Source: Candidatus Blastococcus massiliensis AP3 (GTDB lineage: Bacteria; Actinomycetota; Actinomycetes; Mycobacteriales; Geodermatophilaceae). From it: a DNA stretch of 64,000 bases. The translations under genes were made by a program, and so were the position numbers. Below are positions 1 through 64,000 of the stretch, one piece after another. Positions within the stretch are counted from its first letter, which is position 1, and each line of letters opens with the position of its first letter. Location of the stretch: positions 1,144,649 to 1,208,648 of the forward strand of contig NZ_HG931173.1 of NCBI RefSeq assembly GCF_000582785.1, in the 5' to 3' direction. The notes beneath the pieces were generated by a model that saw only the letters and a list, made by a program, of their open reading frames with translations, ran no database searches and was not told the origin of the DNA.

Positions 1-1
1 G

Positions 2-760
2 CCGCAGCCCGCCGGGACCACGGGCCCCTCGACACCGGGCCCCTCGACACCGGCCACCGACCCGTCGGCCTCCACCGCTCCGGGAGGCGCGCCCGCGACC
101 GCCCCGACGGGTACGGGCGGTGCGCCGTCGGCCGGATCGGGCGGCGCCGACCAGGGCGCCGGCACGGGCACCTCCGCCCCTGCACCGGCTCCGGCTCCGG
201 CTGCCGACGGCGCAGAACCGACCGTCTCCACCGCCGCCGCGGCGGCCCCGGCGGCCGCCCCGACCGCGACGACCGCCGTCCAGAGCGCCACCGGTACCGC
301 GGCGGCCCTGCCGGTCGCCGGGCAGGTGGCGCAGCAGGTCGCCGTCCTGCGGGGCGCCCCCGACGGCTCGCACACGATGACGCTCGTGCTCACCCCCGAG
401 ACCCTCGGCCCGGTCGAGGTCTCGGTGACGGTCACCAAGGGCACGGTCGACCTCCTCCTGCGGGGGGCGAACGAGCACGGACGGGCCGCCCTGCTCGACG
501 CGCTGCCCGACCTGCGCCGCGACCTCGAGGCCGCCGGCCTGACCACGTCGCGCCTGGCCGTCGACCGCGAGGCCGGCGGCTCCTGGCTGGCCCGGCACGG
601 AGCCGAGCAGCAGGCGCAGCAGCACGCCGGGCAGCGACCCGGCCAGCAGGAGCAGGGCGACGGACGGTCACGACCCTGGCTGCGCTCTGCCGATACCGGG
701 AACAGCGCAACCGTTCCCACCACCCGAGCCGCGTCCTCGGGCGTGGACGTCCGCGTCTGA
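2..760 (+). CDS. fliK: Flagellar hook-length control protein FliK, C-terminal part (gene begins upstream)
   Basis: The reading frame is open from base 2 to the TGA at 758-760, so the start lies before the window; 252 residues are visible. The first ~110 residues are a Pro/Ala/Gly/Thr-rich linker of the kind found in the middle of FliK. A Flg_hook-type domain follows, with the signature LTPETLGPVEVSVTV and then an amphipathic segment ending DLRRDLEAAGL. The tail is Gln-rich and disordered-looking. In known systems FliK is an exported molecular ruler that makes FlhB switch substrate class. It sits 16 bases before flgD, the usual order of fliK-flgD-flgE hook operons. The identification rests on the C-terminal domain and context; length and N-terminus are unknown. 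Confidence 0.85.
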   Translation, partial: PQPAGTTGPSTPGPSTPATDPSASTAPGGAPATAPTGTGGAPSAGSGGADQGAGTGTSAPAPAPAPAADGAEPTVSTAAAAAPAAAPTATTAVQSATGTAAALPVAGQVAQQVAVLRGAPDGSHTMTLVLTPETLGPVEVSVTVTKGTVDLLLRGANEHGRAALLDALPDLRRDLEAAGLTTSRLAVDREAGGSWLARHGAEQQAQQHAGQRPGQQEQGDGRSRPWLRSADTGNSATVPTTRAASSGVDVRV

Positions 761-776
761 GAAGGAGAGCGAACCC

Positions 777-1235
777 ATGCCTGACGCAGTCAGCGGATCC
801 CCGGCCCCGGCCGCCAGTTTTTCGGCGACCCAGCAGGTCGAGCGCAAGGATCAGATGAACAAGGACACGTTCCTCAAGCTCCTCGTGGCCCAGATGCGGT
901 ACCAGGACCCGGCCAACCCTGCCGACACCAACCAGATGATGGCCCAGACCGCGACCTTCGCCCAGGTGGAGAAGCTCGAGGAGATGGCCAAGTACAGCGC
1001 CACCTCGCTGATCCTCCAGGAGCACGCGACGGCCGGCGCCATGGTGGGCCGCCAGGTCACCTACACCGACACCAACGGCGCGTCGGTCACCGGCGTCGTC
1101 TCCTCCGTCCGCCTCGCCTCCGGCAAGTCCGAGGCCGTCGCCGTCGTCGACGGCAAGGACGTGCAGGTCGGGCGCATCACCGCCGTCTCCCTTCCCACGC
1201 CGAGCTCAGGGACGAGCTCCTCCGCGGCGTCCTGA
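777..1235 (+). CDS. flgD: Flagellar hook assembly scaffold FlgD (short form)
   Basis: 152 residues, ATG start preceded by a good ribosome-binding site (gaaggaga, 761-768). FlgD is the hook cap that guides FlgE polymerisation. The conserved N-terminal export/cap region is clear: NKDTFLKLLVAQMRYQDP (about residues 27-44) followed by TNQMMAQTATFAQVEKLEEM. The remainder (GAMVGRQVTYTDTNG through VGRITAVSLPTP) looks like the small beta-barrel half of the FlgD C-terminus. The protein is much shorter than the ~220-240 residues of enterobacterial FlgD and appears to lack the inserted Ig-like domain. It lies between fliK and flgE in an evident hook operon. Confidence 0.92.
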   Translation: MPDAVSGSPAPAASFSATQQVERKDQMNKDTFLKLLVAQMRYQDPANPADTNQMMAQTATFAQVEKLEEMAKYSATSLILQEHATAGAMVGRQVTYTDTNGASVTGVVSSVRLASGKSEAVAVVDGKDVQVGRITAVSLPTPSSGTSSSAAS

Positions 1236-1272
1236 TCCCCACCTTCCCCCGACACGCGAGGAGATCCTCCGC

Positions 1273-2541
1273 ATGCTCCGCTCCATGTTCTCGGCCATCT
1301 CCGGCCTCAAGGCGCACCAGACCAAGATGGACGTCACCGGCAACAACATCGCCAACGTCAACACGGTCGGCTTCAAGAGCAGCTCGACCGTCTTCCAGGA
1401 CACGCTGTCCCAGGTCGTCCGGGCCGGCGGCGCTCCCGCTGCCGACCGTGGCGGCACGAACCCGGCCCAGGTGGGTCTCGGCGTGAAGCTGGCCGCGATC
1501 ACCACCAACTGGACCAACGGCGCCGCGCAGTCCACCGGCCGGTCGACCGACTTCATGATCGAGGGCGACGGTTTCTTCGTCACCCGTGGTCCCGGCGGCG
1601 AGCAGCTCTACACCCGCGCCGGTTCGTTCGACTTCGACGCCAGCGGCCGGCTGGTGACGCCGGACGGCAGCATCCTGCAGGGCTGGCAGGCCGACCCGCT
1701 CACCGGCGTGGTCAACCCCAACGGCCCGATCACCGACCTGACGGTCCCGTACGGCGCCCAGGTGCGGCCCACCGCCACGGCTGCCTCCGCCCTCGACGGC
1801 AACCTGAACACCGACGCCGACGTCGGCGCCTTCGTGCAGACGCCGGTGAAGATGTTCGACCAGATGGGTGTCCGTCAGGAGGTGGCGTACACGTTCGTCA
1901 AGACCGCCGACAACACCTGGCAGCTGTCGGTCACCAACGGTGACGACGACGGCGATCCCACCACGCCGATGCCGACCCTCGCCATGCTGGACGAGAACGG
2001 CGACCCCTACGGCGGCGTGATCGTGTTCGACGACAACGGCGCCATGCTGTCGCCGACCGGACCGATCAGCTTCGACCCGGCCATGGCCAGCTGGCCGGGG
2101 CCGGTCCGGATCGACCTGTCCTCGATCAGCCAGTTCGGCGGGAAGAGCGAGGTCGTGCCGAGCGACGTCGACGGCTACGCGATGGGCTCGCTGCAGGGCT
2201 TCGAGCTGACCAACGACGGCACGATCATCGGCACCTACTCCAACGGGCTCCGGCAGAACCTCGGCCAGCTGGCCATGGGGGCCTTCAACAACCCCAGCGG
2301 CCTGCAGAAGGCGGGCAACTCCTCCTTCCGCGTGGGCGAGAACTCCGGGGAGCCGGTGATCGGCGTGGCCGGCACCGGTGGCCGCGGCATCCTCTCCTCC
2401 GGTGCGCTGGAGATGTCGAACGTCGACCTCTCCGAAGAGTTCACCAGCCTGATCGTCGCCCAGCGCGGCTTCCAGGCGAACAGCCGCGTGATCACCGCCT
2501 CCGACGAGCTCCTCCAGGACCTGGTCAACCTGAAGCGCTGA
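1273..2541 (+). CDS. flgE: Flagellar hook protein FlgE
   Basis: 422 residues; the ATG is preceded by gaggagatcctccgc. FlgE polymerises into the universal-joint hook. The N-terminal rod/hook signature is present (SAISGLKAHQTKMDVTGNN, then NTVGFKSSSTVF), and so is the C-terminal heptad-rich motif (NVDLSEEFTSLIVAQRGFQ, then VITASDELLQDLVNLKR). These two ends form the D0 coiled coil. The centre holds the variable beta-rich domains (FlgE_D2-like, acidic stretch NGDDDGDPTTPMP near residue 220). Length is close to the ~400 of canonical hooks. It closes the fliK-flgD-flgE block and is followed by a strong stem-loop at 2555-2592. Confidence 0.96.
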   Translation: MLRSMFSAISGLKAHQTKMDVTGNNIANVNTVGFKSSSTVFQDTLSQVVRAGGAPAADRGGTNPAQVGLGVKLAAITTNWTNGAAQSTGRSTDFMIEGDGFFVTRGPGGEQLYTRAGSFDFDASGRLVTPDGSILQGWQADPLTGVVNPNGPITDLTVPYGAQVRPTATAASALDGNLNTDADVGAFVQTPVKMFDQMGVRQEVAYTFVKTADNTWQLSVTNGDDDGDPTTPMPTLAMLDENGDPYGGVIVFDDNGAMLSPTGPISFDPAMASWPGPVRIDLSSISQFGGKSEVVPSDVDGYAMGSLQGFELTNDGTIIGTYSNGLRQNLGQLAMGAFNNPSGLQKAGNSSFRVGENSGEPVIGVAGTGGRGILSSGALEMSNVDLSEEFTSLIVAQRGFQANSRVITASDELLQDLVNLKR

Positions 2542-2554
2542 TAGCCGGCCCGCC

Positions 2555-2592
2555 GCTCTCCGGGACTTCCCGCACCGGAAGTCCCGGAGAGC
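2555..2592 (+). terminator. Perfect 16-bp stem-loop after flgE
   Basis: The arms 2555-2570 (gctctccgggacttcc) and 2577-2592 are perfectly complementary across a 6-base loop (cgcacc), 13 bases after the flgE stop. No U-tract follows, so it may act as an attenuator, an RNA 3'-end stabiliser or a weak intrinsic terminator. It separates the hook genes from flbD-motAB. Confidence 0.75.
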
Positions 2593-2755
2593 GCGGGCCT
2601 CCCGCACCGACTGCTCCCTCACCCCGGCGAGCTCGCCCCTCCGGGTGAGCGGCCCGCGTCCCGCTCGGCTCAAGTGCCCACCTCAGGGAGCCGATGGTGA
2701 CAGTGACGATTTCCGCCCGTTCCGATGTACGCCCCCCGAGCAAGAGGACCGACCC

Positions 2756-3040
2756 GTGATCCGTGTGACGCGCCTGAACGGGGAGCAGTTCGCGCTCAAC
2801 CCCGACCTCATCGAACGGGTGGAGGGCCACCCCGACACGGTCGCCTTCCTGGTGGACGGCACCAAGTACGTGGTCAAGGAGACCGTGGACGAGGTGCTCC
2901 GCGACATCCTCGAGTACCGCGCCGGCATCCTCGCCACCAGCTACGAGATGGATCGGGGCGAGTACCGGTCCCCGGGGCCGCAGACGCCCGGCACGGACGG
3001 CTCCTCGGTGGTCCCGTTCCCCGTGCGAGAGGAGCGCTGA
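2756..3040 (+). CDS. flbD: Flagellar FlbD family protein
   Basis: 94 residues. I chose the GTG at 2756, preceded by aagagga at 2741-2747, because the family begins exactly with the observed MIRVTRLNGEQFALNPDLIE. An upstream in-frame start would add a non-conserved, intergenic-like leader containing no family motif. The core continues VDGTKYVVKETVDEVL and LEYRAGIL. FlbD-family proteins are small cytoplasmic proteins found next to motA/motB or flgE in Gram-positives and spirochaetes; their biochemical role is not settled. The gene ends 3 bases before motA, which suggests translational coupling. The ~25-residue polar tail is not conserved in shape. Confidence 0.9.
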   Translation: MIRVTRLNGEQFALNPDLIERVEGHPDTVAFLVDGTKYVVKETVDEVLRDILEYRAGILATSYEMDRGEYRSPGPQTPGTDGSSVVPFPVREER

Positions 3041-3043
3041 CCG

Positions 3044-3814
3044 ATGGACCCGGTGACCCTGCTCGGGTTCGTCATCTCGATGGCGGCCCTCCTCCTCTTC
3101 ATGGTGCTCGAGGGCGCCGACCCGATGTCGCTGCTGTTCCTCCCGGCGATCGTGCTCGTCATCGTCGCCACCTTCGGCGCGGCCCTGGCCAGCCAGACGA
3201 TGAACGACCTGAAGAAGCTCCCCCTCTGGTTCAAGATGGGCCTGCTCCCCGCCAAGGTCGCGCCGCCCACCCAGCAGATCCAGACCCTGGTGAGCCTCGC
3301 GGAGAAGGCGCGCAAGGAGGGCCTGCTGGCCCTCGAGGCACAGGTCAAGGCGATCGAGGACCCGTTCCTCAAGCGCGGCCTGCAGATGGGCATCGACGGG
3401 ACCGACCCCGAGGAGCTGCGCACGGTCCTCGAGGGTGAGATCTCGGCGAAGAAGTCCGAGGACAAGGTCGCCGCGAAGTTCTTCAACGCGATGGGCGGCT
3501 ACTCGCCGACGATCGGCATCATCGGCTGCGTCGTGGGCCTGATGAACGTCATGGGCAACCTGAGCGACCCCGAGGCGATCGGCCCGATGATCGCCGCGGC
3601 GTTCGTCGCCACGCTCTGGGGCGTCATGGCCGCCAACTTCTGGTTCCTGCCGATGGGCGCCAAGATCCTGCGCGTCAGCGAGCTCCAGGCCGCCCAGATG
3701 GAACTGCTCGTCGAGGGCATCGCCGAGATCCAGGCCGGCACCAGTCCGCGCGCGGTCCGCCAGAAGCTCAACGCCCTCGTCCCGCCCAGCGAGCTGGCCA
3801 AGGACGCCGCGTGA
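3044..3814 (+). CDS. motA: Flagellar motor stator protein MotA
   Basis: 256 residues with a start 3 bases after flbD. Four membrane segments are readable: about residues 4-22, 28-46, and two C-terminal ones around PTIGIIGCVVGLMNVM and FVATLWGVMAANFWFLPMG. Between them lies the large cytoplasmic loop with charged helices (DPFLKRGLQMGIDG, LEGEISAKKSEDKVAAKFF) that contacts FliG in known motors. The conserved prolines of helices 3 and 4 are present (YSPTIG, FLPMGA). MotA and MotB form the proton-conducting stator. The stop overlaps the motB start by 4 bases (GTGA), indicating coupled translation. Confidence 0.95.
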   Translation: MDPVTLLGFVISMAALLLFMVLEGADPMSLLFLPAIVLVIVATFGAALASQTMNDLKKLPLWFKMGLLPAKVAPPTQQIQTLVSLAEKARKEGLLALEAQVKAIEDPFLKRGLQMGIDGTDPEELRTVLEGEISAKKSEDKVAAKFFNAMGGYSPTIGIIGCVVGLMNVMGNLSDPEAIGPMIAAAFVATLWGVMAANFWFLPMGAKILRVSELQAAQMELLVEGIAEIQAGTSPRAVRQKLNALVPPSELAKDAA

Positions 3815-4713
3815 GTGCCGGCCACGGCGGAAGCCGCCGGCCGAAGAAGCACGAGGAGGAGGAGCACGAGAACCACGAGCGGTGGATGGTGTCCTACGCG
3901 GACATGGTGACGCTGCTCCTCGTGACGTTCATCGTCCTGTACGCGATGAGCTCGGTGGACAAGGACAAGTTCGCCGCCCTGGCCAAGGGGCTCGCCTCGA
4001 GCTTCGGCGGGCCGATCGCGGTCACCACCGGCCCCACCCCCGAGGGCTCGGTGCTGGACGGGCTGCCCGGTGCCATCGACATCGCCTCGGCGATCCCGCC
4101 CGACCCCACCGTCTCCACCGCGCAGGTGGACGCCGCGGCCGCCGCCGCGGCCGCCGAGCGCGCCTCCCGGATCGCCAACGAGGCAGCCGCCGCCTACGAG
4201 AACCTGGCCGCGGCCCAGGCCAAGCTGGAGGCGGCCCTGGCCGCGGCCGGCTACTCCGGCGCGGCCCGCTTCGAGATCGACGAACGCGGCCTCGTGGTGC
4301 ACATCGTCGCCGATGCCGTCCTCTTCGACGCCGAGGAAGCGGCCCTGCGGCCCGAGGGCCGCGCCATCCTCGCCGCGGTCGCCCCCACGCTGATCCAACT
4401 GCCCAACGCCCTGCGCGTCGAGGGCCACGCCAACCACCTGCCGGTCACCCGCCCCGGCCCCTGGCCGTCGAACTGGGAACTGTCCGCGACCCGCGCCACC
4501 ACCGTGCTGCGGGCCCTGAACGGTGAGGGCGTCCCCGAGGCGCGCATCTACGCCGCTGCCTACAGCTCCACCCAGCCGCTCGTGCCGGAGGCCGACCCCA
4601 CGTCGATCAGCGTCAACCGGCGCGTCGACGTCGTCGTCCTCTCCACCGCCTCGGCAGAGGCCAACGCCCTGCTGCCGGGCATCGCCGCAGCACAACAGGA
4701 GGCCACGCCATGA
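3811..4713 (+). CDS. motB: Flagellar motor stator protein MotB (OmpA-like peptidoglycan-binding)
   Basis: 300 residues, GTG start overlapping the motA stop. The charged N-terminus RRPKKHEEEEHENHERW precedes a single membrane helix VSYADMVTLLLVTFIVLYAM. D31 in SYADMVTLL is the expected proton-binding aspartate, which points to an H+ rather than Na+ stator, but that is inference. An Ala-rich periplasmic linker (about residues 105-150) leads to an OmpA-like domain with VEGHANHLPV and NWELSATRATTVLRAL, which anchors the stator to peptidoglycan. The stop overlaps fliL by 4 bases. Confidence 0.95.
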   Translation: MSAGHGGSRRPKKHEEEEHENHERWMVSYADMVTLLLVTFIVLYAMSSVDKDKFAALAKGLASSFGGPIAVTTGPTPEGSVLDGLPGAIDIASAIPPDPTVSTAQVDAAAAAAAAERASRIANEAAAAYENLAAAQAKLEAALAAAGYSGAARFEIDERGLVVHIVADAVLFDAEEAALRPEGRAILAAVAPTLIQLPNALRVEGHANHLPVTRPGPWPSNWELSATRATTVLRALNGEGVPEARIYAAAYSSTQPLVPEADPTSISVNRRVDVVVLSTASAEANALLPGIAAAQQEATP

Positions 4714-5171
4714 GCACCGACAAGAAGACCGAGACCGACGACGACGCCGCCCCCAAGGGCAAGAACAAGACGATGCTGATCATCGGCATGGCCGTGCTGG
4801 CCGTCGCCGGGGCGGCGTACTTCTTCCTGTTCTCCGGTGGCGACGCCGAGGCCGCGGCCCCCCAGCACGGTGGCTACACGGCGCTCGAGCCCATCGCGGT
4901 CAACCTGGCCGGGGGCGGCTACCTGAAGATCGGCATCACCCTGGACTACACCGCGGCTGCCGCGGGAGGCGGCCACGGCGGAGGAGGTGTCGACGGCGCC
5001 AAGGCCTACGACGCGATCATCTCCACGTTCTCGCAGGCCAACCCGGCCGACGTGACCGGCGCCCGCGACGCCCTCAAGGCAGCGCTGGAGCAGAAGATCA
5101 TCGAGAAGTACACCGAGGACGGCGTCCCGATGGTGATGGGCATCTACTACACCGAGTACGTCACCCAGTGA
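4710..5171 (+). CDS. fliL: Flagellar basal body-associated protein FliL
   Basis: 153 residues, ATG overlapping the motB stop (ATGA). A charged cytoplasmic N-terminus rich in Lys/Asp is followed by one membrane segment (MLIIGMAVLAVAGAAYFFLF, about residues 24-43) and a periplasmic domain. The domain holds the FliL pattern EPIAVNLAGGGYLKIGITLDY and ends near VMGIYYTEYVTQ. A Gly/His-rich insertion (AAAGGGHGGGGVDG) interrupts it. FliL rings surround the stator and modulate torque in studied species. It is the last gene of the flbD-motA-motB-fliL block, and a 14-bp stem-loop begins 6 bases after its stop. Confidence 0.92.
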   Translation: MSTDKKTETDDDAAPKGKNKTMLIIGMAVLAVAGAAYFFLFSGGDAEAAAPQHGGYTALEPIAVNLAGGGYLKIGITLDYTAAAAGGGHGGGGVDGAKAYDAIISTFSQANPADVTGARDALKAALEQKIIEKYTEDGVPMVMGIYYTEYVTQ

Positions 5172-5176
5172 GCCGG

Positions 5177-5209
5177 CGTCGGCCGGCCCCGCCGAGGGGC
5201 CGGCCGACG
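5177..5209 (+). terminator. Perfect 14-bp stem-loop after fliL
   Basis: The arms 5177-5190 (cgtcggccggcccc) and 5196-5209 pair perfectly around the loop gccga, immediately downstream of the fliL stop. The following bases are gttccg, so any U-run is minimal. It probably separates fliL from fliM transcription or sets the mRNA ratio. Confidence 0.7.
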
Positions 5210-5326
5210 GTTCCGACCCGGTCACGCCGCGACGCCCCCCGCACCATCCGTCACAGTTCTCCCGCCTGACCGGCGGCCCGCAGAGCCCCGGTCAGGGTCC
5301 CGGCCCCCTCCGCCGATGAGTGAGGG

Positions 5327-6310
5327 GTGACCACCCCTGAGACCGGCCCGGCCCCCCGCGCGGCGGCCGCCCAGCCTCCGGCGGGCTCACCGGTCAGCGG
5401 CTCCCGGAGCCGACGGGGTGAGCCCCGCACGTACGACTTCCGCCGCCCGACGAAGCTCTCCCGCGAGCACGTCCGGGTCCTGCAGATCGCGCAGGAGGCC
5501 TTCGCCCGCCAGGCGACGACGATCCTCACCACGTTCCTCCGGGCCGGCGCCCGCCTGGAACTAGCCAGCATCGAGCAGTTCTCCTACGACGATTACGTCC
5601 AGACGCTGCCCGACCCGGTCTTCATCACGACGTTCACCCTCGAGCCGCTGGCCGGCAAGGGCCTGCTGGCCTATCCGCTGGACATCGCGATGGCGATCGT
5701 CGACCACCTGCTCGGCGGCTCCGGCGCCGCCGCCCAGCCGAACCGGCCGATGACGGCGATGGAGACCACCATCTCCACCCATCTCCTGGACCGGCTGCTC
5801 ACCGAGTTCGCCGCCGCCTTCGCCCACATCACCGAGCTCCAGCCGGCGATGACCGGCTTCGAGTACAACCCGCAGCTCGCGCAGGCCGCCTCCGGTTCCG
5901 ACACCGTCATGGTCGCGAGCTTCTCGATGGCCGTGGGCAGCCGCGAGGGCGAGGCGACGCTCGTCCTGCCGTTCTCCTCGTTCGCCCAGTCGCTGAACAA
6001 CGCCGCCTCGCCGCAGCTGTCGGAGTCCGCACTGCGCAAGCGCAAGAAGGCCGCCGAGGCGCTCGCCGCCCGGCTCAACCTCGTGCCGGTCGACGTCAGC
6101 GTGCGGTTCGCGCCGCTCACGGTGTCCTCGGCCGACCTGCTCTCCCTGGCCGTCGGCGACGTCCTCCTGCTGCGCCACCCGCCCGACAGCCCCCTGGAGG
6201 TGACGACCAACGACGTCACCTTCGCCTACGCGATCGCCAGCAACCACCGGCGCCGTCTGGCCGCCACCGTCGTCCCCACCCCGCAAGCCGCCGTGAAGGA
6301 CACCGCATGA
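5327..6310 (+). CDS. fliM: Flagellar motor switch protein FliM
   Basis: 327 residues from GTG 5327. An in-frame TGA at 5321-5323 lies two codons upstream, so the N-terminus cannot be longer. The FliM core begins at Y36 (YDFRRPTKLSREHVRVLQ) and runs through the middle CheC-like domain with LLGGSG near residue 127. A SpoA/FliN-like C-terminal domain (VPVDVSVRFAPLTVSSADLL) completes it. FliM forms the C-ring that reverses rotation. The expected N-terminal CheY-P-binding peptide (consensus LSQxEIDxLL) is absent; the first 35 residues are a Pro/Ala/Ser/Arg-rich tail. The stop overlaps fliN by 4 bases. Confidence 0.93.
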   Translation: MTTPETGPAPRAAAAQPPAGSPVSGSRSRRGEPRTYDFRRPTKLSREHVRVLQIAQEAFARQATTILTTFLRAGARLELASIEQFSYDDYVQTLPDPVFITTFTLEPLAGKGLLAYPLDIAMAIVDHLLGGSGAAAQPNRPMTAMETTISTHLLDRLLTEFAAAFAHITELQPAMTGFEYNPQLAQAASGSDTVMVASFSMAVGSREGEATLVLPFSSFAQSLNNAASPQLSESALRKRKKAAEALAARLNLVPVDVSVRFAPLTVSSADLLSLAVGDVLLLRHPPDSPLEVTTNDVTFAYAIASNHRRRLAATVVPTPQAAVKDTA

Positions 6311-7050
6311 CTGCGCCCCGCACCGCTGACAGCACCCAGGACTCGCAGACCGTGACCGCCGTCGTGGTCGCGGCGGCGCGCGCCGCGGCCACGCTGGTCC
6401 CCGCGACGACCCAGCTGGTCGCCGGCGCCCCGGTCAGCGATCCCGACACCGTCCCGCTCCCGCCGTCGGCCGCCTCGGCGGTGACCGCCGGCCTCTCGGG
6501 CGAGGTCAGTGGCGACGTCGTCCTCGTGCTCTCCGCCGACGTCGTCGAGGCGCTGAACAACTCCCCCGTCGGCAAGATGGACGTCGCCGCGGCGCTGCGT
6601 CCGGCACTGGAGGCCGCCGCGGCCACCCTCGGCCGGGTGCGCGTGGCCTCCGAGCGGGTCGAGGAGCCGGTGGCGGCCCTGGACGGGCTGCGGGACAAGG
6701 GCATGTTCGTGGCCGTACCGCTCATGGCCGACGGCGAGCACCAGGCCACCTTCGCGCTGCAGGTGAACCTGCCGGCCGCCCGCGCCCAGAGCGGCAGCCT
6801 CGACCTGCTGCGCCACGTGGCCATGGAGGTCACCGTGGAGATCGGGCGCACCCGGATGACGGTGCAGGAGCTGCTGTCGCTGCACCCCGGCGAGGTCGTG
6901 GAACTGGACCGCGCCGCCAGCGCACCGGCCGACCTCCTGGTCAACGGCACCCTGATCGCCCGCGGCGAGGTCGTCGTCGTCGACGAGGACTTCGGCCTGC
7001 GGATCAGCGAGATCGTCAGCGACGCCGCCGAACTGGGGGTCAGCGCATGA
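6307..7050 (+). CDS. fliN: Flagellar motor switch protein FliN (long, FliY-like form)
   Basis: 247 residues, ATG overlapping the fliM stop. The C-terminal ~75 residues form the SpoA domain (VTVEIGRTRMTVQELLSL, LHPGEVVELDRAAS, DEDFGLRISEIVS) found in FliN. The upstream ~165 residues contain an Ala-rich region and FVAVPLMADGEHQATFALQV, which resembles a CheC/FliY-like substrate-binding fold. I see no clear CheC phosphatase motif (D/S-x3-E-x2-N-x22-P), so phosphatase activity is not supported. Enterobacterial FliN is ~137 residues, so this is a long FliY-like form. It is followed by fliO with a 4-base overlap. Confidence 0.92.
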   Translation: MTAPRTADSTQDSQTVTAVVVAAARAAATLVPATTQLVAGAPVSDPDTVPLPPSAASAVTAGLSGEVSGDVVLVLSADVVEALNNSPVGKMDVAAALRPALEAAAATLGRVRVASERVEEPVAALDGLRDKGMFVAVPLMADGEHQATFALQVNLPAARAQSGSLDLLRHVAMEVTVEIGRTRMTVQELLSLHPGEVVELDRAASAPADLLVNGTLIARGEVVVVDEDFGLRISEIVSDAAELGVSA

Positions 7051-7505
7051 CGTGGATGGTCATCCGGCTGATCCTGTCCCTGGCGTTCGTCGCCGCGGTG
7101 CTGCTGTTCGCAGCGCGGCTGGCGAAGAAGCGGGGCCTGGGCCGGGGCAACGACCTCATCGAGATCGTCAGCCGCCAGCGCCTCGGCCGGACCAGCACGG
7201 TGAACGTCGTCCGCATCGCCGACGTCGTCCTCGTCGTCGGCGCCACCGAGGAGCAGGTCACGCTCCTCGCCGAGGTGGACGCCGAGAGCGTCGCCCACGC
7301 GATGGGCGAGGAACCGCCGGTCCGCCGGCCGGCCGCCGCACCCCAGGACGAGCACGAGCAGTACGCCGCGTACGACGCGTACGACGAGCCGCACCTCTCT
7401 TCCGGACGGTCGGCCTCCCCCGCGCTCGCCGGATCGGTCCTCGACCGCGACGGCTGGGGCAACCTGGTCCACGAGCTGCGCGAGCGGACGGTCCGCCGGT
7501 CATGA
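7047..7505 (+). CDS. fliO: Flagellar biosynthetic protein FliO
   Basis: 152 residues, ATG overlapping the fliN stop. One N-terminal membrane helix (MVIRLILSLAFVAAVLLFAA) is followed by the conserved cytoplasmic motif EIVSRQRLGRTSTVNVVRIADVVLVVGATEEQVTLL, here split by eye into EIVSRQRLGRTSTV and VVLVVGATEEQVTLL. The tail (residues 95-152) is acidic and Tyr-rich. FliO helps assemble the FliP ring of the export gate in known systems. The stop overlaps the fliP start (ATGA at 7502-7505). Confidence 0.88.
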   Translation: MTWMVIRLILSLAFVAAVLLFAARLAKKRGLGRGNDLIEIVSRQRLGRTSTVNVVRIADVVLVVGATEEQVTLLAEVDAESVAHAMGEEPPVRRPAAAPQDEHEQYAAYDAYDEPHLSSGRSASPALAGSVLDRDGWGNLVHELRERTVRRS

Positions 7506-8359
7506 CCGCCCTGCTCCAGCGGAGGTCGCCGGCATCGGCGATCCGGTGGCGCGCGACCGTCGTCCTGCTGCTCACCGTGCTGGCGGGTCTCGCCGCGATC
7601 GTGGCCGCCGGCCCCGCCGCCGCGGTCCCCACCGATCCCACGGCGCCCGTGGCGCCGACCGCTCCGGTGGTGCCCGGTGCCGTGGGCGGAGCCGACGGTG
7701 GCGTGGACATCTCCATCGGCGGCGGATCGGCCAGCACGTCGATCACGCTGATCCTCGCGATCACCGTGCTGTCGGTGGCGCCGTCGGTGCTCCTGCTGGC
7801 GACGTCGTTCACCAAGATCATCGTCGTCCTCGGCATCACCCGGAACGCCCTCGGGCTGCCGACCTCCCCGCCGAACCAGGTGCTCACCGGCCTGGCGCTG
7901 TTCCTGACGCTGTTCGTGATGGGGCCGGTGTTCGGCGACATCAACGAGGTGGCGGTCCAGCCCTACATGGACGGCGCGCTGTCGGTCTCCCAGGCCTACG
8001 ACGCCGGCGTCGTGCCGCTGCGGGAGTTCCTGCTCAGCAACACCCGCGAGGACGAGCTCAGGCTGATGATCGGCCTGTCCGGCGAGGAGGCCCCCGCCGA
8101 CGCCGCCGCGGTCAGCATGACCACGCTCGTCCCGGCCTTCGTGCTCTCCGAGCTCAAGAGCGCCTTCATCATCGGGCTGGTCGTCTTCATCCCGTTCCTG
8201 GTGCTCGACATGCTCGTCAGCGCCTCGCTGATGTCGATGGGCATGATGATGATGCCGCCCACGATCGTGTCGCTGCCGTTCAAGCTCCTGCTGTTCGTCG
8301 TGGTCGACGGCTGGTCGCTGATCACCACGGCGCTCGTCGGCTCCTACGGGGGTGGCTAG
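7502..8359 (+). CDS. fliP: Flagellar export gate protein FliP
   Basis: 285 residues from ATG 7502, chosen because it overlaps the fliO stop. A cleavable signal (VVLLLTVLAGLAAIVAAGPAA) precedes a Pro/Ala-rich stretch. Four membrane segments then follow with FliP signatures: SVAPSVLLLATSFTKIIVVL, RNALGLPTSPPNQVLTGLAL, LVPAFVLSELKSAFIIGLVV and DMLVSASLMSMGMMMMPP. FliP with FliQ and FliR forms the helical gate of the flagellar type III secretion apparatus. Length is slightly above the ~245 of Salmonella because of the N-terminal linker. fliQ starts 2 bases after the stop. Confidence 0.95.
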   Translation: MTALLQRRSPASAIRWRATVVLLLTVLAGLAAIVAAGPAAAVPTDPTAPVAPTAPVVPGAVGGADGGVDISIGGGSASTSITLILAITVLSVAPSVLLLATSFTKIIVVLGITRNALGLPTSPPNQVLTGLALFLTLFVMGPVFGDINEVAVQPYMDGALSVSQAYDAGVVPLREFLLSNTREDELRLMIGLSGEEAPADAAAVSMTTLVPAFVLSELKSAFIIGLVVFIPFLVLDMLVSASLMSMGMMMMPPTIVSLPFKLLLFVVVDGWSLITTALVGSYGGG

Positions 8360-8361
8360 GC

Positions 8362-8637
8362 ATGAGCGACGCAGACGTCACCGAGATCGCGCTCGAGACC
8401 ATGCTGCTGGCGGCCAAGGTCGCCGCCCCGATCCTGCTCACCGCGCTCGCCGTGGGCTTCCTGATCTCGCTGTTCCAGGCGGCCACGCAGATCCAGGAAG
8501 CGACCCTGTCCTTCGTGCCCAAGATGATCGCCGTCGCGATCGCCCTGCTCGTCACCGGGAACTGGGTCCTGGCGTCGCTGGTGGACTTCACCCACCACCT
8601 GTTCGACCAGCTACCGCGACTGCTCGACCGGACCTGA
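8362..8637 (+). CDS. fliQ: Flagellar export gate protein FliQ
   Basis: 91 residues, the normal family size. There are two membrane hairpin helices (LLAAKVAAPILLTALAVGFL and PKMIAVAIALLVTGNWVLAS) with the conserved loop SLFQAATQIQEATLSFVPK. ATG 8362 is the only start giving the family N-terminus (MSDADVTEIALETMLLA). It sits directly between fliP (2-base gap) and fliR (3-base gap), the near-universal P-Q-R order. Confidence 0.95.
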   Translation: MSDADVTEIALETMLLAAKVAAPILLTALAVGFLISLFQAATQIQEATLSFVPKMIAVAIALLVTGNWVLASLVDFTHHLFDQLPRLLDRT

Positions 8638-8640
8638 GCC

Positions 8641-9405
8641 ATGGACCTCTCGGTCCCCGCCGTCACCCTGGTCGCACTGCTGCTCGGCACCGCCCGGGCC
8701 GCCGGGTTCGTGCTGCTGGCCCCGCCGTTCAACTCGCGGACCATCCCCGGGCCGGTCAAGGGCGCCCTGGCGATGGCGCTGTCCCTGCTGCTGTCGACCC
8801 AGATCGCGCCCTCGCTGCCCGAGCCGACCGCCGGGTTCATCGTCGTCGCGGCGGTCACCGAGGTGGTGATCGGGGCGGCACTGGGCTTCGTCGTCCAGGT
8901 GCTGTTCACCGCCGTGCAGATGGCCGGTGACCTCATCGACCTGACCGGTGGCTTCGCGCTCCAGCCGGCCTACGACCCGCTGTCGATGACGCAGAACTCC
9001 TCGATCGGGCGGCTGCACTACCTGCTGGCCAGCACGCTGCTGTTCACCAGCGGCGGCCACCTGCTGATGGTCAAGGGGTTCGCGACCTCCTACGAGGGCC
9101 TGCCGGTCGGCGGCGACGTGCCCGTCGACCAGCTCGGCGCCGTGCTCATCCAGGCGGTGTCGATGATGTTCCTGGCGGCGCTGCAGATCGCCGGGCCGAT
9201 GGTCGCGGTGCTGCTGCTGGCCGACGTCGCCCTCGCCCTGCTCAGCCGCGCGGCACCCGCGCTCAACATCTTCGCCATCGGCTTCCCGGTGAAGATCATG
9301 CTGACGCTGATCATGCTGGGGCTGACGTTCCCGCTGCTCCCGCCCGCGCTGGACGCCCTGCTCGAGCACGGCGTCCAGGCCATGACCTCTCTCCGGAGCG
9401 GCTGA
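8641..9405 (+). CDS. fliR: Flagellar export gate protein FliR
   Basis: 254 residues. Several membrane segments fit FliR: an N-terminal helix with ARAAGFVLLAPPFNSRTIPG, then VTEVVIGAALGFVVQVLFTA, LLLADVALALLSRAAPALN and NIFAIGFPVKIMLTLIMLGL. FliR caps the FliPQR gate. The start ATG follows fliQ by 3 bases. The gene ends 16 bases before the flhB start; no stem-loop lies between them, so fliM to flhB look co-transcribed. Confidence 0.95.
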   Translation: MDLSVPAVTLVALLLGTARAAGFVLLAPPFNSRTIPGPVKGALAMALSLLLSTQIAPSLPEPTAGFIVVAAVTEVVIGAALGFVVQVLFTAVQMAGDLIDLTGGFALQPAYDPLSMTQNSSIGRLHYLLASTLLFTSGGHLLMVKGFATSYEGLPVGGDVPVDQLGAVLIQAVSMMFLAALQIAGPMVAVLLLADVALALLSRAAPALNIFAIGFPVKIMLTLIMLGLTFPLLPPALDALLEHGVQAMTSLRSG

Positions 9406-9421
9406 GCGATGGCGGTGACGG

Positions 9422-10588
9422 GTGGCTAAGGACGGTCCCGGTGGTGAGAAGACCGAGAAGCCCACTCCCCAGCGCCTGAAGAAGGCGCGCAAGGACGGGC
9501 AGGGGATCGCACGGACCGAGGAGCTGGGCACGTGGGCGGGCATCGCGGCGGCCAGTGCCCTGCTGCCGATGGTCGTCGGGAACGGGTTCGACGAGGCCCA
9601 GGAGCTGTTCCTGCAGATCCGCGCGGTCGCCGACAAGCCGGAGACCACGAAGATCACCGCCCTGCTCGGTCAGGCGCTGAGTGCTTTCATGTGGACGGTG
9701 CTGCCGCTGGCGCTGGGCCTCATGGTCGTCGGCGTCGTCTCGTCGGCGTCGCAGGGCGGGGTCGTCTTCTCCGGCAAGGCCATGAAGCCGAAGCTGAAGA
9801 AGTTCAACCCCTTCCCCGGCTTCAAGCGGATGTTCGGCACCCAGGGCCTGTGGGAGGCGACCAAGGCGCTGATCAAGACGACGGCTCTCGCGGTGGTCGT
9901 CATCACGACCAGCGACCGGGCGCAGACGCTCGTCTCCTCGGCGGGGGCGCTACCGCTCTCGGCGGTCATCGACACGTTCGTCGACTCGGCCATCCTGATG
10001 TTCCGCGTCGTCGCGGTCGCCGGCCTGGTCATCGCCGTCCTCGACTACCTCGTCGTGCGCAAGAAGATGTTGAAGCAGCTCAAGATGAGCCACTACGAGA
10101 TCAAGCAGGAGTACAAGCAGTCCGAGGGCGACCCGTTCATGAAGGCGCACCGCCGCGGGGTGCAGCTGTCCATGTCGCGCAACCGCATGATGGCCGAGGT
10201 CTCCGAGGCCGACGTCCTCCTGGTCAACCCGACGCACGTCGCCGTGGCGCTGAAGTACGAGGCCGCCAAGGGCGCGCCACGGGTCGTGGCCAAGGGCGCC
10301 GGCGAGGTGGCGGCCAAGCTCCGCGAGATCGCCGCGGAGGCGCGGGTGCCGATGGTGCAGGACATCCCGCTGGCCCGTGCCCTGCACGCCTCCTGCGAGC
10401 TCGGTCAGGAGGTCCCGCCGCAGCTGTTCACCGCCGTGGCCCGCGTCCTGGCCTTCGTCATGCACCTGGGTGCGCGCGGCGTGCGCGGCGGTCTGCACCG
10501 CCCCGGGTTCGAGGCACCCGACACGAGCGACCTGCCCAAGGCCGGCCGCCGCCGCACACCCGCCCCGGAGGCGGCCGGGATCAGGTGA
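9422..10588 (+). CDS. flhB: Flagellar export switch protein FlhB
   Basis: 388 residues from GTG 9422 (GEKTEKPTPQRLKKARKDGQ is the classic N-terminus). Four membrane segments occupy about residues 35-210, then the cytoplasmic switch domain. The autocleavage motif NPTH is intact at residues 269-272 (LLVNPTHVAVALKYE). Cleavage between N and P changes export specificity from rod/hook to filament when FliK signals. A basic tail of ~30 residues (GAGRRRTPAPEAAG type) extends past the usual end. A weak ribosome-binding site makes the exact start less certain, but the next start upstream in another frame meets a stop. flhA follows after a structured gap. Confidence 0.95.
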   Translation: MAKDGPGGEKTEKPTPQRLKKARKDGQGIARTEELGTWAGIAAASALLPMVVGNGFDEAQELFLQIRAVADKPETTKITALLGQALSAFMWTVLPLALGLMVVGVVSSASQGGVVFSGKAMKPKLKKFNPFPGFKRMFGTQGLWEATKALIKTTALAVVVITTSDRAQTLVSSAGALPLSAVIDTFVDSAILMFRVVAVAGLVIAVLDYLVVRKKMLKQLKMSHYEIKQEYKQSEGDPFMKAHRRGVQLSMSRNRMMAEVSEADVLLVNPTHVAVALKYEAAKGAPRVVAKGAGEVAAKLREIAAEARVPMVQDIPLARALHASCELGQEVPPQLFTAVARVLAFVMHLGARGVRGGLHRPGFEAPDTSDLPKAGRRRTPAPEAAGIR

Positions 10589-10599
10589 CCTGATCGTCG

Positions 10600-10637
10600 A
10601 GCGTCCTCCCACGTGGTGCGCGGTGAGGGAGGACGCT
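10600..10637 (+). terminator. 11-bp stem-loop between flhB and flhA
   Basis: The arms 10600-10610 (agcgtcctccc) and 10627-10637 pair perfectly across a 16-base loop. The downstream arm overlaps the first copy of a direct repeat (10622-10635), so the element may instead be an operator or an attenuator. There is no U-run. Confidence 0.45.
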
Positions 10638-10655
10638 GCACGGTCAGGGAGGACG
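10622..10655 (+). promoter_or_regulatory. Two 14-base direct repeats 20 bases apart upstream of flhA
   Basis: The repeats ggt(g/c)agggaggacg lie at 10622-10635 and 10642-10655 and match at 13 of 14 bases. The 20-base period is two DNA turns, the geometry of a tandem regulator site. They lie about 90 bases before the likely flhA start. The function is inference. Confidence 0.35.
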
Positions 10656-10746
10656 ACGGCGCGGGCCGGTACCGGAGGTGCCGCGGGCTGCCGATGTAGG
10701 GAGACGTGAGCACCCGTCCGTCGTCCGCATCCCCGGTCGTGGACCG

Positions 10747-12792
10747 GTGAAGGGCATGGGCAAGGCAGCCGTCCCCATCGGCGTGGTCGCCATCGTGCTC
10801 ATGCTGGTGGTGCCGGTGCCGGCTGCCTTCATGGACCTGTTCCTCGGGCTGAACCTCGCCGTCTCGCTGCTGATCCTGCTGGTCGCGATGCAGATCAAGA
10901 AGCCGCTGGACTTCGCGGTGTTCCCCTCGCTGCTGCTCATCGCGACGCTGTTCCGGCTGGCGCTCAACGTCTCGTCGACCCGGCTCGTGCTCACCGACGG
11001 CTACGCCGGCAAGGTGATCGAGGCATTCGGGCACATCGTCATCGCCGGCTCGCTCGTCGTCGGCCTGGTGATCTTCCTGATCCTCACCATCGTGCAGTTC
11101 GTGGTGATCACCAACGGTGCCGGCCGCGTCGCCGAGGTGGGCGCGCGCTTCACCCTCGACGCCATGCCCGGCAAGCAGATGGCGATCGACGCCGACCTGA
11201 ACGCCGGCCTGATCAACGAGGACCAGGCCCGCAAGCGCCGCCACGAGGTCACCGCCGAAGCGGACTTCTACGGCTCGATGGACGGCGCCTCGAAGTTCGT
11301 CAAGGGCGACGCGATCGCCGGCATCGTCATCACGCTGATCAACCTCATCGGTGGGTTCGCGATCGGCATGATGCAGCGCGGCATGCCGCCCGGCGAGGCG
11401 GTGTCGACGTACTCGCTGCTGAGCGTCGGGGACGGCCTGGTCTCGATGATCCCGGCCCTGCTGATGTCGACGGCGACCGGCATCATCGTCACCCGGTCGG
11501 CGACCGAGGGCGACATGGGCACCGACCTGATCGCCCAGCTCGGCCGGTTCAAGCAGCCGGTGCGGATCGCCGGCGGCGCCTCGCTCGCCCTGTGCCTGCT
11601 CCCGGGCCTGCCGAAGCTGCCGTTCCTGCTCGTGGGCTCGCTCTTCCTCTTCCTCGCCACCCGGCTCACCGACGAGCCGGAGGTCGACGAGGCGGCGGCG
11701 GCAGCGGCCGCCGCGGCTGCCGACGAGCCGGCGCCGGACTCCCCCGAGGCGATCGTCGAGAAGATGCGGGTGGACCCGCTGGAGCTCGAGGTCGCCTACG
11801 ACCTGGTGGAGCTCGTCGACACCTCCCGTGGCGGCGACCTGCTGGACCGGGTCAAGGCGCTGCGACGGAAGGTCGCGATGGAGACCGGCCTGGTCATCCC
11901 GCTGGTGCGCACCCGCGACAACCTCGACCTCCCCGGCTCGCAGTACGTCATCTGGCTCAACGGCGTGCCCGCTGCCAAGGGCATCTCCCCCGCCGGCACC
12001 GTGCTCGCCATCGGCGACAACCTGGACGGCCTGCCCGGCAAGCCCACCCGCGAGCCGGTGTTCGGGCTCGCCGCCAAGTGGGTGCCGGTCGAGCTCCAGC
12101 GCGCCGCGGAGATGGCCGGCGCCACCGTCGTCGACCGCTCCTCGGTGATCACCACGCACCTGGCCGAGGTCGTCCGGCAGAACGCCGCGGACCTCCTCGG
12201 CCGCGAGGACGTGCGCCTCCTGGTCGAGATGGTCCGCCGCTCGCACCCCGTCGTGGTCGAGGAACTGACCCCCACCCTGCTCACCCTGGGGGAGGTGCAA
12301 CGCGTGTTGCACGCGTTGCTCGAAGAGGGTGTGTCGATCCGGGACCTGGTCCGCATCTTCGAGGCACTCTCTGTGCGTGCGAAGCAGTCGACGGAGCTGG
12401 ACGGCCTCGTGGAGGCCGCACGCGCCGCACTCGGCTCGGCGATCAGTCACCCGTACGTGACGCCCGACGAGCGACTGCACGTCTTCACCCTCGAGCCCGG
12501 CTTCGAGCAGCGTCTCCTGGAGTCGGTGCGGCCGAGCGAGGGTGGGGCGGTCCTGGCCCTGGACGCCGGCGCCGTCGACGCGCTGGTCATGGGGTGCGGC
12601 GGTCTGCTCGAGGAGGCCGAACGCCAGGGCCTGTCACCGGTGCTCGTGTGCTCGCCCCAGGTCCGGGCGGCCCTGGCCCGGCTGATGCGTCAGATCCTTC
12701 CCCGGCTTCCGGTGATCTCCTACGCCGAGGTCTCCCGGACAGCGCAGATCGAGTCGCTGGGAGTTGTGAGCGGTGCCGTTGCGATCCGTTGA
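10747..12792 (+). CDS. flhA: Flagellar export apparatus protein FlhA
   Basis: 681 residues from GTG 10747 (MKGMGKAAVPIGVVAIVLML). ATG 10756 and GTG 10678 are alternatives, and none has a strong ribosome-binding site. About eight membrane segments fill the first ~320 residues, with the FHIPEP-family signature RVAEVGARFTLDAMPGKQMA and the charged cytoplasmic loop EDQARKRRHEVTAEADFYG. An acidic Ala-rich linker (about residues 315-335) leads to the cytoplasmic nonamer-forming domain (VRLLVEMVRRSHPVVVEEL, TLLTLGEVQRVLHALLEEGV). FlhA captures chaperone-substrate complexes and uses the proton motive force. It overlaps the FlhF-like gene by 20 bases. Confidence 0.95.
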   Translation: MKGMGKAAVPIGVVAIVLMLVVPVPAAFMDLFLGLNLAVSLLILLVAMQIKKPLDFAVFPSLLLIATLFRLALNVSSTRLVLTDGYAGKVIEAFGHIVIAGSLVVGLVIFLILTIVQFVVITNGAGRVAEVGARFTLDAMPGKQMAIDADLNAGLINEDQARKRRHEVTAEADFYGSMDGASKFVKGDAIAGIVITLINLIGGFAIGMMQRGMPPGEAVSTYSLLSVGDGLVSMIPALLMSTATGIIVTRSATEGDMGTDLIAQLGRFKQPVRIAGGASLALCLLPGLPKLPFLLVGSLFLFLATRLTDEPEVDEAAAAAAAAAADEPAPDSPEAIVEKMRVDPLELEVAYDLVELVDTSRGGDLLDRVKALRRKVAMETGLVIPLVRTRDNLDLPGSQYVIWLNGVPAAKGISPAGTVLAIGDNLDGLPGKPTREPVFGLAAKWVPVELQRAAEMAGATVVDRSSVITTHLAEVVRQNAADLLGREDVRLLVEMVRRSHPVVVEELTPTLLTLGEVQRVLHALLEEGVSIRDLVRIFEALSVRAKQSTELDGLVEAARAALGSAISHPYVTPDERLHVFTLEPGFEQRLLESVRPSEGGAVLALDAGAVDALVMGCGGLLEEAERQGLSPVLVCSPQVRAALARLMRQILPRLPVISYAEVSRTAQIESLGVVSGAVAIR

Positions 12793-15667
12793 GGCTGCCA
12801 CCCGCGACGATGCGATCGCGGCTGCACGCGAACAGTTCGGCCCGGCCGCCCGGGTGGTGGGCGTCCGACGCGTCCGCTCCGGTGGCGTGCTCGGGTTCTT
12901 CGCCACCGAGCGCTACGTCGCCGAGGTCGCGCCCGACCCGATCGGCGTCGCGGGCGTGCCGGTACCTGCTCCCGCCCGTCCGGCCGGCGCGCTGACGGAG
13001 GACCCCGACACCGGCTCGCTGGCCGCCTTCGGATCGCCGCTGGCCTCGGCCGCACCGGCCCGGGCGCGCACCGCACCGGCCCGCAACGGGGCCGCGGCGT
13101 GGGCCGAGGCCGGACGGTCGAGCGCGCCGGCCGTGCCCGCACCGCGCAGCGAGGCGCCCTCGTCGTTCTCCGCAGCTCTCGCGGCGTCCACGGACGCGTC
13201 CCGGCGGACGGCGACCCGACCGGCCGCCGTCGAGCCGGACGATGCCCGCCTGGACGAGCTCGCCGGGCTGCTGGGCGTCGCCGAGTCCGCCGCGGCCGAG
13301 CCCGCGGCCCCCTCCCGCACCCCCGTGGCGCGGGCCAGCTTCCCGCGGGCCACCCGCGAGAGCACCCCGCTCGCCCATCCGGCCGCCGACCACACCGGGG
13401 ACGTCGTCGACGACGCCGCGGCCACGGCGGCACCCTCGCCGTTCACCGCCGCGCTGGCGCGGATGGTGGCCGGCGACCGGGACGTCCAGCACGCGGTGCG
13501 GGAAGCGCTGGAGACGTCCGACGCGGCGCGCTCCGGCGAGGACGACGGCGAGGACGACTGCGGGGCCGAGCGCGTCCGGCCCGAGCACGAGGCAACGAGT
13601 CAGCCAGCGGTGTGGTCGCGTGCGACCCGCCAGAAGGAGGAAACGGTGGGAGACCAGGTCATCGCGCCGCCCTCCACGTCGATCGACGAGCGCACGGAAC
13701 TCGACTCCTGGACCGCCGAGCCGGCGTTCCTGGACGAACCGCCGTTCCTGGACGAGTCTGTGTTCCTGGACGAGATGCCGTTCCTGGACGAGTCGCCGCT
13801 CCTGGACGAGCCTGTGTTCCTGGACGAGATGCCGATCCCGGACGAGGTCGCGGTCGAGCCGGCCGAACCCGCCCGCGCCGGCGAGCCGGCCGTCGCCGTG
13901 GAGCAGGCGGCCGCGACCGAGCCGGCCGCGTCCCGCGAGGAGGCGATCGCCGAGGTGCTGCGGGCCGCCCTGGCCGAGGGGCACTCGGACGAGGCGCTCG
14001 CCGGGATCCTGCGCAAGGTCGTCGCCGGCGACTCCCCGCAGGCCGCGCTGGTCGAGCCCTCGGCCGCCGACGAGCCGGCTCCCGTGGTGGAGGAGCCGGC
14101 CGCCGAGACGCCGGCGCCCCCGGTGACGGCTACCGGGTCGGCCGCGGCGTCCGTCGCCGCACCCACTCCCGTCGAGCCGTCCGCCCGGCCGATGCCCGAG
14201 CTGCCCGCCCGTGCCGTGGTCGAGGCGCCCTTCGAGCTCTTCCCGTCGGTGGCGCCCGCTGCGCCCTCGTCGGCCGGGGTGTCGCTCTGGGGCGAGCCCT
14301 CCGCCGCGACGACCGCGGCCCTCAGCACGAGCGCCGACGTGACCCCGGCGTCCCAGGGCGCGCGCATCTGGGGCGAGGCGCAGCCCGAGGCGGAGCCCGA
14401 CCAGCCCGAGGTGCCGACCGAGGTCGAGATCGAGGTCGAGATCGAGGCCGAGATCGACGCCGAGATCGAGGCCGGGGTCCAGGCCGAGGTCGAGGCCGAG
14501 GTCTCCGTCGCCGAAGCCACCGAGGAGGCCGCCGCCCTCGACGTCGAGCCGGCGCCGCTGCTCGCGCGGACCGCCAGTGACCCGGCCCCCGTCCAGACGC
14601 CGCGACCGTCGATGTCGATGGACGCCACGACGGTCATGCCGCCGCTGTCCCTGCTGCCCGGGGCGCCGTCCCGGGGCCGCGGGCTGCCCCCGGTTCCGCC
14701 GCGCACCTCCCGCCCGCCCGTCCCCCCGCCGTCCTCCGCGACCCGTACGCCGGCCGCACCGCCGGCCGACGGCGCCGACGTCCCCTCCCCCGCGCGCCCC
14801 GCACCGGAGCTGCTGGCCACGGTGACCCGGCTGCCCGTCGCCCCGCTGATGGCCACGCCGGAGACGCCGGACATGCCCGAGCTCGCCGATCTGGCCGAGC
14901 TGATCGAGGACGACGCCACCAGCCTCTTCGGCTCGCCGGAGCCGCCCGCCGTCCCGGCCCGGCCGGCGCGTGTGCGCATCGCTCCGCCGAGCACGCCGGA
15001 GGAGGTGGTGTCCCGGCTCGCCGCCCTCGGGGTGCCGGCCGACCTGCTCGACTCCGGGTTCACGGCCGACGTCAGCACCGGCGGCACCTACTCCGCGCTC
15101 ACCCGGACGCTCGGTGACCGGCTGCCGGAGGCACCGGAGCTCCCGACCGGCGCCGGCGACGTCCTCTTCGTGGTGGGGCCCGGCGTCGAGACCCTGCGGG
15201 CGGCGCGGTCCCTGGCCGCGACCCTGCGGCTCGACCCGGACCGCGTGCAGTGGGCGACCCGCGGCGACCTGGTGGGCCTCGCGCCGGAGTCCAGCCGGAT
15301 GAGCACCATCGACACGGCGCTGAGCCGTCGCCAGGACGCGTCGGCCTCCGGGACCGTGACGATCGTGGCCGTGGACGCGCCGCTGCGCACCGACGCCTAC
15401 TGGATGTCGCAGATGCTGGCGATCTGGTCGCCGGTGGCCGTCTGGGCCGTCGTGGAGGCCACCCGCAAGCCCGAGGACATCGAGCACTGGGTCGACGGCC
15501 TGGCCCGTGTCGACGCGCTGATCGTGCAGGACACCGACCTGTCGGCCGACCCGGCCGCTGTGCTCTCCCGCCTCACCGCGCCGGTCGCCGTCGTCGACGG
15601 CGTCCGGGCCACTCCCCACCGCTGGGCCTCGGTCCTCTGCGAGCGGCTGGAGACCGCACCGGCATGA
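12773..15667 (+). CDS. FlhF-like protein with repeat-rich linker and degenerate SRP-type GTPase domain
   Basis: 964 residues, GTG 12773 inside the flhA 3' end with gggag about 8 bases upstream. The N-terminus (ATRDDAIAAAREQFGPAARV, then GGVLGFFATERYVAEV) matches the FlhF B-domain pattern. A ~750-residue Ala/Pro/Glu-rich disordered linker contains seven hexapeptide repeats of FLDExx type (residues 319-360) and an acidic E-V/E-I repeat (550-577). The last ~200 residues keep the SRP-GTPase layout (GDVLFVVGPGVETLRAARSL), but the P-loop is GPGVET at 802-807, without the Lys and Thr of GxxGxGKT. The TKxD specificity motif is replaced by QDTDLSAD. FlhF normally positions the flagellum. Position after flhA supports an FlhF relationship; GTP hydrolysis is unlikely. 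Confidence 0.7.
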   Translation: MPLRSVEAATRDDAIAAAREQFGPAARVVGVRRVRSGGVLGFFATERYVAEVAPDPIGVAGVPVPAPARPAGALTEDPDTGSLAAFGSPLASAAPARARTAPARNGAAAWAEAGRSSAPAVPAPRSEAPSSFSAALAASTDASRRTATRPAAVEPDDARLDELAGLLGVAESAAAEPAAPSRTPVARASFPRATRESTPLAHPAADHTGDVVDDAAATAAPSPFTAALARMVAGDRDVQHAVREALETSDAARSGEDDGEDDCGAERVRPEHEATSQPAVWSRATRQKEETVGDQVIAPPSTSIDERTELDSWTAEPAFLDEPPFLDESVFLDEMPFLDESPLLDEPVFLDEMPIPDEVAVEPAEPARAGEPAVAVEQAAATEPAASREEAIAEVLRAALAEGHSDEALAGILRKVVAGDSPQAALVEPSAADEPAPVVEEPAAETPAPPVTATGSAAASVAAPTPVEPSARPMPELPARAVVEAPFELFPSVAPAAPSSAGVSLWGEPSAATTAALSTSADVTPASQGARIWGEAQPEAEPDQPEVPTEVEIEVEIEAEIDAEIEAGVQAEVEAEVSVAEATEEAAALDVEPAPLLARTASDPAPVQTPRPSMSMDATTVMPPLSLLPGAPSRGRGLPPVPPRTSRPPVPPPSSATRTPAAPPADGADVPSPARPAPELLATVTRLPVAPLMATPETPDMPELADLAELIEDDATSLFGSPEPPAVPARPARVRIAPPSTPEEVVSRLAALGVPADLLDSGFTADVSTGGTYSALTRTLGDRLPEAPELPTGAGDVLFVVGPGVETLRAARSLAATLRLDPDRVQWATRGDLVGLAPESSRMSTIDTALSRRQDASASGTVTIVAVDAPLRTDAYWMSQMLAIWSPVAVWAVVEATRKPEDIEHWVDGLARVDALIVQDTDLSADPAAVLSRLTAPVAVVDGVRATPHRWASVLCERLETAPA
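13727..13852 (+). repeat. Seven tandem 18-base repeats encoding FLDExx hexapeptides
   Basis: In-frame units within the FlhF-like gene encode FLDEPP, FLDESV, FLDEMP, FLDESP, LLDEPV, FLDEMP and IPDEVA. The DNA unit is close to ttcctggacgag plus six variable bases. Tandem in-frame repeats suggest slippage expansion and could vary in number between strains. Confidence 0.85.
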
Positions 15668-15927
15668 GCCCGCTGCGCTGGGACGTGCTGCTGGTCGGCT
15701 TCGTGCTGGCTCTGCCGGTGCTCGCACTCGGCCTGCGCGGCGACTTCACCGCCGAGGAAGTGACCCTCCGCCTGCCCTGGTGCCTCGCGGCGGGGTGGGC
15801 CGTGGTGGCGATGCTGAGGTTCGCGACCACCCCGCGGACGCCGGCCCGCGCCGCTGCCACCCGGGCACACCGCGACGACGTCGCTCACGAGTCCGCCACG
15901 GACGACGCCGAGTCGTCCGCCCCGTAA
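15664..15927 (+). CDS. Small membrane protein at the end of the flagellar operon
   Basis: 87 residues from ATG 15664, which overlaps the stop of the FlhF-like gene (ATGA). There are two predicted membrane segments, DVLLVGFVLALPVLALGLRG and PWCLAAGWAVVAMLRFA, and a polar His/Asp/Ala-rich cytoplasmic tail. I do not recognise a family. Translational coupling to the FlhF-like gene suggests a joint role, perhaps membrane recruitment, but this is inference. It is followed by a 44-base palindrome. Confidence 0.65.
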   Translation: MSPLRWDVLLVGFVLALPVLALGLRGDFTAEEVTLRLPWCLAAGWAVVAMLRFATTPRTPARAAATRAHRDDVAHESATDDAESSAP

Positions 15928-15952
15928 CCCGCCGTCTCCGTTCGCGAGGCGG

Positions 15953-15996
15953 TTCTCCTGCTCCCGGGGTCCTGCAGGACCCCGGGAGCAGGAGAA
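15953..15996. terminator. Perfect 44-base palindrome, bidirectional terminator
   Basis: The 22-base arms 15953-15974 (starting ttctcctgctcccgggg) and 15975-15996 are exact reverse complements with no spacer (centre ctgcag). It sits between two convergent transcription units, the flagellar operon (+, stop 15927) and phoH (-, stop 16017). The ends supply ttct/agaa, so short U-rich tails form in both directions. Confidence 0.88.
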
Positions 15997-16016
15997 GCAC
16001 CTGGGGGCGCCAGCAC

Positions 16017-17312
16017 TCAGAGCGGGAGGTCCTCCAGCATCTCGGTGACCAGCGCGGCGATCGGGGACCGCTCGGACCGGGTCAGCGTGACGTGGGCGAA
16101 CAGCGGGTGCCCCTTGAGGTTCTCGACCACCGCCGCGATGCCGTCGTGCCGGCCCACCCGAAGGTTGTCGCGCTGGGCGACGTCGTGGGTGAGGACCACC
16201 CGGGAGCCCGCACCCAGCCGTGACAGCACGGTGAGCAGCACCCCGCGCTCGAGCGACTGCGCCTCGTCGACGATCACGAACGAGTCGTGCAGGGACCGGC
16301 CGCGGATGTGGGTGAGGGGCAGCACCTCGATGAGCCCGCGGTCGGCGATCTCGTCGAGCACGGCGGGCGAGACGAGCGCGCCGAGCGTGTCGTAGACCGC
16401 CTGCGCCCACGGCGACATCTTGTCGCCCTCGTTGCCGGGCAGGTAGCCGAGCTCCTGCCCGCCGACGGCGTACAGCGGCCGGAAGATGACGACCTTCTTG
16501 TGCGCCCGTCGCTCCATCACCGACTCCAGCCCGGCGCACAGCGCCAGCGCGGACTTGCCGGTGCCGGCCCGGCCGCCCAGCGAGACGATGCCGATGTCGG
16601 GGTCGAGGAGCAGGTCCAGCGCCACCCGCTGCTCCGCCGAGCGGCCGTGCAGGCCGAACGCCTCCCGGTCACCGCGCACCAGCCGCACGTGCTTGTCCGG
16701 CAGCACCCTCCCGAGGGCGGAGCCACGCGAGGAGAGCAGCACCAGTCCGGTGTGCGTCGGCAGCTCCGCCGCTGCCGCGAGGAAGACCTGACCGCTCTCG
16801 TACAGCTCGTCGAGTTCGGCGTCGTCGACGGCGACCTCGGCCGTGCCGGTCCACCCGGTGTCGACGGCGTCGTGCACGCGGTACTCGTCGGTGTCCAGGC
16901 CCACCGCGGCGGCCTTGACCCGCAGCGGGACGTCCTTGGTGATCAGGCAGACGTCCCGGCCCTCGGCGCGCAGGTTGAGGGCGACCACCATGATCCGCGA
17001 GTCGTTGCTGTCGTTGCGGAAGCCGGCCGGCAGCACCGACGGGTCGCTGTGGTTCAGCTCGACGTGCAGCGTGCCGCCGTCCTCACCGATGGGGACCGGT
17101 GCGTCGAGCCGGCCGTGCCGGACCCGCAGATCGTCGAGCATGCGCAACGACTGGCGGGCGAACCAGCCCAGTTCGGGGTGGTCTCGCTTGTCCTCCAGCT
17201 CCCCGATGACGACGAGCGGGAGCACCACGTCGGAGGCCCCGAAGCGCAGCAGCGCGCCGGGGTCCGAGAGCAGGACGGAGGTGTCGAGGACAAACGTGCG
17301 GCGAGTGTTCAC
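16017..17312 (-). CDS. PhoH family ATPase with N-terminal PIN domain (PhoH2 type)
   Basis: 431 residues from GTG 17312, preceded on its strand by cgggagtcgacac (Shine-Dalgarno gggag). The N-terminal PIN nuclease domain (residues ~5-150) has the first acidic residue in [16 protein letters not shown] and further ones in [13 protein letters not shown] and [15 protein letters not shown]. The C-terminal PhoH ATPase has Walker [16 protein letters not shown] and Walker [15 protein letters not shown]. PhoH2 proteins in mycobacteria are described as RNA helicase/RNases. The gene is separated from its upstream neighbour by 266 bases containing a hairpin, so it probably has its own promoter. Confidence 0.9.
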
Positions 17313-17430
17313 GTGTCGACTCCCGTGGGGCGCACAGCGCGCCCCGACTCGATGGCGGCCGGGCCCCGGCGCGGAGGCCGGGTTCCGGCCCCCCTGGTCG
17401 ACGAACTCGTCAGCACCAACCGGGCCTCCC

Positions 17431-17462
17431 GTGAACGGCCCGGGCAACTCCGGGTCGTTCAC
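17431..17462 (-). terminator. 13-bp hairpin between the Trp-Asp repeat gene and phoH
   Basis: The arms 17431-17443 (gtgaacggcccgg) and 17450-17462 pair with a single G.U-type exception around the loop gcaact. It lies 117 bases downstream of the Trp-Asp repeat gene and upstream of phoH, both on the minus strand. Nothing else is recognisable in this 266-base gap (17313-17578). Confidence 0.5.
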
Positions 17463-17578
17463 AGCGGACGCTAGATCGGGCCACCGACGAAAGCGCCACG
17501 ACCACCCCGGACGGAACACAACGTTCACCTGTTGGGGTCACATCCACCCCGTCCGTCACGCACAGCGAGCAGCCGCGT

Positions 17579-18013
17579 TCAGCCGCGGTGGGGTCCGTCC
17601 CAGCGGTCGTCGCGGAACGGGCGGCGGACCGCCGGCCGCTCCACGGTGTCGGTGCGGTCCTCGGGTCGCGGCAGCACGCCGGGATACCGGTCCTCGGGAT
17701 ACCGGTCCTCGGGAGGCCACCGCTCGGCGTCCTCGTCCCAGGCGTCCCCGTCCCACGCGTCCCCGTCCCAGGAGTCCTCGTCCCAGGCGTCCCCGTCCCA
17801 GGATTCGTCCGGGTCGTCGTCCCGGACCTCCTCCCAGGCCGGCCGTCGACGGGGGCGCAGGGCGATCAGCGCCCACAGCAGCGGGACGGCGAGCACCGGC
17901 CACTGCACCGCCAGGTCGCCGAGCCGGAGCACCCCGGCGAGGAGGAAGGCGGCGAGCCAGGACGCCGTCCACACGCCGAGCACCCGCGCCCGTCGCGGGT
18001 CGCGGCGGCTCAC
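17579..18013 (-). CDS. Membrane protein with WD[G/E]D[A/S] pentapeptide repeats
   Basis: 144 residues from GTG 18013, overlapping the stop of the DUF885-like gene (GTGA). There are two membrane segments (VWTASWLAAFLLAGVLRL and VLAVPLLWALIAL) followed by a cytoplasmic or external acidic tail. The tail holds five tandem pentapeptides (WDGDA, WDEDS, WDGDA, WDGDA, WDEDA) and then a Pro/Arg/Asp-rich end with YPEDRYP repeats. I do not recognise a family. Its coupling to a metallopeptidase-like gene suggests shared expression only. Confidence 0.7.
   Translation of the reverse strand: MSRRDPRRARVLGVWTASWLAAFLLAGVLRLGDLAVQWPVLAVPLLWALIALRPRRRPAWEEVRDDDPDESWDGDAWDEDSWDGDAWDGDAWDEDAERWPPEDRYPEDRYPGVLPRPEDRTDTVERPAVRRPFRDDRWDGPHRG
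17726..17800 (-). repeat. Five tandem 15-base repeats encoding WD[G/E]D[A/S]
   Basis: The units are visible on the + strand as near-identical blocks of the form ggcgtcc(c/t)cgtccca. The amino-acid pattern repeats exactly every five residues with no interruption. Confidence 0.85.
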
Positions 18014-19236
18014 GGCGTCCCGGCGGCCGCGAGCTCGACGGTGACGGCGGCCGGCGTCAGCGGCTCGTCGAGCAGGCGGAGGAAGCGGTCGGCGGCCGAC
18101 TGCCCGGCCGGGCGCGCGCCCAGCCACCGCGACAGCAGCCCGAAGCCCTCGACGTAGGTGGAGATGTAGGCCCGCCACAGCGGGTCGGTCAGGAACCGGA
18201 TCTGCTGGCGGGCCCGCTCCGCGCTGACCAGGGACCAGCGCTGCAGGAACGCGGCCACCTCGTCGACGTCGGCGCCGCGGTCGTGGAGCAGGATCGCCGC
18301 GTCCTGGCGCACCCGGTTCAGCGGCGCCGCAGCGGCGGCGACCCGCTCCGCGAGGTGCCCGTCGAAGCGCAGGCCGAGATCGCCCAGGATCTCGGCCGAC
18401 CACGGGCCCCATCCGTCGCCGATCGCGGCCTCGACGCCGAGGTCGGCCAGCCCCTCGGCCATGAGGCACTCGGGGGTGTTGACGAGGAAGACGGTGTGCT
18501 CCGCGCGGCCGGCCCGCTCGACCAGCCCGCGCTCCTTGCGGCAGTGCTCGGTGTGGTGGCCCGGATAGGACTCGTGGGCGACCAGGTGGGCCAGCTGGGA
18601 GAGCCGGTGCGGCAGGTCGGCGTTGATCGCCACCCGCGAGCGGTAGTCGCCCTCGTAGTAGTTGAAGCCCGACCACGGCTTGTCGGTGACCACCTCGTAG
18701 CGGACGGTCTCGACCTCGGGCAGCCCGTACTGTGTCCGCGCCCGGTCGCGCAGCGCGCTGGACAGGGCGTGCACCGCGGCCTCGAGCCGGTCGGGCGGGC
18801 ACTCCTCGCGACGTCGGTGCGCGTCGTACCGCTCGGCCAGCGACCCGCCGCCGGGCAGCAGCGCGTCCAGCTCGGCGTGCGCCGCGGCGTAGCCGGCCTC
18901 GTCGCCCAGCTCCACGTCCACCTGGAAGTAGCTGCGGACCTCCTCCACGAAGCCGACCGGCTCGCCGCCCAGCTTGCGGGCGCTGCACTCCAGCCCGGTG
19001 AGCTGGCCCCTCAGGAAGTCGGCCCGGTCGGCGGCGAGCCCGGCGCCGTCGAGCTCGCGGAGCAGGTCGCGGGCGCGGTTCCGCAGCTGCTGCGGGCTCG
19101 GGGCCGGCTCGTCGGCGACCTGCGCCCGGACCCGCGGGTCTCCGGTGTAGGCGTCGACGAACCCCGGTTCCAGCCGGTCGAAGCGCAGCCCCAGCCGCAC
19201 GTACTCCCCCGGCAGGTCGAGGGCTCCGGCGCTCAT
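18010..19236 (-). CDS. DUF885-like zinc metallopeptidase family protein
   Basis: 408 residues from ATG 19236. The helical protein carries HESYPGHHTEH at residues 221-231, matching the HExxPGHH-type metal-binding signature of DUF885 and related carboxypeptidase-like proteins. Also visible are KPWSGFNYYEGDYRSRVAI before it and CLMAEGLADLGVE after it, the usual downstream Glu-containing helix. There is no signal peptide, so a cytoplasmic enzyme is likely; the substrate is unknown. It lies 23 bases after uppS and overlaps the next gene by 4 bases, forming a uppS-DUF885-membrane protein operon. Confidence 0.82.
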   Translation of the reverse strand: MSAGALDLPGEYVRLGLRFDRLEPGFVDAYTGDPRVRAQVADEPAPSPQQLRNRARDLLRELDGAGLAADRADFLRGQLTGLECSARKLGGEPVGFVEEVRSYFQVDVELGDEAGYAAAHAELDALLPGGGSLAERYDAHRRREECPPDRLEAAVHALSSALRDRARTQYGLPEVETVRYEVVTDKPWSGFNYYEGDYRSRVAINADLPHRLSQLAHLVAHESYPGHHTEHCRKERGLVERAGRAEHTVFLVNTPECLMAEGLADLGVEAAIGDGWGPWSAEILGDLGLRFDGHLAERVAAAAAPLNRVRQDAAILLHDRGADVDEVAAFLQRWSLVSAERARQQIRFLTDPLWRAYISTYVEGFGLLSRWLGARPAGQSAADRFLRLLDEPLTPAAVTVELAAAGTP

Positions 19237-19259
19237 GCGGGCAGTCTTCCAGCCGCCGG

Positions 19260-20048
19260 CTACCCGCCGAAGCGGCGGTGCCGGGCCGAGTAGTCGCGCA
19301 GCGCGCGCAGGAAGTCCACCCGGCGGAAGTCCGGCCAGTACACGTCGGTGAAGTAGAACTCCGAGTGCGCCGTCTGCCACAGCAGGAACCCCGACAGCCG
19401 CTGCTCCCCGCTGGTGCGGATGACCAGGTCGGGGTCGGGCTGGCCGCGGGTGTAGAGGTGCTCGGAGATGTGCTCGACGTCGAACTGCTCCACGAGCTCG
19501 GGCAGCGTCGTCCCCCGCCCGGCGTGCTCGGCGAGCAGCGAGCGGACGGCGTCGGCGATCTCCCGCCGCCCGCCGTATCCGACGGCGAGGTTCACGCTGG
19601 CACCCGGCCGGTCGCGGGTGTCCTCCTCGGCCTCCTTGAGGACGGCGACCGTCTCGGCCGGCAGGAGTTCCAGGGCACCGACGGCCCGCAGCTGCCAGTT
19701 CCGCCCCGGTCCGGCGAGGTCGCAGGCGACGCCCTCGATGATCCGCAGCAGCGGGGTGAGCTCTGGTTCGGGCCGCTGGAGGTTGTCGGTCGACAGCAGG
19801 AAGAGGGTGACCACCTCGACACCGGCCTCGTCGCACCAGCGCAGCAGGTCCACGATCTTGTCCGCACCGACTCGGTGCCCGGCGTTGACGTCCTCGAGGC
19901 CGATCGCGCGCGCCCAGCGCCGGTTGCCGTCGATGATCACGCCGACGTGGCGCGGGACGTCCGCCCCCACCAGTGCGCGAGCGAGCCGACGCTCGTAGAT
20001 CCGGGTGAGACCGTCCCGGACCGTCTGGCGCAACCCCACGCGGGTCAC
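19260..20048 (-). CDS. Short-chain Z-isoprenyl diphosphate synthase (UppS family, Rv1086-like)
   Basis: 262 residues from GTG 20048. The cis-prenyltransferase signature is complete: GVIIDGNRRWARA with catalytic D40, TLFLLSTDNLQRP, VNLAVGYGGRREIADAV and DLVIRTSGEQRLSGFLLWQT, ending ARHRRFGG. It condenses isopentenyl diphosphate onto allylic diphosphates. The divergent hemolysin III gene next door reproduces the M. tuberculosis Rv1085c-Rv1086 arrangement. I therefore favour the short-chain (Z-farnesyl diphosphate) paralogue rather than the essential decaprenyl/undecaprenyl enzyme. Chain length cannot be proven from sequence alone. Confidence 0.9.
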   Translation of the reverse strand: MTRVGLRQTVRDGLTRIYERRLARALVGADVPRHVGVIIDGNRRWARAIGLEDVNAGHRVGADKIVDLLRWCDEAGVEVVTLFLLSTDNLQRPEPELTPLLRIIEGVACDLAGPGRNWQLRAVGALELLPAETVAVLKEAEEDTRDRPGASVNLAVGYGGRREIADAVRSLLAEHAGRGTTLPELVEQFDVEHISEHLYTRGQPDPDLVIRTSGEQRLSGFLLWQTAHSEFYFTDVYWPDFRRVDFLRALRDYSARHRRFGG

Positions 20049-20142
20049 CCTAGGCCCCTGCCGGGGCTCCGGCAGGCACCCCCGGAGCACCGGTGGCAGC
20101 AAGCTCACAGGCCGCCGGGATGACGCCGCACCTACGGCTCCG

Positions 20143-20148
20143 TAACCT
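20143..20148 (+). promoter_or_regulatory. Putative -10 element for a leaderless hemolysin III mRNA
   Basis: TAACCT is followed by six bases and then the ATG at 20155, and no ribosome-binding site is present. This is the spacing expected when transcription starts at the A of ATG, common in actinobacteria. Confidence 0.5.
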
Positions 20149-20154
20149 CGGGCC

Positions 20155-20970
20155 ATGAGCCGCCCCTCCCCATCCCCGAACGAATCCGTCCGGGTGGAGG
20201 CCGACAGCGCGGAGCTGGAGGCCCCCCGCGCACAGGCGGTCGCCACCGTCCTGGGTGAAGGCGAGCGCGTCGAGCACGAGTGGACCGCCGAGGACTTCGG
20301 GGACAGGGACTGGAACCACCCCGACACCCGGCCGCGCATGCGCGGCTGGCTGCACCTGTTCTCGTTCTTCGGCGCCATCGTCTCCAGCGCCGTGCTCATC
20401 CCGCTGGCCTACGTGGAGAGCGCGCGGGCCGGCATCTCGGTCACGGTGTACTGCCTGACCATCTGCGGACTGTTCGGCGTCAGCGCCCTCTACCACCGCC
20501 GTCGCTGGTCACCGCGCGGCTGGCGGCTCATGAAGCGTCTCGACCACTCCATGATCTTCCTGTTCATCGCCGGCACGTACACGCCCTTCGCGCTGCTGGC
20601 CGTCGACGAGGCCACGGGCTTCCTGGTGCTCGCCGTCGTCTGGGCGGGCGCGCTCGGCGGGGTCACCCTGAAGATGACGTGGCCGACGGCTCCCCGCTGG
20701 GTGGGCGTCCCGCTCTACATCGCGCTCGGCTGGGTCGCGGTCTTCGTGCTGACCGACATCCTGCACTTCGCGGGCGTCACCTCGCTGGTGCTGCTCGCGG
20801 CCGGCGGCGTGCTCTACACCCTGGGTGGGATCGCCTACGGCATCAAGCGGCCGGACCCCTGGCCGGGCACCTTCGGCTACCACGAGGTCTTCCACGCCAT
20901 GACCGTCGTGGCCGCGATCTGCCACTACATCGCGGTCTACTTCGCGATGTACAACTCGCCCTTCAACTGA
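20155..20970 (+). CDS. Hemolysin III (YqfA/PAQR) family membrane protein
   Basis: 271 residues from ATG 20155. The first ~55 residues are a charged cytoplasmic extension. Seven membrane segments follow with the PAQR-family metal-site motifs: SALYHRRRWSPRGWRLMKRL, RLDHSMIFLFIAGTYTPFAL and, near the end, YHEVFHAMTVVAAICHYIAV. Despite the name, haemolytic activity is not generally shown; PAQR-like hydrolase or lipid functions are suggested for relatives. It is transcribed divergently from the prenyl synthase gene with a 106-base gap. Confidence 0.9.
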   Translation: MSRPSPSPNESVRVEADSAELEAPRAQAVATVLGEGERVEHEWTAEDFGDRDWNHPDTRPRMRGWLHLFSFFGAIVSSAVLIPLAYVESARAGISVTVYCLTICGLFGVSALYHRRRWSPRGWRLMKRLDHSMIFLFIAGTYTPFALLAVDEATGFLVLAVVWAGALGGVTLKMTWPTAPRWVGVPLYIALGWVAVFVLTDILHFAGVTSLVLLAAGGVLYTLGGIAYGIKRPDPWPGTFGYHEVFHAMTVVAAICHYIAVYFAMYNSPFN

Positions 20971-20974
20971 CGGG

Positions 20975-22225
20975 TCAGCTGAACGGCGGGCGGTCGTCCA
21001 GCCGGACCGAGAGCCGCCCCGCGGCGCGCCACAGCCGTGCGGTGAGGTCGCGGTCGGAGTCGGTGACCAGGTTGCCCATCACCCGCAGCGCCACGGTCAT
21101 CAGCGGGCGGGAGCGCATGCCCACGGGGCCGGCGGCGGGAAGCAGACGAGGCAAGGTGAGGAGCCCGGCCAGCCGGCGGGCGATGGAGAAGGCCTCGCCG
21201 TAGTGCCGCCGGAGCGTGGCCGGCCACGCCGCCGACCAGTCCGGCTCGTCCAGCATCCCGGCGATCGACCGGCCCGTCTCGAGCCCGTAGTCGATGCCCT
21301 CGCCGTTGAGCGGGTTCACGCAGCCGGCGGCGTCCCCGATCAGGGCCCAGTTGCGCCCGGCCACGCCGGACACCGCCCCACCCATGGGCAGCAGCGCCGA
21401 GGTGACGTCGCGGACGGCGCCGTCCAGCTGCCACTCCTCGCGGCGGCTCTCGGCGTAGAACTCGAGCAACGACTTCAGCTGCACCCCGGCCGGACGGCGC
21501 GAGGTCGCGAGCGTGCCGACCCCGAGGTTCACCTCGCCGGCCTCCCGGCCCAGCGGGAACACCCAGCCGTAACCGGAGAGCAGCTCCCCCTCGGTGCCGC
21601 GCAGCTCCAGGTGCGAGCTGATCCACTCGTCGTCGCTGCGCCCCGAGCGGGCGTAGCTGCGGGCCGCGACCCCGTAGGCGGTGTCCCGGTGCCATGCGCG
21701 ACCGAGCACGCGGCCCAGCGGCGAGCGCACCCCGTCGGCGACGACGAGGCGCCGGCAGGCCACGGTGGACCGCGCGCCATCAGCGTGCTCGAACACCACC
21801 CCGCGGACCTGCGCGCCGTCGCGCTCGACGTCGATCGCGCGGGCGCCGTCCATCGGGCTCACCCCCGCGTCCAGCGCCACCTGCCGGATCCGGGCGTCGA
21901 GCTCGGTGCGGGGCACCGCGCTGCCGTGGTCCGGAAAGGCGCCACCCGGCCAGGGCAGCTGCCACTCACGGCCGAACCCCGCCGCCCGCAGGCCCCGGTT
22001 GCGCGCCTTCGAACGCGCCCAGTCGCCCAGCCCGAGCAGGTCGAGCTCGGCGATCGCCCGCGGGGTCAGGCCGTCACCGCAGGTCTTGTCGCGCGGGAAG
22101 ACGGCGGCATCCGCGAGGACGACGTCCCGCCCCTCGCGCGCGGCCCACGCGGCGGCCGCGGAGCCGGCGGGACCCGCCCCGACCACGAGGACGTCGGTCG
22201 TCACTGGCAAGGCATCGACGGGCAC
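20975..22225 (-). CDS. Geranylgeranyl reductase family flavoprotein (MenJ-like)
   Basis: 416 residues from GTG 22225 (a later GTG at 22204 is possible). The Rossmann FAD motif is DVLVVGAGPAGSAAA (GxGxxG at 16-21). The family motif KTCGDGLTPRAIAELDLLGL follows, then a second FAD motif NWALIGDAAGCVNPLNGEGI. This family saturates prenyl side chains; the mycobacterial member MenJ (Rv0561c) reduces one unit of menaquinone. Actinobacterial archaeol-type reduction is a less likely alternative. It converges with the hemolysin III gene, with 4 bases between the stops. Confidence 0.85.
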   Translation of the reverse strand: MPVDALPVTTDVLVVGAGPAGSAAAAWAAREGRDVVLADAAVFPRDKTCGDGLTPRAIAELDLLGLGDWARSKARNRGLRAAGFGREWQLPWPGGAFPDHGSAVPRTELDARIRQVALDAGVSPMDGARAIDVERDGAQVRGVVFEHADGARSTVACRRLVVADGVRSPLGRVLGRAWHRDTAYGVAARSYARSGRSDDEWISSHLELRGTEGELLSGYGWVFPLGREAGEVNLGVGTLATSRRPAGVQLKSLLEFYAESRREEWQLDGAVRDVTSALLPMGGAVSGVAGRNWALIGDAAGCVNPLNGEGIDYGLETGRSIAGMLDEPDWSAAWPATLRRHYGEAFSIARRLAGLLTLPRLLPAAGPVGMRSRPLMTVALRVMGNLVTDSDRDLTARLWRAAGRLSVRLDDRPPFS

Positions 22226-22383
22226 GGGACCAGTCTCCCTGGCCGGCCCGGCGTCGCTCGTGCGGCCACCCGATCCCGGACCGCATGACGGCTTCGTGAC
22301 GGTGCTGTGGCTTCAGCACCGCGGCGCCCGGACGGGGTACTGACGACGACATCAGCGACGCACGGGGCCTGTGGGAGGTAGTC

Positions 22384-22971
22384 ATGGAGCGACCAGGCAG
22401 ACGGTTCCTGACGGCGATCGCCGGCGCCCTGCTCACCGCCGGCCTGCTGACCGGCCCGGCCCAGGCATCGCCGACACGTACCGGCGATCAGCCGTTCTGC
22501 GGACAGGTCTGGGGGTCGCTGCCCGAGGCGCAGCCCATGTCCACGGCCCCGGAGGTCCTCACCGACGTGCGCGCCGGCCGGCACGTCTGCTTCGACCGCC
22601 TGGTCATCGACCTGCGCGGACCCGCGGACCGGGCACCGACCTACGACGTCCGCTACGTCAGCGAGGTGTCGGAACAGGGCTCGGGTGCCGACGTGCCGCT
22701 GCGCGGGGGCGCGACCCTGCGCATCCTGGTCGGCGCGCCGGCATACGACGACCGCGGACGGCCCACCTATGCGCCGGACCACGCGGAGGTCGTCGACGTC
22801 AGCTCCTTCGAGACCTTCCGGCAGGTCGCCTGGGCCGGCTCCTTCGAGGGGCAGACCAGCATCGGCCTGGGAGTCCGGGCGCACCTGCCGTTCCGTGTCT
22901 TCACCCTGCTGGGCGAACCCGGCGACGACCGGGCCGTGCGACTGGTGATCGACGTCGGCCACATCTGGTGA
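22384..22971 (+). CDS. Secreted AMIN-like domain protein
   Basis: 195 residues from ATG 22384, preceded by gggaggtagtc. A signal peptide (RRFLTAIAGALLTAGLLTG, cleavage likely after AQA at ~28) precedes one domain with GRHVCFDRLVIDLRG, TYDVRYVSEV, LRILVGAPAYDDRG and a final AVRLVIDVGHIW. This matches the AMIN-like beta-sandwich pattern of actinobacterial exported proteins thought to bind cell-wall polymers. Two cysteines (FCGQ, HVCF) could form a disulphide. It is monocistronic and convergent with the small gene at 23002. Confidence 0.75.
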   Translation: MERPGRRFLTAIAGALLTAGLLTGPAQASPTRTGDQPFCGQVWGSLPEAQPMSTAPEVLTDVRAGRHVCFDRLVIDLRGPADRAPTYDVRYVSEVSEQGSGADVPLRGGATLRILVGAPAYDDRGRPTYAPDHAEVVDVSSFETFRQVAWAGSFEGQTSIGLGVRAHLPFRVFTLLGEPGDDRAVRLVIDVGHIW

Positions 22972-23001
22972 CCTCGGCCGGCCGGGTCGGGCCCGGCCGG
23001 G

Positions 23002-23328
23002 TCAGACCCGACCGGCGGAGCCGTCCGGCCGTCCGTCGTCGTCCCGCGGCGGCTCGATGGCCAGCGGACGGCTCCGCAGGTCGTCGAGGACCTCCCCGCC
23101 CGGCCTCCGCTCGACGAGCCCGGCGGGCGAGTCGGGCACCCGCGGGACGTCGTCGGCGGGGTCGAAGCTGGGCGGCAGGTTCTTCAGGTGCCCGGACATC
23201 GACCGCACCAGGAGCACGACCGCGATCAGCAGCACGACGATCAGCAGCAGCCCGAAGGGGCCGGACTTGCCGATGTCCTCCGGCAGCTGCTCCTCGACGG
23301 CGAGGAGCGTTCCCCAACCGGTGCTCAT
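23002..23328 (-). CDS. Small single-pass membrane protein next to mca (Rv1083-like)
   Basis: 108 residues from ATG 23328, overlapping the mca stop by 4 bases. One membrane helix (FGLLLIVVLLIAVVLLVRSM) is followed by a cytoplasmic tail with SGHLKNLPPSFDPADD, a motif I associate with the small protein encoded beside mca in mycobacteria (Rv1083). The function is unknown. Coupling to mca suggests it may tether or modulate mycothiol-dependent detoxification. Confidence 0.78.
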   Translation of the reverse strand: MSTGWGTLLAVEEQLPEDIGKSGPFGLLLIVVLLIAVVLLVRSMSGHLKNLPPSFDPADDVPRVPDSPAGLVERRPGGEVLDDLRSRPLAIEPPRDDDGRPDGSAGRV

Positions 23329-24212
23329 CGGACTCCCACCTCACTGCGCAGGCCGGCGAACAGGTCGTCCTCCGGCACCGGGACGTCGACCAGCGACCGG
23401 GCGAGCTCGTAGTCCTCGGTCGGCCACACCTGCTGCTGGGTCTCCAGCGGGCAGGCGAACCAGCGGCCCAGCGGGTCGATCTGCGTGGCGTGCGCGATCA
23501 GGGCGGCATCCCGGACCCCGAAGTACTCGCTGCAGGGGACCCGCGTGGTCACCCGGTGGGAGATGTCGCGGGCGGGGTCCCAGTTGGCCAGCCACTCGGT
23601 GTACGGGGACTCCGCACCCGTGGCCAGGATCGCCTCGTGCAGCGCTTTCGTGCGCGGGAGCGTGAAGGTCATGTGGTAGTAGAGCTTGCTCGGCTGCCAC
23701 GGTTCTCCGAGCTCCGGGTACCGGTCGGGGTCGCCCGCCGCATCGAAGGCGTACATCGAGATCTCGTGCGTCTTGATGTGGTCGGGGTGCGGGTAGCCGC
23801 CCCGCTCGTCGTAGGTGGTGAGGACCTGCGGCTTGAACCGGCGGATCAGCGCCACGAGCGGAGCTGCTGCCTCCTCGAGCGGCACCAGGGCGAAACACCC
23901 CTCGGGCAGCGGCGGCAGCGGGTCGCCCTCGGGCAGCCCGGAGTCCACGAAACCGAGGAACTCCTGCTCGACGCCGAGGATCTCGCGCGCCTTGTCCATC
24001 TCCTCGGCCCGGATCTGGGGCAGTCGCTCCCACACCTCGGGGCGGTCCATCGCCGGGTTGAGCACGGAACCGCGCTCGCCGCCGGTACAGGTGGCCACCA
24101 TCACCTGCACGCCTTCGGCGACGTACTTGGCCATGGTGGCGGCGCCCTTGCTCGACTCGTCGTCCGGATGGGCGTGCACGGCGAGCAGGCGCAGCTGGTC
24201 GGGTCGGGTCAC
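23325..24212 (-). CDS. mca: Mycothiol S-conjugate amidase Mca
   Basis: 295 residues from GTG 24212, which gives the family N-terminus LRLLAVHAHPDDESSKGAAT. The LmbE-type zinc site is visible: AHPDDE (H15, D18) and the later YPHPDHIKTHEIS. Further family blocks are VMVATCTGGERGSVLNPAM and TYDERGGYPHPDH. Mca cleaves mycothiol S-conjugates to glucosaminyl-inositol and a mercapturate, and works with the mycothiol pathway restricted to actinobacteria. MshB is the paralogue, but the length, the downstream Rv1083-like gene and the divergent greA favour Mca. Confidence 0.92.
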   Translation of the reverse strand: MTRPDQLRLLAVHAHPDDESSKGAATMAKYVAEGVQVMVATCTGGERGSVLNPAMDRPEVWERLPQIRAEEMDKAREILGVEQEFLGFVDSGLPEGDPLPPLPEGCFALVPLEEAAAPLVALIRRFKPQVLTTYDERGGYPHPDHIKTHEISMYAFDAAGDPDRYPELGEPWQPSKLYYHMTFTLPRTKALHEAILATGAESPYTEWLANWDPARDISHRVTTRVPCSEYFGVRDAALIAHATQIDPLGRWFACPLETQQQVWPTEDYELARSLVDVPVPEDDLFAGLRSEVGVR

Positions 24213-24390
24213 CGGTGCATTGTCCCCCGACGGCCGCGGGCGCCGGTGACACGCCCCGGCACCCGCTCCGGAAGGGGCCGGCTCAGCGCCGCGGAGGAGC
24301 TGGTTGTGCACGTCGTCACGTCGGGACCGGTGCGGTCTCGTATCCCCGGAGCGACTCCCCGGATCCGTGCATCCGGTCACTCACCGGTGT

Positions 24391-24396
24391 TAGCTT
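24391..24396 (+). promoter_or_regulatory. Putative -10 element upstream of greA
   Basis: TAGCTT lies about 60 bases before the greA start. An identical hexamer precedes the thiolase gene (36344-36349). No convincing -35 is visible, so confidence is low. Confidence 0.35.
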
Positions 24397-24458
24397 GACC
24401 GGAGCGACCCACGGCCGTCCCCGTTCGGGGGCGGCCTCCCGAGTTTCAGGAGTACGTC

Positions 24459-24962
24459 GTGTCCACCCCCACTGACGAGCAGGACCAGGGCATCTGGTTG
24501 ACCCAGGACGCCTATGACCGGCTGAAGGCCGAGCTCGACCAGCTGGTGGCGAACCGCCCGGAGATGGCCGCCGAGATCAACGCCCGTCGTGAAGAGGGCG
24601 ACCTCAAGGAGAACGGCGGGTACCACGCCGCCAAGGACGAGCAGGGGAAGCAGGAGGGCCGGATCCGGCAGCTGACCGACCTGCTGCGCAAGGCACAGGT
24701 GGGCGAGCCCCCGACCAAGGTCACCCACGCCGTCACCGGGACCGTCATCACCGTGAAGTTCGCCGGTGACGACGACACGGAGAAGTTCCTCCTCGGCTCG
24801 CGCGAGATCGCCGGGACGACGGACCTCACGGTCTACTCCCCCGAGTCGGCGATGGGTGCGGCGATCATGGGCGCGAAGCCCGGCAAGAAGGTCACCTACC
24901 AGGCGCCGAACGGCCGGGACATCACCGTCGAGGTCGTCGGCATCGAGCCGTTCGTCCCCTGA
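24459..24962 (+). CDS. greA: Transcription elongation factor GreA
   Basis: 167 residues from GTG 24459 with an aggag Shine-Dalgarno 6 bases upstream. The N-terminal coiled-coil finger (YDRLKAELDQLVANRPEMAA, REEGDLKENGGYHAAKDEQG) carries the acidic tip residues D and E that reach the RNA polymerase active site. The C-terminal FKBP-like domain (TVYSPESAMGAAIMGAKPG) follows. GreA stimulates transcript cleavage in backtracked RNA polymerase. It is divergent from mca across 246 bases and is followed 7 bases later by an RNHCP gene. Confidence 0.95.
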   Translation: MSTPTDEQDQGIWLTQDAYDRLKAELDQLVANRPEMAAEINARREEGDLKENGGYHAAKDEQGKQEGRIRQLTDLLRKAQVGEPPTKVTHAVTGTVITVKFAGDDDTEKFLLGSREIAGTTDLTVYSPESAMGAAIMGAKPGKKVTYQAPNGRDITVEVVGIEPFVP

Positions 24963-24969
24963 CCGTTCG

Positions 24970-25302
24970 GTGACCGCACCTCGCGGCCGCTCCCGACGCG
25001 CGGAGAACACCGGCTTCCCGTGCGTGCACTGCACGGCTCCGGTGCCGGCGAACACCGACGGGCACTACCGGAACCACTGCCCGTACTGCCTGTGGTCGCT
25101 GCACGTCGACGACCTGCCCGGCGACCGCGCGAGCGAGTGCCGGCAGCCGATGGAGCCGATCGGCCTGGTGGAGAAGTCCGGCAAGGGCTGGCAGGTGGTG
25201 CACCGCTGCACGGCGTGCGGCCACCGCCAGCCCAACCGGCTCGTGCGCGACGGCGACGCCCCCGACGACCTCGACCTGGTGCTGTCCCTTCCGTGGCTGT
25301 GA
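24970..25302 (+). CDS. RNHCP domain zinc-ribbon protein
   Basis: 110 residues from GTG 24970, 7 bases after greA. It contains the domain's name-giving motif in the form HYRNHCPYCLWSLHVD, preceded by FPCVHCTAPV and followed by VVHRCTACGHRQPNRLVRDG. Four CxxC-type pairs fit zinc ribbons. The function is unknown; proximity to greA suggests an RNA or transcription link. This is inference. Confidence 0.85.
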   Translation: MTAPRGRSRRAENTGFPCVHCTAPVPANTDGHYRNHCPYCLWSLHVDDLPGDRASECRQPMEPIGLVEKSGKGWQVVHRCTACGHRQPNRLVRDGDAPDDLDLVLSLPWL

Positions 25303-25348
25303 CGCGGCGTCGGACCGGCGCCTGGCCCTGATCGCTTGCCGGGAGCGG

Positions 25349-27406
25349 CTAGGCGGCCAGGCCGCGACGGCGCAGGAGCGGACCGGGATCGGCGTCCCGG
25401 CCGCGGACGGCGCGGAAGGCGGCGAGCGGGTCCACCGAGCCGCCGACGGCGAGCAACCGCTGCCGGAAGGCGTCACCGTTCTCGCGGCGCAGGCCGCCGT
25501 TCTCCTTGAACCACTCCACGGTGTCGGCGTCGAGCACCTCGGACCAGATGTAGGAGTAGTAGCCGGCCGAGTAGCCACCGGCGAAGACGTGGTTGAAGTA
25601 CGTCGTCCGGTACCGGGGTGGCACGAGCTCCGAGGCGACGCCGGCCTTCTCCAGCGCGACCCGCTCGAACTCCACCGGGTCGCCGATCTCGGTGTCCGGC
25701 GTGATCCGGTGCCAGGCCTGGTCGAGCAGCGTGGCCGCCAGGTACTCCAGCGTCGCGAACCCCTCGCCCCACAACCGGGCTGCCTCGATCGCCTCCACCA
25801 CCGAGGACGGGATGGGCTCGCCGGTCTCGACGTGCCGCGCGTAGTGGGCCAGCACCTCCGGCCACATCGCCCACATCTCGTTGACCTGGCTGGGGAACTC
25901 CACGAAGTCGCGCGGAACGCTGGTGCCGGCGAACCGCGGGTAGGTGACCGACGAGCTGAGCCCGTGCAGCGCGTGCCCGAACTCGTGGAACAGCGTGTCG
26001 ACCTCGTCCAGCGTCAGCAGCGCGGGCTGTCCGGCGGGCGGACGCGAGACGTTGAGGTTGTTCACGACCACCGGTGATGTCCCGAGCAGGCGCGACTGGG
26101 TCACGAACGAGTTCATCCAGGCGCCGCCACGCTTCCCCTCACGGGCGAAGAAGTCGCCGAGGTAGAGCCCCACCGCGGTGCCATCGGCGTCGGCGACCTC
26201 CCAGACCCGCACGTCGGGGTGGTACCCGGCCAGGTCGGGGCGCGGGGTGAACCGGAAGCCGTAGAGCAGTTCGGCGGCGTGGAAGACGCCGTCGGTCAGC
26301 ACGCGGTCCAGTTCGAAGTACGGCCGCAGAGCCGCGGTGTCGACGGCGTAGCGCTCCGCCCGCACCTGCTCGCTGTAGAACGCCCAGTCCCAGGGGGCCA
26401 GCTCCACCCCGTCCCGGGCGGCCGCCTCGGCCAGCACCGCGGCCTCGGCCTCCGCGTTGGCCACCGACGCCGGAACCATGGAGGCGAGCATCGCGTCGAC
26501 CGCCTCGGTGGTGCGGGCGGTCTGGTCGGCCAGCACCAGGTCGGCATGGGTGTCGAACCCGAGCAGCCGGGCCCGCTCGGCCCGCAGTTCCGCGATGCGT
26601 ACCGCCACCGGCCCGTTGTCGTGCTCACCGGCCGAGGCCCGGCTCACCGAGGCCTCGTGCACCCGGCGGCGCAGCTCCCGGTTCCGGAGCTTGGACAGCA
26701 CCGGCTGCCGGGTGGGCAGCAGCAGCGGCAGCATCCAGCCCTCGACCCCGCGCTCCCCGGCCGCAGTGGCGGCCGCGGCGATCTCCTCGGCGCTCAGGCC
26801 CTCCAGCTGGGCGGCATCGGTGACGTGCACGGCGGCCGCCTCCGAGGCCAGCTGGAGGTTCTGCCCGAACGTCGTCGACAGGCCCGACAGCTCCTGGTTG
26901 AGCTCGGTGAGCCGGGCCCGCCCCGCCTCGTCGAGCTGGGCGCCGGCCAGGACGAAGTCCAGGTGGTAGCGCTCCACCAGGCGGACCGACTCGTCATCGA
27001 GCCCCGAGTCGTGCCGGGCCGCGTGGACCGCGGCGATGCGCCCGAAGAGTGCCGGGCCCAGCCGGAGGGCGTCGGAGTGGGCCGCGGCCAGCGGCGCGAT
27101 CTCCCGTTCGATCTCCCGGAGCCGCGGTGAGGAGACCGACGAGACGAGGTTGCCGAAGACGCTCCACGCCCGCGCGAGCAGGCGGCCGGACCGCTCCAGT
27201 GCGACGACGGTGTTCTCGAAGTCCGGCGGCTCCGGCGCCGCGACGATCAGCGCCACTTCGGCACGCTGCTCGGACATCCCGGCGAGCAGCGCCTCCCGGC
27301 AGTGCTCGGGGGTGATCTGCCCGAACTGCGGCAGCCCGAACGGCAGCGGCGAGGGGCAGAACAGCGGATTGGCGGGGGTCACCGGTGCGGTGTCGGCGGC
27401 GCTCAT
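25349..27406 (-). CDS. M3 family oligopeptidase / peptidyl-dipeptidase (Dcp-like)
   Basis: 685 residues from ATG 27406. The thimet-oligopeptidase zinc site is TLFHEFGHALHG (HEFGH at 474-478). The flanking regions are typical: VNNLNVSRPPAGQPALL before it and VEFPSQVNEMWAMWPEVL after it, then YYSYIWSEVLDADTVEWF near the C-terminus. There is no signal peptide, so it acts on oligopeptides in the cytoplasm. Length matches Dcp/OpdA (~680). It is monocistronic and converges with the RNHCP gene. Confidence 0.92.
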   Translation of the reverse strand: MSAADTAPVTPANPLFCPSPLPFGLPQFGQITPEHCREALLAGMSEQRAEVALIVAAPEPPDFENTVVALERSGRLLARAWSVFGNLVSSVSSPRLREIEREIAPLAAAHSDALRLGPALFGRIAAVHAARHDSGLDDESVRLVERYHLDFVLAGAQLDEAGRARLTELNQELSGLSTTFGQNLQLASEAAAVHVTDAAQLEGLSAEEIAAAATAAGERGVEGWMLPLLLPTRQPVLSKLRNRELRRRVHEASVSRASAGEHDNGPVAVRIAELRAERARLLGFDTHADLVLADQTARTTEAVDAMLASMVPASVANAEAEAAVLAEAAARDGVELAPWDWAFYSEQVRAERYAVDTAALRPYFELDRVLTDGVFHAAELLYGFRFTPRPDLAGYHPDVRVWEVADADGTAVGLYLGDFFAREGKRGGAWMNSFVTQSRLLGTSPVVVNNLNVSRPPAGQPALLTLDEVDTLFHEFGHALHGLSSSVTYPRFAGTSVPRDFVEFPSQVNEMWAMWPEVLAHYARHVETGEPIPSSVVEAIEAARLWGEGFATLEYLAATLLDQAWHRITPDTEIGDPVEFERVALEKAGVASELVPPRYRTTYFNHVFAGGYSAGYYSYIWSEVLDADTVEWFKENGGLRRENGDAFRQRLLAVGGSVDPLAAFRAVRGRDADPGPLLRRRGLAA

Positions 27407-27553
27407 CGCCGCTATTGAACCGCGATCCTCCGGATCGCACCGCAACCAGGAGCCGTCCCCGGGCTGAGCTGAGCCGTTTCGTCGCACCTGCGCGGAGCCC
27501 TCCGGGCCCCACTCGGCACGACCGTCGTCAGCTCAGTCCGAGATCCGAGACGG

Positions 27554-28356
27554 TCAGCGGCCGGCCGTGCGGCGGTAGGCGCGCACCGACAGCGGCACGA
27601 ACACCGCCAGGATGATCGCCGTCCACAGCAGCGTGTACAGCGCCGGGTTCTGCAGCGGCCAGGCGTCGGACACGGGGGCTCCCGGCACGGTGTTGCCGAA
27701 CAGCTCCCGCGCCGCCTGGACCACGGTGGACACCGGGTTCCACTCCGCGAAGACCCGCAGCACGGACGGGAAGGACTCCAGGGGCACGAAGGCGTTCGAC
27801 GCGAAGGTCAGCGGGAAGATGACCATGAAGCTGGCGTTGTTCACCACCTCCGGCGTGCGCACCAGGAGGCCGACCATGGCCATCAGCCAGCTGATCGCGT
27901 AGGCGAAGACCAGCAGCAGCAGGAATCCGCCGATCGCCTCGATCACCGACGAGTTGATCCGCCAGCCGACCGCCAGCCCGGTCAGCGCCATCACCGTGAT
28001 CGAGATGACGTTGAGCCCGGCGTCGGCGACGGTCCGGCCGATGAGCACCGCCGCGCGGGACATCGGCAGCGACCGGAACCGGTCGATCAGCCCCTTCTGC
28101 AAATCCTCGGCGATCGAGGCGCCGGTGACCGTGGACCCGAAGACGACCGTCTGCGCGAAGATGCCCGGCAGCAGGAACTCGGCGTAGTTGATGCCGTCCG
28201 GCAGGTTGATCGCCCCGCCGAACACGTAGCGGAACAGCAGCACGAACATGATCGGCGACAGGGTGGCGAACACGATCAGGTCGGGCACGCGCTTGACCTT
28301 GATCAGGTTGCGCTTGGTGATGACGACGCTGTCGGACAGCGTCGCGGACAGGGCGC

Positions 28357-28360
<4 letters not shown>
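27554..28360 (-). CDS. ABC-2 type transporter permease (DrrB-like)
   Basis: 268 residues from ATG 28360, overlapping the ATPase stop by 4 bases. Six membrane segments and the ABC-2 signature are present: RNLIKVKRVPDLIVFATLSP, NYAEFLLPGIFAQTVVFGST and LTFASNAFVPLESFPSVLRV. With its ATPase it resembles daunorubicin-resistance DrrAB exporters and lipid exporters. The substrate is unknown. Confidence 0.88.
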
Positions 28361-29358
<998 letters not shown>

Positions 29359-29364
29359 GCGCGG

Positions 29365-29393
29365 AACGCTAGGGCCGGGCACCGACAGTTTCC
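29365..29393 (-). promoter_or_regulatory. Possible ECF-sigma promoter of the drrAB-like operon
   Basis: Read on the minus strand, GGAAAC (29393-29388) is followed 19 bases later by CGTT (29368-29365), which ends 6 bases before the ATG. This resembles GGAAC...CGTT-type ECF promoters. A TAGCGT overlapping the second block could alternatively be a sigma-70 -10. Confidence 0.35.
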
Positions 29394-29412
29394 GAGTGTT
29401 TTTCGCGCTGGG

Positions 29413-29425
29413 CTGACGACGTCAG
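29413..29425 (-). promoter_or_regulatory. Operator-like palindrome CTGACGaCGTCAG upstream of the ABC exporter
   Basis: A perfect 6-bp inverted repeat with a one-base centre lies 55-67 bases before the ATPase start, just upstream of the putative promoter. No regulator gene is adjacent. Confidence 0.4.
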
Positions 29426-29491
29426 GGAAAGAAGGACGAGGCACGGGAGCGTGGACGGCGCGACGCTCCGGAACTCATCGGTGGGGCGCGC

Positions 29492-30706
29492 TCAGCCGGC
29501 GCTCACCGCGTACCCGGCGGAGGACAGGGCCGCCAGAACGTCGTCGGCGTGTGCGGGCCCGCGCGTCTCGAGCACGACGAAGATCTCCACCTCGCCCAGG
29601 TGCAGCCGCGTCTCCGTCCGCTGGTGCTCGACCTCGAGCACGTTCGCGCCGATCGCCGCCAGCTCGGCCAGCACCCCGGCCAGCGACCCGGGGCGGTCGG
29701 GGACGCGCACCTTCAGCGACAGGTAGCGCCCCGCAGCGGCCATGCCGTGCTGCACCACCTTCAGCAGCAGCAGGGGATCGATGTTGCCGCCCGACAACAC
29801 GGCGACCACCGGTGGCCTGAACGCGGCCGGGTCGGCGAGGACGGCGGCGACGGCGGCCACTCCTGCGGGCTCGACCACGAGCTTGGCCCGCTCCAGGCAG
29901 AAGAGCAGCGCCCGGGACAGGTCCTCCTCGCCGACCGTGCGCACGTCGTCGACCAGCCGCTGCGCGTGCGCCAGCGTGAGCTCGCTGGGAGCGGCGACGG
30001 CGATCCCGTCGGCCATCGTGGCCGTCTGCGTCAGCGCGACGGGCCGGCCGGCCGCGAGCGAGCCGGGGAACGCCGCGGCCCCCTCGGCCTGGACGGCGAC
30101 GACGCGCACGTCGGGACGGCGCTCCTTCACGACGGTCGCGACACCCGAGAGCAGCCCTCCCCCGCCCGTGGCGACCACCACGGAGCCGACGTCGGGGCAC
30201 TGGTCGAGCAGCTCGAGCCCCACGGTGCCCTGTCCGGCGATCACGTCCGGGTGGTCGAAGGGGTGGATGAACACCGCGCTGGTGCGCTCGGCGTGGTCGG
30301 CGGCGGCGAGAAGCGCCTCGCCCAGCGTCTGGCCGCCCAGCCGGATGTCGGCGCCGTAGGCGCGGGTGGCGGCGATCTTCGGCAGTGGCGCGGTTTCCGG
30401 CATGAACACGGTCGCCGCGCAGCCGAGCAGGCGCGCGGCCAGCGCGACACCCTGGGCGTGGTTGCCAGCGCTGGCGGCGACGACGCCCTGGGCGCGCTCG
30501 GACACGGTCAGACGTGCCATCCGGGTGTACGCACCGCGGATCTTGAACGATCCGGCCCGCTGCAGGTTCTCGCACTTGAGCCACACCGGGCCGCCGACCC
30601 GGTCGGCCAGGCCGCGCGAGTGCTCCAGCGGCGTGCGGCGGACGACGCCCTCGAGCAGCGCGGCGGCGGCCTCGACGTCCGCCGCCCGGACCAGAGGCAT
30701 GGCCAT
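29492..30706 (-). CDS. ilvA: Threonine ammonia-lyase (threonine dehydratase) with ACT domain
   Basis: 404 residues from ATG 30706 (ATG 30700 is an alternative). The PLP lysine is K55 in AGSFKIRGAY, and the glycine-rich PLP-phosphate loop is ATGGGGLLSGVA. Other dehydratase blocks are VAASAGNHAQGVALAAR and AVLSGGNIDPLLL. A single C-terminal ACT domain (SLKVRVPDRPGSLAGVLAEL) makes it the short ~400-residue form, which in known proteins is either biosynthetic or catabolic. It converts threonine to 2-oxobutyrate for isoleucine synthesis. It is divergent from the AAA gene at 30768. Confidence 0.92.
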   Translation of the reverse strand: MAMPLVRAADVEAAAALLEGVVRRTPLEHSRGLADRVGGPVWLKCENLQRAGSFKIRGAYTRMARLTVSERAQGVVAASAGNHAQGVALAARLLGCAATVFMPETAPLPKIAATRAYGADIRLGGQTLGEALLAAADHAERTSAVFIHPFDHPDVIAGQGTVGLELLDQCPDVGSVVVATGGGGLLSGVATVVKERRPDVRVVAVQAEGAAAFPGSLAAGRPVALTQTATMADGIAVAAPSELTLAHAQRLVDDVRTVGEEDLSRALLFCLERAKLVVEPAGVAAVAAVLADPAAFRPPVVAVLSGGNIDPLLLLKVVQHGMAAAGRYLSLKVRVPDRPGSLAGVLAELAAIGANVLEVEHQRTETRLHLGEVEIFVVLETRGPAHADDVLAALSSAGYAVSAG

Positions 30707-30754
30707 GCGGCGATCATGGCAGCTCCGGAGGCTCCCTCGCGGCCGTGATCGTCG

Positions 30755-30760
30755 TACCGT
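30755..30760 (+). promoter_or_regulatory. Putative -10 element for a leaderless MoxR-type mRNA
   Basis: TACCGT is followed by 7 bases and the GTG start at 30768, with no Shine-Dalgarno sequence. The spacing fits a leaderless transcript. Confidence 0.4.
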
Positions 30761-30767
30761 GTTCGGG

Positions 30768-32222
30768 GTGACGGACACTGCCGCACCGACCACCCCCTCC
30801 CCCGCCGCCACGACGCTCGGCGAACTTCGCGCGAGCGGCGTCGTCCCCCGGCCGGTCAAGGCCGAGATCCGCGCCAACCTGCTCGCCCGCCTCGGGCGCG
30901 GCGAGCCGAGCCTGCCGGGCATGGTGGGCTTCGAGGACACCGTCCTGCCCGAGGTCGAGCGGGCCCTGATCGCGGGCCACGACCTCGTCCTGCTCGGCGA
31001 GCGCGGGCAGGGCAAGACCCGGCTGATCCGCACGCTCGTGGGGCTGCTCGACGAGTGGACCCCGGTGCTGGCCGGCAGCGAGCTCAACGAGCACCCGCTG
31101 GCGCCGATCAGCGTCTGGGCGCACCGCCGGATCGCCGAGCACGGCGACGACACCCCCGTGGGCTGGCTGCACCGCAGCGAGCGCTTCGGCGAGAAGCTGG
31201 CCACCCCCGACACCAGCGTCGGCGACCTCATCGGTGACGTCGACCCGATCAAGGTGGCCGAGGGCCGGACGCTCGGGGACCCCGAGACGGTGCACTACGG
31301 GCTGGTCCCGCGCACCAACCGCGGCATCTTCAGCGTCAACGAGCTCCCCGACCTCGCCGAGCGCATCCAGGTGGCCCTGCTCAACGTGCTCGAGGAGCGC
31401 GACATCCAGATCCGCGGCTACCGCGTGCGGCTGCCGCTGGACCTGCTGCTCGTCGCCAGCGCCAACCCCGAGGACTACACGAACCGCGGCCGCATCATCA
31501 CCCCGCTCAAGGACCGGTTCGGCGCCGAGGTGCGGACCCACTACCCGATCGAGCTCGCCGACGAGATCCGGTTGCTGCACCAGGAGGCGCAGACCTCCGC
31601 GCTGGGCGGCGACGCCCAGAGCGCTCCGCTGGTCCCCGAGCACCTGGTCGAGATCGTGGCCCGGTTCACCCGGCTGGTCCGCGAGTCCACGCATGTCGAC
31701 CAGCGCTCCGGCGTCAGCGCTCGCTTCGCCATCGCCGGCCTGGAGACCGTGGCCGCCTCCGCCGTCCGCCGGGCCGCGATCGCCGGGGAGACCCGGCCCG
31801 TGGCCCGCGTGGTCGACCTGCCCAGCGTGGTGCCCGCCAGCCGCGGCAAGGTCGAGTTCGCCGACGCCAGCAGCGACAACGACGACGACCGCGAGCTGGA
31901 GATCCTCGACCACCTGCTCCGGCAGGCCACGGCGCAGACGTTCCGCGCACGGTGCGCCGGGCTGGACCTCACCGGTCTGCAGGAGCATTTCACCGGCGGG
32001 GAGACCGTCGAGTCCGGGGAGCTGGTCAGCGCTCCGGCGCTCCTCGGCCAGCTGGGCACGATCCCGAAGCTGGCCGAGCTCCTCGGCCGCCTCGGCGTCC
32101 CCGAGGGCGAGCAGTCCGCCGAGCAGGCGGCCGCGGCCGTGGAGTTCGCGCTGGAGGGCCTGTACCTGACCCGCAGGCTGGCGAAGGACACCGACGGCGG
32201 CCGCACGATCTACGGGGCCTGA
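30768..32222 (+). CDS. MoxR/ChlI-type AAA+ ATPase (Rv0958-like)
   Basis: 484 residues from GTG 30768. Walker A is LGERGQGKTRLIRTL (GERGQGKT 77-84). The Walker B/sensor region is GIFSVNELPDLAERIQVALL and LVASANPEDYTNRGRIITPL, as in magnesium-chelatase ChlI/MoxR ATPases. A ~150-residue C-terminal helical extension follows. The adjacent VWA gene, 2 bases downstream, completes the classic MoxR-VWA pair, and the same pair exists in M. tuberculosis as Rv0958-Rv0959. Such pairs act as metal-insertion or complex-remodelling chaperones; the client here is unknown. Confidence 0.9.
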   Translation: MTDTAAPTTPSPAATTLGELRASGVVPRPVKAEIRANLLARLGRGEPSLPGMVGFEDTVLPEVERALIAGHDLVLLGERGQGKTRLIRTLVGLLDEWTPVLAGSELNEHPLAPISVWAHRRIAEHGDDTPVGWLHRSERFGEKLATPDTSVGDLIGDVDPIKVAEGRTLGDPETVHYGLVPRTNRGIFSVNELPDLAERIQVALLNVLEERDIQIRGYRVRLPLDLLLVASANPEDYTNRGRIITPLKDRFGAEVRTHYPIELADEIRLLHQEAQTSALGGDAQSAPLVPEHLVEIVARFTRLVRESTHVDQRSGVSARFAIAGLETVAASAVRRAAIAGETRPVARVVDLPSVVPASRGKVEFADASSDNDDDRELEILDHLLRQATAQTFRARCAGLDLTGLQEHFTGGETVESGELVSAPALLGQLGTIPKLAELLGRLGVPEGEQSAEQAAAAVEFALEGLYLTRRLAKDTDGGRTIYGA

Positions 32223-32224
32223 CG

Positions 32225-34213
32225 GTGACGCGGGGTCGCACGCCCAGGGGGTACCGCTACGGACGCTGGCGCGGCGGGCCCGATCCCCTCGCCCCGCCCT
32301 ACGACCTGGGCAACGCCATCGACGAGATCGGCGACTCGGTGCTCGGCGGCAGCGGGGTCCGGGAGGCGATGCGCGAGCTCCTGCGGCGCGGCGCCGAGGG
32401 CCGTCGCGGGCTGGACGAGCTGCGTCGCTCGGTGCGCGAACGGCTGCGCAAGGCGCGCACCGCCGGCCGCATGGACGGCACGCTCCAGGAGGTGCGGGAA
32501 CTGCTCGACCGGGCGGTGGAGGCCGAGCGCCGCGCGCTCTTCCCCGACCCGGACGACGCCGCCCGGCTGGCCGAGGGAGAGCTCGACGCGCTCCCCGAGG
32601 ACACCGCCGGGGCGGTGCGCGCGCTCAAGGACTGGCAGTGGCGGTCGGAGGAGGCGCGGCAGGCCTACGATCAGATCCAGGACCTGCTCCGTCGCGAGGT
32701 GCTCGACAGCTCCTTCTCCTCGATGAAGCAGGCCCTGCAGAACGCCGGCGAGCAGGACATGCAGGCGGTCAAGGACATGGTCGCCGACCTCTCCCAGCTC
32801 GTCGACGCGCACAACCGCGGCGAGGACACCGACGAGCGCTTCGCCGACTTCATGGAGAAGCACGGCCAGTTCTTCCCCGACGACCCGGGGACGGTCGAGG
32901 AGCTGATCGACTCGCTGGCCCGGCGGGCCGCCGCGCAGCAGCGGATGATGGCCGGGCTGTCCGCCGAGCAACGGGCCGAACTGGCCGACCTGATGGCGCA
33001 GACGATGGAGGACATGGGCCTGGCCAGCGAGATGGCCCACCTGTCCGATGCCCTGCGTCAGGCGCGCCCGGACCTCCCGTGGGGCCAGCGCGGCCAGGTG
33101 CCCGACGGGGAGCAGTCACTGGGCATGGGCGACGCCACCTCCGCCGTGGCCGAGCTCGCCGACCTCGAGGCCCTGTCCAACCAGCTCGCCCAGGGCTACG
33201 CCGGCGCTTCGCTGGCCGACATCGACGAGGAACTGCTGGAGCGTGCCCTCGGCCGGCCCGCCGTCGACGACCTCGCCGCCCTCCGGCAGATGGAGGCCGA
33301 GCTCGAGCGGCAGGGCTACCTCAACCGGTCCGGCGGGAAGCTGGAGCTCTCCCCCAAGGCCGTGCGCCGGCTCGGCGCGACAGCGCTCCGGCGGGTCTTC
33401 GCCCAGCTCGACGCCACGGGCCGCGGGGAGCACGACGTCGCCGATGCCGGAGCCGCCGGCGAGCTCACGGGGAGCTCCCGGGAGTGGCGGTTCGGCGACG
33501 AGCAGCCGCTGGACGTCGTGCGCACCGTGCGCAACGCCGTCCTGCGCACCGCCGGCGAGCCCCGCACCGACCACCAGCGCCGGGTCCGCATCGCCGTCGA
33601 GGACTTCGAGGTCGTGGAGACCGAGCGGCGCACCGGTGCGGCGGTCGCGCTGCTGGTCGACCTGTCCTACTCCATGGCGCTGCGCGGCACCTGGGGTGCG
33701 GCGAAGTCGACGGCGATGGCGCTGCACTCGCTGGTCACCACGCGCTTCCCGCAGGACGCCATCGAGATCATCGGGTTCGCCTCGACCGCTCAGGTGCTGG
33801 CGCCGTCGACCCTCGCCGAGCTGTCGGTGGACACCCTCCAGGGCACCAACCTGCAGCACGGACTGATGCTGGCGCGACGCTTCCTCGCGAAGCACCACGA
33901 CGCCGAGCCGGTCGTCCTGGTGGTGACCGACGGCGAGCCGACGGCGCACCTCGAGGACGACGGGACGCCGTTCTTCTGCTGGCCCCCGATGCCCGAGACG
34001 ATCGCCCGCACGGTCGCCGAGGTGGAGCGGGTGGCCCGGTCGGGCGCCACGGTCAACGTGTTCGCGCTCGACCCCGACCCGGGGCTGGTGCACTTCGTGC
34101 ACGACCTCACCGAGCGAGCCGGTGGACGGGTGTTCACCCCGGACAGCGACCGGCTCGGCGAGTTCGTCGTCGCGGACTACCTGCGCACCCGGCGGGGCCG
34201 CCGGGCCCGCTGA
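32225..34213 (+). CDS. VWA domain protein, partner of the MoxR ATPase (Rv0959-like)
   Basis: 662 residues from GTG 32225, two bases after the AAA gene stop. The N-terminal ~450 residues are helical and highly charged (RRGAEGRRGLDELRRSVRER, LADLMAQTMEDMGLASEM). The C-terminal von Willebrand A domain has the MIDAS DLSYS at 479-483, followed by TNLQHGLMLARRFL and VVLVVTDGEPTAHLEDDGTP, so the metal site looks intact. The arrangement resembles ChlD/CoxE/BchD partners that are remodelled by MoxR ATPases. It is cytoplasmic. Function is inferred from the pair. Confidence 0.88.
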   Translation: MTRGRTPRGYRYGRWRGGPDPLAPPYDLGNAIDEIGDSVLGGSGVREAMRELLRRGAEGRRGLDELRRSVRERLRKARTAGRMDGTLQEVRELLDRAVEAERRALFPDPDDAARLAEGELDALPEDTAGAVRALKDWQWRSEEARQAYDQIQDLLRREVLDSSFSSMKQALQNAGEQDMQAVKDMVADLSQLVDAHNRGEDTDERFADFMEKHGQFFPDDPGTVEELIDSLARRAAAQQRMMAGLSAEQRAELADLMAQTMEDMGLASEMAHLSDALRQARPDLPWGQRGQVPDGEQSLGMGDATSAVAELADLEALSNQLAQGYAGASLADIDEELLERALGRPAVDDLAALRQMEAELERQGYLNRSGGKLELSPKAVRRLGATALRRVFAQLDATGRGEHDVADAGAAGELTGSSREWRFGDEQPLDVVRTVRNAVLRTAGEPRTDHQRRVRIAVEDFEVVETERRTGAAVALLVDLSYSMALRGTWGAAKSTAMALHSLVTTRFPQDAIEIIGFASTAQVLAPSTLAELSVDTLQGTNLQHGLMLARRFLAKHHDAEPVVLVVTDGEPTAHLEDDGTPFFCWPPMPETIARTVAEVERVARSGATVNVFALDPDPGLVHFVHDLTERAGGRVFTPDSDRLGEFVVADYLRTRRGRRAR

Positions 34214-34258
34214 GGACGGCGGGCGCTGAGTTCCGGCGCCACGGCCGGTCTGCACGAC

Positions 34259-35080
34259 ATGACCGACTACGTGCGGGCTCCGGACGGCACCCGGATCGCC
34301 TTCGACCGCGAGGGCTCCGGCCAGCCGCTGATCCTGGTCGGCGGGGCCGGCCAGTTCCGCGCCGTCGACCCGGACACCCGGGAGCTGACCACCGCCCTGG
34401 CCCACCTCGGTTTCGACGTCCTCCACCCCGACCGGCCCGGACGGGGCGACAGCGGTGGCGACCCGCCGTTCGACCTGGACCGGGAGGTCGCCGCGGTGCA
34501 GGCGCTGCTGCACGCAGTCGGAGGGCGTGCGTGGCTGTACGGCAGCTCCTCCGGCGGCGCGATCGCCCTGGCCGCGGCCGCCCGCCTGCCCGGCATCGAG
34601 CGGCTGTTCCTCTGGGAGGTGCCCCTCGGCCCGGAGTGCGGGACCGACGGCGCCGAGTACCTGGACGCCGTCCGCGAACTCGTGGCCGCCGGCGACCCGG
34701 AGGGCGTCTGGCGGCTGTACACCGACGGCATGCCGCCGGAGTGGTTCCGGGACATGCGCGACGGACCGCGGTGGCCGCTCTTCGAGCGCATGGCGGCCAC
34801 CCTCGAGGCCGACGCCGAGGCACTCGCCTGGACGCAGTCCGCGCCGAGGAGCCGGCTGTGGGCCTCGGTCACCGCACCGGCCGTCGTCCTCCTGGGGACC
34901 GACACCTTCCCGTTCATGGCCGACGCCGCCGCGTCGCTCGTCCGGTCCCTCCACCGCGCCGAACGGGTGGAGATCCCGGGGTCCGGGCACCGCTGGCGGG
35001 TCGCCGACCTCGCCGAGCGGCTCGCCGGGTACCTCCCCGCCGAGGTCAGGGGCTCGTCGGAGGCGCCCGGCTCGCGCTGA
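34259..35080 (+). CDS. Alpha/beta hydrolase
   Basis: 273 residues from ATG 34259. The oxyanion region is LILVGGAGQFRAVDPD, the DRPGRGDSGG motif follows, and the nucleophile elbow is YGSSSGGAIAL (GxSxG). The acid is probably in LLGTDTFPF and the histidine in IPGSGHRWRVADLAERL. There is no signal peptide. The substrate cannot be predicted. No ribosome-binding site is visible, so translation may depend on coupling or a leaderless mRNA. Confidence 0.85.
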   Translation: MTDYVRAPDGTRIAFDREGSGQPLILVGGAGQFRAVDPDTRELTTALAHLGFDVLHPDRPGRGDSGGDPPFDLDREVAAVQALLHAVGGRAWLYGSSSGGAIALAAAARLPGIERLFLWEVPLGPECGTDGAEYLDAVRELVAAGDPEGVWRLYTDGMPPEWFRDMRDGPRWPLFERMAATLEADAEALAWTQSAPRSRLWASVTAPAVVLLGTDTFPFMADAAASLVRSLHRAERVEIPGSGHRWRVADLAERLAGYLPAEVRGSSEAPGSR

Positions 35081-35200
35081 GGCCCGGCTTCCCGCCGGTC
35101 GACGGGGACGTCCACGACCGGCCGGTCCCGGCCGCCCGGCAGTGTGAACTGGGTCATACCTGCGAGGGAGAAGGCCACAGGTTGCGTCGGAGGAGGCCGA

Positions 35201-35206
35201 TAACCT
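35201..35206 (+). promoter_or_regulatory. Putative -10 element upstream of the SGNH hydrolase
   Basis: TAACCT lies 8 bases before an ATG at 35215 that opens a 13-codon reading frame leading into the SGNH gene. Confidence 0.4.
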
Positions 35207-35214
35207 CGGTGAGG

Positions 35215-35256
35215 ATGGACCAACGGCCCGGCGACCAGCGGACGGAGGCACCGTGA
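35215..35256 (+). CDS. Possible 13-residue leader peptide coupled to the SGNH hydrolase
   Basis: ATG 35215 opens the frame MDQRPGDQRTEAP and ends at TGA 35254-35256, overlapping the GTG start (35253) of the hydrolase as GTGA. A -10-like TAACCT sits 8 bases upstream, consistent with leaderless translation of the leader. The overlap would couple its translation to the hydrolase. It could be fortuitous, since the downstream gene also has its own cggagg. Confidence 0.3.
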   Translation: MDQRPGDQRTEAP

Positions 35257-36272
35257 CCCGAGCGGCGACAGCGCGACGGCTGGCGACCGGCGCCGCCTAC
35301 GGGGGCGGCGGGGTCGGGCTGGCAGGTGCCGTCCTCGTGGCACTGCTCCGGGAGGAGGCGCGGGCCGCGCGCCGCCGCGTCGACGCCCATCGACAGCCCG
35401 ATCCGCCGTCCGGTGACGGGATCTACGGCCGCGGACGCGGCAAGCCCATCTCCTTCACCGTTCTCGGCGACTCCAGCGCCGTCGGCCTCGGCGTCGACCG
35501 GGCGGCCGAGACGCCGGGCGTGCTCATCGCGGCGGCGCTGGCCGAACTGGCCGAGCGGCCGGTGCGGCTCACCCGGCTGGCCGTGTCCGGCGCGAAGTCA
35601 CCCCAGCTCGACGAGCAGGTCGACGCCGCGCTCGAGGACCCGCCCGACGTCGCGCTGATCATGATCGGCGCGAACGACGTCACCAGCCGGACCAGGCCGG
35701 CGGTCTCGGTCCGCCACCTCGGGGACGCCGTCCGCCGGCTCACCGAGGCCGGCGCGGAGGTCGTCGTCGGCACGTGCCCCGACCTGGGCACGATCCGGCC
35801 GATCGCGCAGCCGCTGCGCACCCTCGCCCGCCGCTGGAGCAGGCAGATGGCGGCCGCGCAGACCATCGCCGTCGTCGAGGCCGGCGGACGCACCGTCTCG
35901 CTCGGCTCGGTGCTCGGCCCCTCGTTCGCCTCCGACCGCTCGCTGTTCAGCCGGGACGAATTCCACCCCAGCGCCGCGGGCTACGCGCACGCCGCCGCCG
36001 TGATCCTGCCGTCGGTCGCCGATGCCCTGGGCGTCTGGCCGGCCTCGGCCGACCGCGGCCGCGGTGCCCGGCACCGAGACTCCGTGCGCCCCGTCGCGAG
36101 CGCCGCGGCCCGGGCGGCCAGCCGGCCCGGCACCGAGGTGCAGAGCGCGGAGATCGACGGGTCGACGGTCGGGCCCCGCGGTGGCTGGGCGTTGCTGCGC
36201 CGCCGTCGTCCCCCGGAGATCCCGACACCCGCCGAGGCGGCGGAGGCCGAGCGGGAGCCGGTCGCACCCTGA
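35253..36272 (+). CDS. SGNH/GDSL hydrolase, membrane-anchored (Rv1075c-like)
   Basis: 339 residues from GTG 35253, with ggagg 6 bases upstream. An N-terminal hydrophobic helix (GAAYGGGGVGLAGAVLVALL) may anchor it. The SGNH blocks are SFTVLGDSSAVGLGVD (catalytic Ser), the Gly block KSPQLDEQV, ALIMIGANDVTS (Asn) and SRDEFHPSAAGYAHAA (Asp/His). A Pro/Arg-rich disordered tail follows. In M. tuberculosis the homologue Rv1075c neighbours the thiolase Rv1074c (fadA3), and the same pairing occurs here, 135 bases apart. It is probably a lipid or acyl ester hydrolase. Confidence 0.87.
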   Translation: MTRAATARRLATGAAYGGGGVGLAGAVLVALLREEARAARRRVDAHRQPDPPSGDGIYGRGRGKPISFTVLGDSSAVGLGVDRAAETPGVLIAAALAELAERPVRLTRLAVSGAKSPQLDEQVDAALEDPPDVALIMIGANDVTSRTRPAVSVRHLGDAVRRLTEAGAEVVVGTCPDLGTIRPIAQPLRTLARRWSRQMAAAQTIAVVEAGGRTVSLGSVLGPSFASDRSLFSRDEFHPSAAGYAHAAAVILPSVADALGVWPASADRGRGARHRDSVRPVASAAARAASRPGTEVQSAEIDGSTVGPRGGWALLRRRRPPEIPTPAEAAEAEREPVAP

Positions 36273-36343
36273 CCCACCCCGTGATGCGGGCCACACCGGG
36301 CCCAGCCGTGTGCCGCGGCTCATAGCCGGAGAAACGACCGGGG

Positions 36344-36349
36344 TAGCTT
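36344..36349 (+). promoter_or_regulatory. Putative -10 element upstream of the thiolase
   Basis: TAGCTT lies ~58 bases before the start and is identical to the hexamer upstream of greA. No clear -35 is seen. Confidence 0.35.
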
Positions 36350-36407
36350 CAGGGGTGACCTCACGTCCGGCGATTCCGCGACCGGACCCCCTCATCGTGG
36401 AGGACCC

Positions 36408-37628
36408 ATGCCCGAAGCAGTCATCGTTTCCACCGCGCGCTCCCCGATCGGCCGCGCCTTCAAGGGCTCGCTGAAGGACCTGCGCCCGGACGACCTCGCC
36501 GCCACCATCGTGAAGGCCGCCCTGGACAAGGTCCCGGCCCTGGACCCGCGCGACATCGACGACCTCATCCTCGGCTGTGGTCTCCCCGGTGGCGAGCAGG
36601 GCTACAACATGGGTCGCGTCGTCAGCGTCCTCATGGGCATGGACCACCTGCCCGGCACGACGATCACCCGCTACTGCTCCTCCTCGCTGCAGACCACCCG
36701 CATGGCCATGCACGCCATCAAGGCCGGCGAGGGCGACGTCTTCATCTCCGCGGGCGTGGAGATGGTGTCGCGCTTCGTGAAGGGCAACAGCGACGGGCTG
36801 CCGGACACGAAGAACCCGGCGTTCGAGGACGCGCAGGCCACGGCCGCCAAGGCCGCCGAGAGCGGCGCCGACAGCTGGACCGACCCCCGCGAGAACGGCG
36901 CTCTGCCCGACGTCTACATCGCGATGGGCCAGACGGCCGAGAACCTGGCCCTGCTCAAGGACGTCTCCCGCCAGGAGATGGACGAGTTCGCCGCCCGCAG
37001 CCAGAACCTCGCCGTCGAGTCGATCGACAACGGCTTCTGGGCCCGCGAGATCACCCCCGTCACGACGCCGGACGGCACCGTCGTCAGCCAGGACGACGGC
37101 CCCCGCCGCGGCACCACCGTCGAGGGCCTGGCCGGCCTGAAGCCTGCCTTCCGCCCCGACGGCCGCGCCACCGCCGGCAACGCCTGTCCGCTCAACGACG
37201 GTGCGGCCGCCGTGGTCGTCATGAGCGACACCAAGGCCGCCGAGCTGGGCCTGACCCCGCTGGCCCGCATCGTCTCGACCGCGGTCACCGGCCTCTCGCC
37301 GGAGATCATGGGCTACGGCCCGGTCGACGCCTCGAAGCTGGCCCTCAAGCGGGCCGGCATGAGCATCGACGACATCGACCTCGTGGAGATCAACGAGGCC
37401 TTCGCCGCTCAGGTCATCCCCAGCTACCGCGACCTGAACATCGACATCGACAAGCTGAACGTCAACGGTGGCGCCATCGCCGTCGGCCACCCGTTCGGCA
37501 TGACCGGCGCGCGCATCACCGGCACGCTGATCAACGGCCTGCAGACCCGGGACAAGACCTTCGGGCTGGAGACCATGTGCGTCGGTGGCGGCATGGGCAT
37601 GGCGATGATCATCGAGCGCCTCTCCTGA
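36408..37628 (+). CDS. Acetyl-CoA acetyltransferase / thiolase (FadA3-like)
   Basis: 406 residues from ATG 36408, with gtggagga upstream. The acyl-enzyme cysteine is C90 in TTITRYCSSSLQTTRMAM. The thiolase histidine is in AVGHPFGMTGAR and the second catalytic cysteine in LETMCVGGGMGMAM. NEAFAAQVIPSY is also canonical. It catalyses thiolysis of 3-ketoacyl-CoA or acetoacetyl-CoA condensation. Codon use is strongly biased to C-ending codons, as in highly expressed genes. It ends at a tandem hairpin terminator. Confidence 0.93.
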   Translation: MPEAVIVSTARSPIGRAFKGSLKDLRPDDLAATIVKAALDKVPALDPRDIDDLILGCGLPGGEQGYNMGRVVSVLMGMDHLPGTTITRYCSSSLQTTRMAMHAIKAGEGDVFISAGVEMVSRFVKGNSDGLPDTKNPAFEDAQATAAKAAESGADSWTDPRENGALPDVYIAMGQTAENLALLKDVSRQEMDEFAARSQNLAVESIDNGFWAREITPVTTPDGTVVSQDDGPRRGTTVEGLAGLKPAFRPDGRATAGNACPLNDGAAAVVVMSDTKAAELGLTPLARIVSTAVTGLSPEIMGYGPVDASKLALKRAGMSIDDIDLVEINEAFAAQVIPSYRDLNIDIDKLNVNGGAIAVGHPFGMTGARITGTLINGLQTRDKTFGLETMCVGGGMGMAMIIERLS

Positions 37629-37639
37629 TCCGGCGCTGA

Positions 37640-37679
37640 CACAGCGGCCCGGCCCCCTCACGGGGGCCGGGCCGCTGTG
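37640..37679 (+). terminator. Perfect 18-bp terminator hairpin after the thiolase
   Basis: The arms 37640-37657 (cacagcggcccggccccc) and 37662-37679 pair perfectly around the 4-base loop tcac, 11 bases after the stop. Only short cttccc follows. Confidence 0.88.
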
Positions 37680-37717
37680 CTTCCCGGGCCGGCCCTCTCG
37701 GGCACCGGCTCCGGACA

Positions 37718-37757
37718 TGACAGTGGCCCGGCCCCCGAGGGGACCGGGCCACCGTCA
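37718..37757 (-). terminator. Second hairpin, terminator for the Bax-inhibitor-1 gene
   Basis: The arms tgacagtggcccgg (37718-37731) and ccgggccaccgtca (37744-37757) pair with one mismatch, and the inner cccc/gggg extends the stem. It lies 17 bases past the minus-strand stop at 37775 and forms a terminator pair with the neighbouring hairpin between convergent genes. Confidence 0.75.
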
Positions 37758-37774
37758 GTGGTGCGGGAGTCAGG

Positions 37775-38587
37775 TTAATCGCGCAGGTAGCTGAGCAGCC
37801 GCAGGATCTCGATGTACAGCCAGATCACGGTGAGCAGCAGGCCGAAGGCGATGTACCAGGCGAACTTCGCCGGGGCGCCGCGACGGATGGCCTCGTCGGC
37901 CATGTCGAAGTCCATCAGCAGCAGGAACGCGGCGATGCCGATCATGACGACGCTGAACAGGATGCCCAGCGGGCCGTCGGTGCGGATGCCGAGACCGTCG
38001 TCCATGAAGAAGTAGGCGACGAAGTTGACGACCATCAGCACCAGGGCGCCGACGAGCGCGCCGAGGACCCAGCGGGTCAGCTTGGGCGTCACCCGGATGG
38101 CGCCGGTCTTGTAGACGATCAGCATGCCGCCGAAGACACCGAACGTGCCGATCAGCGCCTGCATGACGATGCCCGGGTAGACGGTGTTGAACGCCTCGCT
38201 GATCGCGCCCAGGGCGACGCCGTAGAGGGCGCCGTAGGACAGCGTCGCGATCGGGTTGGCGATCTGCTTGAACGCGATCACCAGGCCCAGCACGAGCGCC
38301 ACGAGGACGGCCGGCATGGCCAGACCCCACGCGGCGTCACCGGGGAGCGACCAGACGACGGCGGCGGACAGGACCGTGACCAGGAAGGACAGACCCGTCT
38401 TGGTGACGACGTCGTCCATCGTCAGGTACTTGGTGGTCGTCGCCGCGTAGGGCGACGGAGCGGCATAGGGGTCCTGCGTGGGCGCGCCGTACTGGCCGGG
38501 CTGCTGCTGGGCAGTGCCCCAGCCCGCGTACTGCTGGCCGCCGCCGGCGCCGCCGAGCCCCCGGAACGCCGGGTTGTTGCTTGGCAT
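37775..38587 (-). CDS. Bax inhibitor-1/YccA family membrane protein
   Basis: 270 residues from ATG 38587, chosen over ATG 38593 because gaggag is spaced 6 bases from it. The first ~55 residues are a Gly/Gln/Tyr/Pro-rich cytoplasmic tail (GGAGGGQQYAGWGTAQQQPG). Seven membrane segments follow, with the family features LGLVIAFKQIANPIATLSYG, ALYGVALGAISEAFNTVYPG and the acidic DFDMADEAIRRGAP. Bacterial relatives (YetJ) are pH-sensitive calcium leak channels; whether this one is remains inference. Confidence 0.88.
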   Translation of the reverse strand: MPSNNPAFRGLGGAGGGQQYAGWGTAQQQPGQYGAPTQDPYAAPSPYAATTTKYLTMDDVVTKTGLSFLVTVLSAAVVWSLPGDAAWGLAMPAVLVALVLGLVIAFKQIANPIATLSYGALYGVALGAISEAFNTVYPGIVMQALIGTFGVFGGMLIVYKTGAIRVTPKLTRWVLGALVGALVLMVVNFVAYFFMDDGLGIRTDGPLGILFSVVMIGIAAFLLLMDFDMADEAIRRGAPAKFAWYIAFGLLLTVIWLYIEILRLLSYLRD

Positions 38588-38693
38588 TGTCATCTCCTCG
38601 AGGTGACCTGTGGGTCGTGGCCTACACGGTGGTGCACTCCACTCGGTCTGGTCAACGCTGCGGCGCCCCAGGTAGTTCCGCGTGTCGCCGCCG

Positions 38694-38767
38694 TGCCCCC
38701 GGTCGGGATCGAACCGACACTGGGACCCTTTTAAGGGGCCTGCCTCTGCCTGTTGGGCTACGGGGGC
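38694..38767 (-). tRNA. tRNA-Leu(UAA)-like, with short (class I) variable loop
   Basis: The 74-base cloverleaf runs from 38767 to 38694. The acceptor GCCCCCG pairs with CGGGGGC, and A is the discriminator. The D-arm GCCCAACAGGCAGAGGC has the 3-bp leucine/serine-type stem and a GGNAGA loop. The anticodon arm is GGCCC-CUUAAAA-GGGUC with anticodon UAA (38733-38731), and the T-arm is GUCGG-UUCGAUC-CCGAC. The variable region is only CCAGU, whereas canonical tRNA-Leu has a long extra arm. CCA is not encoded. The hydrophobic-gene-free gap 38588-38809 contains nothing else. Confidence 0.82.
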
Positions 38768-38809
38768 TGTCCGAGGTGCGAACGCCTGCACGGTAGTTGG
38801 CGGCGGGGC

Positions 38810-39577
38810 TCACCCGGCCGACGTGGCCAGCTCTGTCGCCCGTGAGAGCACGGCGTCGAGCATCGGCTCGGTCAGCTTGCCGGTGAAGGTGTTCTGCTGG
38901 CTGACGTGGTAGCTGCCGAGCAGCGTGAGCGGCCCGCGTGGGCCGGTCAGCTCCACCTCAACACCGTGCCCGAACACCGGCCGGGGCCGCGGCACGGCGT
39001 AGCCGGCGGCGGCGAGCACCGGCCACAGCGCCGTCCAGCCGAAGCCGCCGAGCACCACGACGACCCGGAGCCGGGGCAGCAGCTCCAGTTCGCGGGCCAA
39101 CCACGGCGAGCAGGTGTCGCGCTCCTCGGGGGTGGGCGCGTTGGCCGGCGGGGCGCACCGCACGGAGGCGGCCACCCGGACGTCGGTGAGCTCGAGGCCG
39201 TCGCCGAGGTGGGTGGACGTCGGCTGGTTGGCGAGGCCCGCCCGCCAGAGCGCGGCGAAGATCCAGTCCCCGCTGCGGTCGCCGGTGAACACCCGGCCGG
39301 TGCGGTTGCCGCCGTGCGCGGCAGGCGCCAGCCCGACGACGGCGATGCGCGCGTCGGCCGGCCCGAGCCCCGGCACCGGCCGGCCCCAGTAGTCCTCGTC
39401 GCGGAACGAGGCCCGCTTGACCCGCGCCACCTCTTCCCGCCAGGCCACGAGCCGGGGGCAGGCGTAGCAACCGGAGATCCGCTCGTCGAGGACGGCGAGG
39501 TCCCGGGTGGCCCGGGCAGAGCGCACCACTCCGGCAGGCGTGCGGGTGACCGGGAACCCCCCGTCGTCCAGCGCCAC
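38810..39577 (-). CDS. Family 5 uracil-DNA glycosylase (UdgB)
   Basis: 255 residues from GTG 39577. The 4Fe-4S cluster cysteines are C37 and C40 (CYACPRL), C141 and C156. The active-site block is VVGLAPAAHGGNRTGRVFTG, with A where family-1 enzymes have Asp, and the DNA-binding motif is GSYHVSQQNTFTGK. Family-5 enzymes (M. tuberculosis Rv1259) remove uracil, hypoxanthine and other deaminated bases, suited to a GC-rich genome. It starts 3 bases after the ppx stop and is probably co-transcribed with ppx. Confidence 0.92.
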   Translation of the reverse strand: MALDDGGFPVTRTPAGVVRSARATRDLAVLDERISGCYACPRLVAWREEVARVKRASFRDEDYWGRPVPGLGPADARIAVVGLAPAAHGGNRTGRVFTGDRSGDWIFAALWRAGLANQPTSTHLGDGLELTDVRVAASVRCAPPANAPTPEERDTCSPWLARELELLPRLRVVVVLGGFGWTALWPVLAAAGYAVPRPRPVFGHGVEVELTGPRGPLTLLGSYHVSQQNTFTGKLTEPMLDAVLSRATELATSAG

Positions 39578-39579
39578 GG

Positions 39580-40530
39580 CTAGCTCCTGGCGAGGCGCAG
39601 CGCGATGCCGTCGAGGATGTCGTGCTCGCTCACCACGACCTCGTCGAGGCCGAACTCGTCCATGATCACCCGCAGGATGAGGGCGCCGGCGCCGATGACG
39701 TCGACCCGGCCGGGGTGCATCACCGGCAGGGCCGCCCGCTGCTCCCGCGGCATCGCGAGCAGGTCGTCGCTCACCCGGCGCACGTCGGCCCCCGGGATCC
39801 GCGAGCCGTGGATGGCGAGCGGGTCGTAGCCGGGCAGGTCGAGCGCCAACGCCGCCACGGTCGTCACCGACCCGGCCAGCCCGACCAGCGTGGCGGCTTC
39901 CCCCACCGGCACCTCGGCGGTCACGAGCGCCAGGGCCGCCCGGATGTCCGCGACGGTGGCCTCGACCTCGGCAGGCGACGGCGGGTCCCCGTGCAGCCGG
40001 CGCTCGGTCAGCCGCACGCAGCCGATGTCCACCGAGCGCGCAGCACGCAGGCCGGCGTCGTCACCGAGCACGAACTCCGTCGAGCCACCGCCGATGTCGA
40101 CGACGAGGAAAGGCGAGCGTGGTGCGGGACTCCCCTGTGCGGCCGCGGCCGCTTCGAGGGACGCCGTCGCACCGAGGAAGGACAGCTCGGCCTCCTCGCG
40201 CCCCGGGACGACGTCCGGCAGCCGGCCGAGCGTCGTCAGCACCATCTGCTCGAACTCGGCACGGTTGGCCGCGTCGCGGGTGGCGCTGGTCGCCACCATG
40301 CGGACGTCCACGGCACCGAGCTCGCGCGCGGTCGCGGCGTACTCGGCCAGCACGACGCGGGTGCGCTCGATCGCCTCGGCGGCCAGCCTCCCGGTGGCGT
40401 CGACACCCTGGCCCAGGCGCACCACCTCCATGCGGCGCACGAGGTCGGCGTGCCCGCCCACCGGAGGCACGTCGGCCACCAGCAGTCGGATGGAGTTGGT
40501 CCCGCAGTCGATGGCGGCGACCCGTCTCAC
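39580..40530 (-). CDS. Exopolyphosphatase / pppGpp phosphohydrolase family (Ppx/GppA)
   Basis: 316 residues from GTG 40530, overlapping the DUF501 stop by 4 bases. The ASKHA phosphate-1 motif is AAIDCGTNSIRLLVAD and the phosphate-2 motif is FLVVDIGGGSTEFVLG. VGLAGSVTTVAALAL and PVMHPGRVDVIGAGALIL follow. This is the short Ppx form of actinobacteria, orthologous by position to Rv1026, which lies in the same order beside DUF501, FtsB-like and eno genes. It acts on polyphosphate and/or pppGpp. Confidence 0.9.
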   Translation of the reverse strand: MRRVAAIDCGTNSIRLLVADVPPVGGHADLVRRMEVVRLGQGVDATGRLAAEAIERTRVVLAEYAATARELGAVDVRMVATSATRDAANRAEFEQMVLTTLGRLPDVVPGREEAELSFLGATASLEAAAAAQGSPAPRSPFLVVDIGGGSTEFVLGDDAGLRAARSVDIGCVRLTERRLHGDPPSPAEVEATVADIRAALALVTAEVPVGEAATLVGLAGSVTTVAALALDLPGYDPLAIHGSRIPGADVRRVSDDLLAMPREQRAALPVMHPGRVDVIGAGALILRVIMDEFGLDEVVVSEHDILDGIALRLARS

Positions 40531-41030
40531 GCGTCGTCCCCCTCGGGCGGGGCGCAGGGGCCCTTGGCCCACCACTCCCCCATGCCCTCGACGGCGCGGT
40601 CACCGATCGGGTTCACGCCCGGACCGGCGGCCAGCGCGTGCCCGGCCAGCGCGTGCAGGCACTTGACCCGGTCCGGCATGCCCCCGGCGGTGGCCCGGGT
40701 GGGCAGCACGTCCTTGGCGTCCCGCTCGGCGAGGTAGGCCTCGTGCGCGGCGCGGTACCCGGCGGCGAGCTGCGGATCGGTGCCGAGCTCCTCCTGCCAC
40801 TCGCGCATGCGTCCGGCCGCCTCCAGCCGGCTGGCGGCTGCCGACGCCCGCGGGCAGGTCAGGTAGTACAGCGTCGGGAACGGGGTGCCGTCCTCCAGGC
40901 GCGGTGCGGTCTCGACGACGTCGGGCTGTCCGCACGGGCAGCGGTGCGCGACGCCGACCAGCGCACGCGGCGGCCGGCCCAGCTGCCGCTCCACGACGGC
41001 GCGGTCGGCCGGGCTGATCGGTTCGCTCAC
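40527..41030 (-). CDS. DUF501 domain protein (Rv1025-like)
   Basis: 167 residues from GTG 41030, overlapping the FtsB-like gene stop and the ppx start by 4 bases each. DUF501 features are RPPRALVGVAHRCPCGQPDV, TPFPTLYYLTCPRASAAASR and GMPDRVKCLHALAGHALAAG. Four cysteines (CPCG, LTCP, KCLH) may bind metal. The function is unknown. The position between ppx and FtsB/DivIC is conserved in actinobacteria. Confidence 0.9.
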   Translation of the reverse strand: MSEPISPADRAVVERQLGRPPRALVGVAHRCPCGQPDVVETAPRLEDGTPFPTLYYLTCPRASAAASRLEAAGRMREWQEELGTDPQLAAGYRAAHEAYLAERDAKDVLPTRATAGGMPDRVKCLHALAGHALAAGPGVNPIGDRAVEGMGEWWAKGPCAPPEGDDA

Positions 41031-41623
41031 TCGGTGGGCTCCTCGGGCAGGTCGCCGTCGGCGCGGGCCACCGACTCCAGCAGCCCCTCGTACCAGGTCT
41101 GCGGAACCGGCGGCGTGGCCGCATCGGAGAGGGTGCCGGCGTCGCCCTCCACCGCCTCGCCGTCGACGACGACGATCAGCCGGTCACCGGGCAGCACGTA
41201 GGTGAGCCGCTCGCGCGCCTGGCGCTCGGTCCACGCCGGGTCGTCCTGGCGCCGGAGCTGCTCCTCGAGCTCGGCCGCCCGCCGGTCGAGGGCCTGCCCC
41301 TCCGCGCTGAGCTCCACCAGCTCCTGCTGCCCGGCCAGGTACTGGCGGACCGGCCCGGCGAGGGTCAGCGCCAGCAGCAGGACGAGCGAGACGAGCAGGA
41401 CCGCCCGGCCGGTGAACAGCGGCCGACGCCGTGCGGCCGGAGCCGGCGTCGTGCGGGCGGGCCGGCGGGCTGCCCGGCGCTCCCCCGGACGCCGGGTCGG
41501 ATGAGGCGTCCCGGCGCGCAGCCCCGTCCGCACCGGCCGGGTCGTGTGGACCCGCGGTACGCGAGCGCTGCTGCGGTGTCCCGGGGGCGGTGACCCGCCC
41601 CGTCGGCCGCGGACGCTGCTCAT
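41027..41623 (-). CDS. Septum formation initiator family protein (FtsB/DivIC-like, Rv1024-like)
   Basis: 198 residues from ATG 41623. A ~70-residue Arg/Pro-rich cytoplasmic tail precedes one membrane helix (AVLLVSLVLLLALTLAG) and a short coiled coil (LAGQQELVELSAEGQALDRR, AAELEEQLRRQDDP). The family signature DPAWTERQARERLTYVLPGD follows. FtsB/DivIC joins FtsL and FtsQ in the divisome. It lies 10 bases after eno and is coupled to DUF501. Confidence 0.9.
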   Translation of the reverse strand: MSSVRGRRGGSPPPGHRSSARVPRVHTTRPVRTGLRAGTPHPTRRPGERRAARRPARTTPAPAARRRPLFTGRAVLLVSLVLLLALTLAGPVRQYLAGQQELVELSAEGQALDRRAAELEEQLRRQDDPAWTERQARERLTYVLPGDRLIVVVDGEAVEGDAGTLSDAATPPVPQTWYEGLLESVARADGDLPEEPTE

Positions 41624-41633
41624 CGGCGTCCGG

Positions 41634-42923
<1,290 letters not shown>

Positions 42924-42964
42924 CTAACCAGCCGCTCCCCGGTCGTCGGCTCGCCTCGCCCCGA

Positions 42965-43876
42965 TCAGGGGACAGCGCGCTCCGCGGCCTCGGCGTCGAG
43001 CTCCCCGGCGTACCGGCGGACGGCCTCCCGGAGGGCGTCCTCCACGTCCCAGCCGCGCTGCTCCGCGGCGGCGACGACGGCCAGCAGCCGCTCCCCCAGC
43101 TCCTCCGGGCTCCGGGCGGTCAGCTCCGCCGGCTCGGGCGTGCTCAGGCCCGCCCGGCCGGCCCGGCGCACCAGCGCGGCCCCCCAGGAGGCGGACGGTT
43201 GCGAGCGGGAGACACCCTCGGTCGGCGAGCGGCGCTGCTTCTCCGCCTGCTTGATCTCCTCCCAACCGGCCTCGACCTGGGCGACATCGCGGGGACCGGC
43301 GTCGCCGAAGACGTGCGGGTGCCGGCGGACCAGCTTGTCCACCAGGTCCCACGCCACCTCGTCCACGTCGAAGCGGCGCTCCGACGGGGCCTCGGCGGCC
43401 ACCCGGGCGTGGAAGACGACCTGCAGCAGCACGTCGCCGAGCTCCTCGCGCATGCCGGCCGGGTCGTCGTCGACGATCGCGTCGTAGGCCTCGTGCGCCT
43501 CCTCCAGCAGGTAGCCGCGCAGCGAGGCGTGGGTCTGCTCGGCGTCCCAGGGACAGCCACCGGGCGAGCGGAGCCGGTCCATGACGGCGACCACGTCGAG
43601 CAGGCGGCTGCCGGCCGGCATGCCGACGGACGCCAGACCCGGGAGCGCCGACAGCTCGGCGGCGGTGCCGAGCACGACGACGTCCTCGGTCCGCTCCTGC
43701 GCCGACTGCGGGTCCGCGTCCTCGACAGTCACGCCGGCGCGGCGCAGCTCCTCGGCCGTCGCGGCCGCTCCGGGCAGCGCCAGGACGGGGACGTCCTCGC
43801 TGACGGCCCGCCAGGCGGCCGGGCTCAGCAGGGAGGGGGCGTACGGGCTGACTTCGACGGCGAGCGCGACGGGCAC
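42965..43876 (-). CDS. mazG: Nucleoside triphosphate pyrophosphohydrolase MazG
   Basis: 303 residues from GTG 43876. The first ~85 residues are a less conserved N-terminal domain typical of actinobacterial MazG. The catalytic EExxE...ExxD helices are WDAEQTHASLRGYLLEEAHE, AYDAIVDDDPAGMREELGD and LLQVVFHARV. A second shortened MazG-like helical region closes the protein. It hydrolyses non-canonical NTPs and influences oxidative stress responses in mycobacteria. It sits between the SurA-like lipoprotein gene (4 bases upstream) and eno. Confidence 0.93.
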   Translation of the reverse strand: MPVALAVEVSPYAPSLLSPAAWRAVSEDVPVLALPGAAATAEELRRAGVTVEDADPQSAQERTEDVVVLGTAAELSALPGLASVGMPAGSRLLDVVAVMDRLRSPGGCPWDAEQTHASLRGYLLEEAHEAYDAIVDDDPAGMREELGDVLLQVVFHARVAAEAPSERRFDVDEVAWDLVDKLVRRHPHVFGDAGPRDVAQVEAGWEEIKQAEKQRRSPTEGVSRSQPSASWGAALVRRAGRAGLSTPEPAELTARSPEELGERLLAVVAAAEQRGWDVEDALREAVRRYAGELDAEAAERAVP

Positions 43877-43880
43877 CGGC

Positions 43881-44894
43881 TCAGTCTCCGGGACCGCTCC
43901 GGTCCGCGGCGTCCGCCCCGGTCGCGCCGGCGAGGAGCTCGACCACGCCGCCCTCGCCCCGCACCAGCCGGCCCTCCTCGGAGAGGACCCCGTACCGCGG
44001 GTTCACGGTGACGTCCAGGTCCTCGCGCACGTCCTCGACCAGCGCGGCGCCCGCCTCCTCGGCCTCCCGGCGGGCCTCGGCCTCGAGGTCGGGACGGACC
44101 TCCTCGAAGGCCGGGGTCGCCGTGCCGGTCGTGAACCCGACGACGATGCCGCCGGCCACCTCGAGCGGGACCACGAACCCGCTCCCCGGCGGGGTCGCGT
44201 CGAACCGCTCGGCCAGCACCGGGACGATCTCGGCCGGATCGCCGCGGGTCAGCTGCGGCAGCGTGGAGGGGCCGGCGTACCGGGCGGCCACGGTCGGATA
44301 GGCGGCCGGGTCGGCGGTGAGCTCGGCGAGCACGGCCTCGGCCGTGGCCTGGTCGGCGACCGTGATGACGCCGAACTCCGGCTGGGCGAGGCTCTCGCTC
44401 ACCTCGGCGTAGCGCGCGCGCAGCGCCTCCTCGGACAGCGCGTCGGTCTCCCCCGCGGCCTCGGCGATCCGCTCCCGCACCAGCTGCTGGCGGACGCTGT
44501 CGGCGATGTCGGTCCGCGTGACGCCCTGCTCGGCCCACGAGGCGTAGATCGCTTCCGCGTCGTTGTCGCCGATGATCTCGTCGATGCGGGATCGGACCGC
44601 GCCGTCGGTCACGCGGACGTCGTAGCGCTCCGCGACCGCCTCGTAGACCTCCCGCTGGACGAGGAACTCCAGGACCAGCCGGGTGTAGTCGGCCTCCCTC
44701 GAGGCGGCGAACTCGGCGACGTCCTCGTCGGCGAGCCGTTCGTCGACGGCGCGCTCGAGCTCGGCGACGGTCACCCGGGCGTCACCCACGTAGGCCGCGA
44801 CGTCCGGCGAGCTCCGGCACGCGGCCAGGGCGGGCAGGGCGAGGGCGAGCGACAGCCCGGCGGCCGCCACTCGGAGAGCACGAGGCTTCAGCAC
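43881..44894 (-). CDS. SurA/PrsA-like peptidyl-prolyl isomerase lipoprotein
   Basis: 337 residues from GTG 44894, chosen because gggag is spaced 9 bases upstream; an earlier GTG at 44912 is possible. A signal peptide ends in the lipobox LAAC, so it is probably an outer-face lipoprotein. A SurA N-terminal helical region (AELERAVDERLADEDVAEF, LVLEFLVQREVYEAVAERYD) is followed by a weak parvulin-like region (AEAVLAELTADPAAYPTVAA, FVVPLEVAGGIVVGFTTG). The isomerase active-site residues are not obvious, so it may be a holdase. It lies between mfd and mazG. Confidence 0.8.
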   Translation of the reverse strand: MLKPRALRVAAAGLSLALALPALAACRSSPDVAAYVGDARVTVAELERAVDERLADEDVAEFAASREADYTRLVLEFLVQREVYEAVAERYDVRVTDGAVRSRIDEIIGDNDAEAIYASWAEQGVTRTDIADSVRQQLVRERIAEAAGETDALSEEALRARYAEVSESLAQPEFGVITVADQATAEAVLAELTADPAAYPTVAARYAGPSTLPQLTRGDPAEIVPVLAERFDATPPGSGFVVPLEVAGGIVVGFTTGTATPAFEEVRPDLEAEARREAEEAGAALVEDVREDLDVTVNPRYGVLSEEGRLVRGEGGVVELLAGATGADAADRSGPGD

Positions 44895-44930
44895 GCCGGG
44901 AGACTCCCACACCCGGGTGGGGCTCCGCCG

Positions 44931-47900
44931 CTAGGACGCGGCAGCGGCCTGCGGCTGGTCGAGAACAGCGGTCAGGGTGGCGTGCAGGGTCTCCAGCAGG
45001 GCGACGTCGCGCAGGGGTGTGCGCCGGTCGGGACCGACCGGCATCTTGAGAGCGATCGTCTGAACCGCGGCCTTGTACGAAGCACCCTCGGCCAGCCGGG
45101 CGAGGCGCATCTGCTTGGACTCCGGCAGCTCCACGGGGCTGACCCGCACCGCCCGGCCCTGCAGCGACACCTCGGTGATGCCCAGCGCCCGCATGGCGAC
45201 CCGGAAGCGCGCCACGGCCAGCAGGTTGAGCACCGGCGCCGGCGGGGTGCCGTACCGGTCGGTCAGCTCGTCGAGGACGGCCTGCGCCTGCTCCTCGTCC
45301 TGGATCGAGGCCACCTTGCGGTAGGCCTCCATCCGGAGCCGCTCGCCGGGCACGTAGTCGTGCGGCAGGTGCGCGTCGACCGGCAGGTCCACCCGCACCT
45401 CCACCGGCTCGGCCGGTGCCTCCTCGCCGGTGACCTGGGCCCGGTAGTCGGCGACCGCCTCGCCGACCAGCCGGACGTAGAGGTCGAAGCCGACGCCGGC
45501 GATGTGCCCGGACTGCTCGCCGCCGAGGAGGTTGCCCGAGCCGCGGATCTCCAGGTCCTTCATCGCCACGGCCATGCCGGCACCCAGGTCGGTGTTGTTG
45601 GCGATCGTCGTGAGCCGGTCGACCGACGTCTCGGTGAGCGTGCGCGTGGGGTCGTAGGTGAAGTACGCGTAGGCGCGCTCCCGGCCGCGGCCCACCCGGC
45701 CGCGGATCTGGTGCAGCTGGGAGAGCCCGAAGGTGTCGGCGCGGTCGACGATGAGGGTGTTGGCGTTGGGGATGTCCAGGCCCGACTCGACGATCGTCGT
45801 CGCGACCAGGACGTCGTACTCCTTCTCCCAGAAGCCGACCATGATCCGCTCGAGCTCGTGCTCCTTCATCTGCCCGTGGCCGACGGCCACGCGCGCCTCG
45901 GGGACCAGCTGGCGGATCTTCGCCGCGGCCTTGTCGATGGACTGCACCCGGTTGTGGATCACGAAGACCTGGCCGTCGCGCAGCAGCTCGCGGCGGATCG
46001 CGGCGGCCATCTGCTTGTCGGCCCACGCGCCCACGTAGGTGAGCACCGGGTGCCGCTCCTCGGGCGGGGTGAGGATCGTCGACATCTCCCGGATGCCGGT
46101 CAGCGACATCTCCAGGGTCCGCGGGATCGGCGTGGCCGACATCGACAGGACGTCGACCGCCGTCCGCATCGTCTTCAGGTACTCCTTGTGCTCGACCCCG
46201 AAGCGCTGCTCCTCGTCGACGATGACCAGCCCGAGGTCCTTCCACCTGGTGGTGGGCTGCAGCAGGCGGTGGGTCCCGACGAGGATGTCGATCTCCCCGG
46301 CCGCGAGCTGGCGGAGGATCTCGGTGGTCTCGCGGTCGGACTGGAACCGGGAGAGCACCTTCACCGTCACCGGGAACTGCGCCACCCGCTCCGAGAACGT
46401 CTTGAAGTGCTGGTTGGCCAGCAGCGTCGTCGGCACCAGGACGGCGACCTGCTTGCCGTCCTGCACCGCCTTGAACGCCGCCCGCACCGCGATCTCGGTC
46501 TTCCCGTAGCCGACGTCGCCGCAGATGATCCGGTCCATCGGGACCGACTGCTGCATGTCGGCCTTGACCTCGTCGATCGCGGCCAGCTGGTCGGGCGTCT
46601 CCTGGAACGGGAACGCGTCCTCGAGCTCGCGCTGCCAGACGGTGTCCGGCCCGAAGGAGTGGCCCTGGGTGGCCATCCGGGCGGAGTAGAGGCGGATGAG
46701 CTCGCCGGCGATCTGCTTGACCGCCTTGCGCGCCTTGCTCTTGGTGTTCTTCCAGTCCGCGCCGCCGAGCTTCGACAGCGCCGGGGCCTCCCCGCCGACG
46801 TAGCGGGTGAGCTGGTCGAGGGAGTCGGTGGGGACGAACAGCCGGTCCGGCGGCTGGTTCCGGCGCGAGGCGGCGTACTCGACGATCAGGTAGTCGCGCT
46901 GCCCGCCGTTGACGGTGCGGCTGATCATCTCGATGTAGCGGCCGATGCCGTGCTGCTCGTGCACCACGAGGTCACCGGGCTGGAGCTGCACCAGGTCGAC
47001 GGCGTTGCGGCGCCGCGCGGGCATCTTCACCGCGTCGCGCATCGAGGTGCCGCGCTGGCCGGTGAGGTCGTGCTCGGTGAGCAGCGCCAGCCCGATGCCG
47101 GGGAAGGCGAAGCCGGTCTCGATGTTCCCCTGGGTCACGTGGGTGACCCCGCCGTCGGGTGCGGCCACGAGGTCGGGCACGAGGCGGACGCCGAGATCGG
47201 CCTCGGCGAACTGGTCGGCGGCCCGCTGGGCGGGGCCCGGCCCGGCGAAGGTGACCACCACCCGCCAGCCCTCGCGGTGCCAGGTGCGCTGCTGCTCGAT
47301 CGCCTTCCCGACGTCGCCGGCGAAGCGGTCCACGACCGTCGCGGCGAGATTGATCACGCCGTCGTCCGCCATGTCATCGGCTGTGACGGTGAACGACCCC
47401 GTCGTCCACCACGGCAGGCCGCGGCCCCGGGCGGCCGCCTCGACGTCGGCCAGGTCGCGGAAGGCCGACGCACCCAGGTCCAGCGGGGCCTCTCCCGCCT
47501 CCGCCGCGGTCGCCCAGGAGGCGGCCAGGAACTCGTCGGCGGTGCGCACCAGGTCCGCGGAACGGCTGCGGACCCGCTCGGGGTCGGCGACCAATACGTG
47601 CGTGCCGGCGGGGACGAGGTCGGTGAGCAGCTGCATCGCCGAGTCGCCGATGAGGGCCGGGGTCAGCGACTCCATCCCCTCGACCGCGATGCCCTCGGCC
47701 AGCTTGCCCGCGATCTCCAGCAGCCCCGGGTGCTCCTGCGCCAGCGCGGCGGCGCGGGCGCGGACGTCCTCGGTGAGGAGGAGCTCGCGGCACGGCGGCG
47801 CCCACAGCCGGTCGGGTCGCTCGTCGAGGGAGCGCTGGTCGGCCGCGGAGAAGTACCGCAGCTCGTCGACCTCGTCGCCCCAGAACTCGACGCGGACGGG

Positions 47901-48485
47901 GTGCGGCTCGGTGGGTGGGAAGACGTCGAGCAGACCGCCGCGGACGGCGAACTCGCCGCGCTTCTCGACCAGTTCCACCCGCGTGTAGGCGGCGTCGGTC
48001 AGGGCCCGGGCGACGTCGTCGAGGTCGGCGGCGTCACCGGCCTTCAGCTCGACCGGGACGAGGTCGCCCAGGCCCGGCGCCAGCGGCTGGAGCACGCTGC
48101 GGACCGGCGCCACCAGGACGTCGATCGTCCCGTTCTCGCCGGGGTGGGTCAGGTCGCGGAGCACGGCGAGCCGGCGGCCCACCGTGTCGGCCCGGGGGCT
48201 GAGCCGCTCGTGCGGCAGCGTCTCCCAGGCCGGGAAGGTGACGACCCGGTGCTCGGGCAGGAAGCAGCGCAGCAGGTCGGCGGTGACGTCGGCGTCCCGC
48301 TCGCCTGCGGTGACCAGCAGGACCGGTACGCCCGCGCCCGGCTGCCTCGCGGCCAGGGCGGCGGCGACCAGGGGCTGGACCGGCGGCGGCGCGGTGACGG
48401 CGACCTCGGCGCTCCCCGCAGACGCCACGACGCGGGCCATGCCGGGATCGCTGAGGACGACGTCGAGCACGCCGCGCAAGGTCAC
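44931..48485 (-). CDS. mfd: Transcription-repair coupling factor Mfd
   Basis: 1,184 residues from GTG 48485, with gaggaga upstream. The N-terminal UvrB-homology module binds UvrA. The RNA-polymerase interaction domain has DLVVHEQHGIGRYIEMI. The RecG-like translocase has Walker A GDVGYGKT (656-663), DEEQ (757-760, VIVDEEQRFGVEHKEYLKT) and LIVDRADTFGLSQLHQIRGR. The C-terminal D7 regulatory domain follows. Mfd removes stalled RNA polymerase and recruits UvrABC. The gene order mfd, lipoprotein, mazG, eno parallels Rv1020-Rv1023. Confidence 0.97.
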   Translation of the reverse strand: MTLRGVLDVVLSDPGMARVVASAGSAEVAVTAPPPVQPLVAAALAARQPGAGVPVLLVTAGERDADVTADLLRCFLPEHRVVTFPAWETLPHERLSPRADTVGRRLAVLRDLTHPGENGTIDVLVAPVRSVLQPLAPGLGDLVPVELKAGDAADLDDVARALTDAAYTRVELVEKRGEFAVRGGLLDVFPPTEPHPVRVEFWGDEVDELRYFSAADQRSLDERPDRLWAPPCRELLLTEDVRARAAALAQEHPGLLEIAGKLAEGIAVEGMESLTPALIGDSAMQLLTDLVPAGTHVLVADPERVRSRSADLVRTADEFLAASWATAAEAGEAPLDLGASAFRDLADVEAAARGRGLPWWTTGSFTVTADDMADDGVINLAATVVDRFAGDVGKAIEQQRTWHREGWRVVVTFAGPGPAQRAADQFAEADLGVRLVPDLVAAPDGGVTHVTQGNIETGFAFPGIGLALLTEHDLTGQRGTSMRDAVKMPARRRNAVDLVQLQPGDLVVHEQHGIGRYIEMISRTVNGGQRDYLIVEYAASRRNQPPDRLFVPTDSLDQLTRYVGGEAPALSKLGGADWKNTKSKARKAVKQIAGELIRLYSARMATQGHSFGPDTVWQRELEDAFPFQETPDQLAAIDEVKADMQQSVPMDRIICGDVGYGKTEIAVRAAFKAVQDGKQVAVLVPTTLLANQHFKTFSERVAQFPVTVKVLSRFQSDRETTEILRQLAAGEIDILVGTHRLLQPTTRWKDLGLVIVDEEQRFGVEHKEYLKTMRTAVDVLSMSATPIPRTLEMSLTGIREMSTILTPPEERHPVLTYVGAWADKQMAAAIRRELLRDGQVFVIHNRVQSIDKAAAKIRQLVPEARVAVGHGQMKEHELERIMVGFWEKEYDVLVATTIVESGLDIPNANTLIVDRADTFGLSQLHQIRGRVGRGRERAYAYFTYDPTRTLTETSVDRLTTIANNTDLGAGMAVAMKDLEIRGSGNLLGGEQSGHIAGVGFDLYVRLVGEAVADYRAQVTGEEAPAEPVEVRVDLPVDAHLPHDYVPGERLRMEAYRKVASIQDEEQAQAVLDELTDRYGTPPAPVLNLLAVARFRVAMRALGITEVSLQGRAVRVSPVELPESKQMRLARLAEGASYKAAVQTIALKMPVGPDRRTPLRDVALLETLHATLTAVLDQPQAAAAS

Positions 48486-48550
48486 GCCTGTTCTCTCCTC
48501 GGATGCGGGGCCGCACCGCCGCCGCCCACTGCGGCGCGGGGCCCGTTCCC

Positions 48551-48556
48551 AGTGTA
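48551..48556 (-). promoter_or_regulatory. Putative -10 element of mfd
   Basis: Read on the minus strand the hexamer is TACACT, a close match to TANNNT, about 66 bases before the mfd start. The -35 is not obvious. Confidence 0.4.
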
Positions 48557-48641
48557 AGGACCCCGATGCCCCCCACGACTCGCTCCGCTCGCCGCGGGCC
48601 CCTGCACCGGGGCCACGATCAGGCGAGCGCGAACGGCCTGT

Positions 48642-49100
48642 TCAGGAGGTGAGGGCGCGGGCCACGCGCCCGACCGGCTCCTCGGCGTCGATCGCGGCCA
48701 GCGCCTTGCGCAGCAGCGTGCTCGAGGTGTGCACCGTGTACGGGAAGTACTGGACGGTCACGCCGACCCCGGCGAACTCCTGCTCGAGCCGCTCCCCCTT
48801 CGGCGTGCCCCGCCAGTCGTCACCCTTGAAGATCACGTCGAAGCCGACCTCGCGCCAGGTGTCGATCTTGTCGGGCACCACTTCGGCGTGGACGTCGTCC
48901 ACGAACCGCAGGCTGCGCACGATCTCCATCCGCTCCGCGAGCGGGATGACCGGCGCGCGCCCCTTCGTCAGCACGAGCATCTCGTCGGAGACCACGCCCG
49001 CGATGAGGTGGTCGCAGTGCTCCGCGGCGTGCTTGAGGATGTTCAGGTGCCCGACGTGGAAAAGGTCGTAGGCACCGGGCGCATAGCCGATCACTGGCAC
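48642..49100 (-). CDS. Cytidylyltransferase-like nucleotidyltransferase (TagD/RfaE-like)
   Basis: 152 residues from GTG 49100 (GTG 49094 is an alternative), with a gggggac upstream. The HxGH motif is at 15-18 in GAYDLFHVGHLNILK. The ribose/phosphate motifs are DVIFKGDDWRGTPKGERL and HTSSTLLRKALAAI, as in glycerol-3-phosphate and ethanolamine-phosphate cytidylyltransferases. The substrate alcohol phosphate is not determined. It would supply a CDP-alcohol, which fits the CDP-alcohol phosphotransferase gene at 61179 in the same locus. It is transcribed away from the Wzz gene. Confidence 0.83.
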   Translation of the reverse strand: MPVIGYAPGAYDLFHVGHLNILKHAAEHCDHLIAGVVSDEMLVLTKGRAPVIPLAERMEIVRSLRFVDDVHAEVVPDKIDTWREVGFDVIFKGDDWRGTPKGERLEQEFAGVGVTVQYFPYTVHTSSTLLRKALAAIDAEEPVGRVARALTS

Positions 49101-49460
49101 AGTCGTCGTCCCCCGAGACTTGAAGATGAAAGCTCCCCGAGTCCACCAGCACGGCTACGAACTGTCACCACCCTGACGGTGGGCTTCACCGTATCGAGGC
49201 AGGTCAGCGCGGCAACCGTCGGAGCGTGCCGCGCCTCCGTGTCACGCTGTGTAGTCACGGCGAGGCGCAGGGTGCCTCCCGGCGCCGCCTCCGGCCGGCC
49301 GGACGCCGCGCAGCGGCCCTCGAGCCCCTCCCCTACGGGTGATACGCCTGGTCAGAGGGCCGCTTTTCCCGCGCGAGGGCCCCTAGCCTGGTGACAACGG
49401 GCCCGCCCGCGGGCGTCGTCGACGTGCACGACGGCGGGCCGACGAGAGCAGGCGGGGACG
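49101..49460. other. 360-base intergenic region between divergent genes
   Basis: The gap contains no convincing gene. TAGCCT at 49384-49389 is a possible -10 for the Wzz-like gene. Downstream, bases about 49403-49438 can form a bulged GC-rich hairpin (cgtcgt/acgacg plus cccgc/gcggg) in the leader. The remainder holds several short GC palindromes of uncertain meaning. Confidence 0.4.
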
Positions 49461-50729
49461 ATGGAGCTGCAGGACTACATCTCGGCGCTGCGGCAGTACT
49501 GGCGCACCTGGGTCGCACTCACGGTCATCGGTGTGCTGGCCGCGCTCCTCGTCGTCGAGGCTTCTCCCAAGACCTACCGGGCCACCGCACAGGTCTTCGT
49601 CGCCAGCACCCTCGAGGGCACCAGCGGCGCACAGTTCATCAACCAGCGCGTGGGGAGCTACCCGGACATCGCGGAGAGCCTGGCCGTGCTCGGCCCGGTC
49701 GCGGAGGAGATGGAGCTGGACGACTCGTTCGAGGACCTGCGCGGCATCGTCACCGCCACCAACCCGGCCGAGACCTCCCAGGTCAACGTCTCGGCGACCA
49801 CGGGGTCTCCCGAGGAGGCGGCCCGAATCGCCAACGCCGTGGCCGAGCGGTTCAGCGAGACGGTGGAGACCCTCGAGGCCCCCGCCGACGGGCGCTCGCC
49901 GGTCGACCTGACGGTCACCGACCCGGCCACGGTCCCGACCAGCCCCGCCTCCCCCGACGCCGTCCTGCTCGTGGCCCTCGGCCTGGTCGTGGGCCTGCTG
50001 CTGGGGCTGGCGCTCGCCATCCTCCGCAGCCGCCTCGGCACCACGCTGAGCACCGAGACCGACGTGCGCGAGCTCTGGGGCGCCGACGGTGAGCGGATCG
50101 AGGTCTACGCCGCCCGGTCCCGCGGTCGCTCCCGGACCGGGCGTCCCGCCGCACGTCTGGCCGGCCAGCTGGAGCTGATGGCGGAGTCGAGGCCGGTGCG
50201 CGTCTTCGCGCTCTCCGCCTCGCCGGACCGGTCCACCGCACCGCGGCGACTGCTGCGCGACATCGCCGACGTCCTGGCCGCCCGCGGCGTTCCGGCAGGA
50301 GTCGTCCGGGCCTCCGTCGAGGAGCGGCTGCCCACGTCGCAGCAGCCCCGGGTGCAGCTGGCGACGGGCCGGCGGCCCGTCGCGCTGCGCGAATGGCGTC
50401 AGCTGCTGCAGAACTACGACGCCGTGGTGATCGTGGTCGAACTGGGCCACGGGACGGTCGAGGAGCTGCGGGAGCTCCGCGCGATGGCCGCGGCCGCGGG
50501 GGTGCAGCCCCTGGCGGTGCTGCTCGTGCGCGGGCGGGGTTTCGCCGTCACGTCCGGTGCCACCATCCGCACGCGGGCGGATCGGTTCGGGGCGTCCACC
50601 ACCCTGGACCTGCCGGCGAAGTCCACCACCGGCGCGCCGGGCGGGTCCTCGTCCCAGGAAGACGCCGCGTCCGGGGAACCGGTTCCGGTGGGCGCCCCGA
50701 GCGGTCTCCGGAAGCGTCCGGCCCGCTAG
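49461..50729 (+). CDS. Wzz/GumC-type chain-length protein with degenerate BY-kinase-like tail
   Basis: 422 residues from ATG 49461. The N-terminal Wzz domain is MELQDYISALRQYWRTWVAL with TM1 (~17-35). The extracytoplasmic part has YRATAQVFVASTLEG and AARIANAVAERFSETVE, and the PxxP-containing second helix is TVPTSPASPDAVLLVALGL. The cytoplasmic part resembles a bacterial tyrosine kinase fold (VRVFALSASPDRSTAPRRLL, YDAVVIVVELGHGTVEEL), but the Walker A GK[ST] is missing. It probably regulates polysaccharide length without kinase activity. It converges with the polymerase gene, sharing a CTAG stop overlap. Confidence 0.82.
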   Translation: MELQDYISALRQYWRTWVALTVIGVLAALLVVEASPKTYRATAQVFVASTLEGTSGAQFINQRVGSYPDIAESLAVLGPVAEEMELDDSFEDLRGIVTATNPAETSQVNVSATTGSPEEAARIANAVAERFSETVETLEAPADGRSPVDLTVTDPATVPTSPASPDAVLLVALGLVVGLLLGLALAILRSRLGTTLSTETDVRELWGADGERIEVYAARSRGRSRTGRPAARLAGQLELMAESRPVRVFALSASPDRSTAPRRLLRDIADVLAARGVPAGVVRASVEERLPTSQQPRVQLATGRRPVALREWRQLLQNYDAVVIVVELGHGTVEELRELRAMAAAAGVQPLAVLLVRGRGFAVTSGATIRTRADRFGASTTLDLPAKSTTGAPGGSSSQEDAASGEPVPVGAPSGLRKRPAR

Positions 50730-52006
50730 GCGGACCCCGGTCGGTCCGGCCCGACCGGCTGCTCGACCGGCTGCTCGACCGGCTGCTCGACCGGCATGGC
50801 CCCAGGCACACGGGGGCGCCCCGCTGCGTCCACCGCCGTTGCCTCGTCCCGCAGGCGCGCCCGCGAGCCACCCTCCGCCAGCAGCGACACGGTCATGAAG
50901 AGCAGGAACTCCGGGGTCGCCTCCACCAGTCCGCTCTCCAGGAGGCTGCGGCCGAGGAGGAAGGTCAGCACGCCGAGGAACAGGATCCGGTGCGGTCGAG
51001 GGGCGCGAACGGAGCCCACCACGGCCCACACGGCCCACACGACGGTCACGAGCAGTCCGAGGAGCCCGGTCTGCACCAGGGCGGACACCCAGCTGCTGTC
51101 GAGCAGCTGCTCGTCCCACCACTGCCCGTCGACCGGGATGTACTTGACCGACAGCCCGCCGCCGAACGCCCACTGCCACCACGACTCCGCCCACGACTGG
51201 GCGGCGCTCCAGGCCACGAAGCGCGACTCCAGCGTGCTGGTCCCCGTTCCGTCGCGCGTGACGAAGCCGGCGACCGCCCCCGTGACCACCACGGCCACGC
51301 AACCGAGGGCTGCCGTGACCAGGGCCCCGACCACGAGGCCGACCCGGGGCCGGCGCATGTGCAGCACGACGACCACGACCGCGAGCACGAGCATGAACAA
51401 GCCGGTCCTGGATCCGGTCAGCCACACCAGCGCGAGGAACCCGCCGCCCAGCAGCGCATTGCGCCACCGGGCCTCGCCCAGCGCCGTGCGCCACGTCGCC
51501 CAGAGGACGACGACGCCGGCGAGGAGGGCCAGGCCGTTCGGGTGGAGGGGCGGGATGCCGCCGAAGAAGCGTCCGTCGAGCAGGCTGGGCAGTCCGGTGG
51601 CGGCAGCCACCGCCGCGACCACACCGCACGAGCCGACGATCGCCCGGAGCACCCGGAACGCGGGAGCTGCCCGGAGCAGCAGGACGACCGTGGCGACGAG
51701 GATGGTGGTCCGCGCCGCGATCACCGCGCTGGGGACCAGGGTCCCGTGACCGAGCGCGCCGAGGAGCGACGCGGCGAGCATGACCCCGAAGAACCACAGG
51801 GAGCCGGTACCGACCCGGCGCCGGCCCGCACCCGCGGCCTGCGCCGCCGCGAACGCGAGCGCCAGGGCCAGGACGCCGCACACGGCTTTGCCGACGACCA
51901 CCGGGTCCAGCGAACCGGAGAAGACGTCTCCCCGCCGCCAGACCACCGTGCTGGCGACCATCAGGAGACAGGCGACGCCCACCCGGGGGGAGGCAGTGGT
52001 GCTCAT
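50726..52006 (-). CDS. O-antigen ligase/polymerase-like membrane protein (Wzy candidate)
   Basis: 426 residues from ATG 52006, with aggaggcgtc directly upstream. About eleven membrane segments surround a large external loop (WSAAQSWAESWWQWAFGGGL). Conserved-looking features are GGIPPLHPNGLALLAGVVVL and LALVWLTGSRTGLFMLVLAV, typical of the O-antigen ligase/Wzy superfamily (NG-LA, SR-G). The C-terminus carries a tandem PVEQ repeat. It likely polymerises or ligates repeat units on the outer face. Confidence 0.8.
   Translation of the reverse strand: MSTTASPRVGVACLLMVASTVVWRRGDVFSGSLDPVVVGKAVCGVLALALAFAAAQAAGAGRRRVGTGSLWFFGVMLAASLLGALGHGTLVPSAVIAARTTILVATVVLLLRAAPAFRVLRAIVGSCGVVAAVAAATGLPSLLDGRFFGGIPPLHPNGLALLAGVVVLWATWRTALGEARWRNALLGGGFLALVWLTGSRTGLFMLVLAVVVVVLHMRRPRVGLVVGALVTAALGCVAVVVTGAVAGFVTRDGTGTSTLESRFVAWSAAQSWAESWWQWAFGGGLSVKYIPVDGQWWDEQLLDSSWVSALVQTGLLGLLVTVVWAVWAVVGSVRAPRPHRILFLGVLTFLLGRSLLESGLVEATPEFLLFMTVSLLAEGGSRARLRDEATAVDAAGRPRVPGAMPVEQPVEQPVEQPVGPDRPGSA
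50759..50794 (-). repeat. Three 12-base repeats encoding PVEQ
   Basis: The + strand reads ctgctcgaccgg three times in exact tandem at the 3' end of the Wzy-like gene, giving PVEQPVEQPVEQ. Such identical units are prone to slippage. Confidence 0.85.
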
Positions 52007-52094
52007 GACGCCTCCTGCGTGGCCGAGCTGCGGCGCAGGACAGCGCCGCTCGGGATGGTAGGTGCTCCGCGGCCGTCCCAGGCGCAGGCTGCGC

Positions 52095-53237
52095 TCACGC
52101 CCGTTGCAGGACCGCCTGCGACAGGGTGGCGGAGTACGCCTCCATCGAGAAGCGCGCGCGAGCGTCCGCCTGACCGGCCAGGCCGAGGCGCGTGGCGGTC
52201 GCCGGGTCGGACAGCAGCCGGATGATCGCGTCGGCCAGCGCACGCGGATCGTCGGGGTCCACGAGCAGGCCGGTGCGGCCGTCCTCGATGATCTCCTGCA
52301 GCCCGCCGACCCTCGAGGCCACGACCGGTCGACCGAGGAGGAGGGCTTCGACCGCGACGAGCCCGAAGGGCTCGACGCGGGAAGGCACCAGGACGACGTC
52401 GGCCGCGGCGACGTACTCCACCGGGTCCTGGAAGCCGACGAACTCGATCGCTTCCCCGACGTCTTCAGCGACTGCCAGCGCCCGCAGACCGTCGACGTAG
52501 TCCTCGTACCCCGGGTACCCGTCGCCGACGAGCGTGAGCTGCACGTCGTAGCCCGCGTTCCTGACCAGCGCGGTCGCGGCGATCGCGACGTCCTGGCCCT
52601 TCCGCGCGGCCAACCTGCCGACGACGACGACGCTCCGCCTGGTCGACGCCCGATCCGTGGAGGGAACCGCTTCCGGAGCCGGCTCGCGCACGCCGTTGTA
52701 GATGACCTGGCACCGGCGCGCGGTCCGCCTGCCCAGTGACGACGTGATCCACGTCAGGCAGTCCTCGCTGTTCGCGATCACCAGGTGAGCGGCCAGCAGG
52801 GGCGCCAGCAGCACCGCGCTGCTGATCCGCGACATCTGCGGTTCGCTCTCGTGCACGTGGCACACGACGCGCGCACCGCTCAGGCGCCCGGCGATGAGCC
52901 ACTGCGGTGCGGCGACGGTGCTCACGTAGAGGACCGACGTCCTGCGCGACCGGAGCCAGGCCGTGGAGACGATCACCGATCGCACGAACTGGAGGAGGAA
53001 GACGAACACCTTCCACGGCGTGCGCAGCTCGACCTTGCGCAGGACGGGGAAGGGGCGCACCTCGTAGGAGAGGTTCCGCCCGTCGAGTTCCGTCAGGAGC
53101 GGCCCACGCTTGGGCAGCACGACCGTGGCTCCTGGCGCGAGGGTGGCGACGCTCTCCAGGAACATCCGGTCGCTGCCGTACAGGTCGGCGTGCGGGTGGA
53201 CGGCGACGACGGCGCCGTCCGGTCGGTCGGTGCTCAC
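52095..53237 (-). CDS. Glycosyltransferase family 4
   Basis: 380 residues from GTG 53237 (TTG 53249 possible). The N-terminal GT-B domain has VVAVHPHADLYGSDRMFLES. The C-terminal donor domain has SVVVVGRLAARKGQDVAIAA, ADVVLVPSRVEPFGLVAVEA and LLGRPVVASRVGGLQEII, the GT4 E-x7-E motif. It would add a sugar from a nucleotide donor to the lipid-linked repeat unit. It lies in the polysaccharide locus and is separated from the oxygenase gene by two hairpins. Confidence 0.9.
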   Translation of the reverse strand: MSTDRPDGAVVAVHPHADLYGSDRMFLESVATLAPGATVVLPKRGPLLTELDGRNLSYEVRPFPVLRKVELRTPWKVFVFLLQFVRSVIVSTAWLRSRRTSVLYVSTVAAPQWLIAGRLSGARVVCHVHESEPQMSRISSAVLLAPLLAAHLVIANSEDCLTWITSSLGRRTARRCQVIYNGVREPAPEAVPSTDRASTRRSVVVVGRLAARKGQDVAIAATALVRNAGYDVQLTLVGDGYPGYEDYVDGLRALAVAEDVGEAIEFVGFQDPVEYVAAADVVLVPSRVEPFGLVAVEALLLGRPVVASRVGGLQEIIEDGRTGLLVDPDDPRALADAIIRLLSDPATATRLGLAGQADARARFSMEAYSATLSQAVLQRA

Positions 53238-53256
53238 GACGGGTTCCAATCGTTCG

Positions 53257-53292
53257 GCAGGACCGCGGCCGTGGACTGCCGATCGGTCCTGC
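53257..53292 (-). terminator. First of two tandem hairpins after the oxygenase gene
   Basis: The arms 53257-53265 (gcaggaccg) and 53284-53292 pair perfectly, with an inner cggc/gccg (53266-53269/53277-53280). Confidence 0.6.
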
Positions 53293-53301
53293 GCAGTGCG
53301 A

Positions 53302-53343
53302 CGGATCCGGGTCCCGCGAGACGTCTCGTGGAACCCGGATCCG
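53302..53343 (-). terminator. Second tandem hairpin after the oxygenase gene
   Basis: The arms 53302-53312 (cggatccgggt) and 53333-53343 pair perfectly, and the centre carries a further gagacgtctc palindrome. It starts 14 bases past the minus-strand stop at 53357, so it should end the oxygenase transcript. Confidence 0.75.
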
Positions 53344-53356
53344 ATGTCAGGTCAGC

Positions 53357-54127
53357 TCACCGGTTCTGGGCCGTCGCACTGCCGAAGATCTTGGTCTTGA
53401 CCTTGACAGCGGTGTCGTAGTGACGGGCGAACATCCGCTTGAGCGGACCGGCCGCCTCCGGCGACCACCCCGTGGTGCGGGCGACGGTGCTGCCCTCCGG
53501 CACCAGCTCGTAGGCATAGGTCGCGATGGACTTGCGGGTCACCCCCGGCGGGAGGCTCATCTTCTTGAACCCGTGGTAGGTGCGGTCGTCGGTGACCATG
53601 ATGAGTCCGCGGTTGAACAGCGGCTCGATCGCCACGGGATCGCCGTCCGGGCTCGTCTTCACCAGCAGGCGTCCGTCGTACTCCGGCTTCCAGTCCTTGT
53701 TCACGTAGAAGAGGACGTTGAGCGTCCGCAGCCAGTTCGAGTGCAGCGGGTGCATGTTGAAGTCCACGTGGGTGTCCAGGAAGCCACCGTCGCCGCTCTG
53801 GTGGAAGCCCCCGCCGTGGAAAGCCGGGTCGACGAAGAGGTCCTTCCCCGTCAGCGTGCTGATGAACTGCTTGAACTGGTCGCTCATCAGGGCGTCGTAG
53901 AACGCCTTGCTGGTCGGCCCCTGCTCGGCGACGCTCGACAGCTCGTGCTTGTCGCCGAACACGTAGTCCCGCGACTTCGGCATCGCCTCCGGGGAGGGGA
54001 ACTCCGCCAGCAGCTTCTCGGCGGTCTCGACGTCGAGGAAGTTGTCGATGATCAGGTGGGGAAAGGGCTCCGCGGACCGGAATTGGGCAGCGAGCTCCTC
54101 GCCGCGGTCGATCCATTCGTTGAACAT
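53357..54127 (-). CDS. 2-oxoglutarate/Fe(II)-dependent oxygenase (prolyl-4-hydroxylase-like)
   Basis: 256 residues from ATG 54127, with ctaggagctgac upstream. The iron facial triad is H120, D122 (THVDFNMHP) and H185 (DRTYHGF); the 2-oxoglutarate arginine is R198 in TRKSIATYAY. The N-terminus FPHLIIDNFLDVETAEKLL is typical of the P4H/2OG-Fe oxygenase family. The substrate is unknown; location inside the polysaccharide locus suggests modification of a surface glycan or of a protein substrate. It has its own tandem terminator and is probably monocistronic. Confidence 0.85.
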   Translation of the reverse strand: MFNEWIDRGEELAAQFRSAEPFPHLIIDNFLDVETAEKLLAEFPSPEAMPKSRDYVFGDKHELSSVAEQGPTSKAFYDALMSDQFKQFISTLTGKDLFVDPAFHGGGFHQSGDGGFLDTHVDFNMHPLHSNWLRTLNVLFYVNKDWKPEYDGRLLVKTSPDGDPVAIEPLFNRGLIMVTDDRTYHGFKKMSLPPGVTRKSIATYAYELVPEGSTVARTTGWSPEAAGPLKRMFARHYDTAVKVKTKIFGSATAQNR

Positions 54128-54223
54128 GTCAGCTCCTAGTGGATGCCTGGTCAGCGGGCATTTCCAGTCCGCGAAAAACGGATCCCGCGCGCGATCGACA
54201 TTAGTTATGGCACCCTCACCCGG

Positions 54224-55540
54224 CTACGGTCGCTGACCCTTTCGGGGGGCGTTCCGAAGGGCCCTGGGGAGCCGCTGTCCGACCACGGCGCCGGCTCGCG
54301 CCACGCGGTCCGGCCGACCCTGCGCGGCCGGCGCCAGGATCAGGCCGCGCACAGCGGCGGCGGCCAGCACGGGGCCCACGGCCAGCCCGAGCGGCGCCCA
54401 CTGCGCCCCGCTCTCGACCGTGATCACCATGACGACGACCGCGGCGAGCCCGGCGAACTCGAGCGAGCGCAGGAGGAGCACTCGCCGCTGCTGGCGATGG
54501 ACCGTGGCCAACGCGGAGTACGGCAGGAGGACGGCGCCCGCGACCGCATAGGCCGACCACCCGGCGACCGCCGGCAGGGGGACCTCGTACTGCCCTCCCG
54601 CCAGGAGCGGGCCGAGCCACGGCAGGAGCAGGCAGATGGCCGCGCCGATGAGTGCGACGCCCACGGCCAGGCCCGCGGCGACGCGGTCGGCCTTCCGCAG
54701 GGTGTCGCTCACCGGCCTGTCCCTGAGCGCCACGAAATGAGGGAGCAGGAACGAGCCCAGCCCGGCGACCAGCACCAGGGTGGGCGCGGTGAGGACCCGG
54801 GCGGCCTCGATCGGGCCGTAGGCAGCCGCCCCCGCCACGGCGACGACGACGACGCGCACCACGGTGAGCAGGGTCGGCCGGATCGTCTGGGCGGCGGCAC
54901 GCCACACGCCGAAGGCGAAGACCGTGCGCAGCGCCGGGTTCCGCCACGGTCCCCGGGGTCGTTCGGCGTCCGGCAGCCGCCACCAGGCGACCAGTGAGGC
55001 GCCGGTCTGGCCGACCAGGACCGCCACGACGAACGAGGCCACGGTCAGCTCACCGTCGATCCGGAGGGCGACGAGCGTGGCCAGGGAGAGCAGGAGACTG
55101 CCGCCGTCGACCGCCGGCAGGGACCAGAAGCGCCCGGTGGCCATGAGCAGCCGCCGCAGCGTGTCCTCAACGATGAACACCGCCGTGGCGAGTCCGAGCA
55201 GGAGCCCCGCCCACACCGGGAGGACACCGGTCGCCAGTGCGGCCGCCGCACCCAGGACCGCGGCGGCCGTCGACACCAGCGCCGCCCACCCGTGCAGGCC
55301 CGCGCGGGTCCGCTCGTCCCCGCGGTCCAGCACGGTCAGCGAGTCCCCGACCAGTCCGCTGCAGACGGCCGTGGCCAGTACCACCAGGCCGTATCCGAGG
55401 GCGAAGGTGGCCAGCCCCGCAGCACCCAGGAAGCGGGCCGCCGCGACCTGGAGCACCAGGCCGGCGAGCGCCTGCGTCACTTGGCCGGCGACCGCTCCGG
55501 TGACCGGCCGTCGCAGGACGGACAGCGATCGCACCTTCAC
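54224..55540 (-). CDS. Oligosaccharide flippase family protein (Wzx-like)
   Basis: 438 residues from GTG 55540, with gggaggatggatcg upstream. Twelve to fourteen membrane segments have the MOP/Wzx layout, e.g. AGQVTQALAGLVLQVAAARF, YGPIEAARVLTAPTLVLVAG and FLLPHFVALRDRPVSDTL. It would translocate undecaprenyl-linked repeat units across the membrane. It is downstream of the giant secreted protein gene. The AT-richer stretch 54128-54223 before the oxygenase may hold that gene's promoter. Confidence 0.85.
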   Translation of the reverse strand: MKVRSLSVLRRPVTGAVAGQVTQALAGLVLQVAAARFLGAAGLATFALGYGLVVLATAVCSGLVGDSLTVLDRGDERTRAGLHGWAALVSTAAAVLGAAAALATGVLPVWAGLLLGLATAVFIVEDTLRRLLMATGRFWSLPAVDGGSLLLSLATLVALRIDGELTVASFVVAVLVGQTGASLVAWWRLPDAERPRGPWRNPALRTVFAFGVWRAAAQTIRPTLLTVVRVVVVAVAGAAAYGPIEAARVLTAPTLVLVAGLGSFLLPHFVALRDRPVSDTLRKADRVAAGLAVGVALIGAAICLLLPWLGPLLAGGQYEVPLPAVAGWSAYAVAGAVLLPYSALATVHRQQRRVLLLRSLEFAGLAAVVVMVITVESGAQWAPLGLAVGPVLAAAAVRGLILAPAAQGRPDRVARAGAVVGQRLPRALRNAPRKGQRP

Positions 55541-55562
55541 CGATCCATCCTCCCCGAGAGGG

Positions 55563-55594
55563 ACGCCCGGCCGGATGGTGTTCCAGCCGGGCGT
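55563..55594 (-). terminator. 9-bp hairpin after the giant PKD protein gene
   Basis: The arms 55563-55571 (acgcccggc) and 55586-55594 pair perfectly across a 14-base loop, 20 bases past the stop at 55614 and just upstream of the flippase start. It may be a terminator or an attenuator. Confidence 0.5.
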
Positions 55595-55613
55595 GCCCCT
55601 TCGGAGGGAGTGG

Positions 55614-58600
55614 TCAGCCGATCGCGCGCACCGCGAAGCCGGTGAACCGGACCGCGGTGGGCGCGGTGGCGCTGCCGGCGAGATAGGCGGAGATGCCCAC
55701 GGCACCGGCTGCCTGCAGCGACGGAGTGGCGTCGGTCCTGGTGAGCGTGGGCGCGAGCGGCTCGGACTGACCGTCCGCCCACACGGTCGCGGCGAGCTGT
55801 GCCGTGCCGGTGCCCGCCACGCGCAGCCGGACGTTGAGCGGGGTGCCCGGCGCCGAGCTCACCCCCGGGACGACGACCTCACCACCGATGACCGTCTCGG
55901 TGAACGAGCCGGACAGCCGGGTGATGGCCAGCCGCACGGTGCCGTCGGTCAGGAACCGCAGGCGGGCCCGGTAGAGGTCGGTCGCACTGACCCGCCGCCC
56001 CGCGATGTAGACCGACGTCCCGCCGCCCGTGGGTGCCTGCTCCAGCGCGAGCGAGGCGTGCACGTCCACGTCGGAGAGCGACACCCCGGAGAGGAACGAG
56101 CCGGTGTTGTTGCCCGGCGCCGTCAGCTCCAGCCGCGCCGCACCCGGGGTGACCGACTGACGGTTGCCTCCGAACTGCACCGTCCAGTCGCCGCCGACGT
56201 CCGCGGTTCCCAGCCCCCCGGTGACCGTGCGGGCGAAGGTGTCGACCGCCACGGGAGCGGGGGCACCCGGGTCCTCCGGACCGTCGGGCGACACCACGGT
56301 GACGGACTCGGTGGCCGTGTCCGTCGCACCCTGCTCGTCGGTCACCGTCAGCGTCACCGTGTACGTCCCGGCTGCCGCGTAGGTGTGGTTCGCCGTCGCG
56401 CCGGTCCCCGTGGCGCCGTCTCCGAAGTTCCAGCCGTAGGAAGCGACGGTGCCGTCGGCATCGGAGGAGGCGGAGGCGTCCACGGACACCGCCAGCCCCT
56501 CCACGGCGGACGTGAACGTCGCCGTCGGCGCCTGGTTGGTCTCCGGAGCCGGCGCCGGAGCGCCCACCGGCACCGCGGTGAGCCCGGTGAACCGCACGAC
56601 GACCGGACGGGTGGACGAGGCAGACAGGTAGCCGGACAGGCCGATCGAACCGGCGGCCTGCAGCGAGGACGTCGAGTCGGTACGGGTCACCGTCGGCTCG
56701 GCCGGCTCGTCGGTGCCCGCGGCCCACACGCTCGCCGCGAGCTCGGTGGTGCCGACGCCCTCAGCCAGGGCCCGGACGTTCAGCACAGTGCCTGCGGTGT
56801 AGGTCAGTCCGGGGACCACCTGCTCCCCGCCGATCACCGTCTCGCTGGCCGTGCCGGAGAGCCGGGTGAAGGCGACCCGCACCGAACCGTCGGCCAGGAC
56901 CCGGACCCGCGTGCGGTACTCCTGGTTCGTCCCGACCCGCCGGACGGGGAGGTAGACCGACGCCCCGCCACCGGTGGGCACCTCGGCCAGCGAGAGCGCC
57001 GTCCGGAGGTCGACGCTCGTCTGCGAGACACCCGCGAGGTAGGAGCCCGTGTTGGTGCCCGGGGTCAGGTTCAGCACCGCCGCGCCCGGGGCCACCGACT
57101 GGCGGTTCCCGCCGGCGGACACCACCCAGGTGCCGCCCACGTCCGCGGCGCCCAGGCCACCGGTCGCGGTCCGTCCGAAGGCGTCCGCGGCCAGGACCGT
57201 CGCCTCGACGACCGACACGACCTGCTCGGACGTACCGGTCGCGCCGTCGTCGTCGGTCACGCGGAGCGTCACGGTGTACGTGCCCGCTGCCGCGTAGACG
57301 TGCTGCGCCGTCGCACCAGTGCCGGTCGACCCGTCACCGAAGTCCCACTCGTGGGAGGCGACGGTGCCGTCCGTGTCGGCGGAGGCCGTCCCGTCGACGG
57401 AGACCGTCAGGCCGGACGTGGCAGCGGAGAACGCAGCCGTCGGAGCGGCGTTCGGCGGCGGGTCGGTCACCGTCACCGGAGCCGACACCTGTGCGGTCGC
57501 ACCGTCGTCGTCGGTCACCGTCAGCGTCACCGGGTACGTGCCGGCCGCCGCGTAGACGTGCTGCGCCGTCGCACCGGTGCCCGTCGACCCGTCACCGAAG
57601 TCCCACGCGTACGAGGCGATGCTGCCGTCCTCGTCGGTCGAGCCACGGCCGTCGAACGAGGCCTCGAGGTCGGCCACCGTGGAGGTGAACGCGGCCGTCG
57701 GCAGCAGGTTGATGGCGCTCCCGGTGGCCCCGACGCTGTAGTGATTGGCCACCCGGTCGGCCGACAGCGCGGTCGGGTAGACGGCGACCTCGTCGATGCG
57801 GCCGGCGAAGTAGGCGGCACCGGACCAGCTGGTGTCACCACCCACGCGCCAGTAGCCGTTGTAGACCTGCGCCGACGTCGTGTCGGTCCGCGAACCGACC
57901 AGGACGCCGTCGACGTACAGCGCCATGCCCGCCGGGCTCAGCGACGCGGCGACGTGGTGCCACTGCCCGTCGTTGTAGGCGTCCGGGCTGGTGACGACCC
58001 GTTCTGCCCCCGGGTAGACACCGAAGTTCAGCCGGCCGGCGGCGTTCATGTACACGTGCCGGTCGTAGTTGCTGCTGTTCCCGGTCGCCGAGCTGCCGAA
58101 GCCGAGGATCTTGCCGCCGGAGGTGGTCGTGGTCTGGAACCAGGCCTCGACGGTGAACGTCTGCGGGCCACCGACGAGCGACTGCGTGGACAGGAAGCCC
58201 CGGTTGGCGCCGAGGGTCGTGGCGTTGAACTGGTAGGCGGTGTCGGGGTCACCCGTGACCGCACCGGTCACGCCCCTCGTCGGGGTCGTCCCGTTCGCGC
58301 CGGTCCGGACGGCCAGGTCACCCGCACCTGCGTAGTCGTACGCGACGTCGCCGGAGGGCTCGCCCAGCGGCCAGTAGTGCGTCGCGCCGTCGCCCCGCAC
58401 GGTGTCGCTGTAGGGCCGCGGAGCGATGTCGCCCTCGGCGACCTCCACCGACAGCCACGGCGAGTTCGCCCGGTTGCCCGTGGGGTCGAAGGCGCTCACC
58501 CGGTAGGTGTGCGCACCGGCGGACACCCCGAGGTCGACGAAGCCCATCGCCTGCGGGCTCCACCAGATGGACGACCGCGTCGTCTCGTACACGGGGACGG

Positions 58601-60206
58601 GGTCGTTGTCCCGGTAGACCCGGTAGACCAGGTGCTCGTTGTCCTGGTCGTTGGTGGTGCTCCACTTGACGCGGACCATGCCGCCCATCGGGGAGTCCAC
58701 CGACGGCGCCAGAGCGCCCGCGGCCGGCCCCACGCGGTTCGGGGCGCTGCTCGGCACCGCGTAGCGGACCAGACCCTGCTGACCCGTGCCGTTGACGCGG
58801 GGGAACTCACCGCCGTAGACGACGTACTGGTCGTTGCCCGCGACGCTCCACCCGGCCTGGTACTGCTTCGTGTACGACCCCATCGCCATCGTGGGGAACC
58901 AGGTGAGCAGCGAGGGAGCCGGCTTGCCCTGCAGCAGGGTTCCGCTGGAGGGGTACTGCCTCTCGTTGACGTGCACGATCGTGCCGTCGGGCTTCACCCG
59001 GCTGTTGGTCAGCGTGCTGGAGCCCACGGTGCCCGTCGCCTCCGCGCTGACGGCGGTGGCGTAGCGGTGGATGCGCGGGTTGTGCTCGTGGTAGCCGCCG
59101 ATGTTGGCGCAGACGTGCGGGTGGCCGGCGATGTACACCGCGCCACCGAGCGGGAAGCTGGAGTAGGTGTCGCCCTGGCAGTCGTTGATCCAGACCACCG
59201 CTCCGCCGTCGGCGGCCGCGGCGAACCCGCCCTCGAGGTTGCCGGGCCCGTAGAAGTCGTACGACGTGCCGTAGACGTTCGTGCCGTCGGTCGACAGGTT
59301 GTTCACCGCACCGTTGATGCCCTGGTTGGTGATCAGCTGGTTGATCGCGAACGGCCGGGTGGCCCCCGTGACCGCGTCCAGCGCTCCGACGCCGGTCGCC
59401 TTGACACCGTTCAACGTGTCGAAGTGCCCGGCGGCGACGACCTGCGACCCACCGCTGGTGACGACCAGCGAACGGACCACGTCGCTGAGCGCCGTGTTCG
59501 TCGTCCCGCTCTGGGGACGGTTGAGCATCGGCCCGGTGCCGGGGACCGGGTTCCAGGGCAGCAGCGCCCCGTTGGTGGCCGAGAACGCCGCGAGACGGTG
59601 CCGGCTCTCCGAGCCCACCTGGGTGAACGCGCCGCCCACGTACACGGTGTCGCCCGAGGTGGCGATGGCGTTCACGCGGCCGTAGACGTTGGGCCGGAAG
59701 TCGGGGACCAGCTGACCGGTCGCGGTGCTGTAGGCCGCGATGCGCCGGCGCGGCTCGCCGTTCGCCTGGGTGAAGTCACCGCCGACGTAGATGCGCGAGC
59801 CGTCCGGCGAGGCCGCGACGACCATCGCCTGGGCGTCGAGGTCCGGAGCGAAGGAGGTGACCAGCTGCCCGGTGCGGATGTCGTAGGCGAGCAGGTTGCG
59901 GCGCACCGTCTCCTGCGTCCCTTCGGGCGCGCCGGCGGGACGCGCCCGGGTGAACTCACCGGCTGCGTACACGGTGTTGCCGACGACGACCTGGGACCAG
60001 ACGACGCCGTTGATCTGCACGGTGGGCAGGGCGTCCGCGGTCACCGTCGTCGGAGTGGCCGGGTTGGTCGGGTCGAGTGGTGCGGAGTCCGCACGGGCCG
60101 TCCCCGAGAAGGCCATCCCCAGCGTGCCGACCGCCAGCAGCAGAGCCATGAGCCCCGCCAGTGCCGCGCGCGGCGCCGCCATGCGTGCAGACATCTTTTC
60201 CCCCAT
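55614..60206 (-). CDS. Giant secreted multidomain protein (propeller-like, FnIII-like, LamG, three PKD, two duplicated C-terminal modules)
   Basis: 1,530 residues from ATG 60206 (ATG 60194, after gggggaaaag, is an alternative). A signal peptide ends near ARA at ~40. Domains: beta-propeller-like repeats (~48-490; AYDIRTGQLVTSFAPDLD, DGSRIYVGGDFTQANGEPRR); an FnIII-like segment (~495-595); a LamG/concanavalin lectin (~605-823; TFTVEAWFQTTTTSGGKIL, GQWHHVAASL); PKD domains (~832-917, 917-1003, 1220-1307; SYAWDFGDGSTGTGATA). Two homologous ~210-residue modules (~1003-1215 and 1312-1530) share TGGLGxADVGG and GGNRQSVxPGAA. There is no LPxTG or membrane anchor. It is probably a surface adhesin or glycan-binding protein. 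Confidence 0.85.
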   Translation of the reverse strand: MGEKMSARMAAPRAALAGLMALLLAVGTLGMAFSGTARADSAPLDPTNPATPTTVTADALPTVQINGVVWSQVVVGNTVYAAGEFTRARPAGAPEGTQETVRRNLLAYDIRTGQLVTSFAPDLDAQAMVVAASPDGSRIYVGGDFTQANGEPRRRIAAYSTATGQLVPDFRPNVYGRVNAIATSGDTVYVGGAFTQVGSESRHRLAAFSATNGALLPWNPVPGTGPMLNRPQSGTTNTALSDVVRSLVVTSGGSQVVAAGHFDTLNGVKATGVGALDAVTGATRPFAINQLITNQGINGAVNNLSTDGTNVYGTSYDFYGPGNLEGGFAAAADGGAVVWINDCQGDTYSSFPLGGAVYIAGHPHVCANIGGYHEHNPRIHRYATAVSAEATGTVGSSTLTNSRVKPDGTIVHVNERQYPSSGTLLQGKPAPSLLTWFPTMAMGSYTKQYQAGWSVAGNDQYVVYGGEFPRVNGTGQQGLVRYAVPSSAPNRVGPAAGALAPSVDSPMGGMVRVKWSTTNDQDNEHLVYRVYRDNDPVPVYETTRSSIWWSPQAMGFVDLGVSAGAHTYRVSAFDPTGNRANSPWLSVEVAEGDIAPRPYSDTVRGDGATHYWPLGEPSGDVAYDYAGAGDLAVRTGANGTTPTRGVTGAVTGDPDTAYQFNATTLGANRGFLSTQSLVGGPQTFTVEAWFQTTTTSGGKILGFGSSATGNSSNYDRHVYMNAAGRLNFGVYPGAERVVTSPDAYNDGQWHHVAASLSPAGMALYVDGVLVGSRTDTTSAQVYNGYWRVGGDTSWSGAAYFAGRIDEVAVYPTALSADRVANHYSVGATGSAINLLPTAAFTSTVADLEASFDGRGSTDEDGSIASYAWDFGDGSTGTGATAQHVYAAAGTYPVTLTVTDDDGATAQVSAPVTVTDPPPNAAPTAAFSAATSGLTVSVDGTASADTDGTVASHEWDFGDGSTGTGATAQHVYAAAGTYTVTLRVTDDDGATGTSEQVVSVVEATVLAADAFGRTATGGLGAADVGGTWVVSAGGNRQSVAPGAAVLNLTPGTNTGSYLAGVSQTSVDLRTALSLAEVPTGGGASVYLPVRRVGTNQEYRTRVRVLADGSVRVAFTRLSGTASETVIGGEQVVPGLTYTAGTVLNVRALAEGVGTTELAASVWAAGTDEPAEPTVTRTDSTSSLQAAGSIGLSGYLSASSTRPVVVRFTGLTAVPVGAPAPAPETNQAPTATFTSAVEGLAVSVDASASSDADGTVASYGWNFGDGATGTGATANHTYAAAGTYTVTLTVTDEQGATDTATESVTVVSPDGPEDPGAPAPVAVDTFARTVTGGLGTADVGGDWTVQFGGNRQSVTPGAARLELTAPGNNTGSFLSGVSLSDVDVHASLALEQAPTGGGTSVYIAGRRVSATDLYRARLRFLTDGTVRLAITRLSGSFTETVIGGEVVVPGVSSAPGTPLNVRLRVAGTGTAQLAATVWADGQSEPLAPTLTRTDATPSLQAAGAVGISAYLAGSATAPTAVRFTGFAVRAIG
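57293..57630 (-). repeat. Near-identical DNA copies in adjacent PKD domains, period 258 bases
   Basis: Bases 57293-57372 and 57551-57630 are almost identical (about 73 of 80 by eye), exactly 86 codons apart. A third, more diverged copy lies near 56330-56470. This indicates fairly recent internal duplication. Confidence 0.75.
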
Positions 60207-60416
60207 GCTCGTGTGGCGTCGACCAGCAACCCTGGGACCGACTGACGCACACTAAGCGTGACGACGGGCTCTCAGGCATCCCTCTAACCGGTGACCGTCC
60301 TGCGAGAACGCGTCGGTCGGCCCCCATCTGTGCACTCTGAGTGATCAGGCGTGTTCACGCGGTCGCATTCCGACCCATGCTGCCCTGCAAGGGGTTCGTC
60401 CACCCGCTGCACGGAC
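60207..60416. other. Intergenic region upstream of the giant secreted protein gene
   Basis: About 210 bases with no gene. Several TTAG/TAGTGT motifs could serve as a -10 on the minus strand near 60250. No clear -35 or operator is seen. Confidence 0.3.
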
Positions 60417-60456
60417 GACGGAGCCCCCTCGAGCGTGTGCTCGAGGGGGCTCCGTC
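60417..60456 (-). terminator. Perfect 18-bp terminator hairpin of the glycosyltransferase operon
   Basis: The arms 60417-60434 (gacggagccccctcgagc) and 60439-60456 are fully complementary around the loop gtgt. It lies 21 bases past the stop at 60478 and ends the 63160-60478 operon before the giant protein gene. Confidence 0.88.
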
Positions 60457-60477
60457 CAGGTGCTGCGGCCCGGGGCG

Positions 60478-61182
60478 TCAGCGCACCGGGCCGGAGAACA
60501 CCGCCAGCGGAGCGCCGGCCTTGTAGCTGATCTCGACGGTGACGACGTCCCGTCGGTCCACCGGCACGCGGAAGACGTAGACCCCCTCGGCCGTGTCCGT
60601 CGGCGCGAGCACACCCACGAAAGGCGAGCGCGAGGGGTCGTCCAGTGGCGACGCGGGAGCGCGGTCCGGACCGGAGAAGACGTTGACCGAGATCCCGTCC
60701 AGAGGCACGTCCGTCGCCGTCTGGTTCACGACCCGCACCGTGAGCCGCAGCGCCGGACCGCCCACGTCCCCGGGGCCGGTCGGCGTGCCGTCGATCTCCT
60801 CGATGAGCGCGATCGATGCGGTGACCTCGTCCAGCGCGACCGCCTCGTCCAGCGCCACCGCGGGGAGGGCCGGCACCTCCACCTCACCGGCGTCGACCGG
60901 ATCGGTACCGGGCGGTTCCGCCGGCTCGGGTGCGGGCGTCCCGCCGGTCGGCTCGGGCTCGGGCGTCGTCGACGGCGAGGCACTCGCGACGGGGTCGCCG
61001 GTCCGTGCGTCGTCGGACTCGTCGGAGCCCGTACCGAGGACGATGCCCAGGACCACCAGCGCCGCCAGCACCGCGGCAGCCGCGGTGACGAGCAGTGCCC
61101 GGCGCCGGACGAGGAGGCTCGGGCGACCGCCCGACGCAGCCTCGTCCCCGGAGGACGAACCGGGGTTCGGAGGGGAACTCAT
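60478..61182 (-). CDS. Single-pass membrane protein of the polysaccharide locus
   Basis: 234 residues from ATG 61182, overlapping the CDP-alcohol transferase stop by 4 bases. A cytoplasmic Ser/Gly/Pro tail is followed by one membrane helix (ALLVTAAAAVLAALVVLGIV) and a Pro/Glu/Thr-rich external linker. An Ig-like beta domain follows (LRLTVRVVNQTATDVPLDGI, VYVFRVPVDRRDVVTVEISY), reminiscent of DUF4352-type extracellular domains. I do not recognise a named family. Its coupling to the glycan genes suggests a surface assembly role. Confidence 0.7.
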   Translation of the reverse strand: MSSPPNPGSSSGDEAASGGRPSLLVRRRALLVTAAAAVLAALVVLGIVLGTGSDESDDARTGDPVASASPSTTPEPEPTGGTPAPEPAEPPGTDPVDAGEVEVPALPAVALDEAVALDEVTASIALIEEIDGTPTGPGDVGGPALRLTVRVVNQTATDVPLDGISVNVFSGPDRAPASPLDDPSRSPFVGVLAPTDTAEGVYVFRVPVDRRDVVTVEISYKAGAPLAVFSGPVR

Positions 61183-61940
61183 CGCGCCAACCTGCCCATC
61201 TCTCGATACCACTTCACCGACGCGAGCGTCAGGTAGACCGCCGTCGCACCGAACAGCACGGCGTAACCGGCAACGAACAACGACGGCGCACCCAGGAGCA
61301 CGAACAGCAGGCACAGGACGCCGTAGTCGGTGGGCGCCACCATCAGGGACCGGACCACGCTGGGCCGCTCGGTGGACCGCTCCGCCCGCGTCCGCGAACC
61401 GTGCTGCGCACGGAGGGCCTCGTTCAGCAGGGTCGCGAAGAAGTGCACGACGGCCACGACGGCGAACCCCAGGGGCAGCAGGAGGAGTGCGTCGCCGTCG
61501 ACGGTGTCGAACCGGTACCAGCCGATGAGCACCGCGAGATGCAGGGTCGCGATCTTGACCGAGTCCACCATGTGGTCCAGCCACTCTCCGGCCGGCGACC
61601 CACCCCCGCGCAGCCGGGCCAGTTGACCGTCGGCTGCGTCCAGGGCGTACCCGAGGACCAGGCAGGCCGAGACCGCGAGGCCCGTCGACCAACCCGGCGA
61701 CACGAGGGCCAGCAGGGCGATGCCGGTGCCGGTGAACAGGGCACTGATGCCGGTGACCGCGTTGGGGGTGAGCCGGGCGTGGAACGCCAGGGCGGCCAGC
61801 AGTCGGCCGAGCTTCCGGTTCACGAACCGGCCGTACGCCGGTGCGCCGGCCGCACCCTTCTGGGCACCGGCCAACCGCGCGAGCGTCGCACCCAGGCTCT
61901 CGCCGTCCGGATGACGGCGGACCTGCTCCGTGACCGTCAC
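61179..61940 (-). CDS. CDP-alcohol phosphatidyltransferase family protein
   Basis: 253 residues from GTG 61940, overlapping the GT4 stop by 4 bases. The family motif is complete: D101, D104, G105, A108, R109, G118, D122 and D126 in LDAADGQLARLRGGG and GEWLDHMVDS. About five membrane segments follow. A ~55-residue soluble N-terminus precedes the first helix. It transfers a phospho-alcohol or phosphatidyl group from a CDP-activated donor. In this locus a glycan- or lipid-modifying role is plausible, but phospholipid synthesis cannot be excluded. Confidence 0.87.
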   Translation of the reverse strand: MTVTEQVRRHPDGESLGATLARLAGAQKGAAGAPAYGRFVNRKLGRLLAALAFHARLTPNAVTGISALFTGTGIALLALVSPGWSTGLAVSACLVLGYALDAADGQLARLRGGGSPAGEWLDHMVDSVKIATLHLAVLIGWYRFDTVDGDALLLLPLGFAVVAVVHFFATLLNEALRAQHGSRTRAERSTERPSVVRSLMVAPTDYGVLCLLFVLLGAPSLFVAGYAVLFGATAVYLTLASVKWYREMGRLAR

Positions 61941-63160
61941 TGTGCCCTCCGGAAGCGGACGACGACGGCGTCCTCCTCGTCCGCCGGCTCGCTGCGCGGC
62001 GCCGGCACGCGGAACGGCTCCGGCGGCTGCACCGACAGGCGCCGGCCGCGGGGCCGCCGGGACGGGAACTCACGGCGGGCCAGCGTCAGCGCGAGCTGCT
62101 CGTAGCCTGCCGCGACGTCGTCCCAGCTGTAGTGCTCGGCGAGCTCTCGCGCCCGCAGACCGGACTTCACGACGCCCTCCGGGTCGGCCTCCGTGGCGTC
62201 GACCAGCGCGGCGACGTCCGCGGGGTTGGCGAAGTAGCGGCCGGACTCGGCGACCACCTCGCGGTTGAAGTCCACGTCATAGGCCAGCACGGCGGCACCG
62301 GCACCGATGGCCCGCAGCAGTGAGGGGTTCGTCCCGCCGACGGAGTGACCGTGCAGGTAGGTATAGGCGCTCGCGTACAGCTGGTCGAGCTGCACCTGGT
62401 CCCAGACCCCGCCGAGGAAGCGCACGCGCTCGTCGGCAGCGGCGTGCACCCGTGCTGTGTAGGCGTCGGAGTAGGGCGCGGAACCGACCACCACCAGGGG
62501 CTTGGTCGCCGAGCTGCGGGTGTACCCCTCGACGATGACGTCGACGTGGTTCTCCGGCTCGAAGCGGGCGACGACCAGGTGGTAGCCGCCCGGGGTGAGA
62601 CCCAGCTCGGCCAGCCGGTCGGCTCCGGGTTCGATCAGCGGCGCGCCGTAGCTCAGCAGCGTGGTCGGAGCGGCGAACTCGCGGCGGTAGTAGTCGGCGA
62701 TGCCTTGCGCATCGGCGATGAGGGCGTCGGACCACCGCACGGCCATCGACTCGGCGATCCGGTAGTAGCGCTGGCCGACCGGTCCCCACTTGGCGCGCTT
62801 CCACTCGAGCCCGTCGACGTGCGTCGCGACCGGGATGCGGGCGGCGCGCAGCAGCGGCAGCAGGGGCGAGTTGGCGGCGTTGAAGACGATCGCGGCGTCG
62901 GTCCGGTGTCGCACGAGGTGCGCCACCGACAGCGCGGTGTGGCTCAGGGTCTCCAGCGAGCGCTTGCGCGCGGCCGGCAGGTGGACGAGGTCCATGCCCA
63001 GGTGCTGCTCGAGCCGTTCGCCGTCGTCCCCGGCGGTCCGGCAGTAGACGACGACGCTGTGACCGCGGTCGGCCAGCCTGCGGCCGACCTCCTCGACAGC
63101 CGTCTCGAAGCCGCCGTACCGCGCGGGCACACCGCGGGTTCCCACCATGGCGATCCGCAT
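61937..63160 (-). CDS. Glycosyltransferase, DUF1972 plus GT4 (rhamnosyltransferase-like)
   Basis: 407 residues from ATG 63160, with ggaggcacc upstream. The N-terminal DUF1972 block is IAMVGTRGVPARYGGFETAV. The C-terminal GT4-like domain has YHLVVARFEPENHVDVIVEG, VRFLGGVWDQVQLDQLYASA and YLHGHSVGGTNPSLLRAIGA. Relatives add rhamnose or related sugars to surface polysaccharide. It begins the operon of three coupled genes (GT, CDP-alcohol transferase, membrane protein). The Arg-rich tail is not conserved. Confidence 0.88.
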   Translation of the reverse strand: MRIAMVGTRGVPARYGGFETAVEEVGRRLADRGHSVVVYCRTAGDDGERLEQHLGMDLVHLPAARKRSLETLSHTALSVAHLVRHRTDAAIVFNAANSPLLPLLRAARIPVATHVDGLEWKRAKWGPVGQRYYRIAESMAVRWSDALIADAQGIADYYRREFAAPTTLLSYGAPLIEPGADRLAELGLTPGGYHLVVARFEPENHVDVIVEGYTRSSATKPLVVVGSAPYSDAYTARVHAAADERVRFLGGVWDQVQLDQLYASAYTYLHGHSVGGTNPSLLRAIGAGAAVLAYDVDFNREVVAESGRYFANPADVAALVDATEADPEGVVKSGLRARELAEHYSWDDVAAGYEQLALTLARREFPSRRPRGRRLSVQPPEPFRVPAPRSEPADEEDAVVVRFRRAQ

Positions 63161-63260
63161 GGTGCCTCCGTTCGTCTCGTCCCCCGAGGTCGGTCTCCCC
63201 GTCGGGATCGAGGCCGCCACCTGCCGAGACCTCATGATCACGGTCCGGAGGCGTCAGCGG

Positions 63261-63293
63261 GCCCGTCCGGGTGGTCGCCTGACCCGGACGGGT
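63261..63293 (-). terminator. Hairpin downstream of the sugar transferase gene
   Basis: The arms 63262-63272 (cccgtccgggt) and 63282-63292 pair perfectly around a 9-base loop, with an additional G.U closing pair. It separates the sugar transferase from the GT operon. Confidence 0.7.
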
Positions 63294-63326
63294 GACCGGC
63301 GCCGGAGGCGTCCCAGGGCGGAGGCG

Positions 63327-64000
63327 TCAGTACGCGCCGGAGCGGCTGAGCACGGCCCGGCCGGTCTTCCAGAGGATCAGGAAGTCGGTCGCCAGCGACC
63401 AGTTCTCGACGTAGCGGAGGTCCAGCCGGACGGCCTCCTCCCAGGGCAGGTCGCTGCGGCCGGAGATCTGCCACAGGCCGGTGAGCCCCGGCTTCACGAG
63501 CAGCCGCCGGCTGACCGAGGAGTCGTAGCGGGCCACCTCACCCGGCAGGGGCGGACGCGGGCCCACGAGCGCCATCGAGCCGCCCAGGACGTTGAGCAGC
63601 TGCGGCAGCTCGTCGAGCGACAGCCGGCGCAGCCAGCGGCCGACCGGGGTGACCCGCGGGTCCTCCCGCATCTTGAACAGCGGCCCGTCGGAGATGTTGC
63701 CCGCCTGGATGGCCTCGAGGCGCTGGTCGGCGTCGACCACCATGCTGCGGAATTTGAGCATGGTGAAGGCCCGGCCGTTGATCCCGATCCGCTCCTGGCG
63801 GTACAGCGCCGGCCCCGAGCTGGAGAGCCGGACGGCCAGCGCGATGCCGGCCAGGACCGGCGCGAGGGCCAGGAGCGCCAGCGCCGCGGCGCAGCGGTCG
63901 AACGCGCCCTTGACCATGCGCTGCCAGCCCTCGAAGCGCGGCTGCTCGACCGACAGGAGGGGCAGGCCCTCGAACGGCCGGATGTGCAGCCTCGGCCCGG
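63327..64000 (-). CDS. Exopolysaccharide sugar-1-phosphate transferase, C-terminal part (5' end beyond window)
   Basis: The frame stays open upstream through base 64000 (PRLHIRPFEGLPLLSVEQPR precedes a membrane helix), so the start is outside the window; about 224 residues are visible. The bacterial sugar transferase domain is clear: ERIGINGRAFTMLKFRSMV, RRLSLDELPQLLNVL, GSMALVGPRPPLPGEVARYD and LLVKPGLTGLWQISGRSD. It would transfer a sugar phosphate to undecaprenyl phosphate, the first committed step of Wzy-dependent polysaccharide synthesis. WbaP/WcaJ-type proteins have several more N-terminal membrane segments, expected upstream. Confidence 0.93.
   Translation of the reverse strand, partial: GPRLHIRPFEGLPLLSVEQPRFEGWQRMVKGAFDRCAAALALLALAPVLAGIALAVRLSSSGPALYRQERIGINGRAFTMLKFRSMVVDADQRLEAIQAGNISDGPLFKMREDPRVTPVGRWLRRLSLDELPQLLNVLGGSMALVGPRPPLPGEVARYDSSVSRRLLVKPGLTGLWQISGRSDLPWEEAVRLDLRYVENWSLATDFLILWKTGRAVLSRSGAY

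Follow-up and report, generated by a model that had tools for sequence, protein, structure and literature searches.

The flhF-like gene that adjoins flhA in Candidatus Blastococcus massiliensis AP3 (flhF') is probably the flhF of this lineage, with a product that would work as a pseudo-GTPase tether. Its mode of action is most likely nucleotide-independent, a GTP-free function to which the loss of the GTPase motifs and of FlhG points. The window, i.e., the whole stretch of 64,000 nucleotides of contig NZ_HG931173.1 that was analyzed, carries 5' of flhF' the flagellar genes flgD, flgE, motA, motB, fliL, fliM, a fliN-like gene, fliO, fliP, fliR, flhB, and flhA, and the 5' end of flhF' overlaps the flhA stop by 20 nt (Table 1). 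An earlier note, made from the letters of the window, had described this ORF, and its observation as a whole was confirmed: the motifs lie where it had placed them, including the GPGVET and QDTDLSAD stretches that replace the P-loop and TKxD. The linker that it had estimated at ~750 residues measures ~680 aa. An Rfam scan of the window returned no RNA family. Elsewhere in the window, the bin 51001-52000 displays an AT skew of 0.411, the top value of all 1-kb bins.

Table 1. Features of the flhF' locus, with window positions.
Feature	Position	Strand	Remark
fliR	8641..9405	+	Pfam and NCBIfam matches
flhB	9422..10588	+	PF01312; NCBIfam
flhA	10678..12792	+	Pfam and NCBIfam matches
flhF-like gene (flhF')	12773..15667	+	964 aa, GTG start at 12773; same post-flhA slot in relatives
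N-terminal FlhF domain / FliG-interaction domain (FID), residues 1-55	12773..12937	+	RSGGVLGFF core; profiles and model
Acidic Ala/Pro-rich linker, residues ~56-735	12938..14977	+	36% A+P, net charge -70
Conserved short linker motif PSPFTAALARMV, residues 221-232	13433..13468	+	in 17/17 complete family members
FLDE-type tandem repeat, 18/54-base period	13717..13851	+	array absent from all 16 family relatives
EVEI-type tandem repeat, 12/24-base period	14407..14503	+	no comparably long run in 16 family relatives
Pseudo-NG domain (C-domain), residues 736-964	14978..15664	+	predicted SRP-GTPase fold without nucleotide motifs
GPGVET (802-807) at P-loop position	15176..15193	+	alignments, hhalign
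VAVDAP (865-870) at G3 (DTAGR) position	15365..15382	+	profile alignments, hhalign
EATRKPED (895-902), counterpart of FlhF TTKxxD	15455..15478	+	Lys invariant in 26 aligned sequences
QDTDLSAD (919-926) at G4 (TKLD) position	15527..15550	+	hhalign
87-aa two-helix membrane protein (by hydropathy)	15664..15927	+	start overlaps flhF' stop (ATGA)

The N-terminal part of the flhF' product is, as its sequence indicates, the FID of FlhF. The NCBIfam FlhF models match the whole 964-aa protein weakly (E 0.046 and 0.071), and its TIGR03499 score is 13.1 bits for a cut-off of 174.15 bits. Searched alone, the N-domain of the window protein matches NCBIfam FlhF at E 4.5e-4, and the two models find 28/30 and 27/30 of the relatives' N-domains at E up to 0.1, so that the FlhF-like N-terminus seen by the earlier note is real. 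Profile comparison with the N-domains of motif-complete actinobacterial FlhFs gives E 3e-13, and the N-domain HMM finds 12/13 of these FlhFs (6/13 at a stricter setting). Against the PDB, the first of the nine matches listed for the N-domain profile is FlhF 9en1, annotated as the FliG-interacting domain of SpFlhF, at E 0.033, which is not significant alone. The N-domain was modeled with moderate confidence (pLDDT 79.6) as a beta-alpha-beta-beta unit, the same make-up as the three strands and one helix that PMC11236974 describes for the FID crystal structure. Foldseek placed the 9en1 FID chains at ranks 10, 20, 21, 22, and 40 of the matches to this model (target TM 0.60-0.67, no significant E-value).

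The C-domain is FlhF by descent, as judged from profiles and from its predicted fold, and the G1, G3, and G4 motifs are gone from it. The AlphaFold2 model, built from 26 sequences (pLDDT 94.6, pTM 0.90), displays the NG fold of SRP GTPases, and the 50 PDB structures that Foldseek listed as matches are SRP GTPases without exception (FlhF 8r9r at rank 36). Thus, the SRP-GTPase-like end that the earlier note had proposed to check by structure prediction is real as a predicted fold, to which PF00448 and the other Pfam models are blind. Indeed, the PF00448 search, which that note had also suggested, gave no match for the flhF' product: the gathering score was not reached, and Pfam as a whole found nothing on the entire protein. 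The three PF00448 matches of the genome are all located outside the window, and two strong ones are taken to be Ffh and FtsY. Pfam returned only scattered unrelated matches on the 26 C-domains (best E 0.0036), phmmer of the C-domain against the PDB gave two IST1 matches at E 0.4 and no GTPase family, and the C-domain profile (alignment A1) reached SRP54 in the PDB at E 0.16 to 0.28 (ranks 3 to 8), below two unrelated chains. Because sequence-only searches gave no GTPase family, the assignment rests on profile-profile and fold comparison. With hhalign, the C-domain aligns to the P-loop-bearing FlhF-like proteins of the phylum at E 1e-7 (probability 94) and to motif-complete FlhF at E 7e-4 (probability just 26); in the latter alignment, ATRKPED falls on TTKxxD and the QDTD stretch on TKLDET. 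The C-domain HMM finds 12/13 motif-complete FlhFs, 0/8 P-loop-bearing intermediates, and, at E < 1e-3, 0/47 Ffh/FtsY-type ORFs (best E 0.004; one of these 47 'SRP' ORFs, L185, is a flhF), the NG fold being shared with Ffh and FtsY.

The post-flhA slot might instead hold a Rossmann-like protein unrelated to FlhF. The missing Pfam matches and the PDB profile search without significant match speak for such a protein, as does the TIGR03499 cut-off, which is reached in 0/246 genomes of the class sample; elsewhere in the phylum, 13/44 flhA-bearing genomes reach it. An unrelated protein is nevertheless very improbable and already contradicted by the profile comparisons, by the fold search, by the conserved operon slot, and by the preference of the C-domain HMM for FlhF over Ffh/FtsY.

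An FlhF descendant could also have kept its switch. Neither G1, nor the G3 DTAGR, nor the G4 TKxD is found in the C-domain, and it is improbable, in our view, that a rebuilt pocket still accommodates a nucleotide or some other small ligand. The predicted fold is intact, the Gly of the P-loop and an Asp close to G3 are frequently retained, and nucleotide-binding pseudo-GTPases are known, but the P-loop Lys and Ser/Thr and the TKxD lysine are gone, and the GTPase-activating partner FlhG was not found.

FlhF is an SRP-type GTPase in B. subtilis, Shewanella, Vibrio, and Pseudomonas, and FlhG switches its GTPase. In actinobacteria, a MinD-type gene (P-loop within 510 bases) is present in 13/13 motif-complete loci, and all 13 are FlhG with a DQAxxLR activator; FlhG with DQAxxLR was found only beside these 13 motif-complete FlhFs. 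No FlhG lies 3' of flhF' in the window. A whole-genome FlhG search in 18 genomes was strong only in three controls (E 1e-78 or better), the best E of the other 15, including this one, ranging from 3e-8 to 4e-12. In 24 of 27 further matching loci that were read, a ParA motif could be made out, and 0/24 of these had a DQAxxLR-like stretch before it. The ParA-like genes of the present genome are all generic, and DQAxxLR is missing from those that were checked, which supports the earlier statement that no FlhG-like gene is seen here.

The C-domain is found in 43/150 genomes of the order sample, where flhA is present in 47/150. In the class sample, 31/246 genomes carry flhA and 19 of those 31 the C-domain, and one more genome has a weak C-domain match without flhA; the 12 flhA-bearing genomes without C-domain comprise two with a FID-only gene, one with a truncated contig, and nine without FlhF-like ORF by flhA. 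In the phylum sample, flhA occurs in 47/246 genomes and the C-domain profile (A1) matches in 8/246, three of the eight weakly. We then read the DNA that follows flhA in these loci and compared it with a midpoint-rooted FlhA tree of 117 rows, built with FastTree and its local support values; 11 rows on truncated contigs were excluded from the motif counts. A single branch with support 100 divides the tree into sides of 26 and 91 rows. On the smaller side, the P-loop is kept in 23/23 rows with a complete FlhF (13 with FlhG and 10 without); the remainder consists of two rows without FlhF-like ORF and one truncated row. The 91-row side is made of 68 P-loop-less proteins, four FID-only proteins, nine rows without FlhF-like ORF by flhA, and 10 truncated rows, and the Walker A pattern is found in 0/72 of its complete FlhF-like proteins. 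The C-domain HMM, partly trained on these proteins, recognizes 56/68 of the P-loop-less ones, and 11 of the 12 unrecognized C-domains represent every P-loop-less protein of a 14-row sister clade. Moreover, 80 named loci (of 98 confirmed), in which the C-domain is present by construction of the set, show Walker A in 0/80 and, when enough 5' DNA is available, the FID in 69/69. They include Blastococcus, Geodermatophilus, Actinoplanes and relatives, Planomonospora, Planobispora, Actinosynnema, and Motilibacter.

Since this branch separates 23/23 proteins with P-loop from 0/72, the P-loop loss is neither an error nor local. The whole clade lacks the P-loop, and its absence is hence no trait of this strain alone. 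The earlier note had listed a sequencing error, together with an intact P-loop in close relatives, as a refuting condition; that such an error, or one of assembly, wrecked an intact P-loop has a negligible probability: we found no point in its favor, and the 72 clade proteins and 80 named loci without a single Walker A contradict it. For length, the survey of flhA-adjacent genes that the note had proposed gave a range of 311 to 1659 aa among P-loop-less proteins. The note had placed the loss 'in this lineage'; the P-loop is indeed lost, but this is no peculiarity of Geodermatophilaceae, as no P-loop was found anywhere on the 91-row side.

The two kinds of P-loop-bearing loci on the other side of the branch can be compared with flhF'. 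The 13 motif-complete FlhFs (e.g., L197 and L199) share the post-flhA position; unlike flhF', they keep G1, G3, and G4 and measure 375-457 aa. The 10 P-loop-bearing FlhG-less loci (e.g., L204, L208, L212, and L231) resemble flhF' by the absence of a ParA-type gene in up to 5 kb read, by the 2-TM gene that follows in 8/8 scanned, and by giving the best profile match to its C-domain. On the other hand, they retain GxxGxGK[ST], with G3/G4 decayed in some, and the C-domain HMM misses them. Compared with canonical FlhF, flhF' has the same N-terminal FID, linker, NG fold, and position beside flhA, and ATRKxxD as a TTKxxD-like stretch; it differs by the absence of the P-loop Lys/Thr, DTAGR, and TKLD, by a linker that is far longer in this family, and by having no FlhG found.

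The flhF' gene is, judging from its substitution pattern, still under selection. We estimated dN/dS (Nei-Gojobori) in 12 pairs, taking as C-domain the last 228 residues, which for L064/L065 include a C-terminal extension. The C-domain values (0.03-0.70) are lower than those of the linker in 12/12 pairs, and the FID values range from 0 to 0.30 in 11/12 pairs, the exception being L144/L146 (0.69), where every part is near 0.7. In almost every pair, FID and C-domain are both under tighter constraint than the linker. The window and its nearest relatives give three comparisons, in which the C-domain dN/dS is 0.31-0.46, i.e., a mild constraint. These values bear on whether only the FID works, the C-domain being a decaying relic or a passive fold on its way out. 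Four loci have a FID and no recognized C-domain, the C-domain goes unrecognized in 12/68, and the FID is the best conserved part, its HMM (partly trained on these) recognizing 68/68 P-loop-less and 4/4 FID-only proteins. We find this reading unlikely, given a C-domain that is tighter than the linker in every pair, with dN/dS down to 0.03, that holds invariant residues (Lys171, Gly67, Gly74, Pro199, and Pro209 in the numbering of alignment A1), and that models at very high confidence. Nevertheless, the four FID-only loci and the nine rows without FlhF-like ORF indicate that the C-domain, or the whole protein, is dispensable in some flhA lineages. Such Actinomycetes with flhA and no adjacent FlhF-like ORF are L127, L129, L131-L135 (family f41), L128, and L130. 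No FID match occurs within the 12 kb examined at the L127-L135 loci, and FlhF may have been fully lost in these lineages.

The linker is the least conserved part (family conservation 0.39, compared with 0.76 for the FID and 0.71 for the C-domain). The two kinds of repeats noticed earlier both exist, and DNA tandem repeats lie beneath both. The FLDE array and the long EVEI run occur in 0/16 complete family relatives, four of which have single FLDE-like tetrads. Because they are absent from 16/16 relatives, these repeats are strain-level expansions and not a shared function, and a long repeat-rich linker is not the novelty shared by the clade, given the range of lengths above. Apart from short motifs, PSPFxAALxRMV in the window and STExxxFAxVLxxL in other families, the linkers are poorly conserved. 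The PSPFxAALxRMV-like motif is kept in 17/17 Geodermatophilaceae family members, and an HMM of this linker island finds 0/76 proteins outside the family above the shuffled threshold. The STExxxFAxVLxxL-like motif is present in 18/55 other proteins, an exploratory count as the pattern was picked after seeing examples and the 18 are its seeds. At a shuffling-based p < 0.01, its matrix finds 9/35 additional P-loop-less proteins (also exploratory), 0/8 P-loop-bearing proteins, 0/13 motif-complete FlhFs, and 0/17 of the Geodermatophilaceae motifs; a relaxed pattern also matches one P-loop-bearing protein, L215 (1/8).

The 87-aa membrane protein encoded behind flhF' has no Pfam match. A two-helix protein of this type was detected 3' in 63/68 P-loop-less, 8/8 P-loop-bearing FlhG-less, and 7/13 motif-complete loci (with an HMM partly trained on these), and its gene adjoins flhF' in 17/17 Geodermatophilaceae family loci. 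In the motif-complete loci checked by hydropathy, it lies behind flhG in 8/8; between flhG and the two-helix gene sits a gene that Pfam identifies as PilZ in both loci scanned with it, and a custom HMM in 13/13. As motif-complete loci carry the two-helix gene behind flhG, the two-helix protein is ancestral and FlhG was lost. The coupling of a small membrane protein to flhF', proposed by the earlier note, is thus borne out by the gene overlap, but the protein is an old operon neighbor and no new partner. We had considered it as a replacement of FlhG, a candidate that was dropped since it is present behind flhG in all eight motif-complete loci inspected. At another locus, L201, flhA is directly followed by the gene of an 85-aa putative membrane hairpin; no FID is found in the 8 kb examined, and the membrane protein may have outlasted FlhF there. 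In L052, L066, L147, L200, and others, flhF' is immediately followed by a PilZ-like gene, or such a gene separates it from the 2-TM gene. A PilZ-like gene was detected 3' of flhF' in 0/17 Geodermatophilaceae loci, hinting that the c-di-GMP input has been moved or lost in this family.

What remains of the earlier interpretation is an FlhF descendant with a degenerate SRP-GTPase domain, without its restriction to one family, the novelty of its linker, or its new membrane partner. In the tether that we favor, the FID would hold FliG, and FliF through FliG, as homology with the Shewanella system suggests; there, the N-terminal domain of FlhF binds FliG, and a tether model is described (PMC11236974, PMC12713375). 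The long flexible linker, with its one conserved short motif, would give reach, and the pseudo-NG domain would attach to a partner in the membrane, for which position and gene overlap make the two-helix protein a candidate. In gamma-proteobacteria, FipA and HubP are membrane landmarks that position FlhF (PMC11620751, PMC11236974), and the actinobacterial 2-TM protein is their analogue by gene position alone. Such a tether, having neither GTP cycle nor FlhG, would be constant; dosage or the membrane partner, and not GTP hydrolysis, would then set how many flagella form or where. A fuller scenario can be put forward tentatively, being possible without being the likelier outcome. FlhF would have turned into a scaffold free of nucleotide and of FlhG in the common ancestor of the later flagellated classes of actinobacteria. 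Its FID would engage FliG, its pseudo-NG domain would bind the two-helix neighbor, and the disordered stretch between them would provide reach and carry short docking motifs that had become fixed anew, STExxxFAxVLxxL-like ones in many lineages and PSPFxAALxRMV among the Geodermatophilaceae. If true, flagella would be placed by a constant tether, and the scaffold role of FlhF would be separated from its GTP clock.

These results also bear on a published gene loss. According to a 2023 phylogenomic study, FlgFG was lost in the ancestor of Acidimicrobiia, Nitriliruptoria, and Actinomycetia, and the non-FlgFG classes 'also lack' FlhF (PMC10746217). Its authors collected homologues with BLASTP and PSI-BLAST (1e-5) and then checked them for domains and with HHpred. 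The 91-row side of our tree probably corresponds to these classes, and our results correct the claim, as worded there, of an FlhF-less state in the later flagellated classes: behind a scored gene loss there can be a pseudo-GTPase that family models do not see. The main text of a 2025 review on FlhF and FlhG (PMC12826062) contains no word starting with 'actinobacter', and in the titles and abstract starts of the open-licence literature, we found nothing describing a motif-less actinobacterial FlhF. This lineage offers a natural experiment on what GTP binding and FlhG contribute to FlhF, available in genera such as Blastococcus, Geodermatophilus, Actinoplanes, and Planomonospora, where FID and predicted NG fold are kept while the nucleotide site and FlhG are gone. 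An actinobacterial-type flhF' locus is also carried by an entry titled 'UNVERIFIED_ORG: Bacillus sp. AZ43' (L321, SPQJ01000039.1), whose species label is probably wrong.
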